Source of the DNA: Fibrobacter sp. UWB16
GTDB taxonomy: Bacteria > Fibrobacterota > Fibrobacteria > Fibrobacterales > Fibrobacteraceae
NCBI RefSeq assembly: GCF_900215325.1
Contig: NZ_OCMS01000003.1
Span: 434,001-498,000 of the forward strand
DNA length: 64,000 bases
Direction of reading: 5' to 3'
Numbering within the stretch: position 1 is the first letter of the stretch; every line of letters starts with the position of its first letter. The position numbers and the translations under genes are program-made. Positions 1-64,000 of the stretch are shown piece after piece. The notes below the pieces were generated by a model that did no database searches, was not told where the DNA came from, and saw nothing but the letters and a program-made list of their open reading frames with translations.

Positions 1-1
1 C

Positions 2-871
2 TTCATGACGCTTCTCATGTTTGTGCTGATTGTGTTCAAGATGAGTGGCTACACGCATTTGCCTGCGTTTTCCGAAATTGGTGATTGTGCTTCGGCGGGA
101 TTAGCTAAGATGTTCCACCCGTGGCGGAGCTTGCTCATGCACCTAACGCTCACGTGGTCGATCGCCCCGGATCTTGGCATGAAGTTGAATGAACCGTCCT
201 GGTCTCTTACGAGCTTTTTCCTCTGCTATGCGATTACGCCGTGGTTCAGCCGTTGGCTTATCAAGCAGAACCGTCGTACGCTCTGGATTCTCTTTGGCGG
301 TGTGTTTGTTCCGGGAATTTTTTGGGCGGTTGTATATGGCAATTCGGGCAATTTATGGTTTGATGGTTTCGATGCCAAGTACCGCTTTTTCCACATGTTT
401 GCGCCTGTACGCGTTTTTGAATATTTGTTTGGCATGGTGCTTTACCGCCTTTACAACGAGGGCGTTTTTGAGGTCTTTAAAAAGGATTATGTAAGTGGCG
501 TTGCTCAGGCGCTTTTGCTCCTCGCACTTTACGGAAGCCTCTTCCTCATGCGTCCTGATATTAACCCTGGGTATAATTACTTTATCCACCACAGCCTTCC
601 GATTTTCATTTACGGCATGTTTGTGGTGAGCCTTCTTTCGGGCAAGGGCTTCTTGGCGAGATTCTTCTGCATCCCGCTTGTGCGTCGTGTTGGCCGTGCG
701 TCTTTCTACCCGTACTTGATCCATCTGCCCATCATTACATTTGCATGGGGCATTTGCAACCTGAACCGTCCGAAGAATACCATCCTTTTGCTCCTCTTTG
801 TCTATACGGTCAGCACACTTTACATGGAATTTAAAATCTGGCGCCGTAAAAAAGCAAAAGCAAAGGCCTAA
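2..871 (+). CDS. Acyltransferase family 3 membrane protein, 3' part
   Basis: This is the C-terminal part of a multi-spanning membrane protein; the reading frame is open to the left edge, so the true start lies outside the window. Several hydrophobic helices alternate with short loops, and the tail ends in basic residues (RRKKAKAKA). The pattern of membrane segments and phrases such as PSWSLTSFFLCYAITPW and FYPYLIHLPI fit the acyltransferase-3/OafA family, which O-acylates cell-surface polysaccharides. The catalytic N-terminal histidine region is not in the window, so the assignment rests on the C-terminal half. It is followed by a 116-base gap before the kinase gene and is probably not part of its operon. 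Confidence 0.65.
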   Translation, partial: FMTLLMFVLIVFKMSGYTHLPAFSEIGDCASAGLAKMFHPWRSLLMHLTLTWSIAPDLGMKLNEPSWSLTSFFLCYAITPWFSRWLIKQNRRTLWILFGGVFVPGIFWAVVYGNSGNLWFDGFDAKYRFFHMFAPVRVFEYLFGMVLYRLYNEGVFEVFKKDYVSGVAQALLLLALYGSLFLMRPDINPGYNYFIHHSLPIFIYGMFVVSLLSGKGFLARFFCIPLVRRVGRASFYPYLIHLPIITFAWGICNLNRPKNTILLLLFVYTVSTLYMEFKIWRRKKAKAKA

Positions 872-916
872 ATCCGAGACTTTATTCGTTTTTTCTCAAA
901 CAAGTCCTAAAAATAT

Positions 917-951
917 GTGTATTTTATACACTAGGGCGACTGGAGACGCCC
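917..951 (+). other. Palindrome and short hairpin upstream of the hybrid kinase
   Basis: Positions 917-931 form a palindrome with arms GTGTAT and ATACAC around TTT. Positions 934-951 can fold into a GGGCG/CGCCC hairpin with an 8-base loop. Both lie in the leader of the kinase gene starting at 988 and could be an operator or leader structure; function is a guess. Confidence 0.3.
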
Positions 952-987
952 GTTGGAAGGGAATTCTTGTTGGAGGATCAACAAATC

Positions 988-3372
988 ATGGACTGTCTTG
1001 AATCGTCAGAATTGACTCATGCGATTCTATCGAGTGCAGGCGTCGGCTTGTGGACGATCGAAGTCGATGAAGGTCACCCTCCACGAATGTATGCCGATAA
1101 AGCTCTTCTCCAGATTCTTGGATTCCCTGAAGAAACGCTCCCCGAAGACCTCTACAATTTATGGTGCAATAACGTAGACCTCTCATATTACGAGGCTTAT
1201 GCTGAATTTGTGGACCAGATGACTCGCGGTGAAATGTCCGAACTGGAGTACGCCTGGAACCACCAGTCGCGCGGGGTCATATTCCTGCAAAATCATGGCA
1301 AGCGCAATGACAAGTACACGCGCGGCATGCGTCTTGAAGGCTGCTGCACCGACGTGACGGAACAGGTCGAATTCAAGATGCACGTGCGCGAACTCGACCA
1401 GTATTCCGATATTGCAAACACGCTTGGCGATGGTTTCGATAATATTTATTACGTCGATATCAACGACAACTCGTTCATTGAATTTAACGCCCAAGGTGTC
1501 GTGAAGACTCTCGATGCCAAGAACTGCAATGACTTTTTTGTGGGTTTTGAACAGGCTCTTGAAAAGGTTGTGTACAGGGAAGACTGGGATGCAGTCAAGA
1601 ATTTTGTAGACAAGGAAAAGCTGTTGCACGGCTTGGAAAAAGACCGAGCGGTGTCTGTCTCTTTCCGTTTTTCGTTTGACGGGCGTCTAGTATATTACCG
1701 TTTAAAAGCGGCGAAGACTCCTGATTCAGAAAATCACATCGTCGTGACGCTTGAAAACGTCGATGAAGAGGAATCCGCCAAGGCCGAACGCAAGGCGATT
1801 GCAAACCGCGACATGGCTGTGATTTCAGGCTTGTCCGATGACTTCGGCTGCGTGGTGTACGTGGATTACGAGACTCTTTCCGAGGTGCATTACCGCTTTG
1901 ACCCCATGTTTGATGAGATGGTTCCGGGGTGGTCCAAAATCGACAACTTCGGTAAACGTCTGGAAGTGCTTGTTAATACCGTTGTTCACCCGAGCGATCG
2001 CGAATCGTTCTGCGCCGCGACTGAACCTGCAAAAGTACTTGACATGGTCGAACATGAACACATGTACTTCGTCAACTTCAGATTGCAGGTCAATGGTGAA
2101 GATGTTTATTACCAGATTAAATTTGTCAAGGACGAAAATTTCAAGAACCATGTAATTGCCGGTTTCCATAGCGTCGATGCCGAAACAAAACGCGAAATGG
2201 CGAGCCTTGAAAAAGCCGAACTTGCAAACAAGGCGAAGAGCGCGTTCCTCTTCAACATGTCTCATGACATCCGCACGCCGCTTAACGCGATGATTGGCTT
2301 TACCGATATGGCGGTCAAGAATATTGATGACAAGGCCAAGGCGCTGGATTGCCTCAGCAAGTCGAAACTTTCGAGTGAACACCTTTTGTCCTTGATCAAC
2401 GATGTGCTGGATATGTCGCGCATTGAAAGCGGCAAGGTGGAACTGGACTTGAATCCGGTCAACTTGAACGAGAATGGCGAAGACTATGTTCCGATGCTCC
2501 GTTCCCTTGCCGAAAAGAAAAACGTGCATTTCGAGTTCAGTCACCACGATATCACGAATGCCTATGTGTATGTAGACTTTCTGCGCATGAACCAGGTGAT
2601 TATCAATGTGGTTTCGAATGCGGTGAAATATACGCCGTCGGGCGGCTCGGTCACTGTTGACGTATGCCAAATCCCATCGGATCGCGAAGGCTTTGGACTA
2701 TACCAGTTTGTCATTCAGGATACGGGAATCGGCATGAGCGCCGAATACCAGCAGCACCTTTTTGACGAGTTCTCCCGCGAGCGGACTTCTACGGTGAGTA
2801 AGCAGCAGGGAACTGGCCTTGGGCTTGCCATTACCAAGCGCATTATCGATATGATGGAAGGCTCTATCGAAGTGGAAAGCAAGGTGGGTGAGGGATCCAA
2901 GTTTACTATCCGTATCCCGATGCGCATTCAGGAACATCCCGAAAATGTTGAACAGGTGCGTTTTGCTCATTCGGAAGAAGAGCCTGTTTCATTCGAAGGG
3001 TTCAAGATTTTAGTTGTCGAGGACAACGAACTGAATCTCGAAATATCCAAGGATATTTTGGAAAGTGCAGGTGTCGTCGTAGAATCTGCCGAAGACGGCT
3101 CTATCGCTGTAGAACGTTTAAAAGAAAAAGGCCCGGACTATTACGATTGCATTTTGATGGACATCCAGATGCCGGTGATGGATGGCTTTGAAGCGACACG
3201 CACCATCCGCAAGATGTTCCCGGACAAGCGCATTCCGATTATTGCGCTTTCTGCAAATGCATTTGATGAAGACCGTCGTAAGTCCCTTGAAGCGGGCATG
3301 GATGGACATTTGGCAAAGCCCATCGTCATTGCCCAACTCGAAGACTCGTTAAAAAAATATCTCAAGAAATAA
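988..3372 (+). CDS. Soluble PAS-type hybrid histidine kinase with receiver domain
   Basis: Sensor kinase of 794 residues with no membrane segment, so it should sense a cytoplasmic signal. About the first 410 residues look like two or three PAS-type modules. The HisKA H-box FNMSHDIRTPLNAMIGF follows near residue 425, then an HATPase with the N-box (INVVSNAVKYTPSGG) and G-boxes DTGIGM and GTGLGLAI. The last 120 residues are a receiver domain with VVEDNE and the phospho-acceptor in LMDIQMPVMDG. I chose ATG 988 because GGAGG sits ten bases upstream; a TTG at 967 would place the SD inside the gene. No HPt domain is attached, but a free HPt gene lies just downstream on the other strand, suggesting a His-Asp-His-Asp relay. 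Confidence 0.9.
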   Translation: MDCLESSELTHAILSSAGVGLWTIEVDEGHPPRMYADKALLQILGFPEETLPEDLYNLWCNNVDLSYYEAYAEFVDQMTRGEMSELEYAWNHQSRGVIFLQNHGKRNDKYTRGMRLEGCCTDVTEQVEFKMHVRELDQYSDIANTLGDGFDNIYYVDINDNSFIEFNAQGVVKTLDAKNCNDFFVGFEQALEKVVYREDWDAVKNFVDKEKLLHGLEKDRAVSVSFRFSFDGRLVYYRLKAAKTPDSENHIVVTLENVDEEESAKAERKAIANRDMAVISGLSDDFGCVVYVDYETLSEVHYRFDPMFDEMVPGWSKIDNFGKRLEVLVNTVVHPSDRESFCAATEPAKVLDMVEHEHMYFVNFRLQVNGEDVYYQIKFVKDENFKNHVIAGFHSVDAETKREMASLEKAELANKAKSAFLFNMSHDIRTPLNAMIGFTDMAVKNIDDKAKALDCLSKSKLSSEHLLSLINDVLDMSRIESGKVELDLNPVNLNENGEDYVPMLRSLAEKKNVHFEFSHHDITNAYVYVDFLRMNQVIINVVSNAVKYTPSGGSVTVDVCQIPSDREGFGLYQFVIQDTGIGMSAEYQQHLFDEFSRERTSTVSKQQGTGLGLAITKRIIDMMEGSIEVESKVGEGSKFTIRIPMRIQEHPENVEQVRFAHSEEEPVSFEGFKILVVEDNELNLEISKDILESAGVVVESAEDGSIAVERLKEKGPDYYDCILMDIQMPVMDGFEATRTIRKMFPDKRIPIIALSANAFDEDRRKSLEAGMDGHLAKPIVIAQLEDSLKKYLKK

Positions 3373-3379
3373 CGTCTCC

Positions 3380-3412
3380 GTCATCCTGACGCTGAAAGCG
3401 GAAGGATCCAGT
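3380..3412. repeat. GTCATCC...GGATCCAG intergenic repeat
   Basis: Short degenerate repeat beginning TCATCCTGA and ending GAAGGATCCAG, between the convergent ends of the kinase and the HPt gene. Similar copies occur at 10225-10354, 21080-21114 and 21175-21202. Confidence 0.6.
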
Positions 3413-3424
3413 GAATCTAAATAA

Positions 3425-3775
3425 TTATTCCAATTGCTTTATCCCATTGACTGCAACATTGTAGTCCGCTTCGACTTTTTCCAAGAGTGCTTGCGAGTTT
3501 GCGGTGAATGCTTCCGGACGCAGGTCTTCGGTGAGTTCGCTACTCGATGCGGAGAGCTTGTTCAGCCCTAGATTGGCGGCAACGCCCTTAAGCGTGTGTG
3601 CTGCACGGAATGCAGTCTTTGCATCATTGTTTGCAAAGGCTGTTTTGAGTTCGTTAAAGCTCGGGTCGTTCAAAAAAAGTCCCAAATATTTTGCAACGCG
3701 AGATTCCATGCGGAGTCTTTCAAGAACTTCGTTCAACGATTCACCGAGAGAGCTGTAAAATTCAGAGAGTGTCAT
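3425..3775 (-). CDS. Stand-alone HPt phosphotransfer protein
   Basis: A 116-residue, all-helical protein. The HPt signature AHTLKGVAANLG near residue 59 contains the histidine that is phosphorylated. Such proteins shuttle phosphate from the receiver of a hybrid kinase to a response regulator. AGGA lies eight bases before the ATG. The gene starts 15 bases after the HD-GYP regulator ends, so the two are probably one operon, facing the hybrid kinase gene at 988-3372. Inference: this is the middle step of a relay linking one or both hybrid kinases nearby to the HD-GYP regulator. Confidence 0.88.
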   Translation of the reverse strand: MTLSEFYSSLGESLNEVLERLRMESRVAKYLGLFLNDPSFNELKTAFANNDAKTAFRAAHTLKGVAANLGLNKLSASSSELTEDLRPEAFTANSQALLEKVEADYNVAVNGIKQLE

Positions 3776-3790
3776 AAGTTCATCCTAACC

Positions 3791-5329
3791 TTAATGTAAA
3801 ATGTCGATGTGTCCATAAGCGGATTCGAGTACGGGATTTTCTTTTGTCGATTGGTTCCAGATCTGAAGCAACCTGACTGTGCAAGGGGTACTCTTGCCGT
3901 CTATGTTGAAAGTTTGTTTGATAAGGACCGGCTTGTCCTTGGGGGCGGTTTTGCGGTGCAGGATTTTCCTGATTTTCAACAGGTTTTCGTCTGCTGTTGC
4001 GTCATGTGCAAGGCTGCCTATGTTGCCATCTTCGTCAACGATTGTCTTTGGAAGCCCGAGCAATTGTGATGCTTTTGGCGAAAGCTTAATGACCGAAGGC
4101 GAGTAAGTGTATTCAAAAAGAATGCCGTTTATCATGGACTCGTAGAAGTGGCTTTTCTTGCGCTCGTCAATGAACTGCCTAAACGCTTGGTTGTAAATCG
4201 GGTACTTGTGGTCGTTCATCATCGCATCGGCGATGTAGAAAAAGTCCTTGTCTGCCTGCTTGCTCCAGTCGAATGTCTGGAGCGAGACAACAAGCTTGTC
4301 AGCGATGGCATCAAGGCATTCAATCAAAACCGGATTGAACACGCCGCATTCGTTGTTGTGGATCATCTCGAGCGCTTTTTCGTGAGTGAATGCATGCTTG
4401 TAGCAACGTTCGCTCGTGAGCGCGTCGTAAACGTCTGCGATAGAAACAATCTGTGCCGCTATGGGGATTTCGTCGCCCTTGAGTCCATCCGGATAACCCC
4501 TGCCGTCCCAGCGTTCATGATGCCAACGGCAAATCTCGTAGGCGTATTTCATCAGGGGCTCGTCGTTACCGACCGGCACTGCATTCAGCATCTGGGCGCA
4601 ATTGATTGTGTGCCCTTTCATGATGTTGAATTCTTCTGGCGTGAGCTTGCCTGGCTTGTTCAGGATTTCATCGGGGATTGTGATTTTCCCGATGTCGTGC
4701 ATGGACGATGCCGTACAGATAATGCCGATGTCGTTTCTGTTGATCTGGTATTTTTTTGTGCGGTGCAGGAGCTCTCGCAAAAGCATTTCTGTGATGGTGT
4801 TGATGTGCAGCACGTGCATTCCGCTTTCTCCATTGCGGAATTCCACGATATGGCTCAGCATGGTCACCATCATGCTGTTGTTGCGCGTCTTTTCGTAAAT
4901 CTGGTTTAAAACGAGGTCGGAGAGACTTTTTTGCTTTTTGTACAGGCGGATGGTGTTGTTCACGCGATTTTTGAGAACCATCTCGTCAAAAGGTCGTGCA
5001 ATAAAGTCCGTGACTCCGAGCATGTAGGCGCCTTCGATCAGGGCGTGTGCGTTTTCTGCTGAAATCATGATGACCGGTATTTCATTGATCCAACCGTTTT
5101 TGTTCATGATAGCGAGCACTTCCAGGCCGTCTTTTTCGGGCATGACCATGTCGAGTAGCACGAGCGAAATTTCAGAGGTCTTTTCCCTGAGTAAAAGCAA
5201 AGCTTCGTTGCCGTTTTCCGCTTCGATAATATTGTATTTGTCGCTGAGTATGTCCGATAACAGGGCTCTATTTAAAGCCACATCGTCAACAATCAGTATA
5301 AGAGGTCGCTTTTCAACCATACCACACAT
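3791..5329 (-). CDS. Response regulator with HD-GYP phosphodiesterase domain
   Basis: About 512 residues. The N-terminal receiver has VDD and the acceptor aspartate in LLDMVMPEKDG. The middle is an HD-GYP domain: SMHDIGKI supplies the HD pair, and HHERWDGRGYPDGLKG contains the GYP motif. Known HD-GYP domains hydrolyse cyclic di-GMP. The last 150 residues include a PAS-like stretch (FEYTYSPSVIKLSPKASQLLG), which is unusual at the C terminus. The start is uncertain: ATG 5329 has GGGAG eight bases upstream, ATG 5320 has AAAGGA nine bases upstream, and a TTG lies further out at 5350. It heads an operon with the HPt gene. Expected output is a change in cyclic di-GMP level rather than DNA binding. 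Confidence 0.88.
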   Translation of the reverse strand: MCGMVEKRPLILIVDDVALNRALLSDILSDKYNIIEAENGNEALLLLREKTSEISLVLLDMVMPEKDGLEVLAIMNKNGWINEIPVIMISAENAHALIEGAYMLGVTDFIARPFDEMVLKNRVNNTIRLYKKQKSLSDLVLNQIYEKTRNNSMMVTMLSHIVEFRNGESGMHVLHINTITEMLLRELLHRTKKYQINRNDIGIICTASSMHDIGKITIPDEILNKPGKLTPEEFNIMKGHTINCAQMLNAVPVGNDEPLMKYAYEICRWHHERWDGRGYPDGLKGDEIPIAAQIVSIADVYDALTSERCYKHAFTHEKALEMIHNNECGVFNPVLIECLDAIADKLVVSLQTFDWSKQADKDFFYIADAMMNDHKYPIYNQAFRQFIDERKKSHFYESMINGILFEYTYSPSVIKLSPKASQLLGLPKTIVDEDGNIGSLAHDATADENLLKIRKILHRKTAPKDKPVLIKQTFNIDGKSTPCTVRLLQIWNQSTKENPVLESAYGHIDILH

Positions 5330-5349
5330 TCCTTTAGCTCCCAAATACA

Positions 5350-5366
5350 ATACATTTTAAATGTAT
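5350..5366. promoter_or_regulatory. 17-bp palindrome upstream of the HD-GYP operon
   Basis: ATACATTT and AAATGTAT flank a single T, giving a near-perfect palindrome 20 bases before the HD-GYP start. It could be an operator; the A/T-rich setting makes chance possible. Confidence 0.3.
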
Positions 5367-5482
5367 ATAATTTTAAAAACGGAACGTAAGAAAATTATAA
5401 CTTCTTTGGGGTTGTTGCTCATAATCACTGTTTTTGAGGTTTTATTAGACCAAATTGTAGTATTCAAAATTAATCGGTATTG

Positions 5483-5511
5483 CAATATATATAAAAATTG
5501 TATATATATTG
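5483..5511. promoter_or_regulatory. A/T-rich inverted repeat upstream of the SBP-type hybrid kinase
   Basis: CAATATATATA (5483-5493) is matched by TATATATATTG (5501-5511) across a 7-base spacer, 31 bases before the kinase start at 5543. Possible operator or promoter-melting element. The 190-base gap between divergent genes holds nothing else recognisable. Confidence 0.3.
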
Positions 5512-5542
5512 TAATATAAATGTAATAAGCTTAGGCGGGCTA

Positions 5543-7837
5543 ATGTTTATGCGTGCGAAAAAACTGATTTTTTTGTTTGCCCTGCTGCTGGTTAGTTATG
5601 CATGCGCCTCTCCACGATCTGTAAAAGTGGGGTTTTTCGCTAATTCTGGCTATCACGAAATCTTGTCGAATGGCCAAAAAAGTGGTTACGGTTATGAATT
5701 GCTTTCCGAAATATCCCGGTTTGCAGACTTGAATTACGAGTTTGTCGGCTACGACAAAAACTGGGATGATATGTTGGAGATGCTCCGGAACGGTGAAATT
5801 GATCTAGTCTCGTCGGCGCAGAAAAAAATTAAGGATGGAACTCCTTTTGACTATTCGTTGCCGGTGGGACCGGACTCCAATTATATCGTCGTCCGCAAGT
5901 CCGATAAGGTACTGCTCGATGAAATCAATTATGGCATCCGCCAAATGGATATGGTGGATCCGAACTGGAAAAATAGGCTTTACCTCAAATATTATGGCTC
6001 TGAAAATTTGGCGTATTCAGTTTTTAACGAGCGTGAACGTGTTTACTTGAAGGATTTTCTTCGCCAAAATAGAACGCTCAAGGTGACCGTACAAAATGCC
6101 AAGGCTCCGTATGCTTACATAGAAAACGGGGTCGCCAAGGGAATCCTTTTAGATATTTTTGCTGAAATTGCGCGTCCGCATGACCTGAAATATGAATTTG
6201 TGGTACCGGCGGCAAACGATACGGACAATGTGACGAAAATAAAAAAATGGCATATTGTCCTTGATGGTCATTATGGCATGGCCGGTGGCGATGACGGCTG
6301 GGTGTTTACTCCGTTGTACTTGCGGGACCTAGTGCTCGACGGTTACGATAGTTTGCTTTACGGGATGCGTATCGCTGTGCCGCGTGATGCTCCACGTGAA
6401 GTTGCGTCTATCCTGACAAAGGGCGTTTTGATGCTTTCGCCAAAGAGCATGCGTGAATATGTAGTCAAGTATGCGGGGTTCCGTATGCCGAATTATTCCG
6501 GAGAGCTTTTGCGAATTCACTCTCATGCTGCTGCCGTGTTTGGTGCCGTTTTGGGAATTCTTGGGCTAGCCCTGATTGCCTCTCTCGTCTGGATTGCGGT
6601 CAGGCGCAAACTGAAAAATCGTCAAGAAGTGCTGGATTCCAGGTTGCGCGATGCCGAAGCCTTTGCGGCAGAAGCTAAAGAGGCGAAGTCGAAGTTCTTG
6701 CTCAACATGAGCCATGATATTCGTACGCCGATGAACGCCATTATCGGCTATTCGGAACGAGCCGAACGCCATCTCGAAAACAAGACGGATGTCTTGGATG
6801 CATTGAAAAAGATCCGTATTTCGGGCGGATATTTGCTCCAGCTGATTGAAGAAGTTCTGGATATGGCAAAAATTGAGTCTGGACGGGTTTTGCTGAAAGA
6901 ACGCATGATGAACATTACCTCTTGCATGACTGAATTTTGCGAGGGCTGCATGCCCATGATGAATCATAAGAATATTTCATTTATTTGGGATTTCTCGGTC
7001 ATCAAGAATAAATTTGTAATAGCGAATGTCAGTAGCTTGCGCCAGATTCTATATAACATTATTTCGAATGCCCAAAAGTTTACGCCTTATGGCGGACGCG
7101 TTGTTTTTACGATTGAGGAATTGCCTTGCCGAGTCGATGGCTATGCTGTATATGATTTTGAAATAAGCGATAATGGCCTTGGCATGTCCAAGGAGTTTTT
7201 GGACCACATCTATGATGAATTCTCTCGCGAGCAGTCTTCGACGCAGAGCGGTGTGCAAGGGACTGGCCTTGGCATGTCTATTGTCAAGCACCTTGTCGAT
7301 ATGATGGGCGCTGAAATTTCCATCCAGAGCGAGGTTGGGCTTGGCACTACTGTACGTGTGCGGACCCAGTTCAAGATTGCGACCGAAAGCGATGTTTCCA
7401 TTGACGGCTGCGAACACAATTCTGTTGAAGTTGGGGATTTCCTGAAAGGTAAGCGCGTCTTGCTTGTTGAAGATAATGAATTTAATAGGGAAGTCGCCCT
7501 GGATTTCTTGCAGGATGCGCAGATGACGGTCGAAATTGCCGAAAATGGTTTGGAAGCTGTGGCAAAAGTCAAGGAACACGCCCCTGATTATTATGACTGT
7601 ATCCTGATGGATATTCAAATGCCTGTCATGGATGGCTATGAGGCGACTCGGGCAATTCGCCAAGCTTTCCCGCAGGCGAAAATTCCGATTATTGCGGTGT
7701 CGGCAAATGCGTTTGAAGAAGATCGGCAAAAGTCGTTGGCCGCGGGAATGGATGATCATTTGGCAAAGCCGATCGTTGTTGCGAAAGTCTTTGAATCAAT
7801 GTATTCTTTAATGCAAAGAAAAATTAACGAAAAATAG
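5543..7837 (+). CDS. Hybrid histidine kinase with periplasmic solute-binding domains
   Basis: About 764 residues. An N-terminal signal or anchor segment (KKLIFLFALLLVSYACA) is followed by two bacterial solute-binding (SBP_bac_3-like) regions: VKVGFFANSGYHEI near residue 30 and LKVTVQNAKAPYAYIENG near residue 175. A membrane helix near residue 340 leads into HisKA (LNMSHDIRTPMNAIIGY), an HATPase (NIISNAQKFTPYGG, DNGLGM, GTGLGMSI) and a receiver (VEDNEFNRE, LMDIQMPVMDG). The plan resembles EvgS/BvgS-type sensors. Both binding regions look short, as if the second lobe of each had been lost. The start at 5543 puts the signal peptide at the N terminus. The next gene is a GH8 glucanase, so a sugar-related ligand is possible but unproven. 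Confidence 0.88.
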   Translation: MFMRAKKLIFLFALLLVSYACASPRSVKVGFFANSGYHEILSNGQKSGYGYELLSEISRFADLNYEFVGYDKNWDDMLEMLRNGEIDLVSSAQKKIKDGTPFDYSLPVGPDSNYIVVRKSDKVLLDEINYGIRQMDMVDPNWKNRLYLKYYGSENLAYSVFNERERVYLKDFLRQNRTLKVTVQNAKAPYAYIENGVAKGILLDIFAEIARPHDLKYEFVVPAANDTDNVTKIKKWHIVLDGHYGMAGGDDGWVFTPLYLRDLVLDGYDSLLYGMRIAVPRDAPREVASILTKGVLMLSPKSMREYVVKYAGFRMPNYSGELLRIHSHAAAVFGAVLGILGLALIASLVWIAVRRKLKNRQEVLDSRLRDAEAFAAEAKEAKSKFLLNMSHDIRTPMNAIIGYSERAERHLENKTDVLDALKKIRISGGYLLQLIEEVLDMAKIESGRVLLKERMMNITSCMTEFCEGCMPMMNHKNISFIWDFSVIKNKFVIANVSSLRQILYNIISNAQKFTPYGGRVVFTIEELPCRVDGYAVYDFEISDNGLGMSKEFLDHIYDEFSREQSSTQSGVQGTGLGMSIVKHLVDMMGAEISIQSEVGLGTTVRVRTQFKIATESDVSIDGCEHNSVEVGDFLKGKRVLLVEDNEFNREVALDFLQDAQMTVEIAENGLEAVAKVKEHAPDYYDCILMDIQMPVMDGYEATRAIRQAFPQAKIPIIAVSANAFEEDRQKSLAAGMDDHLAKPIVVAKVFESMYSLMQRKINEK

Positions 7838-7887
7838 TAGTTTAGGAACATTTTAAGAACACTTTTGATGTGATTTACCGCATTATG

Positions 7888-7920
7888 TCAATCCTTTTAC
7901 AAAAGAAGGGTTGATTTTTT
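7888..7920 (+). terminator. Weak terminator after the SBP-type kinase
   Basis: Imperfect hairpin TCAATCCTTTT / AAAAGAAGGGTTGA followed by six T residues, 50 bases after the kinase stop codon. Confidence 0.45.
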
Positions 7921-7982
7921 ATATGCTATCAAACTATCTTTTAACTTGGATGGGTGAAATCTTTTTTTTAAAAGGAATTCAT

Positions 7983-10166
7983 ATGAAGAATTTGGCAAAA
8001 GTTATGTTTGGCGTTGCTGCAGCTGCTGCAGTGACGGCTTCTGCTGCAGGACAGTTCCCGTTCCCGCAGAACATGAAGTACCCGCACGGTCATATCATTG
8101 AATATGCCGATACGGACATGATCAAGGAACATTATAAGCTGTGGAAACAGGCTTGGTACCAGGCTAGCAATGGTTGGGTGCTCGCTCCGGAAGGAACTTG
8201 CTCTACTGTTTCCGAAGCTATTGCATATGGTATGTTGATTTCCGTCTACATGGACGATCAGGATGTTTTCAAGAATCTTTATAAGACTTGGACTGGCAAC
8301 AGCGCTGGTGCCAATGGCGGTATGAACTGGCGTATCGGTTGCAGCGGCGGTACTGGTACTGCATCTGACGCTGACTTCGACGCTGCTCTTGCTCTCGTGA
8401 TGGCATCCAAGCAGTGGAATGACGCTTCTTACCTCACAGCAGGTAAGTCCCTCATTTCTTGGATTGCTTCCAACGATATCGCAAGCAACAAGATTAAGCC
8501 GGGTAACCAGTGGAATGACGGTTTCAACCCGAGCTATGCAACGACTGCTAACTTCCAGCTCTTCCAGGATGTTGCTGGCGGTTCTTGGTCTAGCGTCATC
8601 TCCCAGGCTTACACTGACTTGAACGGTTGCCAGGATTCTAAGACTGGTCTCGTTCCGGACTGGTGCGACTGGAATTCTCACAAGCCGATTTTGACGTCTG
8701 CTGCCGTTTCTAACGATATCGGTTTCTACGATGACGCTGCCCGTACTCCGTGGCGTATGGCTATGGCTTATTACTGGTACGGTGATACCAAGGCTCAGGC
8801 TTTCAACAAGAAAGTTGTGGAATGGCTCATCCCGGAAACCCGCACTGCTAGTGGTGTAAATTCGGGCTATAAGTACGATGGCGGTCAGTACTATGCTGAT
8901 GAAAGCGATATTCGCAACTTTGTTTCTTCTACGTTCTCTGGTGGTCTTGGCCTCGCTACTTCTTCTATCGAAAGTGCTGAAGCAAAGACTTATCTCGGTA
9001 CCGTTTACAAGGTTCTCAAGGAAAAGAAGAGCTGCTCTACCGCTCAGGGTTGCGGTGAAGGCTCTGTCGCCGGTGAAAAGTACTATCCGGCAACTTTGAA
9101 CATGATTTACCTCCTCCTCGTGACGGGTAACATGCCTAACCTCTACAATACCACTGGTTTCACTCCGTTCACTCCGGATCCGAGCAAGGCTCCGTCCATC
9201 AAGGAAGGCGACGGTGAACACATGGCATTCGGTGATACGACTGTGGGCGTTTCTGGTCTCTGGAACTGGGGTGCATACCACGACAAGCTCGGTATCGGAA
9301 CCAAGATGGTCCCGGATTCTGGCGATTCTCCGCTTTACAGATTGGATGACGGCACTGTCATTGCTCGTGCTTCTATGGAAATTGGTCCGGAACCGGAATG
9401 GACTGCGGAAGCTGCCGCTGCTGGTACCCTCAAGTATCCGTCTGCTGGTATCGCCGTTTCCTTCAAGAAGGATGATTGCAAGAAGGACAAGAGCTGCGGT
9501 GTGGACTTCTCTGCTCTCGGCATTAAGTACATCCGCGTGACGGCTAAGTCTACTGGCCCGATCCGCATGGCAATCCTCAATACCATCACGGATGAAAACG
9601 AAGAAAAGAAGGTCGAAAATGCTGGTGCTGGTTCTGAACCGGGCGTTTATGTCGACAATTCTGAAGACTACAAGGAAGTGCTCTACGATATGACCCCGAG
9701 CGACTACGGCTTCAAGGGTGCTGGTGCTGGCCTCGAAATCGATATCCTCGACTGGGTTAGCAGAAACAATGCTCCGGAAGGTGTTGAAATCATCAAGAAG
9801 ATCAAGGGTCTCAAGTGGGAAGTCAAGGATGCTAAGGGTGGCCTCGGTGAAATCTCCATCAAGGCTATCGAATTCCTCGATGCAAGCAAGACTGCTATTG
9901 ACCCGGTCAAGCTCACTGGCGTGGAAATCAAGCCGGTCAGCCTCTACAAGGTCTCCATGATGCCGACCTTCAGCGTCCGCGCAAACGGCATGCAGGTCGA
10001 AATCAACGGTGCTAAGGCTGGTAGCGTGTTCGCTGTCTACAACATGCAGGGCAAGGCAATTGCCGGTGGCATGCTCATGAGCAGCAACATGACGGTCCGC
10101 GTCTCGACCACGGGTTCTTACATCGTTCGCGTTGGTTCCGAAATGAACCGCGTCAACGTCAAGTAA
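7983..10166 (+). CDS. Secreted glycoside hydrolase family 8 glucanase
   Basis: About 727 residues. A signal peptide (MKNLAKVMFGVAAAAAVTASAAG) is followed by a GH8 catalytic domain of about 400 residues. The GH8 pattern is visible in TCSTVSEAIAYGMLISVYMDDQ, where the Glu is the expected proton donor, and in ASDADFDAALALVMASKQW. GH8 enzymes cut beta-1,4-glucan, chitosan or xylan internally; endoglucanase is the likeliest role here. The middle 280 residues look like carbohydrate-binding or beta-sandwich modules. The last 70 residues (VYNMQGKAIAGG, GSYIVRVG) resemble a type IX sorting tail. ATG 7983 has AAAGGA about six bases upstream. Very strong codon bias suggests high expression. Confidence 0.9.
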   Translation: MKNLAKVMFGVAAAAAVTASAAGQFPFPQNMKYPHGHIIEYADTDMIKEHYKLWKQAWYQASNGWVLAPEGTCSTVSEAIAYGMLISVYMDDQDVFKNLYKTWTGNSAGANGGMNWRIGCSGGTGTASDADFDAALALVMASKQWNDASYLTAGKSLISWIASNDIASNKIKPGNQWNDGFNPSYATTANFQLFQDVAGGSWSSVISQAYTDLNGCQDSKTGLVPDWCDWNSHKPILTSAAVSNDIGFYDDAARTPWRMAMAYYWYGDTKAQAFNKKVVEWLIPETRTASGVNSGYKYDGGQYYADESDIRNFVSSTFSGGLGLATSSIESAEAKTYLGTVYKVLKEKKSCSTAQGCGEGSVAGEKYYPATLNMIYLLLVTGNMPNLYNTTGFTPFTPDPSKAPSIKEGDGEHMAFGDTTVGVSGLWNWGAYHDKLGIGTKMVPDSGDSPLYRLDDGTVIARASMEIGPEPEWTAEAAAAGTLKYPSAGIAVSFKKDDCKKDKSCGVDFSALGIKYIRVTAKSTGPIRMAILNTITDENEEKKVENAGAGSEPGVYVDNSEDYKEVLYDMTPSDYGFKGAGAGLEIDILDWVSRNNAPEGVEIIKKIKGLKWEVKDAKGGLGEISIKAIEFLDASKTAIDPVKLTGVEIKPVSLYKVSMMPTFSVRANGMQVEINGAKAGSVFAVYNMQGKAIAGGMLMSSNMTVRVSTTGSYIVRVGSEMNRVNVK

Positions 10167-10191
10167 TTCAACTTTGAATTCCTAAAAAGCG

Positions 10192-10220
10192 AAAAGCCGA
10201 GGCGAATGCCTCGGCTTTTT
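10192..10220 (+). terminator. Rho-independent terminator after the GH8 gene
   Basis: Strong hairpin AAAAGCCGAGGC / GCCTCGGCTTTTT with a GAAT loop, 26 bases after the stop codon. Confidence 0.9.
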
Positions 10221-10224
10221 GCTT

Positions 10225-10354
10225 TGTCATCCCGGCCTGTCATCCTGGAGCCTGCCCTGAGCGCAGTCGAAGGGTGCCGGGGGCGTCTTACACAATTCTT
10301 TTCACATTGTCATTCCGGCCTGTCATCCTGAGGGCTTAAGCCCGAAGGATCCAG
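10225..10354. repeat. Cluster of GTCATCC-type intergenic repeats
   Basis: Four partial copies of the same degenerate repeat in 130 bases: TGTCATCCCGGCC, then GTCATCCTGGAGCC...GAGCGCAGTCGAAGGG, then TTGTCATTCCGGCC, then GTCATCCTGAGGGC...GAAGGATCCAG. They fill the gap between the convergent GH8 and deacetylase genes. Confidence 0.7.
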
Positions 10355-10386
10355 TTATTTCTTGTATTTTCGTTAGGTCAAGAAGG

Positions 10387-11658
10387 CTATCGATGAACTT
10401 TTTTGATTAAAGGCGTTTGACCGGCCGCTTCGGCGCGGATGATATATGTGCCTTTTGGAAATTTCGCTGGCACTTCAAAGCTACTGACGTTCCCAAGATC
10501 ATTCCCGTTCAGGTCAAAAAGCGTGTACTTTGTGTAGTTTGGGGCCGTTGCAAGTGCGCGTGTCGCTGAACCCGGAATTGACGTTACCGAATCGGGATTC
10601 TCGCCAGGTTTTGGCTTTCGAACTTTGAGGCTCTTTTCCGTGAATTCGATAACATAGCTGCCGTCGCTTTCGCGCTTGATAGCTTTACCGCCCTGTTCTA
10701 CGATTGCATTTTCACTAACGCTTTTGGTGTCGATGTTCACGCGGAGCGGGATGCTTGCGGGCATGTGCTCATTTGGAATGGCCCATTCTACCGTAAAGCC
10801 GTCGTCTGTTGAAGTCTCTTTTGCGGCATCGACGATAAAGTGGGCGCGGTAGTAGGCGCCTACGGTGCCGAACGGGGCTACCCAAAGATTGTTTTCGATG
10901 GCGTGTTTGAATTGCTTTTCGATATCCGCGGGGTCGATGGCGTAATCGTCGCCTTGGTCGTCCGTGACGCCATGGTTCAAGACGACGAGCCAGGAACCGC
11001 CTTTCACTTGAACATCCCACGGATTCGCCCCTTCGAAGTTACCGATGAAGGCCGCCGTGTCAAGCGACGATAGCATTTCTTCTACCGTGGCGCCTGAACG
11101 CGTCCAGATTTTGGCCTTGAGGCTTAACCAGTCCGGTTCCACGTCCCATTCATTACGACCGTGCCAACCGCAGTCGCGGTTGATGAAGTGTCGCGAGTTG
11201 ATGATGTCTTTAACTTTGGCGTTGTTTTCGCAGAACGGAGTGGCGAATGAAATCACGTGTATTTTGGCTCCGTTCTCTGCGAGTGTCTTTTCGATGTCTT
11301 CGGCGAACTGGACGATTTCTTTTTCCAATTCGCTGTTGTCGCTAATCGAAGTCAAATGTCCGTGCGATTCGGTGTGGTTGCCTATTTCATGGCCGTTGTT
11401 TGCGAGTGCCGCAAAACCGTCGGCCTTTTGCCTATAGCCGCTTCCCATGCTAGTGAGGAAAAACGTGACATGCACATCGGGCAGCTTGTCTAGCACAGGC
11501 TTTAGATTTTCAATTTGGTTTTCGAGGGCGTCATCGAAAGTGAAGCTTACGGCACCGACATGGCCGTTCCAGGGAATGGTTTTGATGGGGTTTGCCATGG
11601 TAATGCCTGCGAGTCCGAATGCGAGTCCAGAAGTAAGTGCTAATGTTTTGTAATTCAT
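10387..11658 (-). CDS. Secreted polysaccharide deacetylase (NodB / CE4-like)
   Basis: 423 residues with a signal peptide (MNYKTLALTSGLAFGLAGITMA). The NodB motif 1 is VSFTFDDA near residue 38, and motif 2 is GHEIGNHTESHGHL with the metal-binding H-x3-H. Family members remove acetyl groups from xylan, chitin or peptidoglycan. Secretion beside a GH8 enzyme and a sugar transporter suggests plant xylan, but this is inference. The C-terminal 50 residues (LFDLNGNDLGN ... FPKGTYIIRAEA) look like a type IX sorting tail. The open frame continues far upstream, but only into the antisense of the transporter gene, and the signal peptide fixes the start at 11658. Confidence 0.85.
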   Translation of the reverse strand: MNYKTLALTSGLAFGLAGITMANPIKTIPWNGHVGAVSFTFDDALENQIENLKPVLDKLPDVHVTFFLTSMGSGYRQKADGFAALANNGHEIGNHTESHGHLTSISDNSELEKEIVQFAEDIEKTLAENGAKIHVISFATPFCENNAKVKDIINSRHFINRDCGWHGRNEWDVEPDWLSLKAKIWTRSGATVEEMLSSLDTAAFIGNFEGANPWDVQVKGGSWLVVLNHGVTDDQGDDYAIDPADIEKQFKHAIENNLWVAPFGTVGAYYRAHFIVDAAKETSTDDGFTVEWAIPNEHMPASIPLRVNIDTKSVSENAIVEQGGKAIKRESDGSYVIEFTEKSLKVRKPKPGENPDSVTSIPGSATRALATAPNYTKYTLFDLNGNDLGNVSSFEVPAKFPKGTYIIRAEAAGQTPLIKKVHR

Positions 11659-11715
11659 AATCCTAGTCCAACAACAATTAAAATACCCAATAAAAATCAA
11701 AATAGTTATATAAGG

Positions 11716-11741
11716 AAAGGTCCCGGAAAATCCGAGACCTT
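11716..11741 (-). terminator. Terminator-like hairpin after the sugar transporter
   Basis: Inverted repeat AAGGTCCCGG / TCCGAGACCTT with an AAAA loop, downstream of the transporter and before the deacetylase. The T-tract on the minus strand is short and interrupted, so some read-through into the deacetylase is possible. Confidence 0.55.
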
Positions 11742-11771
11742 CGATGGGCTGATTTATAGCAAATCTTGTGA

Positions 11772-13166
11772 TTACATGGCTTCGAGCTTCTTGCCCTTGG
11801 TTTCGTTCACCAACTTGGCGACGAACACAAAGCTTATTGCTGCGAAAGTCGTGTAAATCAAGTAGGTCGGGCCAATGCCGATGCCGTCCTTGCCGACGAG
11901 AACCGGGAAAGACCAGCTGACCAAGAAGTTTGCACCCCACTGGGCAAGGCCGCATATTGCGATAGCCACGGCACGAATGCGGTTGTTGAACATTTCGCCG
12001 AGCATCACCCACATCACCGGACCCCATGTAGCGGCAAAGAATGCCACGTAGAAGTTTGCTGCGAGGAGGGCGAAAATACCGCTATTGCCAACGAGGTTGC
12101 CGCTTGCGTCGGAACCGAAGATGAAGCAGCACGCGAGAATGCCAAGCGTTAGCGTCATGCCTGCAGAACCGATGAGCAAGAGCGGCTTACGACCAATCTT
12201 ATCGATGAGGAGAATAGCAGCGATAGTCATGGTCAAGTTAATAGCACTGGAAATCACGCTCGTAAGGAAGGCGTCGCTTTCACCGAAACCGACACTCTGC
12301 CAAAGCATGGAACCATAGTAGAAGATCACGTTAATACCCACGAGCTGCTGGAGGATGGCAAGACCGAGACCTGCCCAGACAATCGGAGCGATGCGCTTTT
12401 TACCAGCGACCGTTTCGAGAAGGTCTGAAAGCATAGCCGGCTTGTGAGTCTTGAAGGAGTCTTCAATTTCCTGAGCCTTTTCAGCAATGCCCACAGATGC
12501 AATCATGGAAAGGACTTTCTTTGCTTCTTCCATACGGCCCTTGCTCACGAGGAAACGCGGGGATTCCGGGAGCTGCCAGGCGGCGACACCGTAGAGGAAT
12601 GCCGGGATAGCTTCGACCCAGAACATCACCTTCCAGGATTCAATGCCCATAATCAGGTTGCTTGCGGAACCCGAAATGCGGACGATGATGTAGTTCGAAA
12701 GCAGCGCCACGAAGATACCGATAACGATGGCGAACTGCTGCATGGAACCTAGTCGCCCACGCAAATGCGCCGGTGAAGTTTCGGCAATGTAAATCGGGGC
12801 GATGATGGATGCCACACCGATACCGACACCACCGATGACACGCCAGGCGATGAAATCGTAGATGGTGAACGGGAGACCGGAACCGATTGCACTGATAAAG
12901 AAAAGGACGGACGCTGCGAGCATGCAACGTACACGTCCAAATTTATCTGCCAGACGGCCGGCGAAATATGCACCGATGGCAGCGCCAATCAATGCGAGAG
13001 AAACCGCAAGACCAAGCTGCATGTCGTTACAATTGAAGTAACCTTTAAGTGCAACGTTGGCGCCGTTAATCACGGACGAGTCAAAACCGAATAGGAACCC
13101 TCCGATGGCGGCGGAAAGGGTTATCATGATGACATGTCCAACTTTGTAATTGTCTTCTACTGCCAT
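11772..13166 (-). CDS. MFS sugar porter (XylE/GLUT-like)
   Basis: About 464 residues with twelve hydrophobic segments. Sugar-porter signatures are present: GRLADKFGRVRCML in the loop after helix 2, PESPRFLVSKGR in the central loop, and DKIGRKPLLLIGSAG in the loop after helix 8. It should import a hexose or pentose with protons. The start at 13166 (MAVEDNYKVGH) has GAGG eight bases upstream; an earlier in-frame start at 13196 would add only a basic leader. The gene lies upstream of the deacetylase on the same strand. The substrate cannot be told from the sequence. Confidence 0.88.
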   Translation of the reverse strand: MAVEDNYKVGHVIMITLSAAIGGFLFGFDSSVINGANVALKGYFNCNDMQLGLAVSLALIGAAIGAYFAGRLADKFGRVRCMLAASVLFFISAIGSGLPFTIYDFIAWRVIGGVGIGVASIIAPIYIAETSPAHLRGRLGSMQQFAIVIGIFVALLSNYIIVRISGSASNLIMGIESWKVMFWVEAIPAFLYGVAAWQLPESPRFLVSKGRMEEAKKVLSMIASVGIAEKAQEIEDSFKTHKPAMLSDLLETVAGKKRIAPIVWAGLGLAILQQLVGINVIFYYGSMLWQSVGFGESDAFLTSVISSAINLTMTIAAILLIDKIGRKPLLLIGSAGMTLTLGILACCFIFGSDASGNLVGNSGIFALLAANFYVAFFAATWGPVMWVMLGEMFNNRIRAVAIAICGLAQWGANFLVSWSFPVLVGKDGIGIGPTYLIYTTFAAISFVFVAKLVNETKGKKLEAM

Positions 13167-13450
13167 TTTCGTACCTCTGTTTTTTGATTTTTTCAAATGG
13201 ATTAGCCGCTAATATAGCTATCAAGAAATTGTAAATTCAAGGTTTACAATTGATCTCGATAGTCCAAAAAGGACTAACGGTTTTCTTACATAAGTCGAAA
13301 GTTGTAGCTTCACTGCTCCCGTCCTATTTGTAAATAGATATATATAATTTTCTTACAATGCGCAAAATTTTTGCAAAAAATGTGGATTTATTTTGGAGTA
13401 ATGGGGGTGAGGTGTGGGGCTGTTTTTGACCGCTTTGGGACGGTGGCGCA

Positions 13451-13481
13451 TTGCCGTATTTTTTGCTATTTTCTAAATTTG
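13451..13481 (+). promoter_or_regulatory. Candidate ileS promoter
   Basis: TTGCCG (13451) and TAAATT (13474) are 17 bases apart. The same arrangement, with the shared core TTCTAAATTT, is found before rpsB. The rest of the 360-base gap 13167-13525 is featureless and A/T-rich. Confidence 0.45.
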
Positions 13482-13525
13482 CTCTCGAAAATTTAATGTG
13501 GGGTGTTTGCCCCTGAGGTTCAATC

Positions 13526-16500
13526 ATGTTTCGTGAAGTAAAGAAAGAAGAGACCTTCCCGCAGATCGAAGAGCGCGTGCTCGGATTGTGGGACAAGGAC
13601 GAAAGTTTCAAGAAGTCGCTTGACAGCCGTCCGGAAACCGAACCGTACACATTCTATGATGGCCCTCCGTTTGCAACGGGCCTTCCGCACTACGGTCACT
13701 TGCTTGCCGGTACCATCAAGGATATCGTTCCGCGTTACTGGACCATGAAGGGCAAGAAGGTTCCGCGTGGTTTCGGTTGGGACTGCCACGGACTTCCGAT
13801 TGAATCTCTCGTGCAGAACGAACTCGGTCTCGCTGGCGTTGCCGAAATCCAGAAGCTCGGTGTCGACAAGTTCAATGAAACTTGCCGCGGCAAGGTGCTC
13901 AAGTACACGAGCGAATGGAAGAAGACCGTTCGCCGCATGGGCCGCTGGGTGGACTTCGACAAGGGCTACAAGACCATGGACAAGAACTTCATGGAATCTG
14001 TGTGGTGGGTGTTCAAGCAGTGCTTCGACAAGGGTCTCATCTACCAGGGCTACCGCATCCAGCCGTACAGCCCGGCTCTCGCTACTCCGCTTTCGAACTT
14101 CGAAACGAACCAAGGCTATAAGGACCGTCAGGACCCGTCTCTGACGCTCATCTTCCCGCTTAACACGGACGAAGCCAAGTTCAAGGACACGAGCATCCTC
14201 GTGTGGACGACTACCCCGTGGACGTTGTACTCCAACTTCTGCATCGTTGTGGGCCCGGACATGGACTACAACCTGGTGGAACAGGACGGAAAGAAGTACT
14301 GGATTGCCGCAAGCCGTACCGCCGCCTACTTCAAGAACCCGAACATCGTGGATACCTGCAAGGGGTCCGAACTCGTGGGCAAGGACTACGAACCGCTTTC
14401 CCGCATTTCCGATGCATTCGTGACGCCGGACCAGCTGTCCCGCCACTACAAGATTTACCCCGCCGACTACGTGAGTACCGAAGACGGTACCGGCGCCGTT
14501 CATACCGCTCCTTCCTTCGGTGAAGAAGACTTCCAGAAGGGTGCTGAACTCGACCTCGGCCTTTTTGACCCGCTCGATACCGAAGGCAAGTTCACGGACA
14601 AGGTCCCGATGTGGAAGGGCCTCGGTGCGAAGGAAGCCGACAAGGAAATTATCCGCTTCTTCAAGGAACAGGGCCGCGTGTTCAAGCAGGACGTGATTGT
14701 CCATAGCTACCCGCACTGCTGGCGTACCGGCGTTCCTCTGATTTACCGCGCCCTCAAGACGTGGTTCCTGAAGATTGACGCCCCTGTCACGAGCAAGGAC
14801 GGCGTGACCAAGACTCTGAAGGAATGGATGGTCGAAAACAACCAGACCGTGAACTGGGTGCCGGACCACATCAAGAATGGACGCTTTGGCAAGTGGCTCG
14901 AAGGCGCCCGCGACTGGAACCTTTCCCGTAACCGCTTCTGGGGTACGCCGATTCCGGTGTGGCTCAGCGACGATGGCGACATGATTGCCGTGGGCTCTAT
15001 CGAAGAATTGCAACAGCTCACCGGCGTGAAGCTCGACGACTTGCACAAGCACTTTGTGGACAAGCTCACGATTGAAAAGGACGGCAAGGTTTACCGCCGC
15101 ACGCCGGAAGTTTTCGACTGCTGGTTTGAATCCGGTTCTATGCCGTATGCAAGCCGCCATTACCCGTTTGAAAATAAGGAACTCGTGGAACGCAGCTTCC
15201 CGGCAGACTTCATTGCCGAAGGCCTTGACCAGACCCGCGGTTGGTTCTACACGCTGACGGTGCTTTCGAACGCTTTGTTCCAGAAGCCGGCATTCAAGAA
15301 CGTGATTGTGAACGGTATTATCTTGGCCGAAGACGGTTCCAAGATGAGTAAGTCCAAGCGCAACTACCCGGACCCCAACGACCTTATCGAACGCACGGGT
15401 GCCGACGCTATTCGCTTGTTCATGATCAACTCCGCTGCATTGAAGGCCGAAGACCTCCGCTTCAGTGAAGAAGGCGTGAAGGGCATCGTGAAGCAGGTGA
15501 TGTTGCCGCTCTGGAACGCTGTTGCATTCTTTGTCTCGAACCACAATGCTGACGCCGCCAAGGGCCAGCTCACGTGGAAGCCGGGTCAGGAAGTGAAGAG
15601 CGACAATGAACTTGACCGCTGGATGCTTGCTACGCTGCAGGATCTCGCTGCCAAGGTCGAAGTGGAAATGAAGGCTTATCGCCTGTACAACGTGGTGCCC
15701 GCCGTGATTGCCGCAGTCGATGACCTTACGAACTGGTACGTGCGCCGTAGCCGTCGTCGTTTCTGGAAGTCCGAAAACGATGGCGACAAGAACGCCGCCT
15801 ACGCAACCATGTACAAGGTGCTCGTAGACTTCTCCAAGATTCTCGCTCCGTTCCTCCCGCTCCTCGCCGAAGAAATCTACCAGATTCTCGTTCGCGAAGT
15901 CGATGCCAACGCTCCGGTGAGCGTGCACCTCTGCGAATTCCCCAGCGCCGACAAGTCCCTCATGGACGAAAAGCTCGTGGAACGCATCGCCATGGTGCGT
16001 GGCATGGTCGAAATGGGCCGTGTGATTCGTGCAACGAACAACGTAAAGAACCGTATGCCGATTGCTAGCATGACGGTGGTTGCTCACGGCACCGAAGAAA
16101 AGAATGTTGCTGAAACGATGAAGGACTTGATCCTCGAAGAACTCAACGTTCGCGAAATGAAGTTCCTCGAAGATGAGACGAAGCTCGTGAAACTCTCCGC
16201 TAAGCCGAACTTCCTTGCTATCAAGGCGAAGGGTCCGGATTACGCGAAGAACATGAAGGTGATTTCCGCTAAGCTGAATTCGTTGAGCGTCGATGAAATC
16301 AAGGCTCTGCAGAATGGTGAAACCATCAAGTTCGACTTTGGTGAAGTCGGTGCCGACTGCCTGATGCTCAACCGCATCGTGGCCGACGGTATGGCTGTGG
16401 AAGCCAACCAGCACTTCACCGTGGCTCTGGACTTGAAGATTACGGACGAACTCCGCCGCGCCTGCGTGGCCCGCGAACTCGTGAACCGCATCCAGAACCG

Positions 16501-16711
16501 CCGTAAGGACCAGAACTACGCCATCACCGACAAGATCGAAGTGACGCTGTTCTCTGCAAGTGACGTCTTCAAGCAGGCTGTTGCGGAGAACGAGGCTTAC
16601 ATCGCCGGAGAGACGCAAGCTGTGAAGATTGCTTGGGCTGCCGCTGCCGATGGCCTCGAAGCCAACGATGCCGACGGGGAAGCATTTAGCTTCACGACGG
16701 TCCGCGCTTAA
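13526..16711 (+). CDS. ileS: Isoleucyl-tRNA synthetase, type 2 (eukaryote-like)
   Basis: 1061 residues, the length expected for the larger IleRS2 class. The class I HIGH motif appears as GLPHYGHLL near residue 50, with the family pattern GWDCHGLPIE soon after. The KMSKS loop is DGSKMSKSKRNYPDP near residue 610. A long insertion between them is the editing domain, and the C-terminal third is the anticodon-binding region. The phrase GLPHYGHLLAGTIKDIVPRYW is typical of IleRS2; IleRS1 has a different HIGH context (IHIGHAL). IleRS2 enzymes are generally less sensitive to mupirocin; resistance here is inferred. Codon choice is so biased that the opposite strand carries a gene-length open frame. Confidence 0.96.
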   Translation: MFREVKKEETFPQIEERVLGLWDKDESFKKSLDSRPETEPYTFYDGPPFATGLPHYGHLLAGTIKDIVPRYWTMKGKKVPRGFGWDCHGLPIESLVQNELGLAGVAEIQKLGVDKFNETCRGKVLKYTSEWKKTVRRMGRWVDFDKGYKTMDKNFMESVWWVFKQCFDKGLIYQGYRIQPYSPALATPLSNFETNQGYKDRQDPSLTLIFPLNTDEAKFKDTSILVWTTTPWTLYSNFCIVVGPDMDYNLVEQDGKKYWIAASRTAAYFKNPNIVDTCKGSELVGKDYEPLSRISDAFVTPDQLSRHYKIYPADYVSTEDGTGAVHTAPSFGEEDFQKGAELDLGLFDPLDTEGKFTDKVPMWKGLGAKEADKEIIRFFKEQGRVFKQDVIVHSYPHCWRTGVPLIYRALKTWFLKIDAPVTSKDGVTKTLKEWMVENNQTVNWVPDHIKNGRFGKWLEGARDWNLSRNRFWGTPIPVWLSDDGDMIAVGSIEELQQLTGVKLDDLHKHFVDKLTIEKDGKVYRRTPEVFDCWFESGSMPYASRHYPFENKELVERSFPADFIAEGLDQTRGWFYTLTVLSNALFQKPAFKNVIVNGIILAEDGSKMSKSKRNYPDPNDLIERTGADAIRLFMINSAALKAEDLRFSEEGVKGIVKQVMLPLWNAVAFFVSNHNADAAKGQLTWKPGQEVKSDNELDRWMLATLQDLAAKVEVEMKAYRLYNVVPAVIAAVDDLTNWYVRRSRRRFWKSENDGDKNAAYATMYKVLVDFSKILAPFLPLLAEEIYQILVREVDANAPVSVHLCEFPSADKSLMDEKLVERIAMVRGMVEMGRVIRATNNVKNRMPIASMTVVAHGTEEKNVAETMKDLILEELNVREMKFLEDETKLVKLSAKPNFLAIKAKGPDYAKNMKVISAKLNSLSVDEIKALQNGETIKFDFGEVGADCLMLNRIVADGMAVEANQHFTVALDLKITDELRRACVARELVNRIQNRRKDQNYAITDKIEVTLFSASDVFKQAVAENEAYIAGETQAVKIAWAAAADGLEANDADGEAFSFTTVRA

Positions 16712-16733
16712 TAAGGCGAAAGTCACGCAATTT

Positions 16734-16768
16734 AAAAGAGACGTTCCAAACGGGGCGCCTCTTTTTTT
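16734..16768 (+). terminator. Terminator after ileS
   Basis: AAAGAG ... CTCTTT stem with a partly paired inner part, followed by seven T residues, 22 bases after the ileS stop. Confidence 0.65.
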
Positions 16769-16792
16769 GTTCCTTTGTCTAGCAAAAATGAA

Positions 16793-17569
16793 TTAACCTT
16801 CCTCGAACTCCTTAAGCTTGAGCTCTTGGATCATTGTTTCTAGGTTGCCGTATTGCCCATCGCCGTGAAATTCGGCTCCGGGTTTCGGGTCTATTGTTTT
16901 GCCTTCGGCAATCTTCTTCTCGTATTCTACTTCGGCAAGTGCCCATTTGCTGATGAAATCTTTCGCGACAGTTTCGACATCTTCGGAAAGTCTGGTCTGT
17001 AGAAACCAGAAATACTTGCCGAAATTGCGGTTCGCAACGCGCGTTTCTTTTTTGCATTCGGGACAATACGATGTTGCTTGCGAGCCTCCTGAAAGCGGTG
17101 AACCTGTAAAGCTGCGGATAAGGGCGGTCCCGCCGCATGAACAGTCCACGCGGAACTGGTCGGTTTCCCAAATGCGGAGGAGCGTTGCTAACCTGAGGTT
17201 GACGGTAACGATGCTGCCTGCGATGCAGAATCGCCTTGAAGTCTGTAGTGGGCCCACGTAAAGACCGCCACCCTTGATGGCGTAGTGCACGTCGATATTT
17301 GCATACCGAGGTGATGCAAGAATTTCGTCCTTATGCCGCAAAATAAGGTCCAAATTGTCATAGAACAGCTTGCGCTTGCGTTCGAAGCTTTTTTTCTGGA
17401 TTTCGCGAATCTCGTCTTGTTCCTTTTTCTCCTGTTCCATTTCATCACTGATCAGCTTTAGGCCGTTCGATTGGCGTTTGAAGAAATCCAGGGCTGATTC
17501 GCGTCTGTTTTCCGATTCTTTTAAGAAGTTGGGGAATGGTTTTGTGTCGTCTATTCTGATGGTCGTCAT
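16793..17569 (-). CDS. Uncharacterised protein with zinc-ribbon-like cysteines
   Basis: 258 residues; I do not recognise the family. The N-terminal third is charged and helical, probably a coiled coil (about residues 40-75, rich in E, K and Q). A C-x-C pair (DCSCGG) near residue 142 and a C-x2-C pair (YCPECKKE) near residue 168 could form one zinc-binding ribbon. There is no signal peptide or membrane segment. AGGAGG lies seven bases before the ATG. It is divergent from the AlkD-like gene, with a perfect inverted repeat between them, so the two may share regulation. Function unknown. Confidence 0.7.
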   Translation of the reverse strand: MTTIRIDDTKPFPNFLKESENRRESALDFFKRQSNGLKLISDEMEQEKKEQDEIREIQKKSFERKRKLFYDNLDLILRHKDEILASPRYANIDVHYAIKGGGLYVGPLQTSRRFCIAGSIVTVNLRLATLLRIWETDQFRVDCSCGGTALIRSFTGSPLSGGSQATSYCPECKKETRVANRNFGKYFWFLQTRLSEDVETVAKDFISKWALAEVEYEKKIAEGKTIDPKPGAEFHGDGQYGNLETMIQELKLKEFEEG

Positions 17570-17601
17570 GGGAAGCCTCCTGCTAATGTAATCCTATTTT
17601 T

Positions 17602-17645
17602 TTTTAGATTTATGCATGTATGTGTATTTATGCATAAATCTAAAA
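17602..17645. promoter_or_regulatory. Perfect 16-bp inverted repeat between divergent genes
   Basis: TTTTAGATTTATGCAT (17602-17617) is matched exactly by ATGCATAAATCTAAAA (17630-17645) across a 12-base spacer. It lies 33 bases from one start codon (17569) and 74 from the other (17719), so it is in the promoter or leader of both genes. A bidirectional operator is the best guess; a terminator is unlikely between divergent starts. Confidence 0.6.
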
Positions 17646-17718
17646 CTTAATATACAAATATCGAGTGTCATAAAATGTCGTTTCAGAAAATTTTTATCTT
17701 GTGGTTCGAGGAGAATTT

Positions 17719-18417
17719 ATGTCTATCATCAACGAAATTCAAAAAGCACTTTTCGCAAAACAGGATTTGAAGTTCAAGGCTTTCCATAGCAAGCTGATCC
17801 CGACGACGGATGCAAAGACGATTATCGGCGTGCGCACTCCCGACTTGCGCGCCATTGCGAAGGAATATGCTAACCACTCCGATGTGGAAAAATTCTTGAC
17901 CACGCTCCCGCACAAGTATTACGACGAAAATCAAATCCATGCGTTTATTTTGTCTCTAATCAAGGATTATGATGATTGCGTGTCGCACATCGATGCGTTC
18001 TTGCCGTATGTGGATAACTGGGCAACTTGCGACCAGATGCGCCCGAAAGTTTTTGCAAAGGCCGCGAACCGCAAGCGACTTTTGAAAGATGTTGAACGTT
18101 GGATGAGTGCTCCCGTGACGGACGTTTACACTGTCCGCTTTGGTATCGAAACTTTGATGTCGTTCTTTTTAGACGATGACTTTGACCCGAAATTTTTGAA
18201 ATGGGTTTCGAAAATCCGCAGTGGGGAATATTATCTCAACATGATGGTCGCGTGGTTCTTTGCGACTGCGCTTGCCAAGCAGTACGAGGCGACACTCCCG
18301 TTCATTGAAAAACATGTGCTCGATACATGGACGCATAACAAGACTATCCAGAAGGCGATTGAAAGCTATCGCATCACGGATGAGCAAAAAGCGTATCTGA
18401 AAACCTTAAAATTATAG
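17719..18417 (+). CDS. AlkD-like DNA alkylation repair protein
   Basis: 232 residues, close to the usual 230-240 of the AlkD family of HEAT-repeat DNA glycosylases, which remove alkylated bases. The family's DNA-contacting W-x3-D pair is visible as DNWATCDQM near residue 105, followed by RFGIETLM and VAWFFATA, which fit the conserved Arg and second Trp of AlkD. ATG 17719 has GAGGAG five bases upstream; a GTG at 17701 precedes the SD and is rejected. It is followed after 12 bases by an alpha/beta hydrolase gene, probably one transcript. Confidence 0.85.
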   Translation: MSIINEIQKALFAKQDLKFKAFHSKLIPTTDAKTIIGVRTPDLRAIAKEYANHSDVEKFLTTLPHKYYDENQIHAFILSLIKDYDDCVSHIDAFLPYVDNWATCDQMRPKVFAKAANRKRLLKDVERWMSAPVTDVYTVRFGIETLMSFFLDDDFDPKFLKWVSKIRSGEYYLNMMVAWFFATALAKQYEATLPFIEKHVLDTWTHNKTIQKAIESYRITDEQKAYLKTLKL

Positions 18418-18429
18418 TATCTTTAAAAT

Positions 18430-19239
18430 ATGATTGATTATACCGTACAGACCGTAAAAACTGACAATTTTGAAATGGACTACCTCAAGTTTGGCACAGG
18501 CGCGCGTACGCTCGTGTTGTTACCGGGGATGAGTCTCAAGAGTACGATGGGCCTTGCCTCGATGGTGGTGGATTCGTACAAGATATTCGCAGACGATTTT
18601 ACGGTCTACATGTTCGATCGCAAAAAGAATTTCGGTGAATCGTATCCGATGGAACAGATGGCGGCTGATACTGCCGAAGCGATGGATGCTCTTGGCATTG
18701 AATGCGCCTGCTTCATTGGAATTTCTCAGGGTGGCATGATTTCGCAAATCATTGCTGAACAATACCCGCAGAAGGTTGAACGCTTGGCGCTTGGTTGTAG
18801 TGCTGCTCGCTTGAACGATATGTCTCGCGCGGTGATGACGGAATGGAAACGCCTCGCCGAAGCTCGCGATATCGAAGCCCTTTGCTCGAATTTTATAGAT
18901 AAAGTTTTTTCTGCTGAAACAATCCGCAAGTACAAAAAGAGCCTGATGCGCATGAATACGAATGCGACCGAACAGGATATGGCTCGCTTCTGCGTACTTG
19001 CCTGCGCTTGCCTCGAATACGATGCTTTTGCAGGACTTGAAAAGCTCAAATGTCCGACGCTCGTTTTGGGTGCCGAACTCGACCAGGTCTTGGGCGTCAT
19101 CGCTTCTCGCGAAATTGCCGAAGTGCTCCAGAAAAATGGTGTGCCGACGGAACTCTACGTTTACGAGAACTACGGCCACGCAGCTTATGACGAAGCTCCG
19201 GATTACCGTGCAAGGATTTTGGAATTCTTGAAGGGGTAG
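18430..19239 (+). CDS. Alpha/beta-fold hydrolase
   Basis: 269 residues, cytoplasmic. The nucleophile elbow is GISQGG (Ser near residue 98), the acid is likely in LGAELDQVLG near residue 213, and the catalytic His is in NYGHAAYDE near residue 243. This is the triad order of alpha/beta hydrolases such as esterases, haloperoxidase-like enzymes and lactonases. The substrate is not predictable. It starts 12 bases after the AlkD-like gene. Confidence 0.82.
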   Translation: MIDYTVQTVKTDNFEMDYLKFGTGARTLVLLPGMSLKSTMGLASMVVDSYKIFADDFTVYMFDRKKNFGESYPMEQMAADTAEAMDALGIECACFIGISQGGMISQIIAEQYPQKVERLALGCSAARLNDMSRAVMTEWKRLAEARDIEALCSNFIDKVFSAETIRKYKKSLMRMNTNATEQDMARFCVLACACLEYDAFAGLEKLKCPTLVLGAELDQVLGVIASREIAEVLQKNGVPTELYVYENYGHAAYDEAPDYRARILEFLKG

Positions 19240-19270
19240 GCTATAACGCCCTTTTCCCGTTTTTGCGCAC

Positions 19271-19299
19271 TTGAACCCTTGACTCGTTTTTTCTAAATT
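19271..19299 (+). promoter_or_regulatory. Candidate rpsB promoter
   Basis: TTGAAC (19271-19276) and TAAATT (19294-19299) are separated by 17 bases, about 145 bases before rpsB. The long leader 19300-19443 is G/C-richer than its surroundings and could hold an S2-binding control structure as in other bacteria, but I could not fold it reliably. Confidence 0.45.
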
Positions 19300-19443
19300 T
19301 ACCCCCGTCCAGACAATATCGCCTGGGCGTAAACAATCACCGGCTTGCAAGAGTCGCTTCGGTGGCGCGGTACAATTAATATTGACTTCGCTTTGTGGCT
19401 TAATTGCAGTCCGGGTAGTAACAACCGAAAAGGAAAATATACT

Positions 19444-20184
19444 ATGGCTAATTTGCCTTCCGTCGAAGATCTGCTTGCTGCAGGCTCCCACTTTGGTCAC
19501 CAGACTCAGCGCTGGAATCCGAAAATGAAACCGTACATCTTGGCAGAAAAGAACGGCATCTACGTTCTCAACCTCTCCAAGACTCGTGACCTCCTCGAAG
19601 AAGCTGCTAAGGCTGCTGCCAAGATTTCTGAATCTGGCAAGACCGTGCTCTTCGTTGGCACGAAGCCGACTGCACGTCAGTGCGTGCTCGACGCTGCTGC
19701 TACCTGCAACCAGTTCTCCGTCACCAACCGTTGGTTGGGCGGTATGCTCACGAACTTCCAGACTGTCCGCAAGTCCATCAAGAAGATTGACAAGATCGAC
19801 ACCATGGAACAGGACGGCACCTTCCAGGCTCTCTCCAAGAAGGAAGTCCTCGACAAGACTCGTGAACGCGCCAAGCTCCTCGACGTGTTCGGTGGTATCC
19901 GTGAAATGGTGAACCTCCCGGGCCTTCTCGTCGTGACTGACCTCGCTCACGAAAAGATCGCTGTTGCAGAAGCTCGCCGTCTCCACATTCCTATCATCGG
20001 CATCTGCGACACGAACGTCGATCCGACCCTCGTGGACTACCCGATTCCGGCAAACGACGACGCTGTGAAGTCCCTCAAGCTCATTGTGGACTACATCGCT
20101 GCTAACGTCAAGCCGCGCGTCGCTGCTGACAAGAAGGAATCCAAGGAAGAAGTGAAGAAGTTCGACAACGGCGAGGACAAGTAA
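19444..20184 (+). CDS. rpsB: 30S ribosomal protein S2
   Basis: 246 residues, usual length. The S2 family patterns are clear: LLAAGSHFGHQTQRWNPKMKPYI at the N terminus, VTNRWLGGMLTNFQT in the middle, and PIIGICDTNVDPTLVDYPIPANDDA near residue 190. It starts the conserved block rpsB-tsf-pyrH-frr and is separated from tsf by a single base, so the two are co-translated. The start is fixed by the family N terminus (MANLPSVEDLL) and an AAAGGAAAA purine-rich site upstream. Codon use is highly biased, as expected for a ribosomal protein gene. Confidence 0.98.
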   Translation: MANLPSVEDLLAAGSHFGHQTQRWNPKMKPYILAEKNGIYVLNLSKTRDLLEEAAKAAAKISESGKTVLFVGTKPTARQCVLDAAATCNQFSVTNRWLGGMLTNFQTVRKSIKKIDKIDTMEQDGTFQALSKKEVLDKTRERAKLLDVFGGIREMVNLPGLLVVTDLAHEKIAVAEARRLHIPIIGICDTNVDPTLVDYPIPANDDAVKSLKLIVDYIAANVKPRVAADKKESKEEVKKFDNGEDK

Positions 20185-20185
20185 T

Positions 20186-21067
20186 ATGCAGATTACCGCT
20201 TCCCTCGTTAACGAACTCCGCCAGAAGACTGGCGTCGGCATGATGCAGTGCAAGAAGGCACTCGTCGAAACTGACGGTGACATGGACAAGGCCGTTGAAC
20301 TCCTCCGCAAGCACGGTGCTGCTGTCGCTGCAAAGCGCGCAGACAAGGCTGCTAAGGAAGGCCGCGTTTACCTTATCGAAACTGCTGACAAGGCTGCCGC
20401 TTTCGAACTCACCTGCGAAACTGAACCGGTTTCCAACAACGACGACTTCGTTGCCCTCGCTGCTATGGCCACCAAGGCTGTTGAAACGCAGGATATCGCT
20501 TCCGTCGAAGATCTCAAGAACGCTGTCGTCGATGGCGTCAAGATCAATGACCGCCTCCAGGACGTCCTCGTGAAGATTCAGGAAAACATTGACTTCCGCA
20601 AGTTCGCAGAAATCAAGAAGGTCCCGAACTCCGTGTTTGGCGTTTACAGCCACATGAAGGGCAAGATCGGTGTTATCACTGAACTCGCTTTCGAAGGCTC
20701 TGCTGACGAAGCTGCTCTCAAGCAGGCTGCTAAGGACATCGCTATGCAGGCCGCTGCATTCGCTCCGGTTGCATTGAACGATGCTGCAGTTCCGGCTGAA
20801 ACGATCGAAAAGGAAAAGGAAATTGCCAAGGCTCAGATCGAAGCTTCTGGCAAGCAGACCAAGCCTGAATTCATGCAGCGCCAGATTGATGGCCGCGTGG
20901 CTAAGGTCCTTAAGGAAATCGTTCTCGAAGACCAGGAATTCTTCATGTCTGAAAAGAACCCGAAGAAGCTCTCTGTCAAGGACTACCTCCAGGAAGTCGT
21001 TGCAAAGCAGCTCGGCCTTACCAGCTTGAAGGTCGTGAACTTCATCCGCTTCGAACGCGGTAACTAA
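20186..21067 (+). CDS. tsf: Elongation factor Ts
   Basis: 293 residues, full length. The N-terminal UBA-like domain has the EF-Ts signature LRQKTGVGMMQCKKALVETDGD, and the core has FELTCETEPVSNNDDF, both diagnostic. EF-Ts exchanges GDP for GTP on EF-Tu. The gene follows rpsB by one base. In most genomes pyrH comes next; here pyrH is 16 kb further on. Confidence 0.98.
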   Translation: MQITASLVNELRQKTGVGMMQCKKALVETDGDMDKAVELLRKHGAAVAAKRADKAAKEGRVYLIETADKAAAFELTCETEPVSNNDDFVALAAMATKAVETQDIASVEDLKNAVVDGVKINDRLQDVLVKIQENIDFRKFAEIKKVPNSVFGVYSHMKGKIGVITELAFEGSADEAALKQAAKDIAMQAAAFAPVALNDAAVPAETIEKEKEIAKAQIEASGKQTKPEFMQRQIDGRVAKVLKEIVLEDQEFFMSEKNPKKLSVKDYLQEVVAKQLGLTSLKVVNFIRFERGN

Positions 21068-21079
21068 GTTCGCCTGCTG

Positions 21080-21114
21080 TCATCCTGGAGCCTCGATAGA
21101 GGCGATAGGATCCA
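21080..21114. repeat. GTCATCC intergenic repeat with GCCTCGATAGAGGC core
   Basis: GTCATCCTGGAGCCTCGATAG...GGATCCAG; its centre is a palindrome. Same family as the copies at 3380 and 10225. Confidence 0.6.
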
Positions 21115-21128
21115 GATCGAAAATTAAA

Positions 21129-21161
21129 TTGGTCGTCCCTCGCGGGGCGGCCAGTTTTTTT
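21129..21161 (+). terminator. Terminator after tsf
   Basis: Stem TGGTCGTCCC / GGGGCGGCCA with a TCGC loop, then eight bases dominated by T. It lies 63 bases after tsf and would end the rpsB-tsf transcript, separating it from pyrH. Confidence 0.85.
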
Positions 21162-21174
21162 ATTGAACTTCAGC

Positions 21175-21202
21175 GTCATCCTGAGCGTAGCGAAGGATCC
21201 AG
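21175..21202. repeat. GTCATCCTGAGCGTAGCGAAGGATCCAG repeat
   Basis: The clearest copy of the intergenic repeat family in the window, 28 bases long, just upstream of the first Ser-rich lipoprotein. Confidence 0.7.
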
Positions 21203-21245
21203 TGAAGTTTTAAATAAACTATATTTTGTGAAACAGGAGAAGTTT

Positions 21246-22346
21246 ATGCTGAAAAAGTTCTTGTCTTTCGCGTTAACGGGTTATGTCGCTCTCGCACTTT
21301 TTGCTTGTGATGATGATTCTAATTCGTTCCAAGCACCGGAACAAGACCCGCCGCAAGTCGGCACGGAAAGTTCTTCTTCTGAAGCCTCTGAAATATGTTC
21401 CTCTTCGCTCGAAACGTCAGTGGAGAGTTCCTCTTCACAAAATTCGGCTGCAAGTTCTTCATCGCAAGATGTGGCAGAAAGCTCTTCGTCCGAAGAATCT
21501 GTATTGCAAAGCTCTGTATCCGAAACGCTTCCCTTTGACACGACGGGAATCAGACCTCAGCTTATAAAATATACGATCGACCCGGATACATTCTCGAATG
21601 AAACCAGAGAAAAAGCAGGTCAGTTCCTTGGACATTTCATCACGACCGATGAAATAGTTAATCCGTACTGCATGGTCATGCATGTTTATGAAAACGGCAA
21701 AATCGTTACAGATTATATGGGCGTTCGTGATGTTTCGAATTGCGTACTTGTCGTTCGAGAGGATTCGCTTATGTTCTCGAATATCCGGAATTGCAGAAAT
21801 GTCCCAATTTGGGGATCGTGCCAAAATGCGGAAGCATACTCGCGAAAAATTAAGGTCGGAGATGATGAATACTACTTTGGCGTATCTGAAAAGCAGTTGC
21901 AGCTAACGCAGTTGACGGATTCGACGATGACTATTTGGATTGCCACAAATCCGTCTTATGAACCCAAGGAAACTACGCCAAGTACATGGAAAAAAAGCGT
22001 CTTCGAAAAAGATACCATGGTGACATCTGTTGCGAATAAAGTTGATTCAAGTTATGTCGATACAATTTCCATTAAAAAGTACGGCTTGACTATTACGGAT
22101 TGGGGCAGTACATGGATTTTTGAAAATGAAACTTGCACGACCGAAGATTTTGTACGTGACGCTGCGAGAACTCCGGAGGAACAGTGCAAGGACTGGGAAA
22201 ATTACCGCAATAGTTTTGTCGATTGCACCGCCCGCAACATGAAAACTCCCAAAGGCGTTTATCCTAGATTGTGCCGTCCAAGTAAAATAGACCATTACAC
22301 CGTCTGGTGCATACTCGATAGCGAAATGCCAACCGCGGATGAATAG
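21246..22346 (+). CDS. Ser-rich surface lipoprotein of unknown function, copy 1
   Basis: 366 residues. Lipoprotein signal with lipobox LFAC followed by DDDS. A serine-rich linker (residues about 38-95, blocks of SSSS) joins it to a C-terminal domain of 270 residues. That domain is shared with the next gene and has conserved cysteines and the patterns WIFENETC, RLCRP and WCILDSE. I do not recognise the family. AGGAGA precedes the ATG. The gene and its upstream 40 bases are duplicated in the next gene, so this is a tandem duplication including the promoter. Probably displayed on the outer membrane; role unknown. Confidence 0.85.
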   Translation: MLKKFLSFALTGYVALALFACDDDSNSFQAPEQDPPQVGTESSSSEASEICSSSLETSVESSSSQNSAASSSSQDVAESSSSEESVLQSSVSETLPFDTTGIRPQLIKYTIDPDTFSNETREKAGQFLGHFITTDEIVNPYCMVMHVYENGKIVTDYMGVRDVSNCVLVVREDSLMFSNIRNCRNVPIWGSCQNAEAYSRKIKVGDDEYYFGVSEKQLQLTQLTDSTMTIWIATNPSYEPKETTPSTWKKSVFEKDTMVTSVANKVDSSYVDTISIKKYGLTITDWGSTWIFENETCTTEDFVRDAARTPEEQCKDWENYRNSFVDCTARNMKTPKGVYPRLCRPSKIDHYTVWCILDSEMPTADE

Positions 22347-22358
22347 GAAAGTCTCGGC

Positions 22359-22380
22359 GTCATGGGGCTTTAGCCCCATC
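22359..22380. repeat. Short palindromic repeat GTCATGGGGCTTTAGCCCCAT
   Basis: GTCAT followed by a GGGGC/GCCCC hairpin. Sits between the two Ser-rich lipoprotein genes and could act as a weak transcription stop. Confidence 0.5.
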
Positions 22381-22426
22381 CATTAAAGTTTTAAATAAAT
22401 TATATTTTGTGAAACGGGAGAATTTT

Positions 22427-23500
22427 ATGCTGAAAAAGTTTTTGTCTTTGTCCGTAACGGGGCTTGTCTCTTTAGCTCTTTTTGCTTGTGATGATGATTC
22501 TAATTCGGTTCAGGCTCCGGAACAAAACCTGCCGCAAGTCAGCACGGAAAGTTCATCTTCTGAAGCCTCTGTAATAAGTTCCTCTTCGCAAAATGTGACT
22601 GAAAGTTCCTCGTCCGAGGAATTGCCTCTTCAAGATACGACTGCCAAAAAAACGCATTTCGATAAGCTGCCTTTCGATACCACGGGCGTTGAACCCGATA
22701 TTTATCACTATGGACCTCTTCTAGAAGATGAGGATTCGACCTATTTTAAAGAAATCTTTGGCGAAAAAGTAAAGGACGCTTTCTGGGTCCAGCCTGAAGA
22801 TGATGGCTATTGCTACACCATCGATGAACCGGAAGGAGAATTGGGCGGTGGTTATATAACTAATGCACCGTATCAATATATAATTATCGAACAAAATGAT
22901 TCACTTCTGTTTACTGAATATCAGTACTGTTCTACCTATGAATGGGGGGACTGCCATAGAGATGAGTATGCCTACTCACAAAAAATTACGGTTGGCGCAG
23001 ACACCTTCTATTATGGAGTGTATGAATCCCTATTGATTCTGAATAAACTGACCGATTCTACAATTACTCAGTGGACAGTGAAAAATCCCAGCTATGTTCC
23101 GCCTGCTCAAGATACGACTATTCATGGCTGGAAAAAGAGCTGGTTCGAGGACGATTCAATGGTGACCTTTGTCGGCGCAAATCCGAACTCCGACTATGTG
23201 GATACCATTTTCATTGAAAAATACAATCTGAAAATCACTGATTTCGAAAAGACATGGATCTTTGAAAATGAAACCTGTACCAAATTGGGTTATAAAGCTG
23301 CCCCTGGGATAACCCCGGCAGAATCTTGTAGAGCCTTTATTGAGCACTATAACGAAGGCGCTAAATGTATCCAACGCAATATGGGCTTGTCGAAATATAT
23401 GTTCGCAAGGTTATGCCGTCCTGAACCTCATAGGTATAGACAGAGCGATGTTTGGTGCATTCTCGACAGCGAAAAGCCGACAGAATTAAGCGAAGATTGA
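22427..23500 (+). CDS. Ser-rich surface lipoprotein of unknown function, copy 2
   Basis: 357 residues, a paralogue of the preceding gene. It has the same lipobox (LFAC followed by DDDS), a shorter Ser-rich linker, and the same C-terminal domain with WIFENETC, RLCRP and WCILDSE. The Ser linker has lost about 35 residues relative to copy 1, while the domain has diverged widely in its middle. The upstream sequence AGTTTTAAATAAA.TATATTTTGTGAAAC.GGAGAA is nearly identical to that of copy 1. The stop codon lies one base from the convergent DUF4230 gene. Function unknown. Confidence 0.85.
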   Translation: MLKKFLSLSVTGLVSLALFACDDDSNSVQAPEQNLPQVSTESSSSEASVISSSSQNVTESSSSEELPLQDTTAKKTHFDKLPFDTTGVEPDIYHYGPLLEDEDSTYFKEIFGEKVKDAFWVQPEDDGYCYTIDEPEGELGGGYITNAPYQYIIIEQNDSLLFTEYQYCSTYEWGDCHRDEYAYSQKITVGADTFYYGVYESLLILNKLTDSTITQWTVKNPSYVPPAQDTTIHGWKKSWFEDDSMVTFVGANPNSDYVDTIFIEKYNLKITDFEKTWIFENETCTKLGYKAAPGITPAESCRAFIEHYNEGAKCIQRNMGLSKYMFARLCRPEPHRYRQSDVWCILDSEKPTELSED

Positions 23501-23501
23501 T

Positions 23502-24140
23502 TTATTCTGAAATCGGGATTTCTTGCACGTGGTCGCGCTGTTCCAGATTGACCTTGTAGCCGCTTTCGATGGTTGTCCCGAGCCGCAACTGGATTAACTT
23601 CATCGCGTGTTCGCGGGCTCTGCGCTTGAGTTCGGCGCTGTTCTCCTGTTCGTATTTCTTTTGTTCAGAAATAAAGAACTGCTTGAAGTCTTCGAAGCGG
23701 ATATTGTTGAACCAGCCTTGCTTTTCCCAAAGAATCTGGATGCTCTCGAAATCGATGCTGTGGCTTAGAATTCTGGGCTCCGGCAGATAAATAAAAATGC
23801 TTTGCGTGTTCGGCTCGACAAGAATCTTGATGTCCTTCAAATTGTAACCCAGCTTGACATCGCCCTGATAAACAAGCGAAAATTCCTTGATGGATTTGTT
23901 GATTCTCCAGTCGGGCATGTATTCGAGGAGTTTTTTCGCGTCTTGGTAGTTTGCGTTTTTGCGGTAGTGGTGGTGGAGGGTCGCAAGCTCCGAAATCTCG
24001 CTAATTTGCTGCTCCACAAACTCGCTTGTGATGCTCGTCCGTTTTGTGTCGGAGTACAGCTTTTTCATGACAAGCGCAGTCGTTACACTTGTAACGCAAA
24101 TGATGAGCAAAATTGCAATTATTTTCAGAGCGGGTTTCAT
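23502..24140 (-). CDS. DUF4230-family membrane-anchored protein
   Basis: 212 residues with one N-terminal membrane segment (IIAILLIICVTSVTTALV). The rest fits the DUF4230 pattern: an early ISEISELATLHHHYRK, a beta-rich centre (SLVYQGDVKLGYNLKDIKI, NTQSIFIYLPEPRILSH), and a helical, charged C-terminal half. The function of the family is unknown. Tail-to-tail with the second Ser-rich lipoprotein, sharing only one base between stops, so any transcription stop must lie within the coding sequences. Confidence 0.75.
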   Translation of the reverse strand: MKPALKIIAILLIICVTSVTTALVMKKLYSDTKRTSITSEFVEQQISEISELATLHHHYRKNANYQDAKKLLEYMPDWRINKSIKEFSLVYQGDVKLGYNLKDIKILVEPNTQSIFIYLPEPRILSHSIDFESIQILWEKQGWFNNIRFEDFKQFFISEQKKYEQENSAELKRRAREHAMKLIQLRLGTTIESGYKVNLEQRDHVQEIPISE

Positions 24141-24211
24141 GCTATAAATTTATGCAAAAAAGATGCGAAAGATAAAGCTCATCGGATTTTTCTTGTCATC
24201 ATTTCTTTCGT

Positions 24212-24841
24212 CTATAGTGTCTTCTTCATGCTCCAGCTGCCGATTTTTCGGCCGTCGTGCTCAATTTCACATTCGTGGAAGACCTCGTAGCCTCGCTTGC
24301 TGTAAAAAGCGAGGTTTTCTTTTGAATTTGTGAATAGCGCCAACTGCTTGCCGCCGCGTTCTCGTACATAATCTTCTATATAAGTTAAAAATTGCGAACC
24401 GACGCCCTGCCCCTGTGCAGACGGGTCTACTTCGAGCATGCTGAGATACCAGATGTCCGGCCCTGATTTCTGAAAATCGTGGCAGGGCTTGCTGGCGCCT
24501 TCGTCCATGGCCACGAATCCATTGATTTCGCTCCATTTCGTGTTAAGGTATACTCGCCAAAAACCGTGTATGATGTATTGGAATGCGGAAGGTTTCTTGA
24601 AGCCGGGTGCCTCCAGTGTTGCGCGGGCAACCAGCTTGCCGTCCCGATGCGCTGCCAGTAAATCTGCTTTTCCATAATTTGCTTTTAGGACGCAGTTCAT
24701 AAAAATCTGCACCCCCTTTCGGCTTTTTTCTGCATCACGGAAATAGAGTGTGACATAGTCGTAATCCTCGTATGCCCTGGCCATAATTGCGCTCGCCTCG
24801 TCGAGTTCCTCGCGAGTCTGTAAACCGAATTCGAGTTTCAT
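24212..24841 (-). CDS. GNAT-family acetyltransferase
   Basis: 209 residues. The acetyl-CoA-binding motif A is YLSMLEVDPSAQGQGVGSQFL near residue 130, followed by LALFTNSKENLAFYSKRGYE, the usual fourth helix and strand. Related enzymes acetylate small amines or antibiotics. It starts two bases after the phosphotransferase stop, and its SD (GGAGTAACC) overlaps that gene's end, so the two are translated together. A kinase-acetyltransferase pair of this kind recalls drug-modifying cassettes, but nothing in the sequence proves it. Confidence 0.82.
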   Translation of the reverse strand: MKLEFGLQTREELDEASAIMARAYEDYDYVTLYFRDAEKSRKGVQIFMNCVLKANYGKADLLAAHRDGKLVARATLEAPGFKKPSAFQYIIHGFWRVYLNTKWSEINGFVAMDEGASKPCHDFQKSGPDIWYLSMLEVDPSAQGQGVGSQFLTYIEDYVRERGGKQLALFTNSKENLAFYSKRGYEVFHECEIEHDGRKIGSWSMKKTL

Positions 24842-24843
24842 GG

Positions 24844-25719
24844 TTACTCCTTACCTGTGTCTGACTGGTCCAACATCTGAGTGAGAAGAGCGAAAAATTC
24901 CTCGGGCACATTTTTATGGAACGCTATTCCGAACATGTACGGAATTTTCGCTGCAGCAAATAGCGGAAGCCGACGGGTCGCTTCTTCGATTTGCTGTTTG
25001 TCATTAGTCCCGAGATAGGCCGAAAAGAAAATGTTCCAGTGGGCCTTCATCGTTTCAGACGGCAAATGAAATAGAAAGTCTAGTTTGTCTGCATCTGGCA
25101 TGTGCGCCAAGTTCCACATAAGTGCAAGGTCCCATTCCGGAGCTCCGTATCCGAACCCACCCAAGTCAATCCAGAAAGTCCTCTTTCCGTCGGTGATGGC
25201 ATTACCAATCTGCAAATCGCCATGGAGGCAAGTCTCAGTATCTGGAACTTTATCCAAAAATTTTAGGATGCGCTTTCTGTAGTCTTCCGGTACAAAAACC
25301 TTTTCGGAATAGAACTGCGTAATCATCTGCTTGTAAGACTTGAGCCGCGAAGTATCTGCTTTTGTCGCATGAAGCTCTCGTGCCATGCGTGCAAATTCCA
25401 AGGAAATCTCTTCTAGCCGTTCGGGCTCCTGCGAAATGATTCGCGAAAAAGAACGCTTGCCTTCAATGAGCTCGTATTCCCCGCCAAAACGCTTGCCGTC
25501 TGTAATCAAACGAAACGGTTCCGGTGTAGAAATGCCCAACTCGAAAGCCGTCCGCGATGCCCAAAATTCATTTTTTATTGTGTTTGCGTCAAAATCCGGA
25601 TTGTACAACTTTGCAAGCGATTTGCCGTTCCTATGCGTATACGCGAGCGCAGTCCCGCCTTCGCCCGTCTGGATGTAATCATTCAGATCAATCTTCTGAA
25701 ATTCGTTGTTCGCTCCCAT
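24844..25719 (-). CDS. Aminoglycoside-phosphotransferase-like small-molecule kinase
   Basis: About 291 residues with a protein-kinase-like fold. The catalytic loop is CLHGDLQIGNAI (H-G-D-x4-N) near residue 183, and the metal-binding Asp is in WIDLGGFGYGAPEWDLALMW. This is the layout of APH-type enzymes, which phosphorylate antibiotics, choline, fructosamine or other small molecules. The N-terminal YIQTGEGGTALAYTHRNGKSLAKLYN is the nucleotide-binding lobe with a likely catalytic Lys. ATG 25719 has GGAG upstream; an earlier start at 25752 lacks one. It forms an operon with the downstream GNAT gene. Confidence 0.8.
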   Translation of the reverse strand: MGANNEFQKIDLNDYIQTGEGGTALAYTHRNGKSLAKLYNPDFDANTIKNEFWASRTAFELGISTPEPFRLITDGKRFGGEYELIEGKRSFSRIISQEPERLEEISLEFARMARELHATKADTSRLKSYKQMITQFYSEKVFVPEDYRKRILKFLDKVPDTETCLHGDLQIGNAITDGKRTFWIDLGGFGYGAPEWDLALMWNLAHMPDADKLDFLFHLPSETMKAHWNIFFSAYLGTNDKQQIEEATRRLPLFAAAKIPYMFGIAFHKNVPEEFFALLTQMLDQSDTGKE

Positions 25720-25844
25720 AAAATTTCTCCATCTATTTATAAAGCTATACAATTTTTCGCATGATAGCGCGCGGGATGGAATTTTTTTGAAGGGGGAAGA
25801 ATCCCCCTCGCTTCAGCCCCGACTTACAAGTGCAAAATGCGGCA

Positions 25845-25880
25845 TGTCATGCCCGCCACCGAGCGGGCATCGCCTCTATC
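25845..25880. repeat. Palindromic repeat GTCATGCCCGCCACCGAGCGGGCAT
   Basis: GTCAT followed by a GCCCGC/GCGGGC hairpin. Same group as the other GTCAT-type repeats. Confidence 0.5.
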
Positions 25881-26010
25881 TGTCAAAAACACATCGTCGG
25901 GTCTTACGCTACCCCCACTGCGGGCTTCAGACGCCAGCCCGCAACGCCCGGCTTGTCCCGCCCACCCGCCCCTAGAAAAGAAACAACGCTGCTCCAATTG
26001 AGTCTGCGCC
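25881..26010. other. G/C-rich intergenic stretch with hairpin potential
   Basis: A 130-base stretch, more G/C-rich than the flanking sequence, with tracts such as CCCGCCCACCCGCCCC and CTGCGGGC / GCCCGCAACG. Short open frames cross it on both strands but lack ribosome-binding sites and resemble no known protein. It could be a small structured RNA, a repeat remnant or part of a lost gene. The whole gap 25720-26146 has no supported gene. Confidence 0.3.
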
Positions 26011-26146
26011 TTTTCGTAATGCAAGCCCTCTTGCGTGTAATGATAAATGGGGGTATATTTGTAGCGACAGGACTCCCCGCACCTCTCGTTGATGTGTCCC
26101 AGTGGGAGACGTTTTTATTTTAGGGATTTTCCCAAGTAGTTGTTGT

Positions 26147-26299
26147 ATGAGTGATGCTGAAAATAATACAAGCGATGAACTGCGTTGCGATGCTCTATTA
26201 GAAACAGACGAAGAGTTCGAACGCAAAATGGAACGCGGTTATGCCGATGCTATAGAAGACCGTGGAAAACCGATGGAAGATGTTTTCTCCGATTTGTGA
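26147..26299 (+). CDS. Small acidic antitoxin-like protein
   Basis: 50 residues, rich in Asp and Glu. The pattern ALLETDEEFERKMERGYADA...KPMEDVFSDL resembles the C-terminal toxin-neutralising part of RelB/Phd-type antitoxins, which often end in AEVF-x-x-L. No toxin gene lies next to it. The gene is followed 11 bases later by a strong terminator, which supports it as a real transcription unit. The start site has only a weak SD. Tentative: an orphan antitoxin or a small regulator. Confidence 0.5.
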   Translation: MSDAENNTSDELRCDALLETDEEFERKMERGYADAIEDRGKPMEDVFSDL

Positions 26300-26310
26300 A
26301 TTAAAGAAAA

Positions 26311-26338
26311 AACCTCGGTTTATCACCGAGGTTCTTTT
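26311..26338 (+). terminator. Terminator after the small antitoxin-like gene
   Basis: AACCTCGG / CCGAGGTT stem with loop TTTATCA, then CTTTTG. Confidence 0.75.
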
Positions 26339-26344
26339 GTAAAG

Positions 26345-26374
26345 GGAGATCCCCGCCTTCGCGGGGATGACATC
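26345..26374. repeat. Palindromic repeat GATCCCCGCCTTCGCGGGGATGACAT
   Basis: CCCCGC/GCGGGG hairpin ending in ATGACAT, the reverse orientation of the GTCAT family. It lies between convergent genes and may stop transcription from both sides. Confidence 0.6.
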
Positions 26375-26382
26375 TTGCGGGC

Positions 26383-28095
26383 TTAAGCCTGCTTGTAGCT
26401 TTCGAGCGATTCCACGCGGAGGCTCTTCACAAAGTTGTAGTGCTTTGCGACTTCGGCTTCGGCGAGGTTCAGGTACACCTTCATGCTCTTGTCGAACAGT
26501 TCCGGTGCCTTGGTGGCGTCGCGGAGGAGCAACTGGGTCATCACGCAGTTGGCGGCGAGTTCGTACAAGTGACGGCTGCAGAGGTCGGTGAATTCGTTGT
26601 TTTCAACGGACTTCACGTATTCAATAGCTTCGTTGTACTTTTCGTCCATAGCCTTGGCGCGAGCCTTGAGGCTTTCGTATTCCGGGCGAACGTCCATAGC
26701 TTCGAGTTCTTCGAGCATGAGGCCGTAGCTGCCGGTGGTGATGTGCGGGAGTGCTGCAACCGTCTGGAGCTGCGTCGTACCTTCGTAAATGGAGGTGATA
26801 CGAGCGTCGCGGTAGAGGCGCTGGCAAGCGTATTCAAGCATGTAGCCCGAACCGCCGTGAACCTGGATACAGTCGTAGCTGTTCTGGTTTGCGTATTCGG
26901 AGTTCATGCCCTTCGCAAGCGGCGTGCAAGCGGAAGCGAGCTTCTGGTAAAGCTTGAGTTCCTTCTTTTCGTCGTCGGTGAGCTTGCGCGTGCGTTCGAT
27001 GTCTTCGAGGCACTTGTAGATATCGACGTAACGAGCTGTCTGGTACAAGAGGGCGCGACCTGCATCGAGGCGAGCCTTGATGTTCGAGATCATTTCGTAG
27101 ACGGCGGGGAAGTTCACGATAGCCTGGCCGAACTGCTTACGGTCCTTGGCGTAGGCGAGAGCTTCGTTGTAAGCCATCTGGCTGATACCCACAGACTGAG
27201 CGGCAATGCCGAGGCGGGCGCCGTTCATGAGGGCCATCACGTACTTGATGAGACCGAACTTGCGGCGGCCGCAGAGTTCAGCCTTGGCGTTCTTGTAGAC
27301 AAGTTCGCAAGTCGGGCTTCCGTGAATACCGAGCTTGTTTTCGATGCGGCGAACGTCAACGCCACCGTCACGCTTGTCATAAATGAACATGGAAAGACCA
27401 CGACCATCGTGCGTGCCTTCTTCGGAGCGGGCGAGCACCAGGTGAATGTCGGAGTCGCCGTTCGTGATGAAGCGCTTCACGCCGTTCAAGTACCAGCACT
27501 TGTCAGCTTCGCTGTAGGTGGCCTTGAGCATCACGCGCTGCAAGTCAGAACCTGCATCCGGTTCGGTCAAGTCCATGGACATCGTTTCGCCGGCGCAGAT
27601 GCGCGGGATGAAACGGGAACGCTGGTCTTCGTCGCCGAATTCATAGAGCGTTTCAATGCAGTCCTGGAGGGACCAGATGTTCTCGAAACCGGCGTCTGCA
27701 GAGGCAATCATTTCGTTGATGGCCGTGTAGGCGGTAATCGGGAAGTTGAGACCGCCAAAGCGGCGCGGCATCGTGACACCGTTGAGGCCTGCCTTGCGGG
27801 TGGCTTCGAGGTTTTCGTAGGTCTTGGATGCGTAGCGGACGCGGCCGTTTTCGCAGTGCGGGCCTTCGGCATCCACGTCTTCGGAGTTCGGGAAGACCGT
27901 GTTTGCGGTGATGTCGCCAGCGACTTCGAGCACGCGGTTGTAGTTGTCCATAGCGTCGGCAAAATCTTCCGGCGCATAGTCGAAATTGTCCTTGTCAGCA
28001 AAGCCGTTTTCCTTGAGCTCGACAATGCGCTGCATCAAGGGGCTGCTTTCGAGGTTGAATTTAATCTCGGGGTGATCTGTGTAGAAATTTGCCAT
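26383..28095 (-). CDS. Acyl-CoA dehydrogenase
   Basis: 570 residues, longer than the 380-residue short-chain type and like the enlarged enzymes of many anaerobes. Flavin-binding patterns are visible: MSMDLTEPDAGSDLQ, RFITNGDSDIHLVLARS, and NKLGIHGSPTCELVYKNAK. The catalytic base is the Glu in SIYEGTTQLQ near residue 440. The last 110 residues form an extra helical domain. It is the last gene of an operon with etfB and etfA, six bases after etfA. Such trios move electrons between acyl-CoA/enoyl-CoA and an EtfAB flavoprotein. The carbon chain it acts on is unknown. Confidence 0.92.
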   Translation of the reverse strand: MANFYTDHPEIKFNLESSPLMQRIVELKENGFADKDNFDYAPEDFADAMDNYNRVLEVAGDITANTVFPNSEDVDAEGPHCENGRVRYASKTYENLEATRKAGLNGVTMPRRFGGLNFPITAYTAINEMIASADAGFENIWSLQDCIETLYEFGDEDQRSRFIPRICAGETMSMDLTEPDAGSDLQRVMLKATYSEADKCWYLNGVKRFITNGDSDIHLVLARSEEGTHDGRGLSMFIYDKRDGGVDVRRIENKLGIHGSPTCELVYKNAKAELCGRRKFGLIKYVMALMNGARLGIAAQSVGISQMAYNEALAYAKDRKQFGQAIVNFPAVYEMISNIKARLDAGRALLYQTARYVDIYKCLEDIERTRKLTDDEKKELKLYQKLASACTPLAKGMNSEYANQNSYDCIQVHGGSGYMLEYACQRLYRDARITSIYEGTTQLQTVAALPHITTGSYGLMLEELEAMDVRPEYESLKARAKAMDEKYNEAIEYVKSVENNEFTDLCSRHLYELAANCVMTQLLLRDATKAPELFDKSMKVYLNLAEAEVAKHYNFVKSLRVESLESYKQA

Positions 28096-28100
28096 AGCGC

Positions 28101-29126
28101 TTACTTGTTGTTTGCCTTGTAATACTTGATCATCTTCGGGAGAACTTCTTCGACGGTGCCGTTGATCACGTAATCAGCGATAGCGTTGATCGGAGCTTCG
28201 GGGTCGGAGTTCACGGAGATGATGATACCTGAATCCTGCATGCCAGCGAGGTGCTGGATCTGGCCGGAAATACCGAAAGCGATATAGACCTTCGGGCGGA
28301 CCGTTACGCCAGTCTGACCGATCTGACGGTCATGATCGACGAAACCTGCGTCCACAGCGGCGCGGCTAGCACCGACTTCAGCGTGGAGTTCCTTGGCAAG
28401 TTCGAACAGCATGTCGAAGTTTTCCTTGGAGCCCATGCCGTAACCACCGGCGACCACGATCGGAGCGCCCTTGAGGTTGTGCTTGGCCTTTTCCACATGG
28501 CGTTCGAGCACCTTGACCACGTATTCCGTTTCCGGAACATACTTGGCCACGTCGTGCTTGATGACTTCGCCCTTGTAGTTCGGGTCCACGATTTCCTTCT
28601 TCATCACGCCTTCGCGGACGGTTGCCATCTGCGGGCGGTGTTCCGGGTTCACAATCGTTGCGACAATGTTACCGCCGAATGCCGGACGGATCTGGCAGAG
28701 CTGGTTTTCGTAGAACTTCTTCACGCCACCGATGCTCATTTCGAAGCTATCGATTTCGAGTTCGGTACAGTCAGCGGTAAGGCCGCTGTGCATGGCGCTG
28801 GAGATGCGCGGGCCGAGGTCACGGCCGATAACCGTTGCACCGAGCAAGCAAATCTGCGGCTGTTCTTCCTTGAAGAGGTTCACCACGAGAGATGCGTGCG
28901 GGTTGGTGGTGTAGGGGAACAGGCCTTCGGCGTCGAACACATGAACCTTGTCCACACCGTAAGGGAAAACCTGTTTTTCAATGCCATCAAGGCCCTTGCC
29001 GGCGCAAATGCACTCGAGCTGAACGCCGAGAGTGTTGGCCAACTTGCGACCCTTAGAAAGCAGTTCAAGGGAAACGTCAACGACGGTGGTTCCCTCAATT
29101 TCGCAATATACAAATACGTTATTCAT
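28101..29126 (-). CDS. etfA: Electron transfer flavoprotein alpha subunit
   Basis: 341 residues. The C-terminal FAD domain is canonical: VVAGGYGMGSKENFDML, VGASRAAVDAGFVDHDRQIGQTG, and AFGISGQIQHLAGM...NSDPEAPI, the EtfA signature. The N-terminal domain pairs with EtfB. It sits between etfB (3 bases upstream) and the acyl-CoA dehydrogenase (6 bases downstream), so the three form one operon and one electron-transfer system. Confidence 0.95.
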   Translation of the reverse strand: MNNVFVYCEIEGTTVVDVSLELLSKGRKLANTLGVQLECICAGKGLDGIEKQVFPYGVDKVHVFDAEGLFPYTTNPHASLVVNLFKEEQPQICLLGATVIGRDLGPRISSAMHSGLTADCTELEIDSFEMSIGGVKKFYENQLCQIRPAFGGNIVATIVNPEHRPQMATVREGVMKKEIVDPNYKGEVIKHDVAKYVPETEYVVKVLERHVEKAKHNLKGAPIVVAGGYGMGSKENFDMLFELAKELHAEVGASRAAVDAGFVDHDRQIGQTGVTVRPKVYIAFGISGQIQHLAGMQDSGIIISVNSDPEAPINAIADYVINGTVEEVLPKMIKYYKANNK

Positions 29127-29129
29127 AGG

Positions 29130-30011
29130 TTAGCCAATAATCTTCCCGTCTAAAAGTTCCTTGATAAGTCCTTCAATGTCGGCGTCGCTTGCGGAGAGCG
29201 TGCGGCTTTCCTTGGCCTTGAACACGATGTTCTTGACGGCCTTCACGTTCGTCGGCGAGCCTGCCTTACCGATCTGAGCCGGGTCGGCATCGATATCGGC
29301 TGCACCCCACTGCGGGATGTCGAGGTAGGGCTTCTTAGCGATGAGAGCTGCGTACTTGTCAGCATCTTCCGGCTTGCGTTCGGCAACTGCAGTAGCGTTC
29401 TTGAACTTCATGATGCGCTTTGCATTGCGCGGACGGCACGGAGCTGCACTGCCGTTCACGGTCACGACCAGCGGGAGCGGTGCTTCCACAGTTTCGACAC
29501 CACCGTCGATGTGGCGGCGGATCACGACCTTGCGTGCCTGTTCGTCGAGCTTCAGGATTTCTTCGGCGTAAGTGACCTGAGTAAGTCCGAGCTTTTCTGC
29601 AATCTGCGGACCGACCTGTGCGGTATCGCCGTCGATAGCCTGGCGGCCACCGAGGATGATGTCGTAGTCACCGATCTTCTTCACTGCCTGGGCGAGCGTG
29701 TAGCTCGTAGCGAGCGTGTCAGCACCACCGAGCGGGCGGTCCGTCACGACGTAACCGCAGTCTGCACCGCGGTACAAAGCTTCGCGGACGACTTCGGCAG
29801 ACTTCGGGAGACCCATGGTCAACACGGAGATGGTGGAACCAGGGAACTGGTCCTTCAAACGAAGGGCTTGCTCCAGGGCGTTCAGGTCTTCGGGGTTGAA
29901 GACCGCGGGCAATGCGGCACGATTGATAGTACCCTGCGGCGTCATGGCGTCCGGGCCTACGTTTCGTGTATCAGGTACTTGCTTTGCAAGCACAACGATT
30001 TTAAGACTCAT
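29130..30011 (-). CDS. etfB: Electron transfer flavoprotein beta subunit, bifurcating type
   Basis: 293 residues, somewhat longer than the usual 260. The N terminus KIVVLAKQVPDT is typical of EtfB. The loop ILGGRQAIDGDTAQVGP near residue 120 matches the motif that binds a second FAD in electron-bifurcating ETFs; non-bifurcating ETFs have a different, AMP-binding loop there. It is first in the operon with etfA and the acyl-CoA dehydrogenase. If bifurcating, the complex would couple NADH oxidation to both enoyl-CoA and ferredoxin or flavodoxin reduction. That is inference from the motif and the operon. Confidence 0.93.
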   Translation of the reverse strand: MSLKIVVLAKQVPDTRNVGPDAMTPQGTINRAALPAVFNPEDLNALEQALRLKDQFPGSTISVLTMGLPKSAEVVREALYRGADCGYVVTDRPLGGADTLATSYTLAQAVKKIGDYDIILGGRQAIDGDTAQVGPQIAEKLGLTQVTYAEEILKLDEQARKVVIRRHIDGGVETVEAPLPLVVTVNGSAAPCRPRNAKRIMKFKNATAVAERKPEDADKYAALIAKKPYLDIPQWGAADIDADPAQIGKAGSPTNVKAVKNIVFKAKESRTLSASDADIEGLIKELLDGKIIG

Positions 30012-30095
30012 ATTACTATAGTGTTTTAATTTAACGGTTAATTGAAAATCCTGCTACTCTGCAAAATTTTACAAGCTACAAGATAGATTTATTAA

Positions 30096-30129
30096 GCCCG
30101 ACGGATTTTTGAATATGCTCCGAACGGGC
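30096..30129 (-). terminator. Hairpin between the toxin-antitoxin pair and etfB
   Basis: GCCCG-A-CGGA (30096-30105) pairs with TCCG-AA-CGGGC (30119-30129). It could end the toxin-antitoxin transcript or form part of the etf leader; the T-tract is weak. Confidence 0.4.
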
Positions 30130-30187
30130 CGAAAATAACTCCATTTTAAGAATTGTGTAATGATTTTGTAATGTTTAGGGGCGGGCG

Positions 30188-30490
30188 TTAATCCGCTTTC
30201 AAAGCGAGATTCATCAAAGTTGCGAAATTCAGCTTTTTGTTTCTCGCGATGGTCAAAAATTCCTTTTCTTCTTTCGTTACGCGAATCTGAAATTTCAGCG
30301 GAGAGGCAAACTTAGTTTTTCTTCCTGCATTTTCGCGAGCGCCCCCATGTCCGAATTTCTTCTCGTATAAAGCGAGTCCAGATTTTTTCAAGTATTCTTT
30401 TTCGGAGATGATCTTTTCTCCGGCAACAACTTCGGATTCTTTCTTCTTGAAAACGAAACCTTCTGAATCTTTAACATATACATATGGCAT
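30188..30490 (-). CDS. Candidate RHH-type antitoxin with GGARENAGRK motif
   Basis: About 100 residues, basic. A central GHGGARENAGRKTKF motif is followed by FQIRVTKEEKEFLTIARNKKLNFATLMNLAL, which looks like a ribbon-helix-helix or short DNA-binding module: a beta strand, then two helices. The GGAR-x2-AGRK motif is common in small phage and plasmid proteins. ATG 30490 has GAGG six bases upstream. It starts 27 bases after a Gp49/RelE-like gene, so it may be the antitoxin in a toxin-first pair, as in HigBA. This is a guess from order, size and fold. Confidence 0.5.
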   Translation of the reverse strand: MPYVYVKDSEGFVFKKKESEVVAGEKIISEKEYLKKSGLALYEKKFGHGGARENAGRKTKFASPLKFQIRVTKEEKEFLTIARNKKLNFATLMNLALKAD

Positions 30491-30517
30491 ATTAAACCTC
30501 ATTTAATCTTTTGATGG

Positions 30518-30787
30518 CTAGCTTAATTTTGTCTTTAGGGTCTTTTGAGTCTTTTTAACAAAAACAACTCCTATTACAATAATGGCTCCGGCTTTATATT
30601 TGAACAAAGAACGTAGTTCATTCGATTTGATTTCGAAAATTTCTTTTTGAAGATGTTTTACTCGGACGAATTCGATTCCCTGTTTTTCTATGGTTTCGTA
30701 CTCCTTGTTGAGAAGGTCTTTTTGAAATTGTTCAAGGGCGTTGATTTCTGTTTCTGCCGCTAGCGTTTTTTCTACGGTGAATTTCAT
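30518..30787 (-). CDS. Candidate RelE/Gp49-like toxin
   Basis: 89 residues, basic. The C-terminal half fits the RelE/HigB/Gp49 (DUF891) pattern: VKHLQKEIFEIKSNELRSLFKYKAGAIIVIGVVFVKKTQKT, corresponding to the family's glyElRi...yRvly...ivll..f.KKtqKtp. Family toxins cleave mRNA on the ribosome. The usual second Arg is replaced: the pattern has SLFKY where yRvly is expected, so activity is uncertain. It precedes the GGAR/AGRK gene by 27 bases. The pair is A/T-rich compared with its neighbours, hinting at recent arrival. Confidence 0.55.
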   Translation of the reverse strand: MKFTVEKTLAAETEINALEQFQKDLLNKEYETIEKQGIEFVRVKHLQKEIFEIKSNELRSLFKYKAGAIIVIGVVFVKKTQKTLKTKLS

Positions 30788-30924
30788 ATTAGAATATAAG
30801 TAAAGAGTTTGATTTTGTCAACATATTCAAAAAATGTGCGGAATTAAGGTGTTTTTTGCGTGTATTCATTGTATCCTTTAAAATTTTTTATAGAACCTCC
30901 GATTACTTATACACACTTTTTTCA

Positions 30925-30945
30925 GGTGATTGATTCACCCTTTTT
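30925..30945 (+). other. Short hairpin in the gap upstream of the HAD lipoprotein
   Basis: GGTGA / TCACC with loop TTGAT followed by CTTTTT. It may be a weak stop or an operator. The rest of the 217-base gap 30788-31004 is A/T-rich with no other clear feature. Confidence 0.25.
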
Positions 30946-31004
30946 ATGTAAAATTTTTATCATTATGATTGTCTTCAAAAATTTCTGAATAAGGGGAGCA
31001 AAGT

Positions 31005-32168
31005 ATGATTGCAAAAATTTTTGCGGTTGGTTCTGTGGCGGCGATGTTCTTGGTGGGCTGTTGCGATAAGCGGGCATCTTGTGAAGACTGTTCGAAATAT
31101 GAAGATAAGTCCGCGGCGGTTCAAAAGTCCGCGGTAGTCTCGACTGCGGCTGTGGCGGATTCTCGCGATGGCGCGACTCTCGCCGAGCAATCCAAGCAAG
31201 CCGTACTTCCCGAGAGACCTCAAGAATCTCTTTCGCTTTGGAATGATCATGCTCCCGCGAAAGATTCTCTTGAAGCGTTTGTGCGTGCAACGACGGATTC
31301 GACTTCTCCAGATTTTATTCCGGCGGAACGCCGCATTGCTGTTTTCGATTGGGATGGCACGCTGTTCCTCGAAACAGCTCCGACGTATTTTGACTGGATG
31401 CTTTTTGAACACCGCGTTCTTGACGATTCCACTTACAAGCCTTCGAAAAAGCAGTTAAAGGCGGCTCGCGAGGGCCGCGAAAAGAAGATTTTCCCGGGGC
31501 TGAGCGCAGAGCGCGAACGCATGGTGGCCGAGGCTTACAAGGGTATGACGCTTCCGGAATTCGAAGCGTATGTCCGTGCGTTTATGCAAGAACCACAGCC
31601 GGGCTTTACGGGACTCAAACGCGGCGATGCCTATTACAAGCCTATGGTCGAAGTGGTGAAATTCTTGACGGCGAACGGCTTCACGGTTTATGTGAGCAGT
31701 GGCACGGAACGCTATACGATGCGTCCGGTCGTTGTTGACGGTCTCGGTCTTCCGCCCAAACAAATTATCGGTTCCGATGTGGTCGTAGTGTCGAGCAACC
31801 AAAAAGGTGCGGACGGTCTTGCATACACATTCCAGAATGGCGACAATCTCGTGCTTGCGGGGCAGAGCATTATTAAGAATTTGCAGACGAACAAGGTGAC
31901 GACTCTCGCGAGTGAAATCGGTTACCAGCCGGTACTTGCCTTTGGCAACAGCGGCACGGATGCAAGCCTCTTGAATTATGCAATTTCTAACAACAAGTAC
32001 AGATCAATGGGCTTCATGTTGCTTTGCGATGACCTGGAACGCGAATATGGCAATGAGGCGAAAGCCGAAAAAATGCGCACTGCAAGCGAAAAGTACGGAT
32101 GGATTCCCGTGTCCATGAAAAACGACTGGAAGACTATTTACGGGGATGGTGTCCAGAAGGCAAAATAA
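31005..32168 (+). CDS. HAD-superfamily phosphatase lipoprotein
   Basis: 387 residues. Lipobox LVGC followed by CDKR. The catalytic domain begins near residue 105 with VFDWDGTLF (D-x-D-G-T). Motif 2 is YVSSGT and motif 3 AFGNSGTDASLL (G-N-S-x2-D), the layout of phosphoserine-phosphatase-like HAD enzymes. It would be a surface or periplasmic phosphomonoesterase, anchored by a 70-residue flexible linker. GGGGAG lies seven bases before the ATG. Its substrate is unknown; scavenging of phosphate esters is possible. Confidence 0.85.
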   Translation: MIAKIFAVGSVAAMFLVGCCDKRASCEDCSKYEDKSAAVQKSAVVSTAAVADSRDGATLAEQSKQAVLPERPQESLSLWNDHAPAKDSLEAFVRATTDSTSPDFIPAERRIAVFDWDGTLFLETAPTYFDWMLFEHRVLDDSTYKPSKKQLKAAREGREKKIFPGLSAERERMVAEAYKGMTLPEFEAYVRAFMQEPQPGFTGLKRGDAYYKPMVEVVKFLTANGFTVYVSSGTERYTMRPVVVDGLGLPPKQIIGSDVVVVSSNQKGADGLAYTFQNGDNLVLAGQSIIKNLQTNKVTTLASEIGYQPVLAFGNSGTDASLLNYAISNNKYRSMGFMLLCDDLEREYGNEAKAEKMRTASEKYGWIPVSMKNDWKTIYGDGVQKAK

Positions 32169-32193
32169 AATGCGCAGCGGTCGCCGCGCATTT
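32168..32193 (+). terminator. Terminator after the HAD lipoprotein
   Basis: AATGCGCAGCG / CGCCGCGCATTT hairpin directly after the stop codon. It is near-symmetric, so it may also serve the convergent protease gene. Confidence 0.65.
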
Positions 32194-32225
32194 CGCTTGT
32201 CGTGCCGAAATTTGCACGTGCATTG

Positions 32226-34187
32226 TTACTTCGCAATTTCCACGTACGCGCCTTTAGGCAGGTCGGGCATTTCGCCCGATTCTGTTCTTTGACCGACGGG
32301 CTTTCCGAGCGCATTGAAAATCATGTTTCCGGGCTTGCCGCGTTTTGAACTGCGAATGTTTGAAATCCTCGTCGTCTTTTGCGGTATCGTGACCGTGATT
32401 TCAAAAGTGACTTGCTTGCTTTCGTAAACGACCGCTTGTCGCACAACAAAAGAATCTCCGGCTTTGACCTTATTCGGCATGTGGCCGATTTTTGTGGTCA
32501 TTGTCGAAAGGTCTACGTTAGAATAAACGATGCTTGAACCGTTCGGATCCCAGGCAACGATTTTGCCGTCCTTGTCAAACCAATGTCCGGTCCCTTCGCC
32601 GGTGGTGCGGCTGTTGAGTGTTCCGTCGGGATCTATGCCGTAGAATTTGACTTTATCTGCGATTTCGCTTTTCTTGATGCCCAATATTTTTGCAACTTCA
32701 TCGCCCTTCAAGTCTAACGTCACGTAAGCGTAATTGTCGCTAATGGGGAGTGTCGTTTCCAGTGCGATTTTCTGGACCGTGATTTCGACAGAGCTGCTGG
32801 AACTTTTCGGTGGCGTCACGCTGGATGAACTGGACGAACTTGAAACAACTGGTGCACTTGATGAACTCGACGCAATCCCTGTTGAACTTGACGATTCTTG
32901 TGCTGGGCAGTTTCCGCCGATGCAGAACGTTAGCGTTTCTCCGGGCGTTCCAATGTCCGTAATCTTGAGTCCTGTTTTGGCTCCGCTATACCAGCGGATG
33001 GCGGGATACTTCTCGTCCGAAAATTCGGGATAGGCGTTGTATTTGAAGAACGTATTGGCTGTACTGCCAGGGCTTGGCCATTGGTCAGAAACGTTATCCG
33101 TAGATTTTCCCGCGGCGCTTGCATGTACGATCCTCAACCCGAGTTTATCCGAAGCGGAGTTGCCTTCGATTGAAAAATCGTAATGTTGCATCAAGAGACC
33201 GCTGCCTTTTAGCACTTGGTTGCGGCCCGTGTTCCGTACGTAAGACCATACCAAGCCTTCCTGGTTTGGCCTTGCGGGGTTCTTATAACGGTAGCAGACT
33301 TCGCCGGGCTTTGTGGTTTCGAGGCTCACGTCGTTGCTGGTTACGTCCACAAAGGGAATCCAGCCTTGGTCCGCGCGGTAAAAGTCGTTGATGGCGACTG
33401 GGTTCAAATCATGCGCACGGTTGCCCATGGTGCAGTAATCGCCGTACCAATAAAGGTCCGGCCAGCCAAAAATCATGTGTCCCGATTCATGCACAAAGAC
33501 GTAAATGGAAAACTTGCCGGGCATGTCCGTCATTTGATGATGCGTGAGCCGGACTCCGTCGCGTCTTTCGTTGGACCATCCGGAATGCGGCCAAAGGCCT
33601 TGTCCCCATGTTTGTCCGGGGCCTGCGTAGACGATGTTGATGGCTTCGGTGGTGCCGTCCTTGTCATTGTCGTAGCGCGAATAATCCACCTGCGAATCGA
33701 AATACGCGAATACTTCTTTCATGAGCGAATCCGATCCCGTGTATCCTTGCAGGCTTTCGTACCAGGACTTTGGATGCTTTGCGCGATACCAGCCGAAAAC
33801 TTCGTTGGTGAGGTCGAGCTGCCCGTTTGAAACATCTAGATAGTAGTCGCGCACGGATCCGTTACAGCCGTCCCTGTTGAACCCTTCCTTGTTCAGCCAT
33901 TCTTCAACATCGGCTACTGAGACGGGCGCCTTCTGGTCTGAAAAATCGACGAGGAGCGTGAGACTGTAAATTTTGCCCTTTGGGGCTGCATAATGGCTCT
34001 TGTTTTGTGTGACAGGCGTTCGTGCCAAGAGAAAACTTGGCTTGCCTGCGCTTTGGTTGTTGAATGTCGGCCGAGCCTCTTCGGGCCACTCCTGGACTCT
34101 TTTCCCTTGATAAACGATGTCGGCAAAAAGCATCGTCGGGAGCAATAATATGCTCGATAATAGGCCAAATATAATTTTGGTTTTCAT
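32226..34187 (-). CDS. Secreted M6-family metalloprotease
   Basis: 653 residues with a signal peptide (MKTKIIFGLLSSILLLPTMLFA). The zinc motif is FVHESGHMIFGWPDLYWYGDYCTMG, where HESGH supplies two ligands and the Glu catalyses; this matches the immune-inhibitor-A (M6) family. A calcium-like motif YDNDKDGTTEAINIVY precedes it. A Ser-rich linker near residue 430 joins a second domain with DLKGDEVAKILGIK and FYGIDPDG, which fits DUF4859. The last 40 residues (IFNALGKPVGQR ... LPKGAYVEIAK) look like a type IX sorting tail. It may degrade plant or microbial surface proteins. Confidence 0.88.
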   Translation of the reverse strand: MKTKIIFGLLSSILLLPTMLFADIVYQGKRVQEWPEEARPTFNNQSAGKPSFLLARTPVTQNKSHYAAPKGKIYSLTLLVDFSDQKAPVSVADVEEWLNKEGFNRDGCNGSVRDYYLDVSNGQLDLTNEVFGWYRAKHPKSWYESLQGYTGSDSLMKEVFAYFDSQVDYSRYDNDKDGTTEAINIVYAGPGQTWGQGLWPHSGWSNERRDGVRLTHHQMTDMPGKFSIYVFVHESGHMIFGWPDLYWYGDYCTMGNRAHDLNPVAINDFYRADQGWIPFVDVTSNDVSLETTKPGEVCYRYKNPARPNQEGLVWSYVRNTGRNQVLKGSGLLMQHYDFSIEGNSASDKLGLRIVHASAAGKSTDNVSDQWPSPGSTANTFFKYNAYPEFSDEKYPAIRWYSGAKTGLKITDIGTPGETLTFCIGGNCPAQESSSSTGIASSSSSAPVVSSSSSSSSVTPPKSSSSSVEITVQKIALETTLPISDNYAYVTLDLKGDEVAKILGIKKSEIADKVKFYGIDPDGTLNSRTTGEGTGHWFDKDGKIVAWDPNGSSIVYSNVDLSTMTTKIGHMPNKVKAGDSFVVRQAVVYESKQVTFEITVTIPQKTTRISNIRSSKRGKPGNMIFNALGKPVGQRTESGEMPDLPKGAYVEIAK

Positions 34188-34354
34188 AAAAACATCCCTT
34201 TCCCTTTAATCCATTTTTAGAAATACATTAATTTGCGGCAAGAAGGCGTTTCGTATGAAAAAAAGCAGAGGAAAACGAGTAAGGCATCGTGTATTACGAC
34301 CGAAATATTTTAGAAATGAATTTTTTTTTAAATTTTTTTGAAAGGAGTGTTGAT

Positions 34355-35320
34355 ATGAAATTTTTGCTGCATTTCGCTGCTTGTGCCTTGACGATTTTCC
34401 TTGTTTCGTGCAGTGATGGAGGAAATACCACTGTATATGTAGAATCTCCGGGGTTTGCCGATATTCCGAAAGGGGGATCGTTGCCTAGATGCTCTTTAGA
34501 GAATGTCGGTGAATTGTATTTTGTTGCGGATTCCAATGCGTTGTTCTGCTGTGCCAATGAAAAATGGAACAAGGTTGTTCAGAATCATAGATCCACAGAT
34601 ACGGTTTATCATGATCTCGAAACTAGGATTTATACGCTGGTCGAGAGCGATACGGTCTATTTGGGATCGAAAGATACGCTGGATGTTGGCTGCACGATGA
34701 AAGCGGACACTACGGATTATCATCTGATTACGGTGATGTGCGGTACGGATACTTTTTCTGTATGGGACCACGGTGCTGGTGCGCGGTTGGCAAAATGGGG
34801 GGAGCCGCTGGTGGATTCCCGAGATGGAAATTCGTACAAAACCGTTGTCATTGGCACCCAAACTTGGATGGCGGAAAACTTGAAATTCAAAGCGGATTCT
34901 GTTTGGCTGGAATACAGCTGGCTTACGGCTATGAATTTCCCGGAAGGTTGCGATGGAACCTCTTATTGCGAACTGGGGGAAAAGCCGCAGGGAGTTTGTC
35001 CGGATGGCTGGCATATCCCGAGTGCTGACGAGTGGAATATTTTGGCGGATTACGTGGATGCTCGTAATGGCGATGAATCTGTTCCAAGGGACTTGGCTGC
35101 AACTAGCGTAAATAAAAAATTTCCTGGAAATGATTTATTTGGTTTTGGCATGGATAATGTGACGATGACATCGACGCAGACGGAAGATAGCTTGTTCTAT
35201 GTGGCCGTGTTGTGGGGGACAGAAAATACCCCTGGCTATAAACTGGATATATCGTTGCGGTATGGTAAATCGAATGCAAAAAGCCTTTATTATGCTGTAC
35301 GTTGCTTAAAGAATGATTGA
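34355..35320 (+). CDS. FISUMP-domain lipoprotein 1
   Basis: 321 residues. Lipobox LVSC followed by SDGG. Residues about 45-70 hold a small module with LPRC, a Gly and LFCC...W. The FISUMP domain ('Fibrobacter succinogenes major paralogous', TIGR02145/PF09603) begins near residue 150: DSRDGNSYKTVVIGTQTWMAENL, then CPDGWHIPSADEW and a final YAVRCLKN. AAAGGAG lies nine bases before ATG 34355. It is the first of three tandem FISUMP genes (15- and 9-base gaps). The domain's function is unknown; the GWH-P-S-x-x-EW pattern recalls C-type-lectin-like folds. Confidence 0.9.
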   Translation: MKFLLHFAACALTIFLVSCSDGGNTTVYVESPGFADIPKGGSLPRCSLENVGELYFVADSNALFCCANEKWNKVVQNHRSTDTVYHDLETRIYTLVESDTVYLGSKDTLDVGCTMKADTTDYHLITVMCGTDTFSVWDHGAGARLAKWGEPLVDSRDGNSYKTVVIGTQTWMAENLKFKADSVWLEYSWLTAMNFPEGCDGTSYCELGEKPQGVCPDGWHIPSADEWNILADYVDARNGDESVPRDLAATSVNKKFPGNDLFGFGMDNVTMTSTQTEDSLFYVAVLWGTENTPGYKLDISLRYGKSNAKSLYYAVRCLKND

Positions 35321-35335
35321 TGGGTGGACTTTGTT

Positions 35336-36328
35336 ATGAAAAAGAATTATTTATTTGTACTTTCTTTGCTGTGGGTTGTAGGCTGTGGAGATGATCCCTC
35401 GACGGAATATATTCCTGTTCATGCAACAGCGATGGTCGGCGAGACGCAGAAGAACCTTCCGAAATGCGATGCTCAGAATGAGGGCAAGGTGGCTTATGTC
35501 ATGGATTCGGGAGAACTGTTCTACTGCTTGGATGGTGCGTGGAAATCTTCTATTCAAGGTGCTGAAACGAGGGATTCCTTTTTTGTTTTCGAATCGACCT
35601 ATATTGCAAAGACAGTGAAGGATTCCGTCTATATTGGGAATGCTGGATCCATAGGAAATTTATGCACTGCAGAACCGGATACGACGAATTACCATGTCAC
35701 AAAAGTTACATGCGGAAAGTCGGAGTTCTATGTGGAAAATCGTCTAGCTCATACGATTTCAACTCAGTACGGGGCGGATTTGGTAGATCCCCGCGATAAG
35801 AAAAAGTACAAGACCGTTATTATTGGCTCGCAGACGTGGATGGCAGAAAACCTCCAGTATGAGGTGGAAGGGAGTACTTGCCTTTCGGACTCTGTAGGCT
35901 ATTGCGAAAAATACGGTCGCGTCTATAATTTAAATGCGGCGCTGGTGGCTTGCCCGGACGGATGGCGTTTGCCGAATCGCAGTGATATTGATACTCTCGT
36001 TAAATTTGTGGATGCCCATAATGGTGGCTATTCGGCGACTCAGGACCTAGTGGCTAGGGATGTTTGGAAATCTGGGGAGAAGGCTTATGACGTCTTTAGC
36101 TTTTCGATTTTACCTGCTGGATACAGGACGGAGCTTGGATCGGCTTATACGGGACAGTTTGCCGGATTTTGGCTTACTCCAGACATGGATCCGAGGGCTA
36201 ATATGTGCTGGCTTAAAGAACACGCTGGAATTTATTCGGGCAATGACAACAATACGCTTCTTGAAAAATACACCGTTTGCGATGTAAGAACGCAATTATC
36301 GGTCCGTTGTCTTAAAAATAAAAATTAG
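35336..36328 (+). CDS. FISUMP-domain lipoprotein 2
   Basis: 330 residues. Lipobox VVGC followed by GDDP. It has the same small module (LPKCDAQNEGKVAYV...LFYCLDGAWK) and a FISUMP domain starting at DPRDKKKYKTVIIGSQTWMAENLQYE, with CPDGWRLPNRSDID and an ending LSVRCLKN. It shares about the same plan as its two neighbours but little sequence outside the motifs, so the duplication is old. The ATG at 35336 lies 15 bases after the previous stop; an in-frame ATG at 35324 would add four residues. Probably co-transcribed with its neighbours. Confidence 0.9.
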   Translation: MKKNYLFVLSLLWVVGCGDDPSTEYIPVHATAMVGETQKNLPKCDAQNEGKVAYVMDSGELFYCLDGAWKSSIQGAETRDSFFVFESTYIAKTVKDSVYIGNAGSIGNLCTAEPDTTNYHVTKVTCGKSEFYVENRLAHTISTQYGADLVDPRDKKKYKTVIIGSQTWMAENLQYEVEGSTCLSDSVGYCEKYGRVYNLNAALVACPDGWRLPNRSDIDTLVKFVDAHNGGYSATQDLVARDVWKSGEKAYDVFSFSILPAGYRTELGSAYTGQFAGFWLTPDMDPRANMCWLKEHAGIYSGNDNNTLLEKYTVCDVRTQLSVRCLKNKN

Positions 36329-36337
36329 GAAATTTAT

Positions 36338-37243
36338 ATGAAATATTTATATGTGTTGACTTTTTGTTTTGCCTTGCTTTTGGTATCCTGTTCTGAAGAA
36401 AATATCACAAGAACGGAATCTGAGGGCATGGCCTCGTTTTCTTCGAAAAGCCTTCCCGAATGCGCTTCAGGTTATGCTGGGAAGATTGTCCTCACGACCG
36501 ATACGAAGGAACTTCTCCTTTGCACGGAGGAAGGATGGAAACCGCTTGCGGTCAGGGAAATTTCGCGGAAGGATTCTTTAGTCACTCAGAAGGATTCTAG
36601 TTTTGAGGAAAAGGGGACCGTGAAGCACGTGTCTGCGGACGATATTGAGTCGTGTGCTGTGTCGCATGATTCGCAGGATGTTCATATCGTGACTCTTGAT
36701 TGCGGCTCGTTTAAGGTTATTGCCGATGATGCGGAATCTCGCGAGAAGATGATTGTTCCGGGCAAGGACATCTTGGATGTGCGTGATTCCCAGACTTACA
36801 GGACTATCGTCATGGGAACCCAGACATGGATGCGTGATGACATGAACTATGAGGTTGAAGAGAGTTCCTGCGACTGGGATTCTTGTGGTGCTTTCCCAAG
36901 GGATTATTCATGGGCTGCTGCCATGACTGTTTGCCCCGAAGGAACGCACTTGCCGAGCGTGGATGAGTTTAAGACGTTGTTTGCTTATGTCGATTCTATC
37001 AATGGAAATACATCGGTTGGTGCGGATTTGCGTTCTCGCAATTACAGGGATTATCGCTATCGCGGTTTGGATTCCTTTGGTTTCAATGCTACTGGTTCTT
37101 CATCTTATGGCTATGCGGAGTATTGGACATCGGTAGAAGTTGACGAGGAAAAAGCGAATTATGCTTTTTTTCAGGGATACGCTTCGTTCGGGAACAAGGA
37201 AAAAAAATCCCGTATTCCGGTTCGATGCATTCTTGATAAGTAA
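36338..37243 (+). CDS. FISUMP-domain lipoprotein 3, diverged
   Basis: 301 residues. Lipobox LVSC followed by SEEN. The small module is LPECASGYAGKIVLTTD...LLLCTEEGWK. The FISUMP domain is more diverged than in the other copies: MGTQTWMRDDMNYE replaces WMAENL, and CPEGTHLPSVDEF replaces CPxGWHLPSxxEW, so the central Trp is lost. Ends in IPVRCILDK. Nine bases after the previous gene. The loss of conserved aromatic residues may mean a changed binding site or weak selection. Confidence 0.88.
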   Translation: MKYLYVLTFCFALLLVSCSEENITRTESEGMASFSSKSLPECASGYAGKIVLTTDTKELLLCTEEGWKPLAVREISRKDSLVTQKDSSFEEKGTVKHVSADDIESCAVSHDSQDVHIVTLDCGSFKVIADDAESREKMIVPGKDILDVRDSQTYRTIVMGTQTWMRDDMNYEVEESSCDWDSCGAFPRDYSWAAAMTVCPEGTHLPSVDEFKTLFAYVDSINGNTSVGADLRSRNYRDYRYRGLDSFGFNATGSSSYGYAEYWTSVEVDEEKANYAFFQGYASFGNKEKKSRIPVRCILDK

Positions 37244-37439
37244 AGCGGAACTCCGACGGTTAAATATTGTCATTAACGATTAGATGTTTAGGCCATCGGT
37301 GGGGTGGAAACTCTTTCCGCTTTTTATTACATTTTTTACGTGAATAGAGGTCTCGTTATTCTAGGTAACAGCGAATGAACTAGCGACGATTCCTAAAATC
37401 TACACTTTAACTCATTACTATCGACAACGGCTAACAACT

Positions 37440-38147
37440 ATGTCTAAATTCAAACGCATTCTTCTCAAGCTCAGTGGCGAAGCCCTCGCAGGCGAAAAGG
37501 GCCACGGTATCGATAATCAGATTCTTTCTGACATGGCCTCCGAAATTGCATCCATCGTCAAGCAGGGTGTGCAAGTCGCTCTCGTGATTGGCGGCGGCAA
37601 CCTCGTCCGTGGCATTTCTGCTTCTGCTGGTGGCATGAACCGTGCCCAGGGCGATGCTATGGGCATGCTCGGCACTGTGATGAACGGCCTTGCCATGCAG
37701 GACGCTCTCGACAAGCAGGGCATCGACTCCGTCGTGATGTCCGCTATCCGCATGGAACCGGTCTGCGAATTCTTCGACCGCCGCAAGGCTCTCAAGCTCC
37801 TCTCTGCTGGCTCCGTGGTCATCTTCTCTGCTGGTACGGGCAATCCGTTCTTCACGACGGACAGCTGTGCTGCTCTCCGCGCGATCGAAAGCGAATGCGA
37901 CGTGATCATGAAGGCCACCAAGGTCGATGGCATCTACACTGCAGACCCGGTCAAGGACCCTACGGCTACCCGCTTCGACGACATCAGCTACAAGGAAGTC
38001 ATCTCTCGCGGCCTCAAGGTCATGGACACCGCTGCCGTTGCTCTCTGCATGGAAAACAACATGCCCATCTTCGTTTTCAAGATGGAAAAGGGCAACCTCA
38101 CGCGCGCTGCCATCAATGGCGACCTCGGCACGCTCGTCCACTGCTAA
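37440..38147 (+). CDS. pyrH: Uridylate kinase (UMP kinase)
   Basis: 235 residues, full length. The amino-acid kinase fold is clear: [15 protein letters not shown] at the N terminus, IGGGNLVRG near residue 55, [19 protein letters not shown] near residue 138, and [12 protein letters not shown] near residue 160. It phosphorylates UMP to UDP for nucleotide and cell-wall precursor synthesis. In most bacteria it directly follows tsf and precedes frr; here 16 kb and 7 kb intervene. The 196-base upstream gap should hold its own promoter, but I see no convincing one. Codon bias is strong. Confidence 0.98.
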
Positions 38148-38171
38148 TAAAAGTCGCTTACGCGAAAAAAC

Positions 38172-38207
38172 GAAACCCTCGCATTTTTGCGAGGGTCGTT
38201 TTGTTTT
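38172..38207. terminator. Bidirectional terminator after pyrH
   Basis: ACCCTCGC / GCGAGGGT stem with loop ATTTTT, flanked by CGAA and TCGTTTTG, between convergent pyrH and the racemase remnant. Confidence 0.8.
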
Positions 38208-38781
38208 ATTCTAGAGTCATCTTCGCGGCTTCGGTCGCGTGGATGATGGTTGTGTCGTAGGTGGGGAGCACGCTATCTTTTGCGCTGATGAGCATGCCGA
38301 TTTCGGTACAGCCGAGAATCACGCCTTCGGCGCCGCGGTTCTTCATTTCTGTAATGATTCTCTGGTATTCCTTGCGGGATGAATCAAGAATTTTGCCGAG
38401 GCAGAGCTCGTTGAAAATGACATCGTTTACGAGTTCGATGTCTTGGGCGTCAGGCGTCATGACTTCGAGACCGGCTTCTATGAGACGGTTCTTGATGAAG
38501 TCTTGCGTCATCGTGAATTTGGTGCCGAGGAGGGCAACTTTCTTGATGTTGTCGCGTTTGATGCAGTTGGCGGTCGCATCGGCAATATGCAAAATCGGGA
38601 TGCGGATTTCTTTTTCGATTTGCGGGACGAGCTTGTGCATGGTGTTGGTCGCGATGACGATAAGGTCGGCGCCGGCGATTTCGAGGCGTTTGGCCGCATC
38701 CGAAAGAATCTTGGCGTTTCCGTCCCAGTTTCCGCTGGACATATTTGCTTCGAGTTCGGCAAAGTCCACATTGTACATCAT
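38206..38781 (-). pseudogene. Aspartate/glutamate racemase missing its N terminus
   Basis: 191 residues from the first ATG, matching the aspartate racemase family from MYNVDFAELE onward, with the first catalytic Cys normally upstream-adjacent region partly present (VIATNTMHK) and the second in VILGCTEIGM. Intact enzymes begin about 40 residues earlier with a GGMSWEST-like motif, which is absent. The family match continues upstream of the ATG in the same frame (NAEVAKALGGFHSAKI) until about position 38835, where it breaks off inside a MerR gene in another frame. ATG 38781 overlaps the MerR stop (ATGA), so the remnant could still be translated. Likely a deletion scar. Confidence 0.75.
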
Positions 38782-38981
38782 GATTTTTGCGCTGTGGAAT
38801 CCGCCGAGCGCTTTTGCAACTTCTGCATTTGATCGATACTGTAATAGCGGTACCCCGTCAAGTTGTCCACATCGTGAGGCAATAGCAGACCTTTCTGTTC
38901 GTAGTGACGCAAAGTCTTTACAGTAACTTGCATCAACTGCGAGAACTCTCCGATTTTAAGTTTGGTTTTGTAGTTTGTCAT
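38778..38981 (-). pseudogene. Truncated MerR-family regulator
   Basis: 67 residues: only the winged-helix DNA-binding part of a MerR protein (KIGEFSQLMQVTVKTLRHYEQKGLLLP...GYRYYSIDQMQKLQK). The long dimerisation helix and effector domain are missing. After KLQK the sequence runs into the racemase coding sequence in the wrong frame and stops. The two genes appear to have been joined by loss of the DNA between them. Without a dimerisation helix it is probably inactive. Confidence 0.75.
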
Positions 38982-39042
38982 CGTACGATTTTGGTTTAGA
39001 TTCGAATCTGCTTAAAATATAAGGTCTGCTCTAAGGGACGAG

Positions 39043-39582
39043 TCAAGGGGTTTTGTTGAAAAAATTTGCCTCCAGTTTCATTACTCTTACGGGTCGGTCG
39101 GAACCTACCGCAAGGCTTGCACATAAAGTTTCTTTGCCGGTGTCGGCGAATCCGCATTTTTCCATCGCGCGGCCCGACGATGGATTGTCGAGAAAGTAAT
39201 CGCCCCAAAGTGCGGTAAAGCCTTTCACGCGGATGCAGTAGTCTATCATCAACTTCAATGCATCAGTACAAATTCCTTTGTTCCAGTAAGGCTTTGCAAT
39301 CCAGTAACCGGCTTCGGCCTCGTTCTCGCCGATGTCGATGTTGCTTTCGCCTTTGAGCAGGTAACCGACGCAACCGATGGGTTCTCCCGTCTCTTTCAGC
39401 TCGATGGCCCACATGTGATCACCGCCGAAAATCGTGCGGATGATTTGCAGGCTTTCTTCTACGGATTTGTGCGGTTCCCAACCGGCGCGCGGTCCTATAT
39501 CCGGGTCACTTGCGTATTTGAAAAGTGCTTCGGCATCACATTCGCGCCAAGGGCGCAGTAAAATTCTATTCGTTTCCATCAT
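39043..39582 (-). CDS. RimJ/RimL-type GNAT acetyltransferase
   Basis: 179 residues. N-terminal RILLRPWRECDAEALFKYASDPDIG is typical of the RimJ/L group, followed by AEAGYWIAKPYWNKGICTDALKLMIDYC (the acetyl-CoA motif, with a slightly changed Q/R-x2-G-x-G loop) and NPSSGRAMEKCGF. It may acetylate a protein N terminus or a drug. Its ATG overlaps the end of the RibD_C gene by four bases, so it is the third gene of the tetR operon. Confidence 0.85.
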   Translation of the reverse strand: MMETNRILLRPWRECDAEALFKYASDPDIGPRAGWEPHKSVEESLQIIRTIFGGDHMWAIELKETGEPIGCVGYLLKGESNIDIGENEAEAGYWIAKPYWNKGICTDALKLMIDYCIRVKGFTALWGDYFLDNPSSGRAMEKCGFADTGKETLCASLAVGSDRPVRVMKLEANFFNKTP

Positions 39583-40259
39583 TTAATAACCTGATAACGT
39601 AGTCTCAAATAAGAGTCTTGTAAAGCTGTGCAGTCCATCAGTTTCAATGCACAGAGCTTGTGAAGTTCTTCTACGGATTTTAGCGAATTCCCGTCAATCA
39701 ACGTAGCGGTCTCTTTTCCGCCAATCAAAACTGGTGCCACTACAATATCGATAAAGTCAAATAACTTTTCCCGCAAAAAGAGTCCGTTGATTGTACCGCC
39801 TGATTGCACCGTCAGCCGCTCGCAACCATAATCCGCTTTCAGGCTTGCAAGGGCTCTGTGCAAGTCTAATTCTTTTTGGTATATGATGTGTAAGTTTTCT
39901 TCGTGAACTGAAAACGCGGGGTGCTTCGGATTCGATGTGATTAAAACAAAAGTCTTGGACCTCGCACAAAAATAGCGGATGCCATGTTCGGTCAGGTGCG
40001 TGTTGTCCAAAAGAACGAACGATACCGGCGACTTGGTTGGCATTTCTTTATGGTTACAGCCCATTTTTTGCTGGACGCGGCCCGTGTTGAATGACCACAA
40101 GTCGGTTGTCTGCTCGATTTCGTAATACTGGTGCAGCCCTTCCTTGACGCCTTCGATATGCGGAAAATCCTGGTCTACGTCCAACGCGTCCGTAGAACCT
40201 GTGCTGATTTTACCATCAACGGACATTAGCATGAACAAAGTGGTAATCGGACGATTCAT
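39579..40259 (-). CDS. RibD C-terminal-domain (dihydrofolate-reductase-like) reductase
   Basis: 226 residues. The DHFR-like fold of RibD is seen in TTLFMLMSVDGKISTGSTDALD at the N terminus, LTVQSGGTINGLFLREKLFD near residue 155, and VVAPVLIGGKETATL near residue 175. It lacks the deaminase domain, so it is not a complete riboflavin enzyme; stand-alone RibD_C proteins reduce various small substrates with NADPH. It overlaps tetR and the GNAT gene by four bases at each end. Confidence 0.85.
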   Translation of the reverse strand: MNRPITTLFMLMSVDGKISTGSTDALDVDQDFPHIEGVKEGLHQYYEIEQTTDLWSFNTGRVQQKMGCNHKEMPTKSPVSFVLLDNTHLTEHGIRYFCARSKTFVLITSNPKHPAFSVHEENLHIIYQKELDLHRALASLKADYGCERLTVQSGGTINGLFLREKLFDFIDIVVAPVLIGGKETATLIDGNSLKSVEELHKLCALKLMDCTALQDSYLRLRYQVIK

Positions 40260-40840
40260 TTCTTATAAGTCTCGAAAAAATGTTGCAGGTGCTTTTGGAT
40301 GATTTTTAACGATTCCTTTTTGCAGTTGGGCTGCCTATCGACTTTCGAAAGCAATATCACGACAGGTGCCGTAATTTCTAGCGCGAGCAACGCAGAGTCG
40401 CCTTTGGCTAGAATGCCCTTTTGCATCATCCCTTCGATAATTGCCTGGTACATTTTTTGAATGCCTTCGATTTGATGGCGCGTCGTGATTTCGGCGAGGC
40501 GCTCGTTGCGGAACTGTTCCTGCACTAGAAAAATGCGCATTTTACGAATCATCGGATCGCTCATGGTAAAGCGGATTTTTTCGACCGTTTCGTGAATGAA
40601 CTCGTCGATGCTATTGGGAATCTTGCCGATATTCTTGTCGGAGCCGAAATTCTCTTCGTAACGGTTTTCCGCTGTATCTATGAGCGTATTCAGAATGTCT
40701 TCTTTGCCCTTGAAGTGCTTGTAGAGTGATGGCGCCTTGATGCCTACGTCTTGGGCAATCTGTTCCATACTCGTCCCGTTATAACCGTTCTCGGCAAAAA
40801 GTGTCAGGGCGGTTTCGAGGATTTTTTCTTTTGTGGACAT
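40256..40840 (-). CDS. TetR-family transcriptional repressor
   Basis: 194 residues. The N-terminal helix-turn-helix is typical: KILETALTLFAENGYNGTSMEQIAQDVGIKAPSLYKHFKGKEDIL. The rest is a helical ligand-binding domain with no clear ligand. It overlaps the next gene by four bases, making a three-gene operon with the RibD_C and GNAT genes. Two 16-bp palindromes 38 and 74 bases upstream of its start codon look like its own operators, so self-repression relieved by a small molecule is likely. GGAG lies eight bases before the ATG. Confidence 0.9.
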   Translation of the reverse strand: MSTKEKILETALTLFAENGYNGTSMEQIAQDVGIKAPSLYKHFKGKEDILNTLIDTAENRYEENFGSDKNIGKIPNSIDEFIHETVEKIRFTMSDPMIRKMRIFLVQEQFRNERLAEITTRHQIEGIQKMYQAIIEGMMQKGILAKGDSALLALEITAPVVILLSKVDRQPNCKKESLKIIQKHLQHFFETYKK

Positions 40841-40877
40841 AGGCTGGTCTCCGCGCGGTTTCCTGTAGTGAATGCTG

Positions 40878-40893
40878 GCTAATGACTATTAGC
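40878..40893. promoter_or_regulatory. TetR operator 1
   Basis: GCTAATGACTATTAGC: 6-base arms around a 4-base centre, 38 bases upstream of the tetR start. Confidence 0.75.
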
Positions 40894-40913
40894 TTCTTGT
40901 GCTCGGAAATTTA

Positions 40914-40929
40914 GCTAATGAACATTAGC
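40914..40929. promoter_or_regulatory. TetR operator 2
   Basis: GCTAATGAACATTAGC, the same arms as operator 1 and 36 bases away centre to centre (between three and four helix turns). Confidence 0.75.
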
Positions 40930-41135
40930 CTGGCAAGTGAAGGCGGCTTTTGATGATCGGCAAATCGATATTGAAATGAAATACCAAAAAACCGTGTTCT
41001 AGGAATACGGCTGTGTTCTGAAAATATGTCTTCATTTTTGAAAAATGATAAAAACTTCTTATTTTCGAAAAATTTAAGGCATTTTGTGTCCTAAAAATGT
41101 TGCCAATGTGGTATGTAAATAGGTATTTTATTAGT

Positions 41136-41963
41136 ATGAAGCCAATGATTGAATACATCGATTATCGAAAAGTCATCCAAGACTTTTATGACGAAAAAAA
41201 GCGAACTTCTGCTTTTTCATGGCGTGATTTTGCTAAGTCTGCCGGTTTTGCTTCTGCAGTTTTTCTTAAGTACGTTTGCGAAGGAAAAAAGAATCTGAGC
41301 AAAGCGGCAGCATCATCAGTTGCTTCTGCAATGGGACTTTCTGAATTTGATGCCGCTTATTTTAACACTATGGTTGCTTACGGTTCTGCAAAAAATGAAA
41401 GCGACAAGGTAAAGGCTTATGAGGAATTGTGCTCTATGGCGAACCAGCGAAAGGTTAGAACGCTCGGTGCAAATGAGTATGATTACTTCAGGTCCTGGAA
41501 AAACTCTGTTATCCGCGAATTAGCTCCGGCAATGCCTGGCGCAAAGCCTTTTGAAATGGCTAAAGCCTGTAAACCGTTGATTTCTGCGAATGATGTTGAC
41601 TCCACTCTGAATTTTTTGGAAAGGAGCGGGTTGCTTGTCAAAGACGGCAATGATGTCTACCATCAAACGGACAAGACTATTTCTATTGGCGCCGTCGATG
41701 TGATTCCTGCGGCTGCTAGGAATTTGCAGCGTCAAATGGGTGAGCTTGCTTTAGATGCCGTCAGCTTGCCTCCTTCTGAGAGAAGTATGTCGGGCATTAC
41801 CATGGGCATAACCCGTCAAGGGTATGAGCGGATTGTGAAGGCTCTTACGGAATTTCGCAAACAGGTTTTGAATATCATCTCCAAAGACGGTGATACGGAA
41901 CAGGTTTATCGATTGAATTTTCAATTTTTCCCACTTACAGAAAAAGTTAGAGGAGAACGTTAA
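41136..41963 (+). CDS. TIGR02147-family Fibrobacter protein (putative regulator)
   Basis: 275 residues. The pattern MIEYIDYRKVIQDFYDEKKRTSAFSWRDFAKSAGFASAVFLKYVCEGKKNLS matches the Fibrobacter paralogous family TIGR02147 (related to DUF4423). The first 80 residues resemble a helix-turn-helix (SWRDFAKSAG...FLKYVCEGKK), so DNA binding is plausible, though not shown. No membrane segment. It starts a three-gene array and its last codons contain the SD (AGAGGAG) of the next gene, one base apart, so it is tightly coupled to the FISUMP lipoproteins. ATG 41136 or 41145 may be the start. Confidence 0.85.
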   Translation: MKPMIEYIDYRKVIQDFYDEKKRTSAFSWRDFAKSAGFASAVFLKYVCEGKKNLSKAAASSVASAMGLSEFDAAYFNTMVAYGSAKNESDKVKAYEELCSMANQRKVRTLGANEYDYFRSWKNSVIRELAPAMPGAKPFEMAKACKPLISANDVDSTLNFLERSGLLVKDGNDVYHQTDKTISIGAVDVIPAAARNLQRQMGELALDAVSLPPSERSMSGITMGITRQGYERIVKALTEFRKQVLNIISKDGDTEQVYRLNFQFFPLTEKVRGER

Positions 41964-41964
41964 T

Positions 41965-43515
41965 ATGGCTTTGAAACGGTTTATTTTATTGTCCGCCCTT
42001 GTTTTTGCGGCTTGCTCGGACAATGTTGCAAGTGGTGCCAGCGAAGATGTGGGTATTACGCCTCTTGGTAAATGGCAGGTGGCAGGCCTTTCTCAGAAGG
42101 GACCTTTTGTTACTGGATCTACAGTGAATGTTTTCGAGCTTGAAGGTTCGACATTGAACCAGACTGGAAAAATATTCAAGTCTACGATCAGAAGCGATAA
42201 GGGCGATTTCGTGGTCTCGGGGCCGGGACTTGCTTCGCAATATGCGATAATTGAAGTAGAAGGTTATTACCGTAACGAAATGACTGGGCAAAAGTCTTCG
42301 GGCTCTCTTGTCTTGAATGCGATTACGGACCTCAGCCATCGAGAAAATGTCATCGTGAATTTGCTGACTCATTTGGAATATGAACGAGTCAAGTATCTTG
42401 TCGTCAACGGCAAGTCGGTAAAGGACGCCAAGGCGCAAGCCGAAAAAGAAATCCTTACCACGATGGCGATGGATGAATCTGGAACGAGTTTCGAAGATTT
42501 GAACATCTTTAAAGAAGGCGAAGAAAATGCCAAACTCCTTGCGATTAGCGTCTTGATGCACAGTGATGTCGATGTCGCTGGTCTTACAGAGCGCATCGGC
42601 AAATTTAGTTTAGCCTTAGAAAATAATGGCGTATGGAATGATTCTCTAACGAGAACATCTATTGCTGACTGGGCTTCAGATGCTTCGGAAGAAGGAACGC
42701 TTAAAAATATCAGGGATAGCATTCTTGCCTGGGATGTTTCAAAAACATTGCCGAACTTTGAAAAGTACATCGATATGTTCTGGGCCGATAATTACGGCTT
42801 GGGAAAATGTTCTAAGTCAAATGAAGGCGATACGTCTGTAAACGTAAATATTTTGAGCTCTCGATATGGAGACAAGTTTATTTGCATGAATGAACGTTGG
42901 GAATATGCTCATACAAGGATAAGCAAGTATAAAGGTGAATTTGGAATATTGAATGACGAAAGAGACGGACGTTCTTATAAAACTGTTCAAGTGGGGGACC
43001 AGACTTGGATGGCCGAAAATTTGAGATACAATTACTCGGCAAAAGAACTTGTTACTGGGTGTCCTGGAAATATTCCTGATAATTGTGAAAAAATGGGGCG
43101 CTTGTATTCTTATGCCGCTGCTATGGATTCTGCTGGACTTTTTAGCAAAGATGGATTGGAGTGCGTCTTGAATGAATCCCAAGAGATGGACTGCGATTAT
43201 AAGGAATCGTTGCGGGGTGTTTGTCCAGAAGGTTGGCATTTGCCATCGCAAAAAGAATGGGATTCTTTGATATCCGTAGCTGGAGGATATATCATGGCAA
43301 AAAAGACTTTGAGAACGGCTGATGATTTTGGTACAGATGAGTTGGGCTTCAATATCACTGATGAAACATCAAAGTTTTGGACATCTTCCAAATTTGAATA
43401 TTCGGGTTCGTTAACCAGATTTCCGGCTTGCCTTGATTATGTCGACGCCAGCTGGATCTCGTTTGCACCCAGCAATGAAAATGAATATGTTCGTTGCGTG
43501 AAGGATCGCGTTTAA
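41965..43515 (+). CDS. Large FISUMP-domain lipoprotein A
   Basis: 516 residues. Lipobox FAAC followed by SDNV. An N-terminal region of 270 residues (SQKGPFVTGSTVNVFELEG, TGKIFKSTIRSDKGDF, VNLLTHLEYERVK) is shared with the next gene and looks like a beta-sandwich followed by helices. A short YGDKFICMNERW module precedes the FISUMP domain, which runs from DERDGRSYKTVQVGDQTWMAENLRY through CPEGWHLPSQKEW to the final YVRCVKDRV. Translated together with the TIGR02147 gene. Surface location is inferred from the acidic residues after the Cys. Confidence 0.92.
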   Translation: MALKRFILLSALVFAACSDNVASGASEDVGITPLGKWQVAGLSQKGPFVTGSTVNVFELEGSTLNQTGKIFKSTIRSDKGDFVVSGPGLASQYAIIEVEGYYRNEMTGQKSSGSLVLNAITDLSHRENVIVNLLTHLEYERVKYLVVNGKSVKDAKAQAEKEILTTMAMDESGTSFEDLNIFKEGEENAKLLAISVLMHSDVDVAGLTERIGKFSLALENNGVWNDSLTRTSIADWASDASEEGTLKNIRDSILAWDVSKTLPNFEKYIDMFWADNYGLGKCSKSNEGDTSVNVNILSSRYGDKFICMNERWEYAHTRISKYKGEFGILNDERDGRSYKTVQVGDQTWMAENLRYNYSAKELVTGCPGNIPDNCEKMGRLYSYAAAMDSAGLFSKDGLECVLNESQEMDCDYKESLRGVCPEGWHLPSQKEWDSLISVAGGYIMAKKTLRTADDFGTDELGFNITDETSKFWTSSKFEYSGSLTRFPACLDYVDASWISFAPSNENEYVRCVKDRV

Positions 43516-43544
43516 CAGTTTTTAATTAAAAAAGGAGCTTTTAT

Positions 43545-45152
43545 ATGAAATCATATTCAAGTATAATTTTGATGGCCCTCTTGTTTGTTGCCTGTTCTGA
43601 TAATATTTCGGGCAGCGATATCACAAGGGATGATGCCACAAAGGGCGAAGCCACACCTCTTGAAAATCCTTCTGTTGACGGTTGGAAAATTTCTGGGTTC
43701 TCACAAAAAGGACCTTTTGTTACCGGTTCTAACGTGAGTATTTTGGAACTGGATAGCTTGACGTTTGATCAGACCGGTAAAATATTCAAGTCGACAATCC
43801 GAAGTGACGAAGGTGACTTTTCTGTCTCGGGAAAAGGATTCCCTTCGCCGTATGCGATGGTTCAAGTTAAAGGCTATTACCGTAACGAAATTACGGGAAA
43901 GAGGTCTTCGGGCCCCTTGACTTTGAACGCTTTTACAGATCTTCGTAATCGTGAAAAGGTTAATGTGAACCTGTTGACTCATTTGGAATTTGAACGAGTC
44001 AAGGCGCTTGTTTATAACGGAAAATCTTTTGAAGAAGCCAAGGCTCAGGCCGAAAGAGAAGTCCTTGCAGCGATGGCTATGAATGAAGCTGGTGAGTCTT
44101 TTGAAGATTTGGATATTTTTAAATCGGGTGACGGAAACGCCAAACTCCTTGCGATAAGTGTTTTGATGCAAAGCAATGTCAACGTCGCTGGCCTTACGGA
44201 ACGTGTTGGAAAGTTCAGTATGGAACTTGCTGAAAATGGCTCTTGGAAGGATTCTGCGACGAGGACGGAAATCGCAGACTGGGCTTGCGAAGTTTCACAA
44301 CGAGGCTTACTCGTCGATGTCAGAAATAATGTCCTTGCGTGGAAAATTTCGGATACTCTTCCGGACTTTGAAAAGTTTGTCGATGTGTTCTGGGCCGATA
44401 ACTATGGTCTTGGAATATGTTCCGATGCGAATGCGGGTGATACGGCTGTAAACGTAAATCCTTTGAGCAAACAAAACGGAGAAAAATTTATTTGCAAAAA
44501 CGAACGTTGGGAATCTGCGGATAAGAAAAGCAACTATAAGAGTGTGTTTGGAACGATGACCGATGCAAGAGATGGTCAGATGTATAGAACCGTCGAAATC
44601 GGTGACCAAGTTTGGATGGCTGAAAATCTGAATTATGATTACCAGACTCTTCAAACTCATTCTGTATGCTATAAAAGCGAATCTGGCGAATGTGATGAAT
44701 TTGGATTGCTGTATCCTCTTGCGGCGGTAATTGATTCGGCGGGCTTGTTTGGTAATGAAGGTGTTGGTTGTGGCAATGGTAGTTGGAGTATGTGTAACTA
44801 CAGTGAATCGTTGCGGGGTGTTTGCCCGGAAGGTTGGCATTTGCCTTCGGAAAGCGAATGGTTCCAATTACTTGTGTATACTGGTGGAACTGTTGTAGTG
44901 CCTGATGTCGAGGTCGTTATTTATAAAAATGTTCAGGGTATTAACGTTGATGAGTATGGATTTAATAGTTTAGGAGGAGACGCTTTTTATGCTACGGGTG
45001 GTTTTGCAAGTAGAGAAAGTGCTGTTTACTGGGCTTCTTCTCGATATGAAAATCTTCCATCGACAATGGAAATTGGTACAGAAAATGCTGGAATAAACTA
45101 TACAGGCTGGGGTTTCACCTCATTGCACTATGTTCGTTGTGTGAAAGATTGA
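43545..45152 (+). CDS. Large FISUMP-domain lipoprotein B
   Basis: 535 residues, a clear paralogue of the preceding gene over its whole length. Lipobox FVAC followed by SDNI. The N-terminal region repeats GFSQKGPFVTGSNVSILELDS and TGKIFKSTIRSDEGDF almost word for word; NGEKFICKNERW leads into the FISUMP domain (DARDGQMYRTVEIGDQVWMAENLNY, CPEGWHLPSESEW, YVRCVKD). The C-terminal half of FISUMP has diverged most, as expected if it binds variable partners. AGGAG lies upstream of the ATG, 29 bases after the previous stop. Confidence 0.92.
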   Translation: MKSYSSIILMALLFVACSDNISGSDITRDDATKGEATPLENPSVDGWKISGFSQKGPFVTGSNVSILELDSLTFDQTGKIFKSTIRSDEGDFSVSGKGFPSPYAMVQVKGYYRNEITGKRSSGPLTLNAFTDLRNREKVNVNLLTHLEFERVKALVYNGKSFEEAKAQAEREVLAAMAMNEAGESFEDLDIFKSGDGNAKLLAISVLMQSNVNVAGLTERVGKFSMELAENGSWKDSATRTEIADWACEVSQRGLLVDVRNNVLAWKISDTLPDFEKFVDVFWADNYGLGICSDANAGDTAVNVNPLSKQNGEKFICKNERWESADKKSNYKSVFGTMTDARDGQMYRTVEIGDQVWMAENLNYDYQTLQTHSVCYKSESGECDEFGLLYPLAAVIDSAGLFGNEGVGCGNGSWSMCNYSESLRGVCPEGWHLPSESEWFQLLVYTGGTVVVPDVEVVIYKNVQGINVDEYGFNSLGGDAFYATGGFASRESAVYWASSRYENLPSTMEIGTENAGINYTGWGFTSLHYVRCVKD

Positions 45153-45280
45153 TTGTTATCTAGAGGATTATTCGCACATACCGATCCATCGAGTTAAATT
45201 TTTACCTATATTTCAAACGTATAACTAACGCTAGGAGTCCTTCGGCTTTTGCCGCAGGTCTTTCTAGTTTTAAACGTATT

Positions 45281-45308
45281 AACTAGTAACTAGCAACTAG
45301 GAACTAAA
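45281..45308 (+). repeat. AACTAGN heptamer repeat at the frr ribosome-binding site
   Basis: Four successive heptamers: AACTAGT, AACTAGC, AACTAGG, AACTAAA. The AGGA of the third and fourth copies is the SD for frr, eight bases before its ATG. Confidence 0.65.
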
Positions 45309-45310
45309 AG

Positions 45311-45844
45311 ATGTCTGAATATTCTGAAAAGATGGACAAGGCCATCGAGGCCACCGAACGTGAATTTTCCAAGATCCGCGCTGGCCAGGCAAGCCCGGCT
45401 ATCCTCAACGGCGTGCGCATCGACTACTACGGCACTCCGACCCCGATTTCTCAGGTCGCAAAGATTTCTGTGCCCGAACCGCGTATGTTGCTCGTGACTC
45501 CGTGGGAAAAGCAGCTCGTCGATACAATCGACAAGGCTATCCTCGCTGCTAACATCGGCCTTACCCCGATGAAGGACGGCAACTGCATCCGCGTGACGCT
45601 CCCGATCCTCACGACCGAACGCCGCAAGGAACTTGCCAAGATCGCCCGCAAGCATGCCGAAGACGGCCGCGTGGCTATCCGCAACATCCGCCGTGATGCT
45701 AACGACGCCCTCAAGAAGAACAAGGAAATTTCTGAAGACGAAGTCAAGAAGCAGCAGGACGAAATCCAGAAGGCTACCGACAAGGCTATCGCCGAAATCG
45801 ACCGTTTGCTCGCCGAAAAGGAAGCAGACATCCTCAAGGTGTAG
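45311..45844 (+). CDS. frr: Ribosome recycling factor
   Basis: 177 residues, near the usual 185. Diagnostic patterns are REFSKIRAGQASPAILNGVRIDYYGTPTPISQVAKISVPEPRMLLVTPW and IRVTLPILTTERRKELAKIARKHAEDGRVAIRNIRRDAND. It splits post-termination ribosomes with EF-G. It heads the frr-uppS-cdsA run, with uppS 12 bases later. Codon bias is strong. Its leader carries the AACTAG repeats and a CCTTCGGC...GCCGCAGG hairpin. Confidence 0.98.
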   Translation: MSEYSEKMDKAIEATEREFSKIRAGQASPAILNGVRIDYYGTPTPISQVAKISVPEPRMLLVTPWEKQLVDTIDKAILAANIGLTPMKDGNCIRVTLPILTTERRKELAKIARKHAEDGRVAIRNIRRDANDALKKNKEISEDEVKKQQDEIQKATDKAIAEIDRLLAEKEADILKV

Positions 45845-45856
45845 TCCGGGGTTTGC

Positions 45857-46567
45857 GTGGCAAATCAGCTTAGACATGTCGCTATCATCATGGACGGCAA
45901 CGGGCGTTGGGCTCGTAGCCGTGGCCTTGAACGTTTCTTAGGTCACCGCAAGGGCACGGAATCGACGATTGACGCTGTGGAAATGGGCGTGAACCTCAAG
46001 CTCGAGCACATGACATTGTATGTGTTCAGCTCGGAAAACTGGGGCCGCCCGTCCAAGGAAGTGGATTACCTGATGAACCTCCTCATCGAGATGGTGGTCA
46101 AAGAAATCCCCGACCTTATGGCCAAGAACGTGAAGCTTACGGTTATCGGTAACATGAACCGCATTCCCGAAAAGCCTCGTGCAAGCCTCCAGTCCGCTAT
46201 TGATATTACAGCAAACAATACGGGCATGCAGTTGAACCTCGCCATTTCTTACGGTGGCAGGCAAGAAATTGTAGAAGCTACGAAGTCTATCGCTTCGCAG
46301 GTGGCTGCTGGCACGCTCAAGGTTGATGAAATCGACGAAACTTTATTTGCAAAGAATCTCTATTTGAAGGGCGCTCCCGATCCGGACTTGGTTATCCGTA
46401 CCGGTGGAGAATTCAGACTTTCGAACTACCTGCTTTGGCAGGCGGCTTACAGCGAGTTCTATGTGACGGACACGCTTTGGCCGGACTTCACTAAGGAAGA
46501 GTTCATGAAGGCCGTTGAATTTTTCAATACTCGCGAACGTCGTTTTGGAAAGGTATTGCATGAGTAA
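45857..46567 (+). CDS. uppS: Undecaprenyl diphosphate synthase
   Basis: 236 residues. Cis-prenyltransferase motifs: HVAIIMDGNGRWARSRG, YVFSSENWGRP, and the C-terminal PDPDLVIRTGGEFRLSNYLLWQAAYSEFY. It makes the C55 lipid carrier for peptidoglycan and surface polysaccharides. The start is a GTG at 45857, 12 bases after frr, with only a weak G-rich SD; this is the position required by the family N terminus. It overlaps cdsA by eight bases. Confidence 0.97.
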   Translation: MANQLRHVAIIMDGNGRWARSRGLERFLGHRKGTESTIDAVEMGVNLKLEHMTLYVFSSENWGRPSKEVDYLMNLLIEMVVKEIPDLMAKNVKLTVIGNMNRIPEKPRASLQSAIDITANNTGMQLNLAISYGGRQEIVEATKSIASQVAAGTLKVDEIDETLFAKNLYLKGAPDPDLVIRTGGEFRLSNYLLWQAAYSEFYVTDTLWPDFTKEEFMKAVEFFNTRERRFGKVLHE

Positions 46568-47441
46568 CTTGACACAGCGCTTGATTACCGCATTCATCGC
46601 TATTCCGATTGTTTTTGGATGCTTGTGGTATAACGATTTTAGCCGCATTGGACTGATGTGCTTTTTGAGCGCTGTGGGCGCCTGGGAATGGGCCCGCATG
46701 GCATCGAAGATGTACAAGGGTCCGGACATGCGTTACCTCTCGTTTGCATCGTCTTTGGCTTTGACGCTTGCGTGGGCGCTTTCGAAGGGTGGCTATTTTG
46801 GACTCCCGGCTGTGCCTTACGTTGTCGGCATGACGTTCCTCGCCATTTTTGCGATTTACATTGGCGTTGCTTACGCAAAGGTTGAAATCGACCACTTGTT
46901 CCCGTGGCTCGTGATGCAGCTCGGCGCTCCGCTGTATGTGGGGCTCTGGGGTGGCATGAATGTGCTCATGATGGGCAACGGCCAGGGCTTTGAACATTGC
47001 TACCCGTTCATTCTCGTGATGACTGCAGTGTGGCTCTGTGATACGGTCGCGTATTTCTTTGGCAAGTTTGCTGCGGGCAAGGGACCGTTTGGCCGTCATT
47101 TGTTTGCGCCGAGCATTAGCCCCAAGAAAACTTGGGAAGGCTCGATTGCTGGCTCCATCGCAACGATTGCATGGGTTGCGTACTGGGTTAAGTGCAGCGC
47201 TTCGCTCAGCTCTTTCGAAATGAATTTCACTTGGACATCGGCAATCGTCATTGGCCTCCTCATTACAGTAGCTGGTCAGGTGGGCGACCTCTTGATGTCT
47301 GCTCTCAAGCGCTGGAGCGGCACGAAGGATTCCGGGAACTTGTTTGTCGGGCACGGTGGCGTGCTTGACCGTTGCGACTCGTTCCTTCTCGCAGCACCTG
47401 CTCTATACATCTTCATGGATTTCTTGAAGAGCGTTGTGTAA
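46560..47441 (+). CDS. cdsA: Phosphatidate cytidylyltransferase
   Basis: 293 residues with about eight membrane helices. The CDP-diglyceride synthase signature is complete near the C terminus: SALKRWSGTKDSGNLFVGHGGVLDR. It makes CDP-diacylglycerol, the branch point of phospholipid synthesis. ATG 46560 overlaps the end of uppS by eight bases (ATGAGTAA), implying translational coupling. A strong terminator follows; in most genomes dxr and rseP would come next in the same transcript, but here two minus-strand genes intervene. Confidence 0.97.
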   Translation: MSNLTQRLITAFIAIPIVFGCLWYNDFSRIGLMCFLSAVGAWEWARMASKMYKGPDMRYLSFASSLALTLAWALSKGGYFGLPAVPYVVGMTFLAIFAIYIGVAYAKVEIDHLFPWLVMQLGAPLYVGLWGGMNVLMMGNGQGFEHCYPFILVMTAVWLCDTVAYFFGKFAAGKGPFGRHLFAPSISPKKTWEGSIAGSIATIAWVAYWVKCSASLSSFEMNFTWTSAIVIGLLITVAGQVGDLLMSALKRWSGTKDSGNLFVGHGGVLDRCDSFLLAAPALYIFMDFLKSVV

Positions 47442-47470
47442 AAACAAAAGCGCTACGCAAAAGCATTGAA

Positions 47471-47513
47471 AAGACCGTAACTGATTCTCTCAGTTACGGT
47501 CTTGTTTTTTTTT
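47471..47513 (+). terminator. Strong terminator after cdsA
   Basis: Perfect 14-bp stem AAGACCGTAACTGA / TCAGTTACGGTCTT with loop TTCTC, then G and nine T residues. Confidence 0.95.
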
Positions 47514-47532
47514 GCAAGGTTTAAGTTCTTGA

Positions 47533-48690
47533 TTATCTTTTGGGGGTTGACGGCTTCTTGCCTCCCATGCCGTGCTCCTCCATGTAAATGGCGAGGTAGT
47601 CAATAACGCCGGAATCTGCGCCTTTGACCGGAACATAGCGCAAGCTGTAGTCTGCCCCGATGATGATGGCAAGCCCGGCGATGTAATTAATCCAGTGGTA
47701 ATCTTCATGGTACTTCAAGGCGACTTTGCCTTTGGAGCCGAACACGGCGAGCGGCATGACGAAAATGTCGTGCGAGACCATGATGCTTACGCGTTTCCAC
47801 TTGGGTAAATTCTTGAGGATGACTTTCTGTATGAATTCTTCGGCGCGTGGGGTGAGTTCGTAAAGCGCGTCTGTGTAGCCGCCTTCGTAAGCCCAGTGGG
47901 CCATGAGTTCGACAGAACCGCCTTGCATGCCAAGCTTTGTCCCGTATGCGGAAAGTTCGTCGGCGGAGATTTTCAGAAACCAGTTCCCGGTAATATCGTA
48001 GTTCGTGATGAGCTTTGGAAGGCTTGCTTCTCCACGGCCTTTTGAAATGTTGTTTGCTGTCTCGTTGGTGCGCACGAATCCCGAAGTGATGTAACTAAAT
48101 TCTTCGTCGCTCTTGAGCGTGGTACCTAAATTTTGGGCCATTTTTACGCCGTTAGCGGTGAGTTCCGTTTCTATGGCGACATTGTCTTCGCGCTCGGAAT
48201 GTCGAATGATGAAGACTGCTTTTTCGTTTGCGGTAAGACTCTTGTAGACGTCGGCGACAGTTGCAAAACCGTTCTCGTCAAGCGAAATCTCTTTTGCTGG
48301 TAGCGATGTTTGCGAGGAACTGGAAGATTTTGCTACATCTGAAGACGAAGAAACTGGCGTCTCTTGCGATGATGAAATTGCGGATGAACTTGTTTGAACT
48401 GCAGAAGACGAAGACCGCCGATGACTGCTTCGTGATGAACTGGAAAATTGTTTTTGCCCGCTTGACAATGAACTTTGTTGAATGGCTGAACTTGATGGCT
48501 CGACGGTTGCAGTCTCCGATGACGATTGCTCCTCAATTGTTGTAGTTGTGGAAGAGGATGAAGCGGTGCTTTCAGGAGCTGTTGTGGATGTGGCATTGTC
48601 ACAGGCTGAAAGCATCGCCGTGTATGCGATTGCGGCGAACAAGGGATAAGCCGCAATCGCGCAGAGCACGCTTTGTGTAGGTTTATTCAT
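47533..48690 (-). CDS. Ser-rich lipoprotein with histidine-phosphatase domain
   Basis: 385 residues. Lipobox LSAC followed by DNAT, then about 95 residues of serine-rich linker. From residue 150 a histidine-phosphatase (phosphoglycerate-mutase-like) domain follows: VFIIRHSERED carries the R-H-x2-R catalytic motif and IMVSHDIFVMPL the second active-site His. Such domains remove phosphate from phytate, sugar phosphates or proteins. Secretion and anchoring suggest scavenging from phosphate esters outside the cell. It begins directly after the stop of the SUMF1-like gene, so the two are co-transcribed. Confidence 0.85.
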   Translation of the reverse strand: MNKPTQSVLCAIAAYPLFAAIAYTAMLSACDNATSTTAPESTASSSSTTTTIEEQSSSETATVEPSSSAIQQSSLSSGQKQFSSSSRSSHRRSSSSAVQTSSSAISSSQETPVSSSSDVAKSSSSSQTSLPAKEISLDENGFATVADVYKSLTANEKAVFIIRHSEREDNVAIETELTANGVKMAQNLGTTLKSDEEFSYITSGFVRTNETANNISKGRGEASLPKLITNYDITGNWFLKISADELSAYGTKLGMQGGSVELMAHWAYEGGYTDALYELTPRAEEFIQKVILKNLPKWKRVSIMVSHDIFVMPLAVFGSKGKVALKYHEDYHWINYIAGLAIIIGADYSLRYVPVKGADSGVIDYLAIYMEEHGMGGKKPSTPKR

Positions 48691-50676
48691 TTACGAACCC
48701 CACTGGTAATCGCCGGCTTCATAGACTGGATTTTCTCCGTTGAAGCCGCGTGGGCGCTTGATTTTATCATCGAATAAAGTCTTATTGAAAATGCGGAAGT
48801 CGCCACGTTCATAGCTCTGGAATGAAATGTGACAGAAAATGGGGCCCGCCGGCATGTATTCGCTGAAGCTCATGGTGCGTTCGCCCGCCGTGTAAAGGTA
48901 GTTGAAATACTTGCCGTTTAAAACGATGTGAAGACCGATATTTCCGACGGTGAACCAGCGCCCTTTGGCGAGAATGTTTTCGTGGTGGGTGTCGTCGTAG
49001 TCCATGACGACAAATTCTGCATCGCCGCTCTTGTCTAAGTGGAAGCGGTACTTATGGTTTCCGCCACAGCAACGCCCGTCGAAAAACCACGTGTATCCGC
49101 TTGCGGCTGCAATGCGCGGGTCGCGAACGCTTGTGTCGGGGTGGGCGAGTTGCTCGTCTGTGACGATGCGTTCGGGTTCTACAGCGGCGATAAGCTGTGC
49201 TAAAGTCTTGGGATTGCTTACGGTCGGGAGACTTACTTTATTCTTGGCTTCGTTTGCGGCTCGCCTGTACAGACGGTATGGAATGCCGTCATCGCTAATC
49301 ATTGTGAGTTCATCTTCGCTGAACACGTAGTAAGCGTAAGTCTTTGTGCCGCTCTTGGTGACAACGTTAAAACTGCGGTTGTTGAGCGTGTACCATTGTC
49401 CTGAAACATTCGGGAATCCGGACACGGCCGCTATCCCGTCTTCGTTGATGATTACGGTGTAGTCGTCGCTGATCCAGGCTTCTTCTGCGGCGGTAATTAA
49501 GCGGCAGTCGCGATTCTTGTCGCCTTGGCAGGTGGCTGCAGACGGATTTGCCGCTTCGCAGGGGCTTACCATTCCCGGCGGGAGTTCCGTAGACATGCCT
49601 AGTCTAAAGCCCATGTCTGCGGCGCCATCGCGGCTGCGGATGGCGCGACGGCTCACTCGCGCGAACTCTGCGGGTTCCCCGTAACTTCCGCCTCTTCGCG
49701 TCTTGTTGCCACTTCCTGTGAGCTGTACCGGATTTACCTTGTCTGCGTCCGTGTAGGCTACGAGCCAGTCGTAGACCCATTCCCATGAGTTGCCACTCAT
49801 GTCGTAAAGTCCAAGCTTGTTTGGTTTCTTAGTGGCAACATCGTGTGATTTTCCGCCGCTGTTTTCGGAATACCATGCCACATCATCGACGTTGTTACTA
49901 CCTGAAAATTTAAACTTGTCTGCAATTCCGTCTTTGCCGCCGCGGGCCGCAAATTCCCATTCGGCATCGGTCAACAGTCGGTACTGTCTCCCTGTTTTTT
50001 GCCCAAGCTTGCAGGCGTAATTGTTGGCGTCAAACCAGCTTACGCCGATTTTGGGAGCTTTGTCCGATTCCCATGCATTCTTTTTTCCGCCCATGACGGC
50101 GTTCCATTGGGCTATTGTTACTTCGGTCGGTGCGATATGGTATTCGTCAACTGTTACTTTATGCGAAGGTGCTTCGTAAATTTTATCAGGCTCGGCACAG
50201 TTGTCGCAGCCGCGCGTGTAAGTGCCGCCAGCCACATAGACCATGTTGAAGACGACTCCGTTTACCGTGTCTGCAAAATTTGCGGGTGAAGTATAAACAA
50301 AGGAACTCTCGCTAGAACTGGAATTTGCATGTGCACTAGAGGAGTTCCCTTGCTCGATTCCCGAAGAAGAACTTCTGTGCGGATGCCCGCTTGAAGAGCT
50401 TTTGACTGAGCCCGAGGAACTCCCTTGCATTCTGGAAGACGTTGCCGAATTCCCCGCTGAAGACTCCGCTCCTGAAGAAATCAAATCCCCGGATGGCGAA
50501 GAACCGCCTGCGTTCCCTGTAAAACTGGAACTGGACGAAATTCCAAAATCATCTGTAACGGAAGAAAGATTACTGTTTTCTCCGGAGACTCCGTTGTCCG
50601 AAGAATCCGAGCACCCTATGAACATCCCCACTGCGCAACAACACGCAGCATATACACCCGAGGAAAGTATGCGCAT
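48691..50676 (-). CDS. Ser-rich lipoprotein with SUMF1/FGE-like domain
   Basis: About 661 residues. Lipobox FIGC followed by SDSS, a Ser-rich linker (residues 30-125), then an FGE-sulfatase (SUMF1) fold: TYTRGCDNCAE, APTEVTIAQWNAVMGG, YRLLTDAEWEFAARGG, YDMSGNSWEWVYDW, RRGGSYGEPAEFARVSRRAIRSRDGAADMGFRLG. The active cysteines that true formylglycine-generating enzymes carry after RGGSY are missing, so it is probably a binding protein. The last 270 residues are an unrecognised beta-rich region. ATG 50676 has AGGAGG five bases upstream. Zero-base spacing to the next gene. Confidence 0.85.
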   Translation of the reverse strand: MRILSSGVYAACCCAVGMFIGCSDSSDNGVSGENSNLSSVTDDFGISSSSSFTGNAGGSSPSGDLISSGAESSAGNSATSSRMQGSSSGSVKSSSSGHPHRSSSSGIEQGNSSSAHANSSSSESSFVYTSPANFADTVNGVVFNMVYVAGGTYTRGCDNCAEPDKIYEAPSHKVTVDEYHIAPTEVTIAQWNAVMGGKKNAWESDKAPKIGVSWFDANNYACKLGQKTGRQYRLLTDAEWEFAARGGKDGIADKFKFSGSNNVDDVAWYSENSGGKSHDVATKKPNKLGLYDMSGNSWEWVYDWLVAYTDADKVNPVQLTGSGNKTRRGGSYGEPAEFARVSRRAIRSRDGAADMGFRLGMSTELPPGMVSPCEAANPSAATCQGDKNRDCRLITAAEEAWISDDYTVIINEDGIAAVSGFPNVSGQWYTLNNRSFNVVTKSGTKTYAYYVFSEDELTMISDDGIPYRLYRRAANEAKNKVSLPTVSNPKTLAQLIAAVEPERIVTDEQLAHPDTSVRDPRIAAASGYTWFFDGRCCGGNHKYRFHLDKSGDAEFVVMDYDDTHHENILAKGRWFTVGNIGLHIVLNGKYFNYLYTAGERTMSFSEYMPAGPIFCHISFQSYERGDFRIFNKTLFDDKIKRPRGFNGENPVYEAGDYQWGS

Positions 50677-50870
50677 ATGCACCTCCTTCGAGCAAACCTA
50701 ACCCAATTTCAAAATAACCTAAAAAAGATGGTTTCGTTTGTAAATTTTCGCAAACGTGTGGACAAAATGCCAGTTTGAGTCGAATGCCTATTTTTTAAGT
50801 GTTAAAATTAATCGAAACAAATAAGGATGAACACCGCCTGCACGGGAATGACCACATCGGGTACATCCGT

Positions 50871-50907
50871 CTCTTTTTTTATCTTTTAACTGAATAAAAA
50901 AAAGAGG
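50871..50907 (+). promoter_or_regulatory. Hairpin covering the dxr ribosome-binding site
   Basis: CTCTTTTTTTAT (50871-50882) can pair with ATAAAAAAAAGAG (50894-50906) across an 11-base loop. The right arm includes AGAGG, the SD for dxr, so pairing would hide it. Possible temperature- or ligand-sensitive control of translation. The rest of the 50677-50914 gap shows no other feature. Confidence 0.45.
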
Positions 50908-50914
50908 TTTTTAA

Positions 50915-52063
50915 ATGAAAAACGTTGTTCTTTTGGGTGCCACCGGTTCTATCGGTACCTCTAGCGTTGATGTCATTCACCAGCATTCGGATATCTTCAA
51001 CCTTTACGCTGTGGCTGCAAATAGCAGTGTCGAGAAGGTTGCTGAAATTGTGCGCAAGTACAATGTTGAACGCGTTTGCATGTTCAACGAGACGGCCGCC
51101 AAGGAACTCGAAGGCGTGCTCGGCAAGAAGGTGCTTGCTGGCATGGACGGCCTTTGCGAACTTGCAGCAGACCCCAAGGCCGACATTATCATTAACGCCT
51201 TGATGGGTGCAGTGGGCTGCCTCCCGACGATTACCGCTATTGAACATGGCAAGCATGTCGCCCTCGCAAATAAGGAAACGATGGTGATGGCAGGCCCGGT
51301 CATTTGGGACAAGCTTGCTGAAAATCCGAAGTCCTTCATCACGCCGATTGACTCTGAACACAGTGCTATTTTCCAGTGCCTCGAAGGCGGCAAGCGCGAA
51401 CACGAAGTTGAATTCCTCGAAATCACGGCTTCGGGCGGTCCGTTCCGCGAATGGCCTATCGAAAAGTTTGAAAAAATCACTGTCGCCGACGCCTTGAATC
51501 ATCCGGTGTGGAGCATGGGCAAGAAAATTACGATTGACTCTGCTTCCATGATGAACAAGGGCCTTGAAGTGCTCGAAGCTCACTTCTTGTTCCACATTCC
51601 GTATGACCAGATCAAAGTTGTGGTTCACCCGCAGTCCATGGTGCACTCTCTCGTGCAGTTCCGCGATGGTTCCTTGATGGCTCAGCTCGGCGCTCCCGAC
51701 ATGCGCATCCCGATTCAGGTGGCTCTCACGTGGCCTGACCGTCTCAAGCTCGAAACTAAGCGTCTCGACTTGCCGACGCTTGCAAAGCTCACGTTCTTCG
51801 AACCGGACTTCAACAAGTTCCGTTGCCTCGCTCTTGCCTTTGAAGCTGGCCGTCGTGGCGGTATCGTGCCTTCGATGATGAACGCTGCAAACGAAGTACT
51901 CGTGGACCGTTTCCTCAAGGGTAACCTCAAGTTCACCGACATCCCAAAGTACGTGGAAATGGTGATGGAAAAGGCCCCGAATGTCACCGGTCACCTTTCC
52001 TTGGAACAAGTGCTCGAAGCCGACAAGGAAGCTCGCCTCATGACGGAAGGATTCTTGAAGTAG
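50915..52063 (+). CDS. dxr: 1-Deoxy-D-xylulose 5-phosphate reductoisomerase
   Basis: 382 residues, full length. NADPH-binding GATGSIGTSSVDVI at the N terminus, KETMVMAG near residue 122, metal- and substrate-binding DSEHSAIFQCL and TASGGPFR, then NHPVWSMGKKITIDSASMMNKGLEVLEAH. It makes MEP in the non-mevalonate isoprenoid pathway, which supplies the substrate of UppS. It belongs to the same conserved cluster, though 3.5 kb separates it from cdsA. SD AGAGG eight bases before the ATG lies in a hairpin. Confidence 0.98.
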   Translation: MKNVVLLGATGSIGTSSVDVIHQHSDIFNLYAVAANSSVEKVAEIVRKYNVERVCMFNETAAKELEGVLGKKVLAGMDGLCELAADPKADIIINALMGAVGCLPTITAIEHGKHVALANKETMVMAGPVIWDKLAENPKSFITPIDSEHSAIFQCLEGGKREHEVEFLEITASGGPFREWPIEKFEKITVADALNHPVWSMGKKITIDSASMMNKGLEVLEAHFLFHIPYDQIKVVVHPQSMVHSLVQFRDGSLMAQLGAPDMRIPIQVALTWPDRLKLETKRLDLPTLAKLTFFEPDFNKFRCLALAFEAGRRGGIVPSMMNAANEVLVDRFLKGNLKFTDIPKYVEMVMEKAPNVTGHLSLEQVLEADKEARLMTEGFLK

Positions 52064-52087
52064 TTGTAAAATACAACAATAGAAATG

Positions 52088-52115
52088 AAGCTCCGCTTTA
52101 TTGCGGGGCTTTTGT
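52088..52115 (+). terminator. Terminator after dxr
   Basis: AAGCTCCGC / GCGGGGCTT stem with loop TTTATT, then TTTGTTG. Confidence 0.75.
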
Positions 52116-52174
52116 TGTATATAAATTTATAATAGCCGATTCTAGTGTTAGGGGCGGTGTTGATTGGAGTGTGC

Positions 52175-53386
52175 ATGAAAAAGATGACAATGGCGGTATG
52201 CTTTGCCGCTGTTTTTGCGTTCGCCCAGTGGGGCGGCGGTATGGGCGGGGGCTTTGGCGGCCCGCAAGGTGGTGGCAGTGTTCCTGATGCCGAAAAAACA
52301 GCCGATGTCAATTATGTAGGCGATGGAAAGACCTATCATACATTGGATATTTACATCCCTAAGGAAGTAAAGGAATCGTATCCTGTGGTCATCCATACTT
52401 ACGGCAGCGCCTGGAGTATGAACAACATGAAGGGCTCTGCGGACTTGAGCACCATTTGCGCTGCTTATGTCAAGGCGGGCTATGCAGTTGTGACTCCGAA
52501 CCACCGTTCGGCAAGCGATGCCATATATCCGGCTCAGCTGCACGATATCAAGGCCGTGGTGCGTTTTGTCCGCGGCAATGCGGCTAAGTACAAGTTCGAT
52601 ACGAATTTTGTGGCCGTTTCCGGGTTCTCTTCGGGTGGTCACCTTTCGAGCCTCGTGGCGACGACTTGCGGTTTGAAAGAGGGCAAGTCCGGCTCGGTGA
52701 CGGTCGATTTGGTCGGTAATCTCGGTGAATTTACATCGTTCAGCAGCTGTGCTGATGCTGCCGTGCTTTGGTCTCCTCCGACCGACATCTACACGATGAA
52801 CCCCATTAGCATGGGTGGCTCCGGAACAATGGAAGGGAAATTCATTGGCGTGGAACGCGAAGGCAACAAGGACAAATGGATGGTCGCCAGTTCTCCCTAT
52901 TATGCGGGCGATGACGATCCGCCGGTAATCATGTTTCATGGCACGTCCGATAATATTGTGAACATTGAACAGAGTGAGGAACTTTACGATTCCCTAAAAA
53001 ATCACAATGTGGTAACGGAATTTGTCAAAGTATCGGGCGGTTCTCATGGCGGTGACAAGATGAACTCGACCGAGAATTTGAACAAGGCTGTTGCCTTCCT
53101 GGACAAGGCGCGCGAAGCTAAAACCACTGTTAAAAAAGATTCGACGGTAGGTTTTGTGCCTAGACTTGCAAAGTCCTTCGGTATGGAAATTCGTGGAAAC
53201 CGGCTGTCTATTCTCGGAGGCGATGGCGCTTTCCGTTACACGGTGGTTTCTGTAAACGGGGAACGCAAAGCTGGCGGATTTTTCCGTAAGGAACTCGATT
53301 TATCTCAATTGCCAGTTGGCGTTTATGGGATTATGGTAGAGGCGCCTTCGGGAGCATCAAACTTCATAAAATTTGCGAAGAAATAA
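52175..53386 (+). CDS. Secreted alpha/beta-hydrolase esterase
   Basis: 403 residues with signal peptide (MKKMTMAVCFAAVFAFAQ) and a Gly-rich stretch (WGGGMGGGFGGPQGGG). The fold is that of BD-FAE/acetylxylan-type esterases: DIYIPKEVKESYPVVIHTYG, oxyanion region, nucleophile in SGFSSGGHLSSL near residue 160, acid in FHGTSDNIV and His in GGSHGGD. The C-terminal 75 residues (FRYTVVSVNGERKAGG, LPVGVYGIMVEA) look like a type IX sorting tail. Location before two GH9 endoglucanases suggests removal of acetyl or feruloyl groups from plant wall xylan; the substrate is inferred. Confidence 0.82.
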   Translation: MKKMTMAVCFAAVFAFAQWGGGMGGGFGGPQGGGSVPDAEKTADVNYVGDGKTYHTLDIYIPKEVKESYPVVIHTYGSAWSMNNMKGSADLSTICAAYVKAGYAVVTPNHRSASDAIYPAQLHDIKAVVRFVRGNAAKYKFDTNFVAVSGFSSGGHLSSLVATTCGLKEGKSGSVTVDLVGNLGEFTSFSSCADAAVLWSPPTDIYTMNPISMGGSGTMEGKFIGVEREGNKDKWMVASSPYYAGDDDPPVIMFHGTSDNIVNIEQSEELYDSLKNHNVVTEFVKVSGGSHGGDKMNSTENLNKAVAFLDKAREAKTTVKKDSTVGFVPRLAKSFGMEIRGNRLSILGGDGAFRYTVVSVNGERKAGGFFRKELDLSQLPVGVYGIMVEAPSGASNFIKFAKK

Positions 53387-53408
53387 TACATTGGGTACAG
53401 TTGTAACC

Positions 53409-53445
53409 AGATTGTCCAACAAAAGTTGGGCAATCTGTTTTTTTT
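53409..53445 (+). terminator. Strong terminator after the esterase
   Basis: AGATTGTCCAAC / GTTGGGCAATCT stem with AAAA loop, then G and eight T residues. Confidence 0.92.
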
Positions 53446-53486
53446 AGGGTAGATTATAGATTGTGAAAAAAGGAAAGGAGTGTCTT

Positions 53487-55349
53487 ATGAAAGTCTCGTT
53501 CGGCTTGAAACAGTATATTTCTGCTGCGGCTGTCGCATTGACGTTTGCGTCTACAGCGTTTGCAGCAACGGCTTACATCAACCAGGTCGGTTATCGTACC
53601 ACGGATCCGAAGGAATTTACGCTTTTTGAAGGTTCTGGTGATATTGAAATTGTGGATGCCGCCGGTCAGACAGTCCTTACGACAACGCCGAAGGCCGCTA
53701 CGAAGTGGAATCCGAGTGGCCAGAATGTGCAACTTGTCGATTTCTCCGAACTGAAGACTCCTGGAACTTACAGCATTACGCAGGGCGGTCAAGTGCTCCG
53801 TTCCGATTTGGTGATTGCGGAAAAGCCGTTTGAAAGTATTGCCAAGGCTGCGCTCAAGTGGTACTACTACCAGCGTGCTTCTATGGCGTTGGAAGAAACT
53901 TATGCAGGTCAGTGGAAACGCGATGCGGGCCACACCAATCCGACTGCTAAAATGCATAGCTCTACAGGTGCTTCGGGTACGCTTGAAACGAGTAAGGGCT
54001 GGTATGATGCTGGTGACTATGGTCGCTATATCGTGAACTCGGGCATTACGACTTATACGCTCCTTTCGCTTTATGAACACTTCCCGGATTACTTCAAAAC
54101 GCTCAAGTGGAATATTCCGGCTGAAGGCACTTTGCCAGACTTGCTTGCCGAAATCAAGTATAATCTTGACTGGATGCTCACCATGCAGGCCGAAGATGGC
54201 GGTGTTTACCACAAGCTTTCGACGCTCCAGTTCCCAGGCGACGTGATGCCAGCGAAGGATACGGACCCGCTCTATGTGATTGGCAAGGGTACGGGGGCTA
54301 CGTTTAATTTTGCTGCTGTGATGGCGACGGCCTATCGAGTGTTTAAGCCGTTTGATGCCACCTATGCAGCAACGTGTCTCGAAGCGGCCAAGAAGGCCTA
54401 TGCCTGGGGTGCCCAGCATCCTGATGTGGCTTTCAACAATCCGATGGATGTCGCAACAGGTTCGTACAGCGACGGCAAATTGGATGATGAAAAGGTCTTT
54501 GCCGGTATGGAATTGTTTATTTCTACGGGTGAAGTCTCTTATAAGCCGACTTTAAATGCAAATGAAGCAAGCATTGTTCCTGCTTGGCCTGAAGTCTATG
54601 GCCTTGCGGTTTTTGGTGCTGCAAGTCATCCGACTGAAACTGGTGACGAAGCTGCAACGGCTAAAAAGATGCTCACGGAATATGCCAATGAGTTTGCCTA
54701 TGTCTCCACGACGGGTTTTGGCGTTGTGATGTCCCAGGAAGACTTCGTTTGGGGCTCGAATGCAGTTGCCGGCAATCAGGGCGTGTTCCTCCTCCATGCT
54801 TATTACGTGACTGGCGAGCAGAAGTATTACGAAGCCGCAAAAAAAGTGGTGGACTATTTGCTTGGCAAGAACCCGCTTGATATGTCCTTTGTGACTGGTT
54901 TCGGAACAAAGTCTCCGAAACTGCCGCACCATCGTCCGAGTACAGCCGATAAGGTGACGGATCCTGTTCCGGGCATGGTTGTGGGTGGCCCGCAGCCGGG
55001 TGGTGAAGATATTGGAACGAAGTCTTGGGAATGCAAGGACTATAGAACTGGACAGGCTGCCACTTCTTACATTGACAATCGCTGCAGCTATGCAACCAAC
55101 GAAGTCGCTATTAACTGGAACGCTCCGTTTGCATACCTCGTGGGTGCCATGGAAGCTTTGAACGCTGGCTATGCCCCGTCCTTCGCTGTTGAAGGTGTTG
55201 CAAAGGGTGGAACTTCTGCTCTCAAGCCTTCGATTTTGAGAAACCGCGGAAAGGTTGAAACTGCACCGCGCCTTCGTATTGCTGATCAGAAGGTGTACAT
55301 CGAAAAGAATGGCAAGCGCTTTGACCTCAAGGGCCATCTTCTCAAGTAA
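53487..55349 (+). CDS. Secreted GH9 endoglucanase, copy 1
   Basis: 620 residues with signal peptide (MKVSFGLKQYISAAAVALTFASTAFA). Residues 27-115 form an Ig-like CelD_N domain (ATAYINQVGYRTTDPKEF...). The GH9 catalytic domain follows: KGWYDAGDYGRYIVNSG with Asp 174 and Asp 177 as nucleophile/base, HHRPSTADKV, and NEVAINWNAPFAYL with Glu 539 as acid. It should cut cellulose internally. The tail ends in IEKNGKRFDLKGHLLK, shared with the next gene. ATG 53487 has AAAGGAG upstream; a GTG at 53463 is rejected because it precedes the signal peptide. Copy 1 lacks the Ser linker of copy 2. Confidence 0.93.
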   Translation: MKVSFGLKQYISAAAVALTFASTAFAATAYINQVGYRTTDPKEFTLFEGSGDIEIVDAAGQTVLTTTPKAATKWNPSGQNVQLVDFSELKTPGTYSITQGGQVLRSDLVIAEKPFESIAKAALKWYYYQRASMALEETYAGQWKRDAGHTNPTAKMHSSTGASGTLETSKGWYDAGDYGRYIVNSGITTYTLLSLYEHFPDYFKTLKWNIPAEGTLPDLLAEIKYNLDWMLTMQAEDGGVYHKLSTLQFPGDVMPAKDTDPLYVIGKGTGATFNFAAVMATAYRVFKPFDATYAATCLEAAKKAYAWGAQHPDVAFNNPMDVATGSYSDGKLDDEKVFAGMELFISTGEVSYKPTLNANEASIVPAWPEVYGLAVFGAASHPTETGDEAATAKKMLTEYANEFAYVSTTGFGVVMSQEDFVWGSNAVAGNQGVFLLHAYYVTGEQKYYEAAKKVVDYLLGKNPLDMSFVTGFGTKSPKLPHHRPSTADKVTDPVPGMVVGGPQPGGEDIGTKSWECKDYRTGQAATSYIDNRCSYATNEVAINWNAPFAYLVGAMEALNAGYAPSFAVEGVAKGGTSALKPSILRNRGKVETAPRLRIADQKVYIEKNGKRFDLKGHLLK

Positions 55350-55392
55350 GAACTCCTAACGAACCTCAAAAATCCATATTCATAGAATGCAG

Positions 55393-55422
55393 AAACGGCG
55401 CCCCTCCCGGGACGCCGTTTTT
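55393..55422 (+). terminator. Terminator after GH9 copy 1
   Basis: AAACGGCGCCC / GGGACGCCGTTTTT stem, preceded by CATATTCATAGAATGCA, a sequence repeated after copy 2. Confidence 0.85.
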
Positions 55423-55546
55423 CACGTTTTTTTTACGAAACACTTGCAACACTTTTCTTTAAAATGATGTTCGGACGGGTAGAAAATATGCTTGAATGGC
55501 TCTATATTATATGGGCTAAAACTTGCACTTTTTTACGAGGATGTTT

Positions 55547-57586
55547 GTGAATAATCATGCGTTAAAGTCCGTAGCGCTTGCCGCGCTCGTCGCAGCCCCA
55601 GCTTTCGCAGCGACTGCATTCATCAACCAGATTGGCTACCGTCCGGGCGACTTCAAGGAACTCGCTCTCGTCGATGCTAACGGCAGCGTGGATTTCGTGA
55701 ATGCAGCCGGTGAGGTCGTTCTCTCCGTGACGCCTAAGGCCGCATCTTACTGGGATGCGAGCGGTCAGAATGTCCAGCTCGTCGATTTCTCCAAGCTTGC
55801 CGAAGCGGGCAAGTACAGCATCAAGGTAAACGGCAATGTGCTCCGTTCCGACCTCGTCGTGAAATCCCAGACGTACGAAGATATCGTCAAGGCTTCCATC
55901 AAGTGGTTCTACTACCAGCGCGCCTCCATGGCTCTCGAAAGCCAGTACGCAGGCAAGTGGGCCCGCGCAGCCGGCCACACGAATCCGACTGCCGAACTTC
56001 ACAATTCTACGGGTGCTTCGGGTACGATCAATTCCAGCAAGGGCTGGTACGATGCTGGCGACTACGGCCGTTACATTGTGAACTCGGGTATTACGACCTA
56101 CACGCTCCTCTCTCTTTACGAACACTTCCCGCAGTATTTCAAGACGCTCAAGTGGAACATCCCGGCCGAAGGCTCCCTCCCAGATTTGCTTGCCGAAATC
56201 AAGTACAATCTCGACTGGATGCTCACCATGCAGGCTTCTGACGGTGGTGTCTACCACAAGCTTACCTCTCTCGGTTTCCCGGGCGACGTGATGCCTGCTG
56301 CGGACAATTCCAAGCTTTATGCTATCGGCAAGAGCACGGCGGGTACGTTTGACTTTGCAGCCGTGATGGCGATGGCTTCCCGCATTTACAAGCCGTTTGA
56401 TGCCACTTACGCTTCCAAGTGCCTTGAAGCCGCTAAAAAAGCTTACGCTTGGGGCCAGCAGAACCCGAGCCGCAACTATCTCGCTAATCCGTCGGATGTT
56501 TCGACGGGCGCCTATGAAAACGACAATCCGAACGACGAAAAGGTTCTTGCCGGGACAGAACTCTTCATCACGACGGGTGATGCTTCTTACAAGCAGTCCG
56601 GCTCATCGGAATACGTCTCTTACTGGGGCGATGTCATGGGCCTTGCCACGTACGAAAAGGCTACGCATCAGGCGCAATTTGGTGGCGATGCAAACGAAGC
56701 CAAGCAAAAGATTTTGGGCACTGCAGACAACTTTGCTAACCGCGCCGAAAAAGGCTTTGGCGTCGTGATGGCAAAGGATGACTTTGTATGGGGTTCCAAT
56801 GCGGTTGCCTCCAATCAGGGCGTTTGGCTGTTGCATGCCTACTACCTCACGGGCGAACAGAAGTATTACAAGGCTGCCGTCAAGGTTCTTGATTACTTGC
56901 TCGGCAAGAACCCGCTTGACATGTCTTTCGTAACTGGTTATGGCACCAAGTCTCCGAAAATGCCGCACCACCGCCCGAGTACTTCGGATAACGTAGAAGA
57001 ACCAATCCCAGGTATGCTTGTGGGTGGCCCGCAGCCTGGCGGCGAAGACGTTGGTTCTGCCGCCGAATGGAAGTGCGCTGATTATCGCAAGGGCCAGGCG
57101 GCAACCGCTTACACCGATCAGCGTTGCAGCTACGCCACGAACGAAGTCGCTATCAACTGGAACGCTCCTCTTGCATACCTCGCTGGCGCTATCGAAGCCA
57201 TCAACGCGGGCTATGCACCAGAATTTGCTGCCGCTGGCGTTGCAAAACAGGATGTACCTGCATCGAGCTCTTCTGAAGCTCCCGCAAGCTCTTCTTCGAG
57301 TGTTCCGCAGAGTTCCTCCTCTGAAGTTGCAAGTAGTTCTTCCGCGATTTCTGGCAATTCCTCCTCTTCCGAGATGCCCGCAAGCTCATCTTCTATTCCG
57401 GGCGTTTCCTCTAGCTCTTCTGCAAACGTAGAATCTTCAAGTTCGCAGGGCACGATTGCAATTCACGCTACGGTGGATTACAAGGCCGTTCGCTCGACGC
57501 AGCCGCGCCTCCGTTTCGACGACCAGAAACTCTTCATCGAAAAGAACGGCAAGCGCTTTGACCTCAAGGGCCATCGCATTAAGTAA
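55547..57586 (+). CDS. Secreted GH9 endoglucanase with Ser-rich linker, copy 2
   Basis: 679 residues; signal peptide MNNHALKSVALAALVAAPAFA. The same domain order as copy 1 (CelD_N, GH9 with KGWYDAGDYGRYIVNSG, HHRPSTSDNV, NEVAINWNAPLAYL), plus a 70-residue poly-Ser linker near residue 570 before the shared tail IEKNGKRFDLKGHRIK. The start is probably GTG 55547, with GAGG (55537-55540) six bases upstream; ATG 55541 abuts the SD directly and is less likely. The extra linker may space the enzyme from the cell surface. Codon bias is stronger than in copy 1. Confidence 0.92.
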   Translation: MNNHALKSVALAALVAAPAFAATAFINQIGYRPGDFKELALVDANGSVDFVNAAGEVVLSVTPKAASYWDASGQNVQLVDFSKLAEAGKYSIKVNGNVLRSDLVVKSQTYEDIVKASIKWFYYQRASMALESQYAGKWARAAGHTNPTAELHNSTGASGTINSSKGWYDAGDYGRYIVNSGITTYTLLSLYEHFPQYFKTLKWNIPAEGSLPDLLAEIKYNLDWMLTMQASDGGVYHKLTSLGFPGDVMPAADNSKLYAIGKSTAGTFDFAAVMAMASRIYKPFDATYASKCLEAAKKAYAWGQQNPSRNYLANPSDVSTGAYENDNPNDEKVLAGTELFITTGDASYKQSGSSEYVSYWGDVMGLATYEKATHQAQFGGDANEAKQKILGTADNFANRAEKGFGVVMAKDDFVWGSNAVASNQGVWLLHAYYLTGEQKYYKAAVKVLDYLLGKNPLDMSFVTGYGTKSPKMPHHRPSTSDNVEEPIPGMLVGGPQPGGEDVGSAAEWKCADYRKGQAATAYTDQRCSYATNEVAINWNAPLAYLAGAIEAINAGYAPEFAAAGVAKQDVPASSSSEAPASSSSSVPQSSSSEVASSSSAISGNSSSSEMPASSSSIPGVSSSSSANVESSSSQGTIAIHATVDYKAVRSTQPRLRFDDQKLFIEKNGKRFDLKGHRIK

Positions 57587-57609
57587 ATTCTCTCATATTC
57601 ATAGAATGC

Positions 57610-57641
57610 AAAACGGTGCTCCATTCGGGGCGCCGTTTTTT
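57610..57641 (+). terminator. Terminator after GH9 copy 2
   Basis: AAAACGGTGC / GCGCCGTTTTTT stem, preceded by CATATTCATAGAATGCA as after copy 1. Confidence 0.8.
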
Positions 57642-57642
57642 G

Positions 57643-57680
57643 TGTCATGCCCGCCGGAGCCTGTGCTGAGCGCAGTCGAA
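57643..57680. repeat. GTCATGCCCGCCGGAGCC...GAGCGCAGTCGAAG repeat
   Basis: Partial copy of the intergenic repeat family, sharing GAGCCTG.(C)CTGAGCGCAGTCGAAG with the copy at 10239-10272. Confidence 0.6.
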
Positions 57681-57752
57681 GTAAGCAGGCATCTGCTTAT
57701 ATACTTGTAATTGCGTTACATCGCGCTTGATTATAATTACTAAATTGTCCGT

Positions 57753-59135
57753 ATGATGTCGAGTATTTTTAATAATTTGTTGATGTTCGTTTTGGGGCTT
57801 TTGGCATTGAGCTTCCTCGTGACCATTCACGAATTGGGTCATTTTATTGTCGCCAAGTGGAATAAAGTCCGAGTGAACACGTTCTCGGTAGGCTTTGGCA
57901 AAAAGCTTTTCCGCTTCAAGAAGGGCGAGACGGAATACTGCATTTCGGCAATTCCCTTTGGCGGCTACGTCGCCATGGCTGGCGAAAATCCAGATAGCAT
58001 TGAAGATGGTAAGCTTCCATCGCAAGATGATTTTTTGGGGAAATCGGTTGGCGCTCGGGCTGCGATTGCCTTTGCGGGCCCGTTTGTGAATATCGCCTTT
58101 GCGTTTATCCTCCTTATATTCCTTTACATGGTCGGCGTCCAGGAACCGGACAACAAGAGCCTCATTGTCGGTTTTGTGGCGAAAAATTCCTCTGCCGAAA
58201 TTGCGGGCATCCAGCCGGGCGATACGATTACGTCTATCAACGGAAAAGAAACGCAAGGTTGGGATGACTTCCGTGAACAGATTGGCGTGAGTCTCGGTGC
58301 CGATGTGATGCTTGAAGTGCATCGTGGGGGCGAACCGCTTGCCATTAAGGTCGTTCCGCAAGAACTCGTGATTCCGGCTGCAGATTCGACTTCTGAACCC
58401 ATTAAAATGGGCATCGGCGATATCGGCATTTACCCGCGCAACCGCGTGATTGTCCGCCTGCCGCCCAAAGAAGGTACCGCTGCTCAAAAAGCAGGGATTG
58501 CGCAGGGCGATACAATTTTTGAAATCAACGGCGAGCACATTTCTCGCTATGAAGATGTTGTCCGCCTGATTGACGGTTCCAAAGGTGCCGAAGTCAACGT
58601 GACGCTTTTGCGTAATGGCGAAAAGGTCAATGTGAAGATGACTCCCGCTTACGATGAAGAATTCAAACGCTACATCGTAGGAATCCAGATGGGCTACGTG
58701 ATGTTCAGCGAAACGCATCTTGTGCGTCGCGGCCCGATCGAAGCGTTCGAAAAGACTTGCGCTACGAGCTGGAAAATGACCACGAGCATCTTCCGCTATT
58801 TCAAGCGCTTGTTCCAAGGACAGGTCAAGGTTGATGCATTCTCCGGCCCGGTTTCGATTGTCGCTGTGATGGGCAATGTGTGGATGAGCGGATTCCAGGA
58901 TTTCCTCATGCTCCTTGCGCTTATCAGCATTAACCTCGGCGTGATGAACTTGCTCCCGCTTGCGATTACCGATGGCGGTCTCCTGATGTTCCTCGGTATC
59001 GAAAAGTTACGTGGCAAGCCACTGAGCCTCAAGACGCAATCCGTAATCCAGAACGTCGCTGCGGCATTCTTCATCAGTTTCTTCGTGTTCATCACGATTC
59101 TTGATTTCGGGAAAATTTCGCTTTTCTTGAAATAA
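57753..59135 (+). CDS. rseP: Site-2 membrane protease RseP-like
   Basis: 460 residues with four membrane segments. The zinc motif HELGHFIVAKW lies near residue 28. Two PDZ domains follow (residues about 130-200 and 220-300: GIQPGDTITSINGKE and GIAQGDTIFEINGEH). The third metal-ligand motif reads NLLPLAITDGG where E. coli has NLLPLPVLDGG; the Asp is kept. The enzyme cuts regulators within the membrane, such as anti-sigma factors and leftover signal peptides. It completes the conserved order uppS-cdsA-dxr-rseP, here after a 5.7 kb insertion of cellulase genes. Confidence 0.95.
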   Translation: MMSSIFNNLLMFVLGLLALSFLVTIHELGHFIVAKWNKVRVNTFSVGFGKKLFRFKKGETEYCISAIPFGGYVAMAGENPDSIEDGKLPSQDDFLGKSVGARAAIAFAGPFVNIAFAFILLIFLYMVGVQEPDNKSLIVGFVAKNSSAEIAGIQPGDTITSINGKETQGWDDFREQIGVSLGADVMLEVHRGGEPLAIKVVPQELVIPAADSTSEPIKMGIGDIGIYPRNRVIVRLPPKEGTAAQKAGIAQGDTIFEINGEHISRYEDVVRLIDGSKGAEVNVTLLRNGEKVNVKMTPAYDEEFKRYIVGIQMGYVMFSETHLVRRGPIEAFEKTCATSWKMTTSIFRYFKRLFQGQVKVDAFSGPVSIVAVMGNVWMSGFQDFLMLLALISINLGVMNLLPLAITDGGLLMFLGIEKLRGKPLSLKTQSVIQNVAAAFFISFFVFITILDFGKISLFLK

Positions 59136-59163
59136 AAAATGGCGGCTTCGGCCGCCTTTCTTT
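59134..59163. terminator. Terminator between rseP and the cupin gene
   Basis: GGCGGC / GCCGCC with a TTCG tetraloop, then TTTCTTTTA; A-rich on the left, so it can act in both directions. Confidence 0.85.
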
Positions 59164-59528
59164 TATCTTGCTTGCATGTACGCGTACGCGAAATTCATCG
59201 GTGGTGTGCTGATGCAAATGTATTCGAAAATCTCGGGTCCCATATTTCTGAGTCCGTGAATTTCCTTCTCTGCAAAACGCACGACATCGCCTGCTTCAAA
59301 CGGAACTTCCTTATCGTCAGCAAGCAAGAGAACGCCACGGCCTTGGACTGCGACCCACACCTGTTCCGACGTGTAATGCTTATGACGCGGCTGTTCTGCA
59401 CCCGGCATGACCGAAACCTTCGTGACCGAAACCTTTTCTGACCTGCTGTTCTCGGGCGTGAGCAACTGTGCAGACTCCACTCCAGGATTGCACAAAACCG
59501 TTATGTCGTACTTTTTAATCAGTTCCAT
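59163..59528 (-). CDS. Cupin-fold small protein
   Basis: 121 residues, a single cupin barrel. Motif 1 is PGAEQPRHKHYTSEQVWVAVQGRG (H-x-H and Glu/Gln metal ligands) near residue 45, and motif 2 is VPFEAGDVVRFAEKEIHGLRNMG near residue 75. Such proteins bind a metal and act as isomerases, dioxygenases or sugar-binding sensors; the exact role cannot be read here. Convergent with rseP. Confidence 0.82.
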   Translation of the reverse strand: MELIKKYDITVLCNPGVESAQLLTPENSRSEKVSVTKVSVMPGAEQPRHKHYTSEQVWVAVQGRGVLLLADDKEVPFEAGDVVRFAEKEIHGLRNMGPEIFEYICISTPPMNFAYAYMQAR

Positions 59529-59602
59529 TTCGTGTACAAAGATAGCTCTTTATTGTGCACTCATGGCTCAATGATGTGCTATTCTTGTGTATTTTGCAGG
59601 TT

Positions 59603-59848
59603 TTAGGCTTCCATCCCGAGAACGGCACGGGCGAGCTGGTCTGCGCAAGAGGTTGGCTTTCCGCCGCAGGTGTTGCCGAGCAACTTGGCTGCAATGTCTT
59701 CGGCCTTCATACCTTCACAAAGTTTTGCAATCGCCTTGAGGTTTCCGTTGCATCCACCCGTAAAGCGAATGTTGCGGATTGTTTCTCCGTCACGCGTGAA
59801 CTGAATTGTCGTTGCGCATGTACCTTTTGTCTTAAATGTTTCTTCCAT
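59603..59848 (-). CDS. TSCPD-domain (TIGR03905) small protein
   Basis: 81 residues from ATG 59848; an in-frame ATG at 59878 would add ten residues but overlaps an intergenic repeat. The family pattern is complete: FKTKGTCATTIQF, IRFTGGCNGNLKAIAKLCEGM and TSCADQLARAVLG, with conserved cysteines. The TSCPD domain is also found at the C terminus of vitamin-B12-dependent ribonucleotide reductases; the stand-alone protein has no known function. Likely cytoplasmic and possibly metal- or redox-active through its cysteines. Confidence 0.85.
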   Translation of the reverse strand: MEETFKTKGTCATTIQFTRDGETIRNIRFTGGCNGNLKAIAKLCEGMKAEDIAAKLLGNTCGGKPTSCADQLARAVLGMEA

Positions 59849-59872
59849 AGAAAACTCGTTGTTGTAATTGTC

Positions 59873-59941
59873 TGTCATACCCGTCGCTAAGCGGGGGCAT
59901 CTCCTTTACATTGTCATTCCGGCCTCCGAGCCGGAATCTCC
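59873..59941. repeat. Two palindromic GTCAT repeats
   Basis: GTCATACCCGTCGCTAAGCGGGGGCATCTCC and GTCATTCCGGCCTCCGAGCCGGAATCTCC in tandem. The second is a clean TTCCGGC/GCCGGAA hairpin. The remainder of the gap to 60060 is A/T-rich promoter-like sequence. Confidence 0.65.
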
Positions 59942-60060
59942 TTGAAAGGATTTGTTTTTACACTAAATATAGAATGTCTTGTCAATGAGTGTGGCACCGT
60001 AGCGATCGCTAGTTATTTTTTATAGATTATAGCAACAAACTATATGGCAATGGTTTAGGT

Positions 60061-60594
60061 ATGAATATTCTTGTTCTTTCTGGGAGCCCGCGCAAGGGCG
60101 GCAATACAGATTTGCTGGTGGAATCGTTTGTGAAGGGTGCTTCGCAAAAGCATCAAGTTGAAGTTGTTTCCGTTCACGATTACAAAGTCAAACCTTGCAT
60201 TGGTTGCAATTCGTGCTTTGCCCGCGAAGACCTCAAGTGCTGCCAGAAAGATGATATGCAAATTGTCTATGACAAAATGGCCAAGGCCGAAATGCTCGTG
60301 ATTGCATCGCCGGTTTATTTCTACGGCTTGAGCGCACAGCTGAAAGCGGTCATCGACCGTTTCCACAATCCAATTCGCGATACTTTTCACATCCACAAGA
60401 TGGCCTTGCTCTTGGTCGGCGCGGCATCGCTCCCGGAACTGTTCGACGGCATTCTTGTACAGTACAAACTTTGCCTCAACTTCTTCAAGCTGCAGGATAT
60501 GGGCCAGGTGCTTGTGCGCGGTGCAAAGGACAAGGGCGATGTCAAGAACGGCGATTCGCTTCAAAAAGCTTTTGAGTTAGGACAAAGTCTTTAA
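60061..60594 (+). CDS. Flavodoxin-like NAD(P)H-dependent FMN reductase
   Basis: 177 residues. The FMN-binding loop GSPRKGGNTDLLVESF is at the N terminus, followed by KPCIGCNSCFAREDLKC, a Cys-rich stretch typical of iron-sulfur-flavoprotein-like members, and VIASPVYFYGLSAQLKAVIDRF. It would reduce quinones, nitro compounds or act in electron transfer. The cysteine run could bind an iron-sulfur cluster, though only three or four of the needed residues are close together. Confidence 0.85.
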   Translation: MNILVLSGSPRKGGNTDLLVESFVKGASQKHQVEVVSVHDYKVKPCIGCNSCFAREDLKCCQKDDMQIVYDKMAKAEMLVIASPVYFYGLSAQLKAVIDRFHNPIRDTFHIHKMALLLVGAASLPELFDGILVQYKLCLNFFKLQDMGQVLVRGAKDKGDVKNGDSLQKAFELGQSL

Positions 60595-60596
60595 AT

Positions 60597-60621
60597 GTCA
60601 CCCCGGATTTATTCCGGGGTC
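60597..60621. repeat. Palindromic repeat GTCACCCCGGATTTATTCCGGGGT
   Basis: Clean CCCCGGA/TCCGGGG hairpin directly after the flavoprotein stop; it may also serve as its terminator. Confidence 0.6.
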
Positions 60622-60656
60622 GCCTTATGCGTTATATTTACTATAAGGAGGGAAAA

Positions 60657-61136
60657 ATGAAACGCTTTCGTGATTTTATCGGTTACTTGTTGGGTGGGTT
60701 TCTCTTTGTGATGCTCATCCCGACAATCATGTGGCTTGCGTCTGAAATGCCCGCGCTTTGGCCCGTTGATACTTGGCGCTGCATTGTGGCGCCTATCGTG
60801 ATGCTTGTGGGCCTTGTGCTGAGTATTTGGACTATCGTCTACATGCGCAGTCGTGGTAAAGGAAATCCGATGGATGCTTTCGGCCACGAAGTGGCCCCGC
60901 GTACGCAGCATCTGATGATTGAAGGTCCGTACAAGATTAACCGCAATCCGATGCTGACAGGAACTCTCGTTTATCTCGTGGGTGCAGCTGTGTGGCTGTG
61001 GACTTGGCAATCTTGCGTCGTGTTCGTCGTCTTCTTTGCGATTATGATGGTGCAGGTGCTAAGCGAAGAAAAACGCCTGCGTCGTGACTTCGGCGAAGAA
61101 TACGAAGAGTATTGCAAACACTCGAGAAGATTTTAG
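60657..61136 (+). CDS. Isoprenylcysteine-methyltransferase-like membrane protein
   Basis: 159 residues with four membrane segments. The C-terminal half fits the ICMT/PEMT family of membrane methyltransferases: IEGPYKINRNPMLTGTLVYLVGAAVWL, then EEKRLRRDFGEEYEEYCK, the usual cofactor-binding end. It would methylate a lipid or small molecule with S-adenosylmethionine. GGAGGG lies six bases before ATG 60657. A weak promoter-like TATATTTA is 20 bases upstream. Confidence 0.82.
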   Translation: MKRFRDFIGYLLGGFLFVMLIPTIMWLASEMPALWPVDTWRCIVAPIVMLVGLVLSIWTIVYMRSRGKGNPMDAFGHEVAPRTQHLMIEGPYKINRNPMLTGTLVYLVGAAVWLWTWQSCVVFVVFFAIMMVQVLSEEKRLRRDFGEEYEEYCKHSRRF

Positions 61137-61139
61137 AGA

Positions 61140-61544
61140 TTACGTCCACAAGCTTGTGATGAACATTGGGCTTGCGTCAGTTGCCTTCTTGAATCCGCAG
61201 TATTCGTAAAAGTCTATTTCCTTGTCGTATGCCACGACGACAATACGCAAGTAATCCTTGTACACGTCTTTGACCTTTTCGACAAGAGCCTTGCCGATGC
61301 CTTTTCCTTGGTATTCCGGGCGTACAAGCAAATAATGAACATACGCATTCATGATGCCGTCGTCCATTGCGCAAATCATACCGACAAGCTTGTCGCCGTC
61401 CCATGCTGAAATGACTGTCTTGAAATTCTTCATGGCGATAACAAGTTTGTCAGGGAAATGCCCCGAAGACCATTCCACCGAAAGAAACAAATCTTTTAAA
61501 TCTTGCTCCGAAAAATCATGAATTGTTTTATATGAGATAGCCAT
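61140..61544 (-). CDS. GNAT-family acetyltransferase
   Basis: 134 residues from ATG 61544 (MAISYKTIHDF); a longer frame continues upstream but only into the divergent gene. Motif A is VHYLLVRPEYQGKGIGKALVEKV near residue 77, then IVVVAYDKEIDFYEYCGFKK. Substrate unknown. Its end is three bases from the convergent methyltransferase gene. It is divergent from another GNAT gene at 61605, with a TGACAG..CTGTCA palindrome between. Confidence 0.82.
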   Translation of the reverse strand: MAISYKTIHDFSEQDLKDLFLSVEWSSGHFPDKLVIAMKNFKTVISAWDGDKLVGMICAMDDGIMNAYVHYLLVRPEYQGKGIGKALVEKVKDVYKDYLRIVVVAYDKEIDFYEYCGFKKATDASPMFITSLWT

Positions 61545-61567
61545 AATTGCATTTAAATATAACATGT

Positions 61568-61581
61568 TGACAGTGCTGTCA
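61568..61581. promoter_or_regulatory. TGACAG / CTGTCA palindrome between divergent GNAT genes
   Basis: Six-base arms around TG, 24 bases from each start codon; TTGACA overlaps it and could be a -35 box. Candidate shared operator. Confidence 0.35.
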
Positions 61582-61604
61582 CGAAATTTTATCTTGAAAA
61601 CTAA

Positions 61605-62054
61605 ATGAAAATTGAAATCGCGACAACCAATGATATTCCCGAACTCATGGAACTGCATGATAGGGCGTTCTTTGCTATTGCTGCAGAAGTAGATTGGCTC
61701 GATGCTCCCGGTTTGAAGGAATCTCTGGAGCAAGCCTGCGAAGACTTTCCGAAATACATGACGCTAAAGATGCTCTCTGACGATGGTAAAATTGTTGGCT
61801 CGGTTCGCGGTCGCGTCGAGGATGGTTCGCTTTACATTGGCCGCCTGATGGTGCTGCCGGAATGCCAGGGCAGGGGATACGGAAAAATCCTGTTCCGCGA
61901 AATCCAAAAACGGCTGCCTCACAATCGCGTGTGGCTGTTCACCTGTGGCGAGGTCCAGCGCACGGTTTCGTTCTACGAGCGTGAAGGTTTTCGCACATTC
62001 AACACTGAACGTTTCGAAAATGGTCACACGTGGATTTCGATGGAAAAATTGTAG
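61605..62054 (+). CDS. GNAT-family acetyltransferase
   Basis: 149 residues. Motif A is YIGRLMVLPECQGRGYGKILFREIQKRL near residue 77, and TVSFYEREGFRTFN closes the fold. Close relatives acetylate amines or antibiotics; no specific role is visible. The next gene starts nine bases downstream and may be co-transcribed. No recognisable SD before the ATG, which is preceded by GAAAACTAA. Confidence 0.85.
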   Translation: MKIEIATTNDIPELMELHDRAFFAIAAEVDWLDAPGLKESLEQACEDFPKYMTLKMLSDDGKIVGSVRGRVEDGSLYIGRLMVLPECQGRGYGKILFREIQKRLPHNRVWLFTCGEVQRTVSFYEREGFRTFNTERFENGHTWISMEKL

Positions 62055-62063
62055 GGCCATAGA

Positions 62064-63539
62064 ATGAAACGACTGCTATTTTTGATTGCTTTGTTTGCTA
62101 GCGTGGCGATGGCTACCGTGGAGCCTGAGCGAGCCCATTTTGAAGGCGGAACGGATCATATTATTCATGAAAATGGTCTTTGCCGTATAAACTCTTTTCC
62201 GCTCAATGATTACATTAAAAGCAATTATGAGGCATGGCCGTTTCGCCCAATAGATGAATACCCTGCATGCTCAATCCGACCGATGTACAGTTATCTTGCG
62301 CCTAAAGAAGGCGGCGGATATCAGGCTTTTTGGAGTATTCGTGATTCGATGTTCTATTTGGATAGCGTGACTATCAGTGCGTGGACGCGTTCATTTGATT
62401 ATGAATCGTCTGGGTCACCCAAAATAGTTTCTGTTCGCGTTCCTCTGCAAGAAATTATCTTGAATAAAACTGCTGAAAAAAGGAATGAGCCTTTGGTTGC
62501 CGATTTTGTAAATGGATTTCTTAATTTTTCATGCATTCAGGGATATTATGGAATTCAAGTAGAAAAAGGTAAAGTTTTGTCTTTGCAAAAGAAGGAATAT
62601 GAACGGGAATTGGACGAAGCGCAGTTTCCTTTACCTAGAGGGATGATTTCTAAACATGTGAAGTCTCTGAAAACTATGCCCGAGAAAATTAAGGAGACAA
62701 AGTCGCTGAAACTTTATCAGAAAAACCAGACTCCGTTTGCATCGTATTATCATGTGTTAGATAGTCTTCAGCAGGCTTTAGATGACAATGGAAAAATGCA
62801 GTATATTCAAGAAGCCCGTCTTGATTCACGTTTTAAACGATTTGAAGATTTTTTCACAATCAATGCGGTGAACACTTATTATTATGGATTGAATCAATGT
62901 TATAGTTTTTATGTAGCCTTGAAAGGAAAAACTCCGTTTAGGGAATTGATTCTCCGCCTGTATAAGAGTGATATGGCGGAATCGTTTGATGCTGATCCTG
63001 TTGAAAATGTTAAGCTGTTTCTGAAAACGCTTATAGCGGTCCGTAAAAATCCGTCATTTGAAAAATGGCTTGAGTATAAGAAACTTTTGAGAAATGATGG
63101 AGGGATGAGCCTTTTTTATGAACAAGATTTTATTGTTGTGAACGAAAAAATTTCCAAAGATAGTGCTTGGAAAAAACTTAATATGTCGGGAAATTATGTG
63201 GCGACACTGCAATTTGGCGAAGGAATCGTGCCGTTGTATGTATTTATGTTGAGTGATAATGGCGATGTTCTTGTATCGGTTGCGGATGTTCAGAAAGGGG
63301 AAGATTTTTTCAATATTGCTATTGATCGTTTTTCTCCTTGGAATCACCGAGGATTTGCATCTCATATGAAACGATGTGAAGAAAATTTTTCGGAATCAGA
63401 TCCACTTAATCTTTGCGATTACGTAATCATCCGCCATGACGGTAAAATAGAATACGGTCCCAAGAGCGTTCCGTTAAATTATTGGCCGCCTTCTTTGCTA
63501 CCACGAAAGACAAGTCCATTACGGCCTAAAAAACAGTAA
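62064..63539 (+). CDS. Uncharacterised secreted protein
   Basis: 491 residues; signal peptide MKRLLFLIALFASVAMA. I do not recognise the family. The remainder is hydrophilic with a beta-rich N-terminal part (residues 40-190, WSIRDSMFYLDSVTISAW) and a helical middle (residues 215-330). It lacks a Ser linker and an obvious sorting tail; the C terminus is basic and proline-rich (WPPSLLPRKTSPLRPKKQ). Periplasmic or secreted, function unknown. Codon use and A/T content are less biased than in the housekeeping genes. Confidence 0.75.
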   Translation: MKRLLFLIALFASVAMATVEPERAHFEGGTDHIIHENGLCRINSFPLNDYIKSNYEAWPFRPIDEYPACSIRPMYSYLAPKEGGGYQAFWSIRDSMFYLDSVTISAWTRSFDYESSGSPKIVSVRVPLQEIILNKTAEKRNEPLVADFVNGFLNFSCIQGYYGIQVEKGKVLSLQKKEYERELDEAQFPLPRGMISKHVKSLKTMPEKIKETKSLKLYQKNQTPFASYYHVLDSLQQALDDNGKMQYIQEARLDSRFKRFEDFFTINAVNTYYYGLNQCYSFYVALKGKTPFRELILRLYKSDMAESFDADPVENVKLFLKTLIAVRKNPSFEKWLEYKKLLRNDGGMSLFYEQDFIVVNEKISKDSAWKKLNMSGNYVATLQFGEGIVPLYVFMLSDNGDVLVSVADVQKGEDFFNIAIDRFSPWNHRGFASHMKRCEENFSESDPLNLCDYVIIRHDGKIEYGPKSVPLNYWPPSLLPRKTSPLRPKKQ

Positions 63540-63582
63540 TCCGTAAGGTGGGTTGTGATGAGCAAATCTGTATGAGTCTAGA

Positions 63583-64000
63583 ATGATGAACAATATCTAT
63601 TTCTATTCGCTATATGTTTTTGGCTTGGTTCTGTTTGTCGTCGGCTTGTTTCTGCCACCGACACCATCCGCTTGTTTTGTTGTTCCCGCCATTTGTATCG
63701 TCTCGATTTTGACGTATGTTCTTTTTTTAGTGAAAGTTGCATCAAAACTGCAAAAGTTTAAATTTACCTTGTCTGTGTTTGGGCTTGTTGCCTTTTATCA
63801 TTTGGCGTGGCTGCTTGTTGGTTTATTGGAAACGCAACTTCATTGGTCAAACGGCCCGGAGAGCATTTTGTTCTTTTACTACATGTCGATTAGCCCTTTT
63901 AGAATCCTTCCGCAAATTTCCACGCACGAAGGCGTGAACATGATTCTTTATTCAATTGCGATTCCTGTGTCTATTGCTCTTTGTGTAGATGGGGTTGTTT
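63583..64000 (+). CDS. Membrane protein of unknown function, 5' part
   Basis: Open frame from ATG 63583 (MMNNIYFYSLYVFGLVLFVVG) to the right edge, 139 codons so far. It has at least three or four hydrophobic helices: YVFGLVLFVVGLFLP, CFVVPAICIVSILTYVLFL, TLSVFGLVAFYHLAWLLVGLL and MILYSIAIPVSIALCV. The gene continues beyond the window. I do not recognise the family. The start has no clear SD; the preceding 43 bases hold no feature. Confidence 0.6.
   Translation, partial: MMNNIYFYSLYVFGLVLFVVGLFLPPTPSACFVVPAICIVSILTYVLFLVKVASKLQKFKFTLSVFGLVAFYHLAWLLVGLLETQLHWSNGPESILFFYYMSISPFRILPQISTHEGVNMILYSIAIPVSIALCVDGVV

Follow-up and report, generated by a model that had tools for sequence, protein, structure and literature searches.

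A palindromic motif upstream of an orphan gene as the putative operator of a SahR/SamR-like methionine and SAM-cycle regulon in Fibrobacter

The perfect inverted repeat that lies between an orphan gene and an alkD-like gene of Fibrobacter sp. UWB16 is very probably a switch for the methionine and methyl-donor genes of this genus of gut cellulose degraders, and the copy found in the window (the whole stretch of 64,000 nucleotides analysed here) is probably unrelated to the adjacent DNA-repair gene. Comparison of sequences across the genus makes it quite likely that the repeat is an operator of a SahR/SamR-like methionine/SAM regulon, bound by a protein that joins an ArsR domain to a methyltransferase domain, with the orphan gene as its regulated gene in the window and alkD as a bystander. 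This reading is carried by the motif, by the genes that stand downstream of it, by its tie to the orphan gene and by the link of the regulator family in relatives both to metH and to a SahR/SamR-type site, all of which can be seen directly. With respect to mechanism, we infer that a dimer of the protein with ArsR-type helix-turn-helix and methyltransferase domains would bind TTATGCAT-N12-ATGCATAA, that the bound operator would cover or abut the -10 region and block transcription, here of the minus-strand orphan gene, and that a SAM-cycle metabolite, by analogy S-adenosylhomocysteine, would alter binding of the regulator and lift the block.

The inverted repeat and its recurrence at methionine-cycle genes

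The repeat spans positions 17602-17645 and reads TTTTAGATTTATGCAT-GTATGTGTATTT-ATGCATAAATCTAAAA on the plus strand, that is, perfect 16-bp arms (17602-17617 and 17630-17645) around a 12-base spacer, set within the 149 bases that separate the ATG of the orphan gene on the minus strand (17569) from that of alkD (17719). Direct reading confirmed this arrangement as the initial annotation had described it, and a repeat search of the window extended the arms, imperfectly, to 23 nt. The accompanying claim that chance is an unlikely source also held: the window contains one perfect 16-bp inverted repeat whose spacer does not exceed 60 bases, and 60 shuffles of it that preserved dinucleotides gave none; when the 149-bp gap was shuffled 20,000 times, 36 of the products contained a perfect repeat of at least 12 bp. 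A search for the arm elsewhere in the genome, which the annotation had proposed, gave a divided answer. The 16-base arm has no second exact copy in the UWB16 genome, but a gapped 28-mer recurs that corresponds to the inner 28 bp of the repeat (17610-17637; TTATGCAT-N12-ATGCATAA). This conserved unit is the putative core operator, and the full perfect repeat consists of the core plus 8 paired bases on each side, neither feature being assigned to a strand. With a position weight matrix (PWM) built from 26 sites upstream of metK, metH, metF and ahcY only, the core scores 37.4, and the next-best position in the window (1.8) overlaps it. The repeat search returned two other sets of repeats in the window, namely overlapping AT-rich palindromes around TATTGCAATATATAT at 5461-5516 and a perfect 14-bp inverted repeat, AAGACCGTAACTGA, with a 5-base spacer at 47471-47503.

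Allowing up to two mismatches, the pattern TTATGCRT-N12-ATGCATAA finds a match in 60 of 61 Fibrobacter genomes, with 381 forward matches versus 72 for the reversed control pattern, part of the count in one genome (G065) being due to TTCTGCATTC-type repeats; 23 genomes from outside the genus showed no excess (47 forward versus 46 control matches). In UWB16, metF, metH, ahcY and metK each have a site upstream, and at metX the site spans the predicted start. The proteins encoded by these targets agree with curated models, MetH and AhcY having been scanned in pieces, and relatives carry sites at the same methionine-cycle genes. The methionine-gene rows of our alignment were selected because they bear a site; when genes were instead found by protein similarity, a site was present in 14 of 14 upstream regions of metK, metH, ahcY and metF from four genomes (G007, G015, G025 and G067). 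These 14 sites retain 12-15 of the 16 half-site bases, a count used because some of them belong to the PWM. Judged from this distribution, the 28-bp motif looks like the mark of a Fibrobacter regulon for the methionine/SAM cycle.

Several further matches deserve mention. A looser pattern gave 22 matches in the UWB16 genome versus 17 for its control, and since this barely exceeds the control, only AT-rich sites were read by eye. Sites also occur upstream of azlC in G003 and G076, the gene family having been checked in G003. The metX copy (L097:1501-1528) overlaps the predicted coding start (MHMSEYLHK) and may be kept by coding constraint; in G009, the motif at the metX start is retained without the regulator. 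A weaker copy, TTATGCAATAACTATATTTATTGCATAA, with a score of 19.9 (L111:2525-2552, equal to C2:628224-628251 of UWB16), stands 19 bases before a Band_7/SPFH gene, and the same string is also present in G014 and G073. The match at C5:64123, whose spacer is mixed and which extends over the start of a small ArsR gene, was judged to be due to chance.

The orphan gene, alkD and the position of the site

The probable regulated gene is an open reading frame of the minus strand (16793-17569) that encodes a 258-aa protein with zinc-ribbon-like CxCG and CPxC motifs, while the probable bystander is an alkD-like gene of the plus strand (17719-18417; DNA_alkylation family, Pfam PF08713, E 5e-14). Homologues of both were sought in 60 related genomes and were found in 21 for the orphan gene and in 37 for alkD. 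For 30 matches per gene, up to 250 bases of upstream sequence were scanned with the PWM at a threshold of 12, which was our own choice; the maximum over 1,200 shuffles was 4.5. A site was found upstream of 20 of the 30 orphan-gene homologues (scores 24-41; 0 of 600 shuffles). The 10 misses comprise four second copies right behind a first copy, two matches from a single out-of-genus genome, a weak match in G014, a second and distant copy in G006, the gene of G005 and one of two copies in G033. In a second set, made up of 24 contig loci and the window and drawn from genomes that partly overlap the first set, 24 of 25 rows carry the site, a Prevotellaceae locus (L241) having been left out of this count. 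Upstream of alkD, the motif was present at 2 of 30 loci, exactly those in which the orphan gene is the divergent neighbour. In five genomes (G006, G012, G026, G027 and G029) the motif accompanies a copy of the orphan gene and alkD lies elsewhere, without the motif; in G006, the distant second copy of the orphan gene, on the same strand as alkD and about 0.9 kb from it, has no site.

With respect to promoter geometry, which was assessed by eye, a -10-like hexamer of the orphan gene, TATATT, lies at 17649-17654 on the minus strand, just upstream of the operator, and TTGTATATT occupies the same -10 place in many homologous promoters. TATATT- or GATAAT-like hexamers are often found just outside the left half of the core at the orphan gene, metF, metH and metX, and at ahcY and metK the -10-like hexamer falls within the core and in the clearest cases follows a TTGAC-like one by 17 bases. 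These positions, as read from the sequence, fit repression by occlusion. A second conserved element, resembling TGACA-N4/5-TTTGTC, lies slightly upstream of the -10 hexamer (about 17657-17690, minus strand) and recurs in many orphan-gene promoters of the TTGTATATT type, including those of L219, L220, L223, L232 and L233; it was not noticed in the aligned metK, ahcY, metH and metF promoters, and it may be the site of a second regulator or a substitute for the -35 element.

Pairing beyond the core is a rarer property. All eight outer pairs on each side are found only in the window and in L217 among the 25 rows, L217 being the same contig as G001:C43, and the outer arms of the two differ by a compensated base pair. 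The ahcY site of G007 has six outer pairs, and TTTTAGAT stands unpaired to the left of the core in L221, L228 and L233. Template switching may have produced the right flank as a copy of the left one, which would account for the unusual perfection of the window copy; the compensated difference between the window and L217 is compatible with such copying and also with a hairpin.

The initial annotation had offered two readings of the repeat, a regulator shared by DNA repair and the orphan gene, or a hairpin in one leader. From the former, the operator-like character of the repeat survives and belongs with the orphan gene, and a sharing with alkD is not supported, because 28 of 30 alkD loci lack the motif and its other copies stand at methionine/SAM-cycle genes. 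Co-regulation of the two genes in a response to DNA alkylation is therefore very unlikely. In its favour, the divergent genes of UWB16 and G001 have the site between them, 81 bp upstream of alkD; against it, the position of the site suits the -10 hexamer of the minus strand. As to the annotation's question whether the repeat is absent from close relatives that keep both genes, the two were divergent neighbours only in UWB16 and G001, each of which has the repeat, and alkD may thus still be affected where they are so arranged. The hairpin, whether simple or part of a riboswitch at the 5′ end of the orphan-gene mRNA, is similarly improbable. The leader in the window does fold well (z -4.5), and the compensated pair of the outer arms would suit an RNA stem, but two homologous leaders fold weakly (z -2.3 and -2.2) and a third does not fold (+0.7), and every one of the four, the unfolded one included, retains the DNA motif. 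In addition, the spacer and half-sites are conserved letter by letter, the motif covers the -10 hexamer itself at ahcY and metK, and an Rfam search (cmscan, up to E 1) of positions 16500-18800 returned no riboswitch, its only hits being mir-9 and snR67, far under their cut-offs. Hardly credible is a mobile-element end or a chance repeat without function: the neighbourhood of the orphan gene does vary between species, but shuffling did not generate such repeats, the recurrence of the motif at one gene family and one pathway contradicts this explanation, and the orphan protein had no relative among the viral contigs, phages and plasmids searched.

The candidate regulator

Three genes of the UWB16 genome carry a PF01022 domain. 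The candidate regulator, a protein of 321 aa encoded at C1:385186-386148, combines an ArsR-type helix-turn-helix (PF01022, E 5e-12, residues 29-74) with a methyltransferase domain (PF08241, E 2.5e-21, residues 160-256), and the homologue in L243 has the same domain pair. Orthologues with at least 75% identity were found in 57 of 61 genomes of the genus (35 of 37 plus 22 of 24). In 9 of the 10 out-of-genus loci fetched, metH directly follows the gene of the homologue on the same strand, and ATC-N10-GAT stands in front of all 9 of these metH-linked homologues; a homologue in G037 is not linked to metH, and in the Fibrobacter loci read the regulator does not adjoin metH either. As its recognition helix, the regulator has HQSNASRHL in each of the 32 genus rows displayed (G003 appearing twice), and the nine metH-linked homologues have GQSTLSTQL or a near variant. 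In two genomes without an orthologue, G009 and G063, neither metH nor metK has an intact site (the best retain 9-10 of 16 bases), and their metK upstream regions resemble decayed sites. Both also carry a distant substitute ahcY (L214 in G009, L213 in G063) with 34-36% identity over the matched start and without a site.

This SahR/SamR-like protein is our best candidate for the regulator, because in 9 of 10 relatives its homologue is linked to metH and preceded by ATC-N10-GAT, and because regulator and intact sites are both absent in G009 and G063. Against this reading count the difference between the genus operator and the published palindromes, the lack of a site at its own gene (none of 20 genus upstream regions, taken as 350 bases at 20 of 30 loci, scores 12 or more), the mismatches between regulator and sites in G015, G067 and G064, the unlinked homologue of G037, the 10 of 30 orphan-gene misses and the fact that G009 and G063 look like sisters, which makes their co-loss one lineage or event at most. 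A different transcription factor might thus act on the same methionine-regulon operator, the ArsR-methyltransferase protein merely correlating with it, and the siteless promoter of the regulator and the sites of G015 and G067, where no regulator was detected, speak for this. We nevertheless regard it as unlikely, in view of the link to metH and ATC-N10-GAT in relatives and the joint absence of regulator and intact sites in G009 and G063, and because the genomes of G015 (74% complete) and G067 (71%) are incomplete. In the mirror-image case of G064 (70% complete), the regulator is present and no site matched, and none of the four query genes was found there.

The orphan protein and comparison with known systems

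The four cysteines of the CxC and CPxC motifs (143, 145, 169 and 172) are invariant in 23 sequences. Neither Pfam, PHROGs, NCBIfam nor PADLOC contains a family that the orphan protein matches with a credible score, and its sequence profile found nothing better than E 1.3 in the PDB. A zinc ribbon would have two CxxC-like knuckles within a small beta fold. The AlphaFold model (mean pLDDT 83) predicts two long helices that enclose a small, strand-rich part, with strands around CxC and CPxC, but gave no clear structural match; no PDB or BFVD structure matched at E 0.001 or below, and the best Z in VIA-align was 2.9. In the set searched, the family belongs to Fibrobacter; outside the genus, relatives came from G038, a genome of the same order, and from a single Prevotellaceae locus. 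The Prevotellaceae protein (L241:53-1309) has a radical-SAM domain, just under the Pfam cut-off (28.6 versus 29.5 bits, E 1.8e-6), followed by a domain like the orphan protein (31% identity over 110 columns), and its neighbour (1440-2507) is related to proteins near the orphan gene in L224, L225 and L227 (best E 1e-17, small database); we take this context as a weak lead rather than as a function. The orphan gene often lies in variable regions (L230, L235, L237 and others), sometimes as tandem copies, next to genes for RecC-, UvrD-, DnaB-, WYL- or AAA-like proteins. Some of its recurrent neighbours match models of the PADLOC defence library (10 proteins scanned), but RecC-, UvrD-, DnaB- and AAA-like proteins belong to generic families and we therefore claim no link to defence. 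Because most homologues appear to be members of the regulon, the 12-base spacing is kept and the L241 locus offers a radical-SAM protein and a shared neighbour, we suggest, as a tentative and somewhat doubtful possibility, that the orphan protein is an accessory of SAM-dependent chemistry, either as a free-standing partner of a radical-SAM-type enzyme or as the product of a gene induced when S-adenosylhomocysteine accumulates, under a methionine-cycle regulator with an operator re-specified in the genus.

If the proposed regulon is real, Fibrobacter gains, for the cycle of methionine and methyl donors, a candidate regulator, an operator and a list of genes, and an orphan family unnamed in the family and structure libraries searched gains its first functional clue, a metabolic signal. 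It would also provide a natural case of operator change between related lineages, from ATC-N10-GAT to TTATGCAT-N12-ATGCATAA, along with the recognition helix. Our search of open-access papers returned neither a methionine regulon of Fibrobacter nor such an operator.

In other bacteria, the same pathway is controlled by MetJ, whose met boxes are tandem AGACGTCT-like boxes, and by SAM/SAH riboswitches. The Fibrobacter site contains no tandem AGACGTCT-like boxes and, unlike these riboswitches, has no riboswitch match within 16500-18800. SahR carries a C-terminal methyltransferase domain. The 1023-bp length of sahR in Ensifer, as given in PMC8877191, fits an architecture of ArsR plus methyltransferase. 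According to PMC4239095, in which the name Fibrobacter does not occur, SahR is an SAH-responsive ArsR-family regulator of alpha-, delta- and some gamma-proteobacteria that binds a 20-bp palindrome, targets ahcY, metH, metF and metK and is described as autoregulated, and SamR of the Xanthomonadales has a 24-bp palindrome, ATC-N10-GAT being common to it and gamma-proteobacterial SahR. Like SahR, the Fibrobacter system combines a candidate ArsR-type regulator and a palindromic operator with sites at ahcY, metH, metF and metK; unlike SahR, it has a 28-bp operator instead of a 20-bp one, no site at the regulator gene (0 of 20), an orphan zinc-ribbon-like gene in the regulon and a home in another phylum. 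It resembles SamR in that a SahR-like regulator adjoins metH in 9 of 10 out-of-genus loci and methionine/SAM genes are targeted, and differs from it in the position of the regulator, away from metH in the Fibrobacter loci read, in the operator and in targeting ahcY. Because the published operator (20- or 24-bp, with ATC-N10-GAT) and self-regulation were looked for in the genus and neither was found, we do not assign the system to SahR proper; it looks like a SahR/SamR-like regulon with a longer, different operator.
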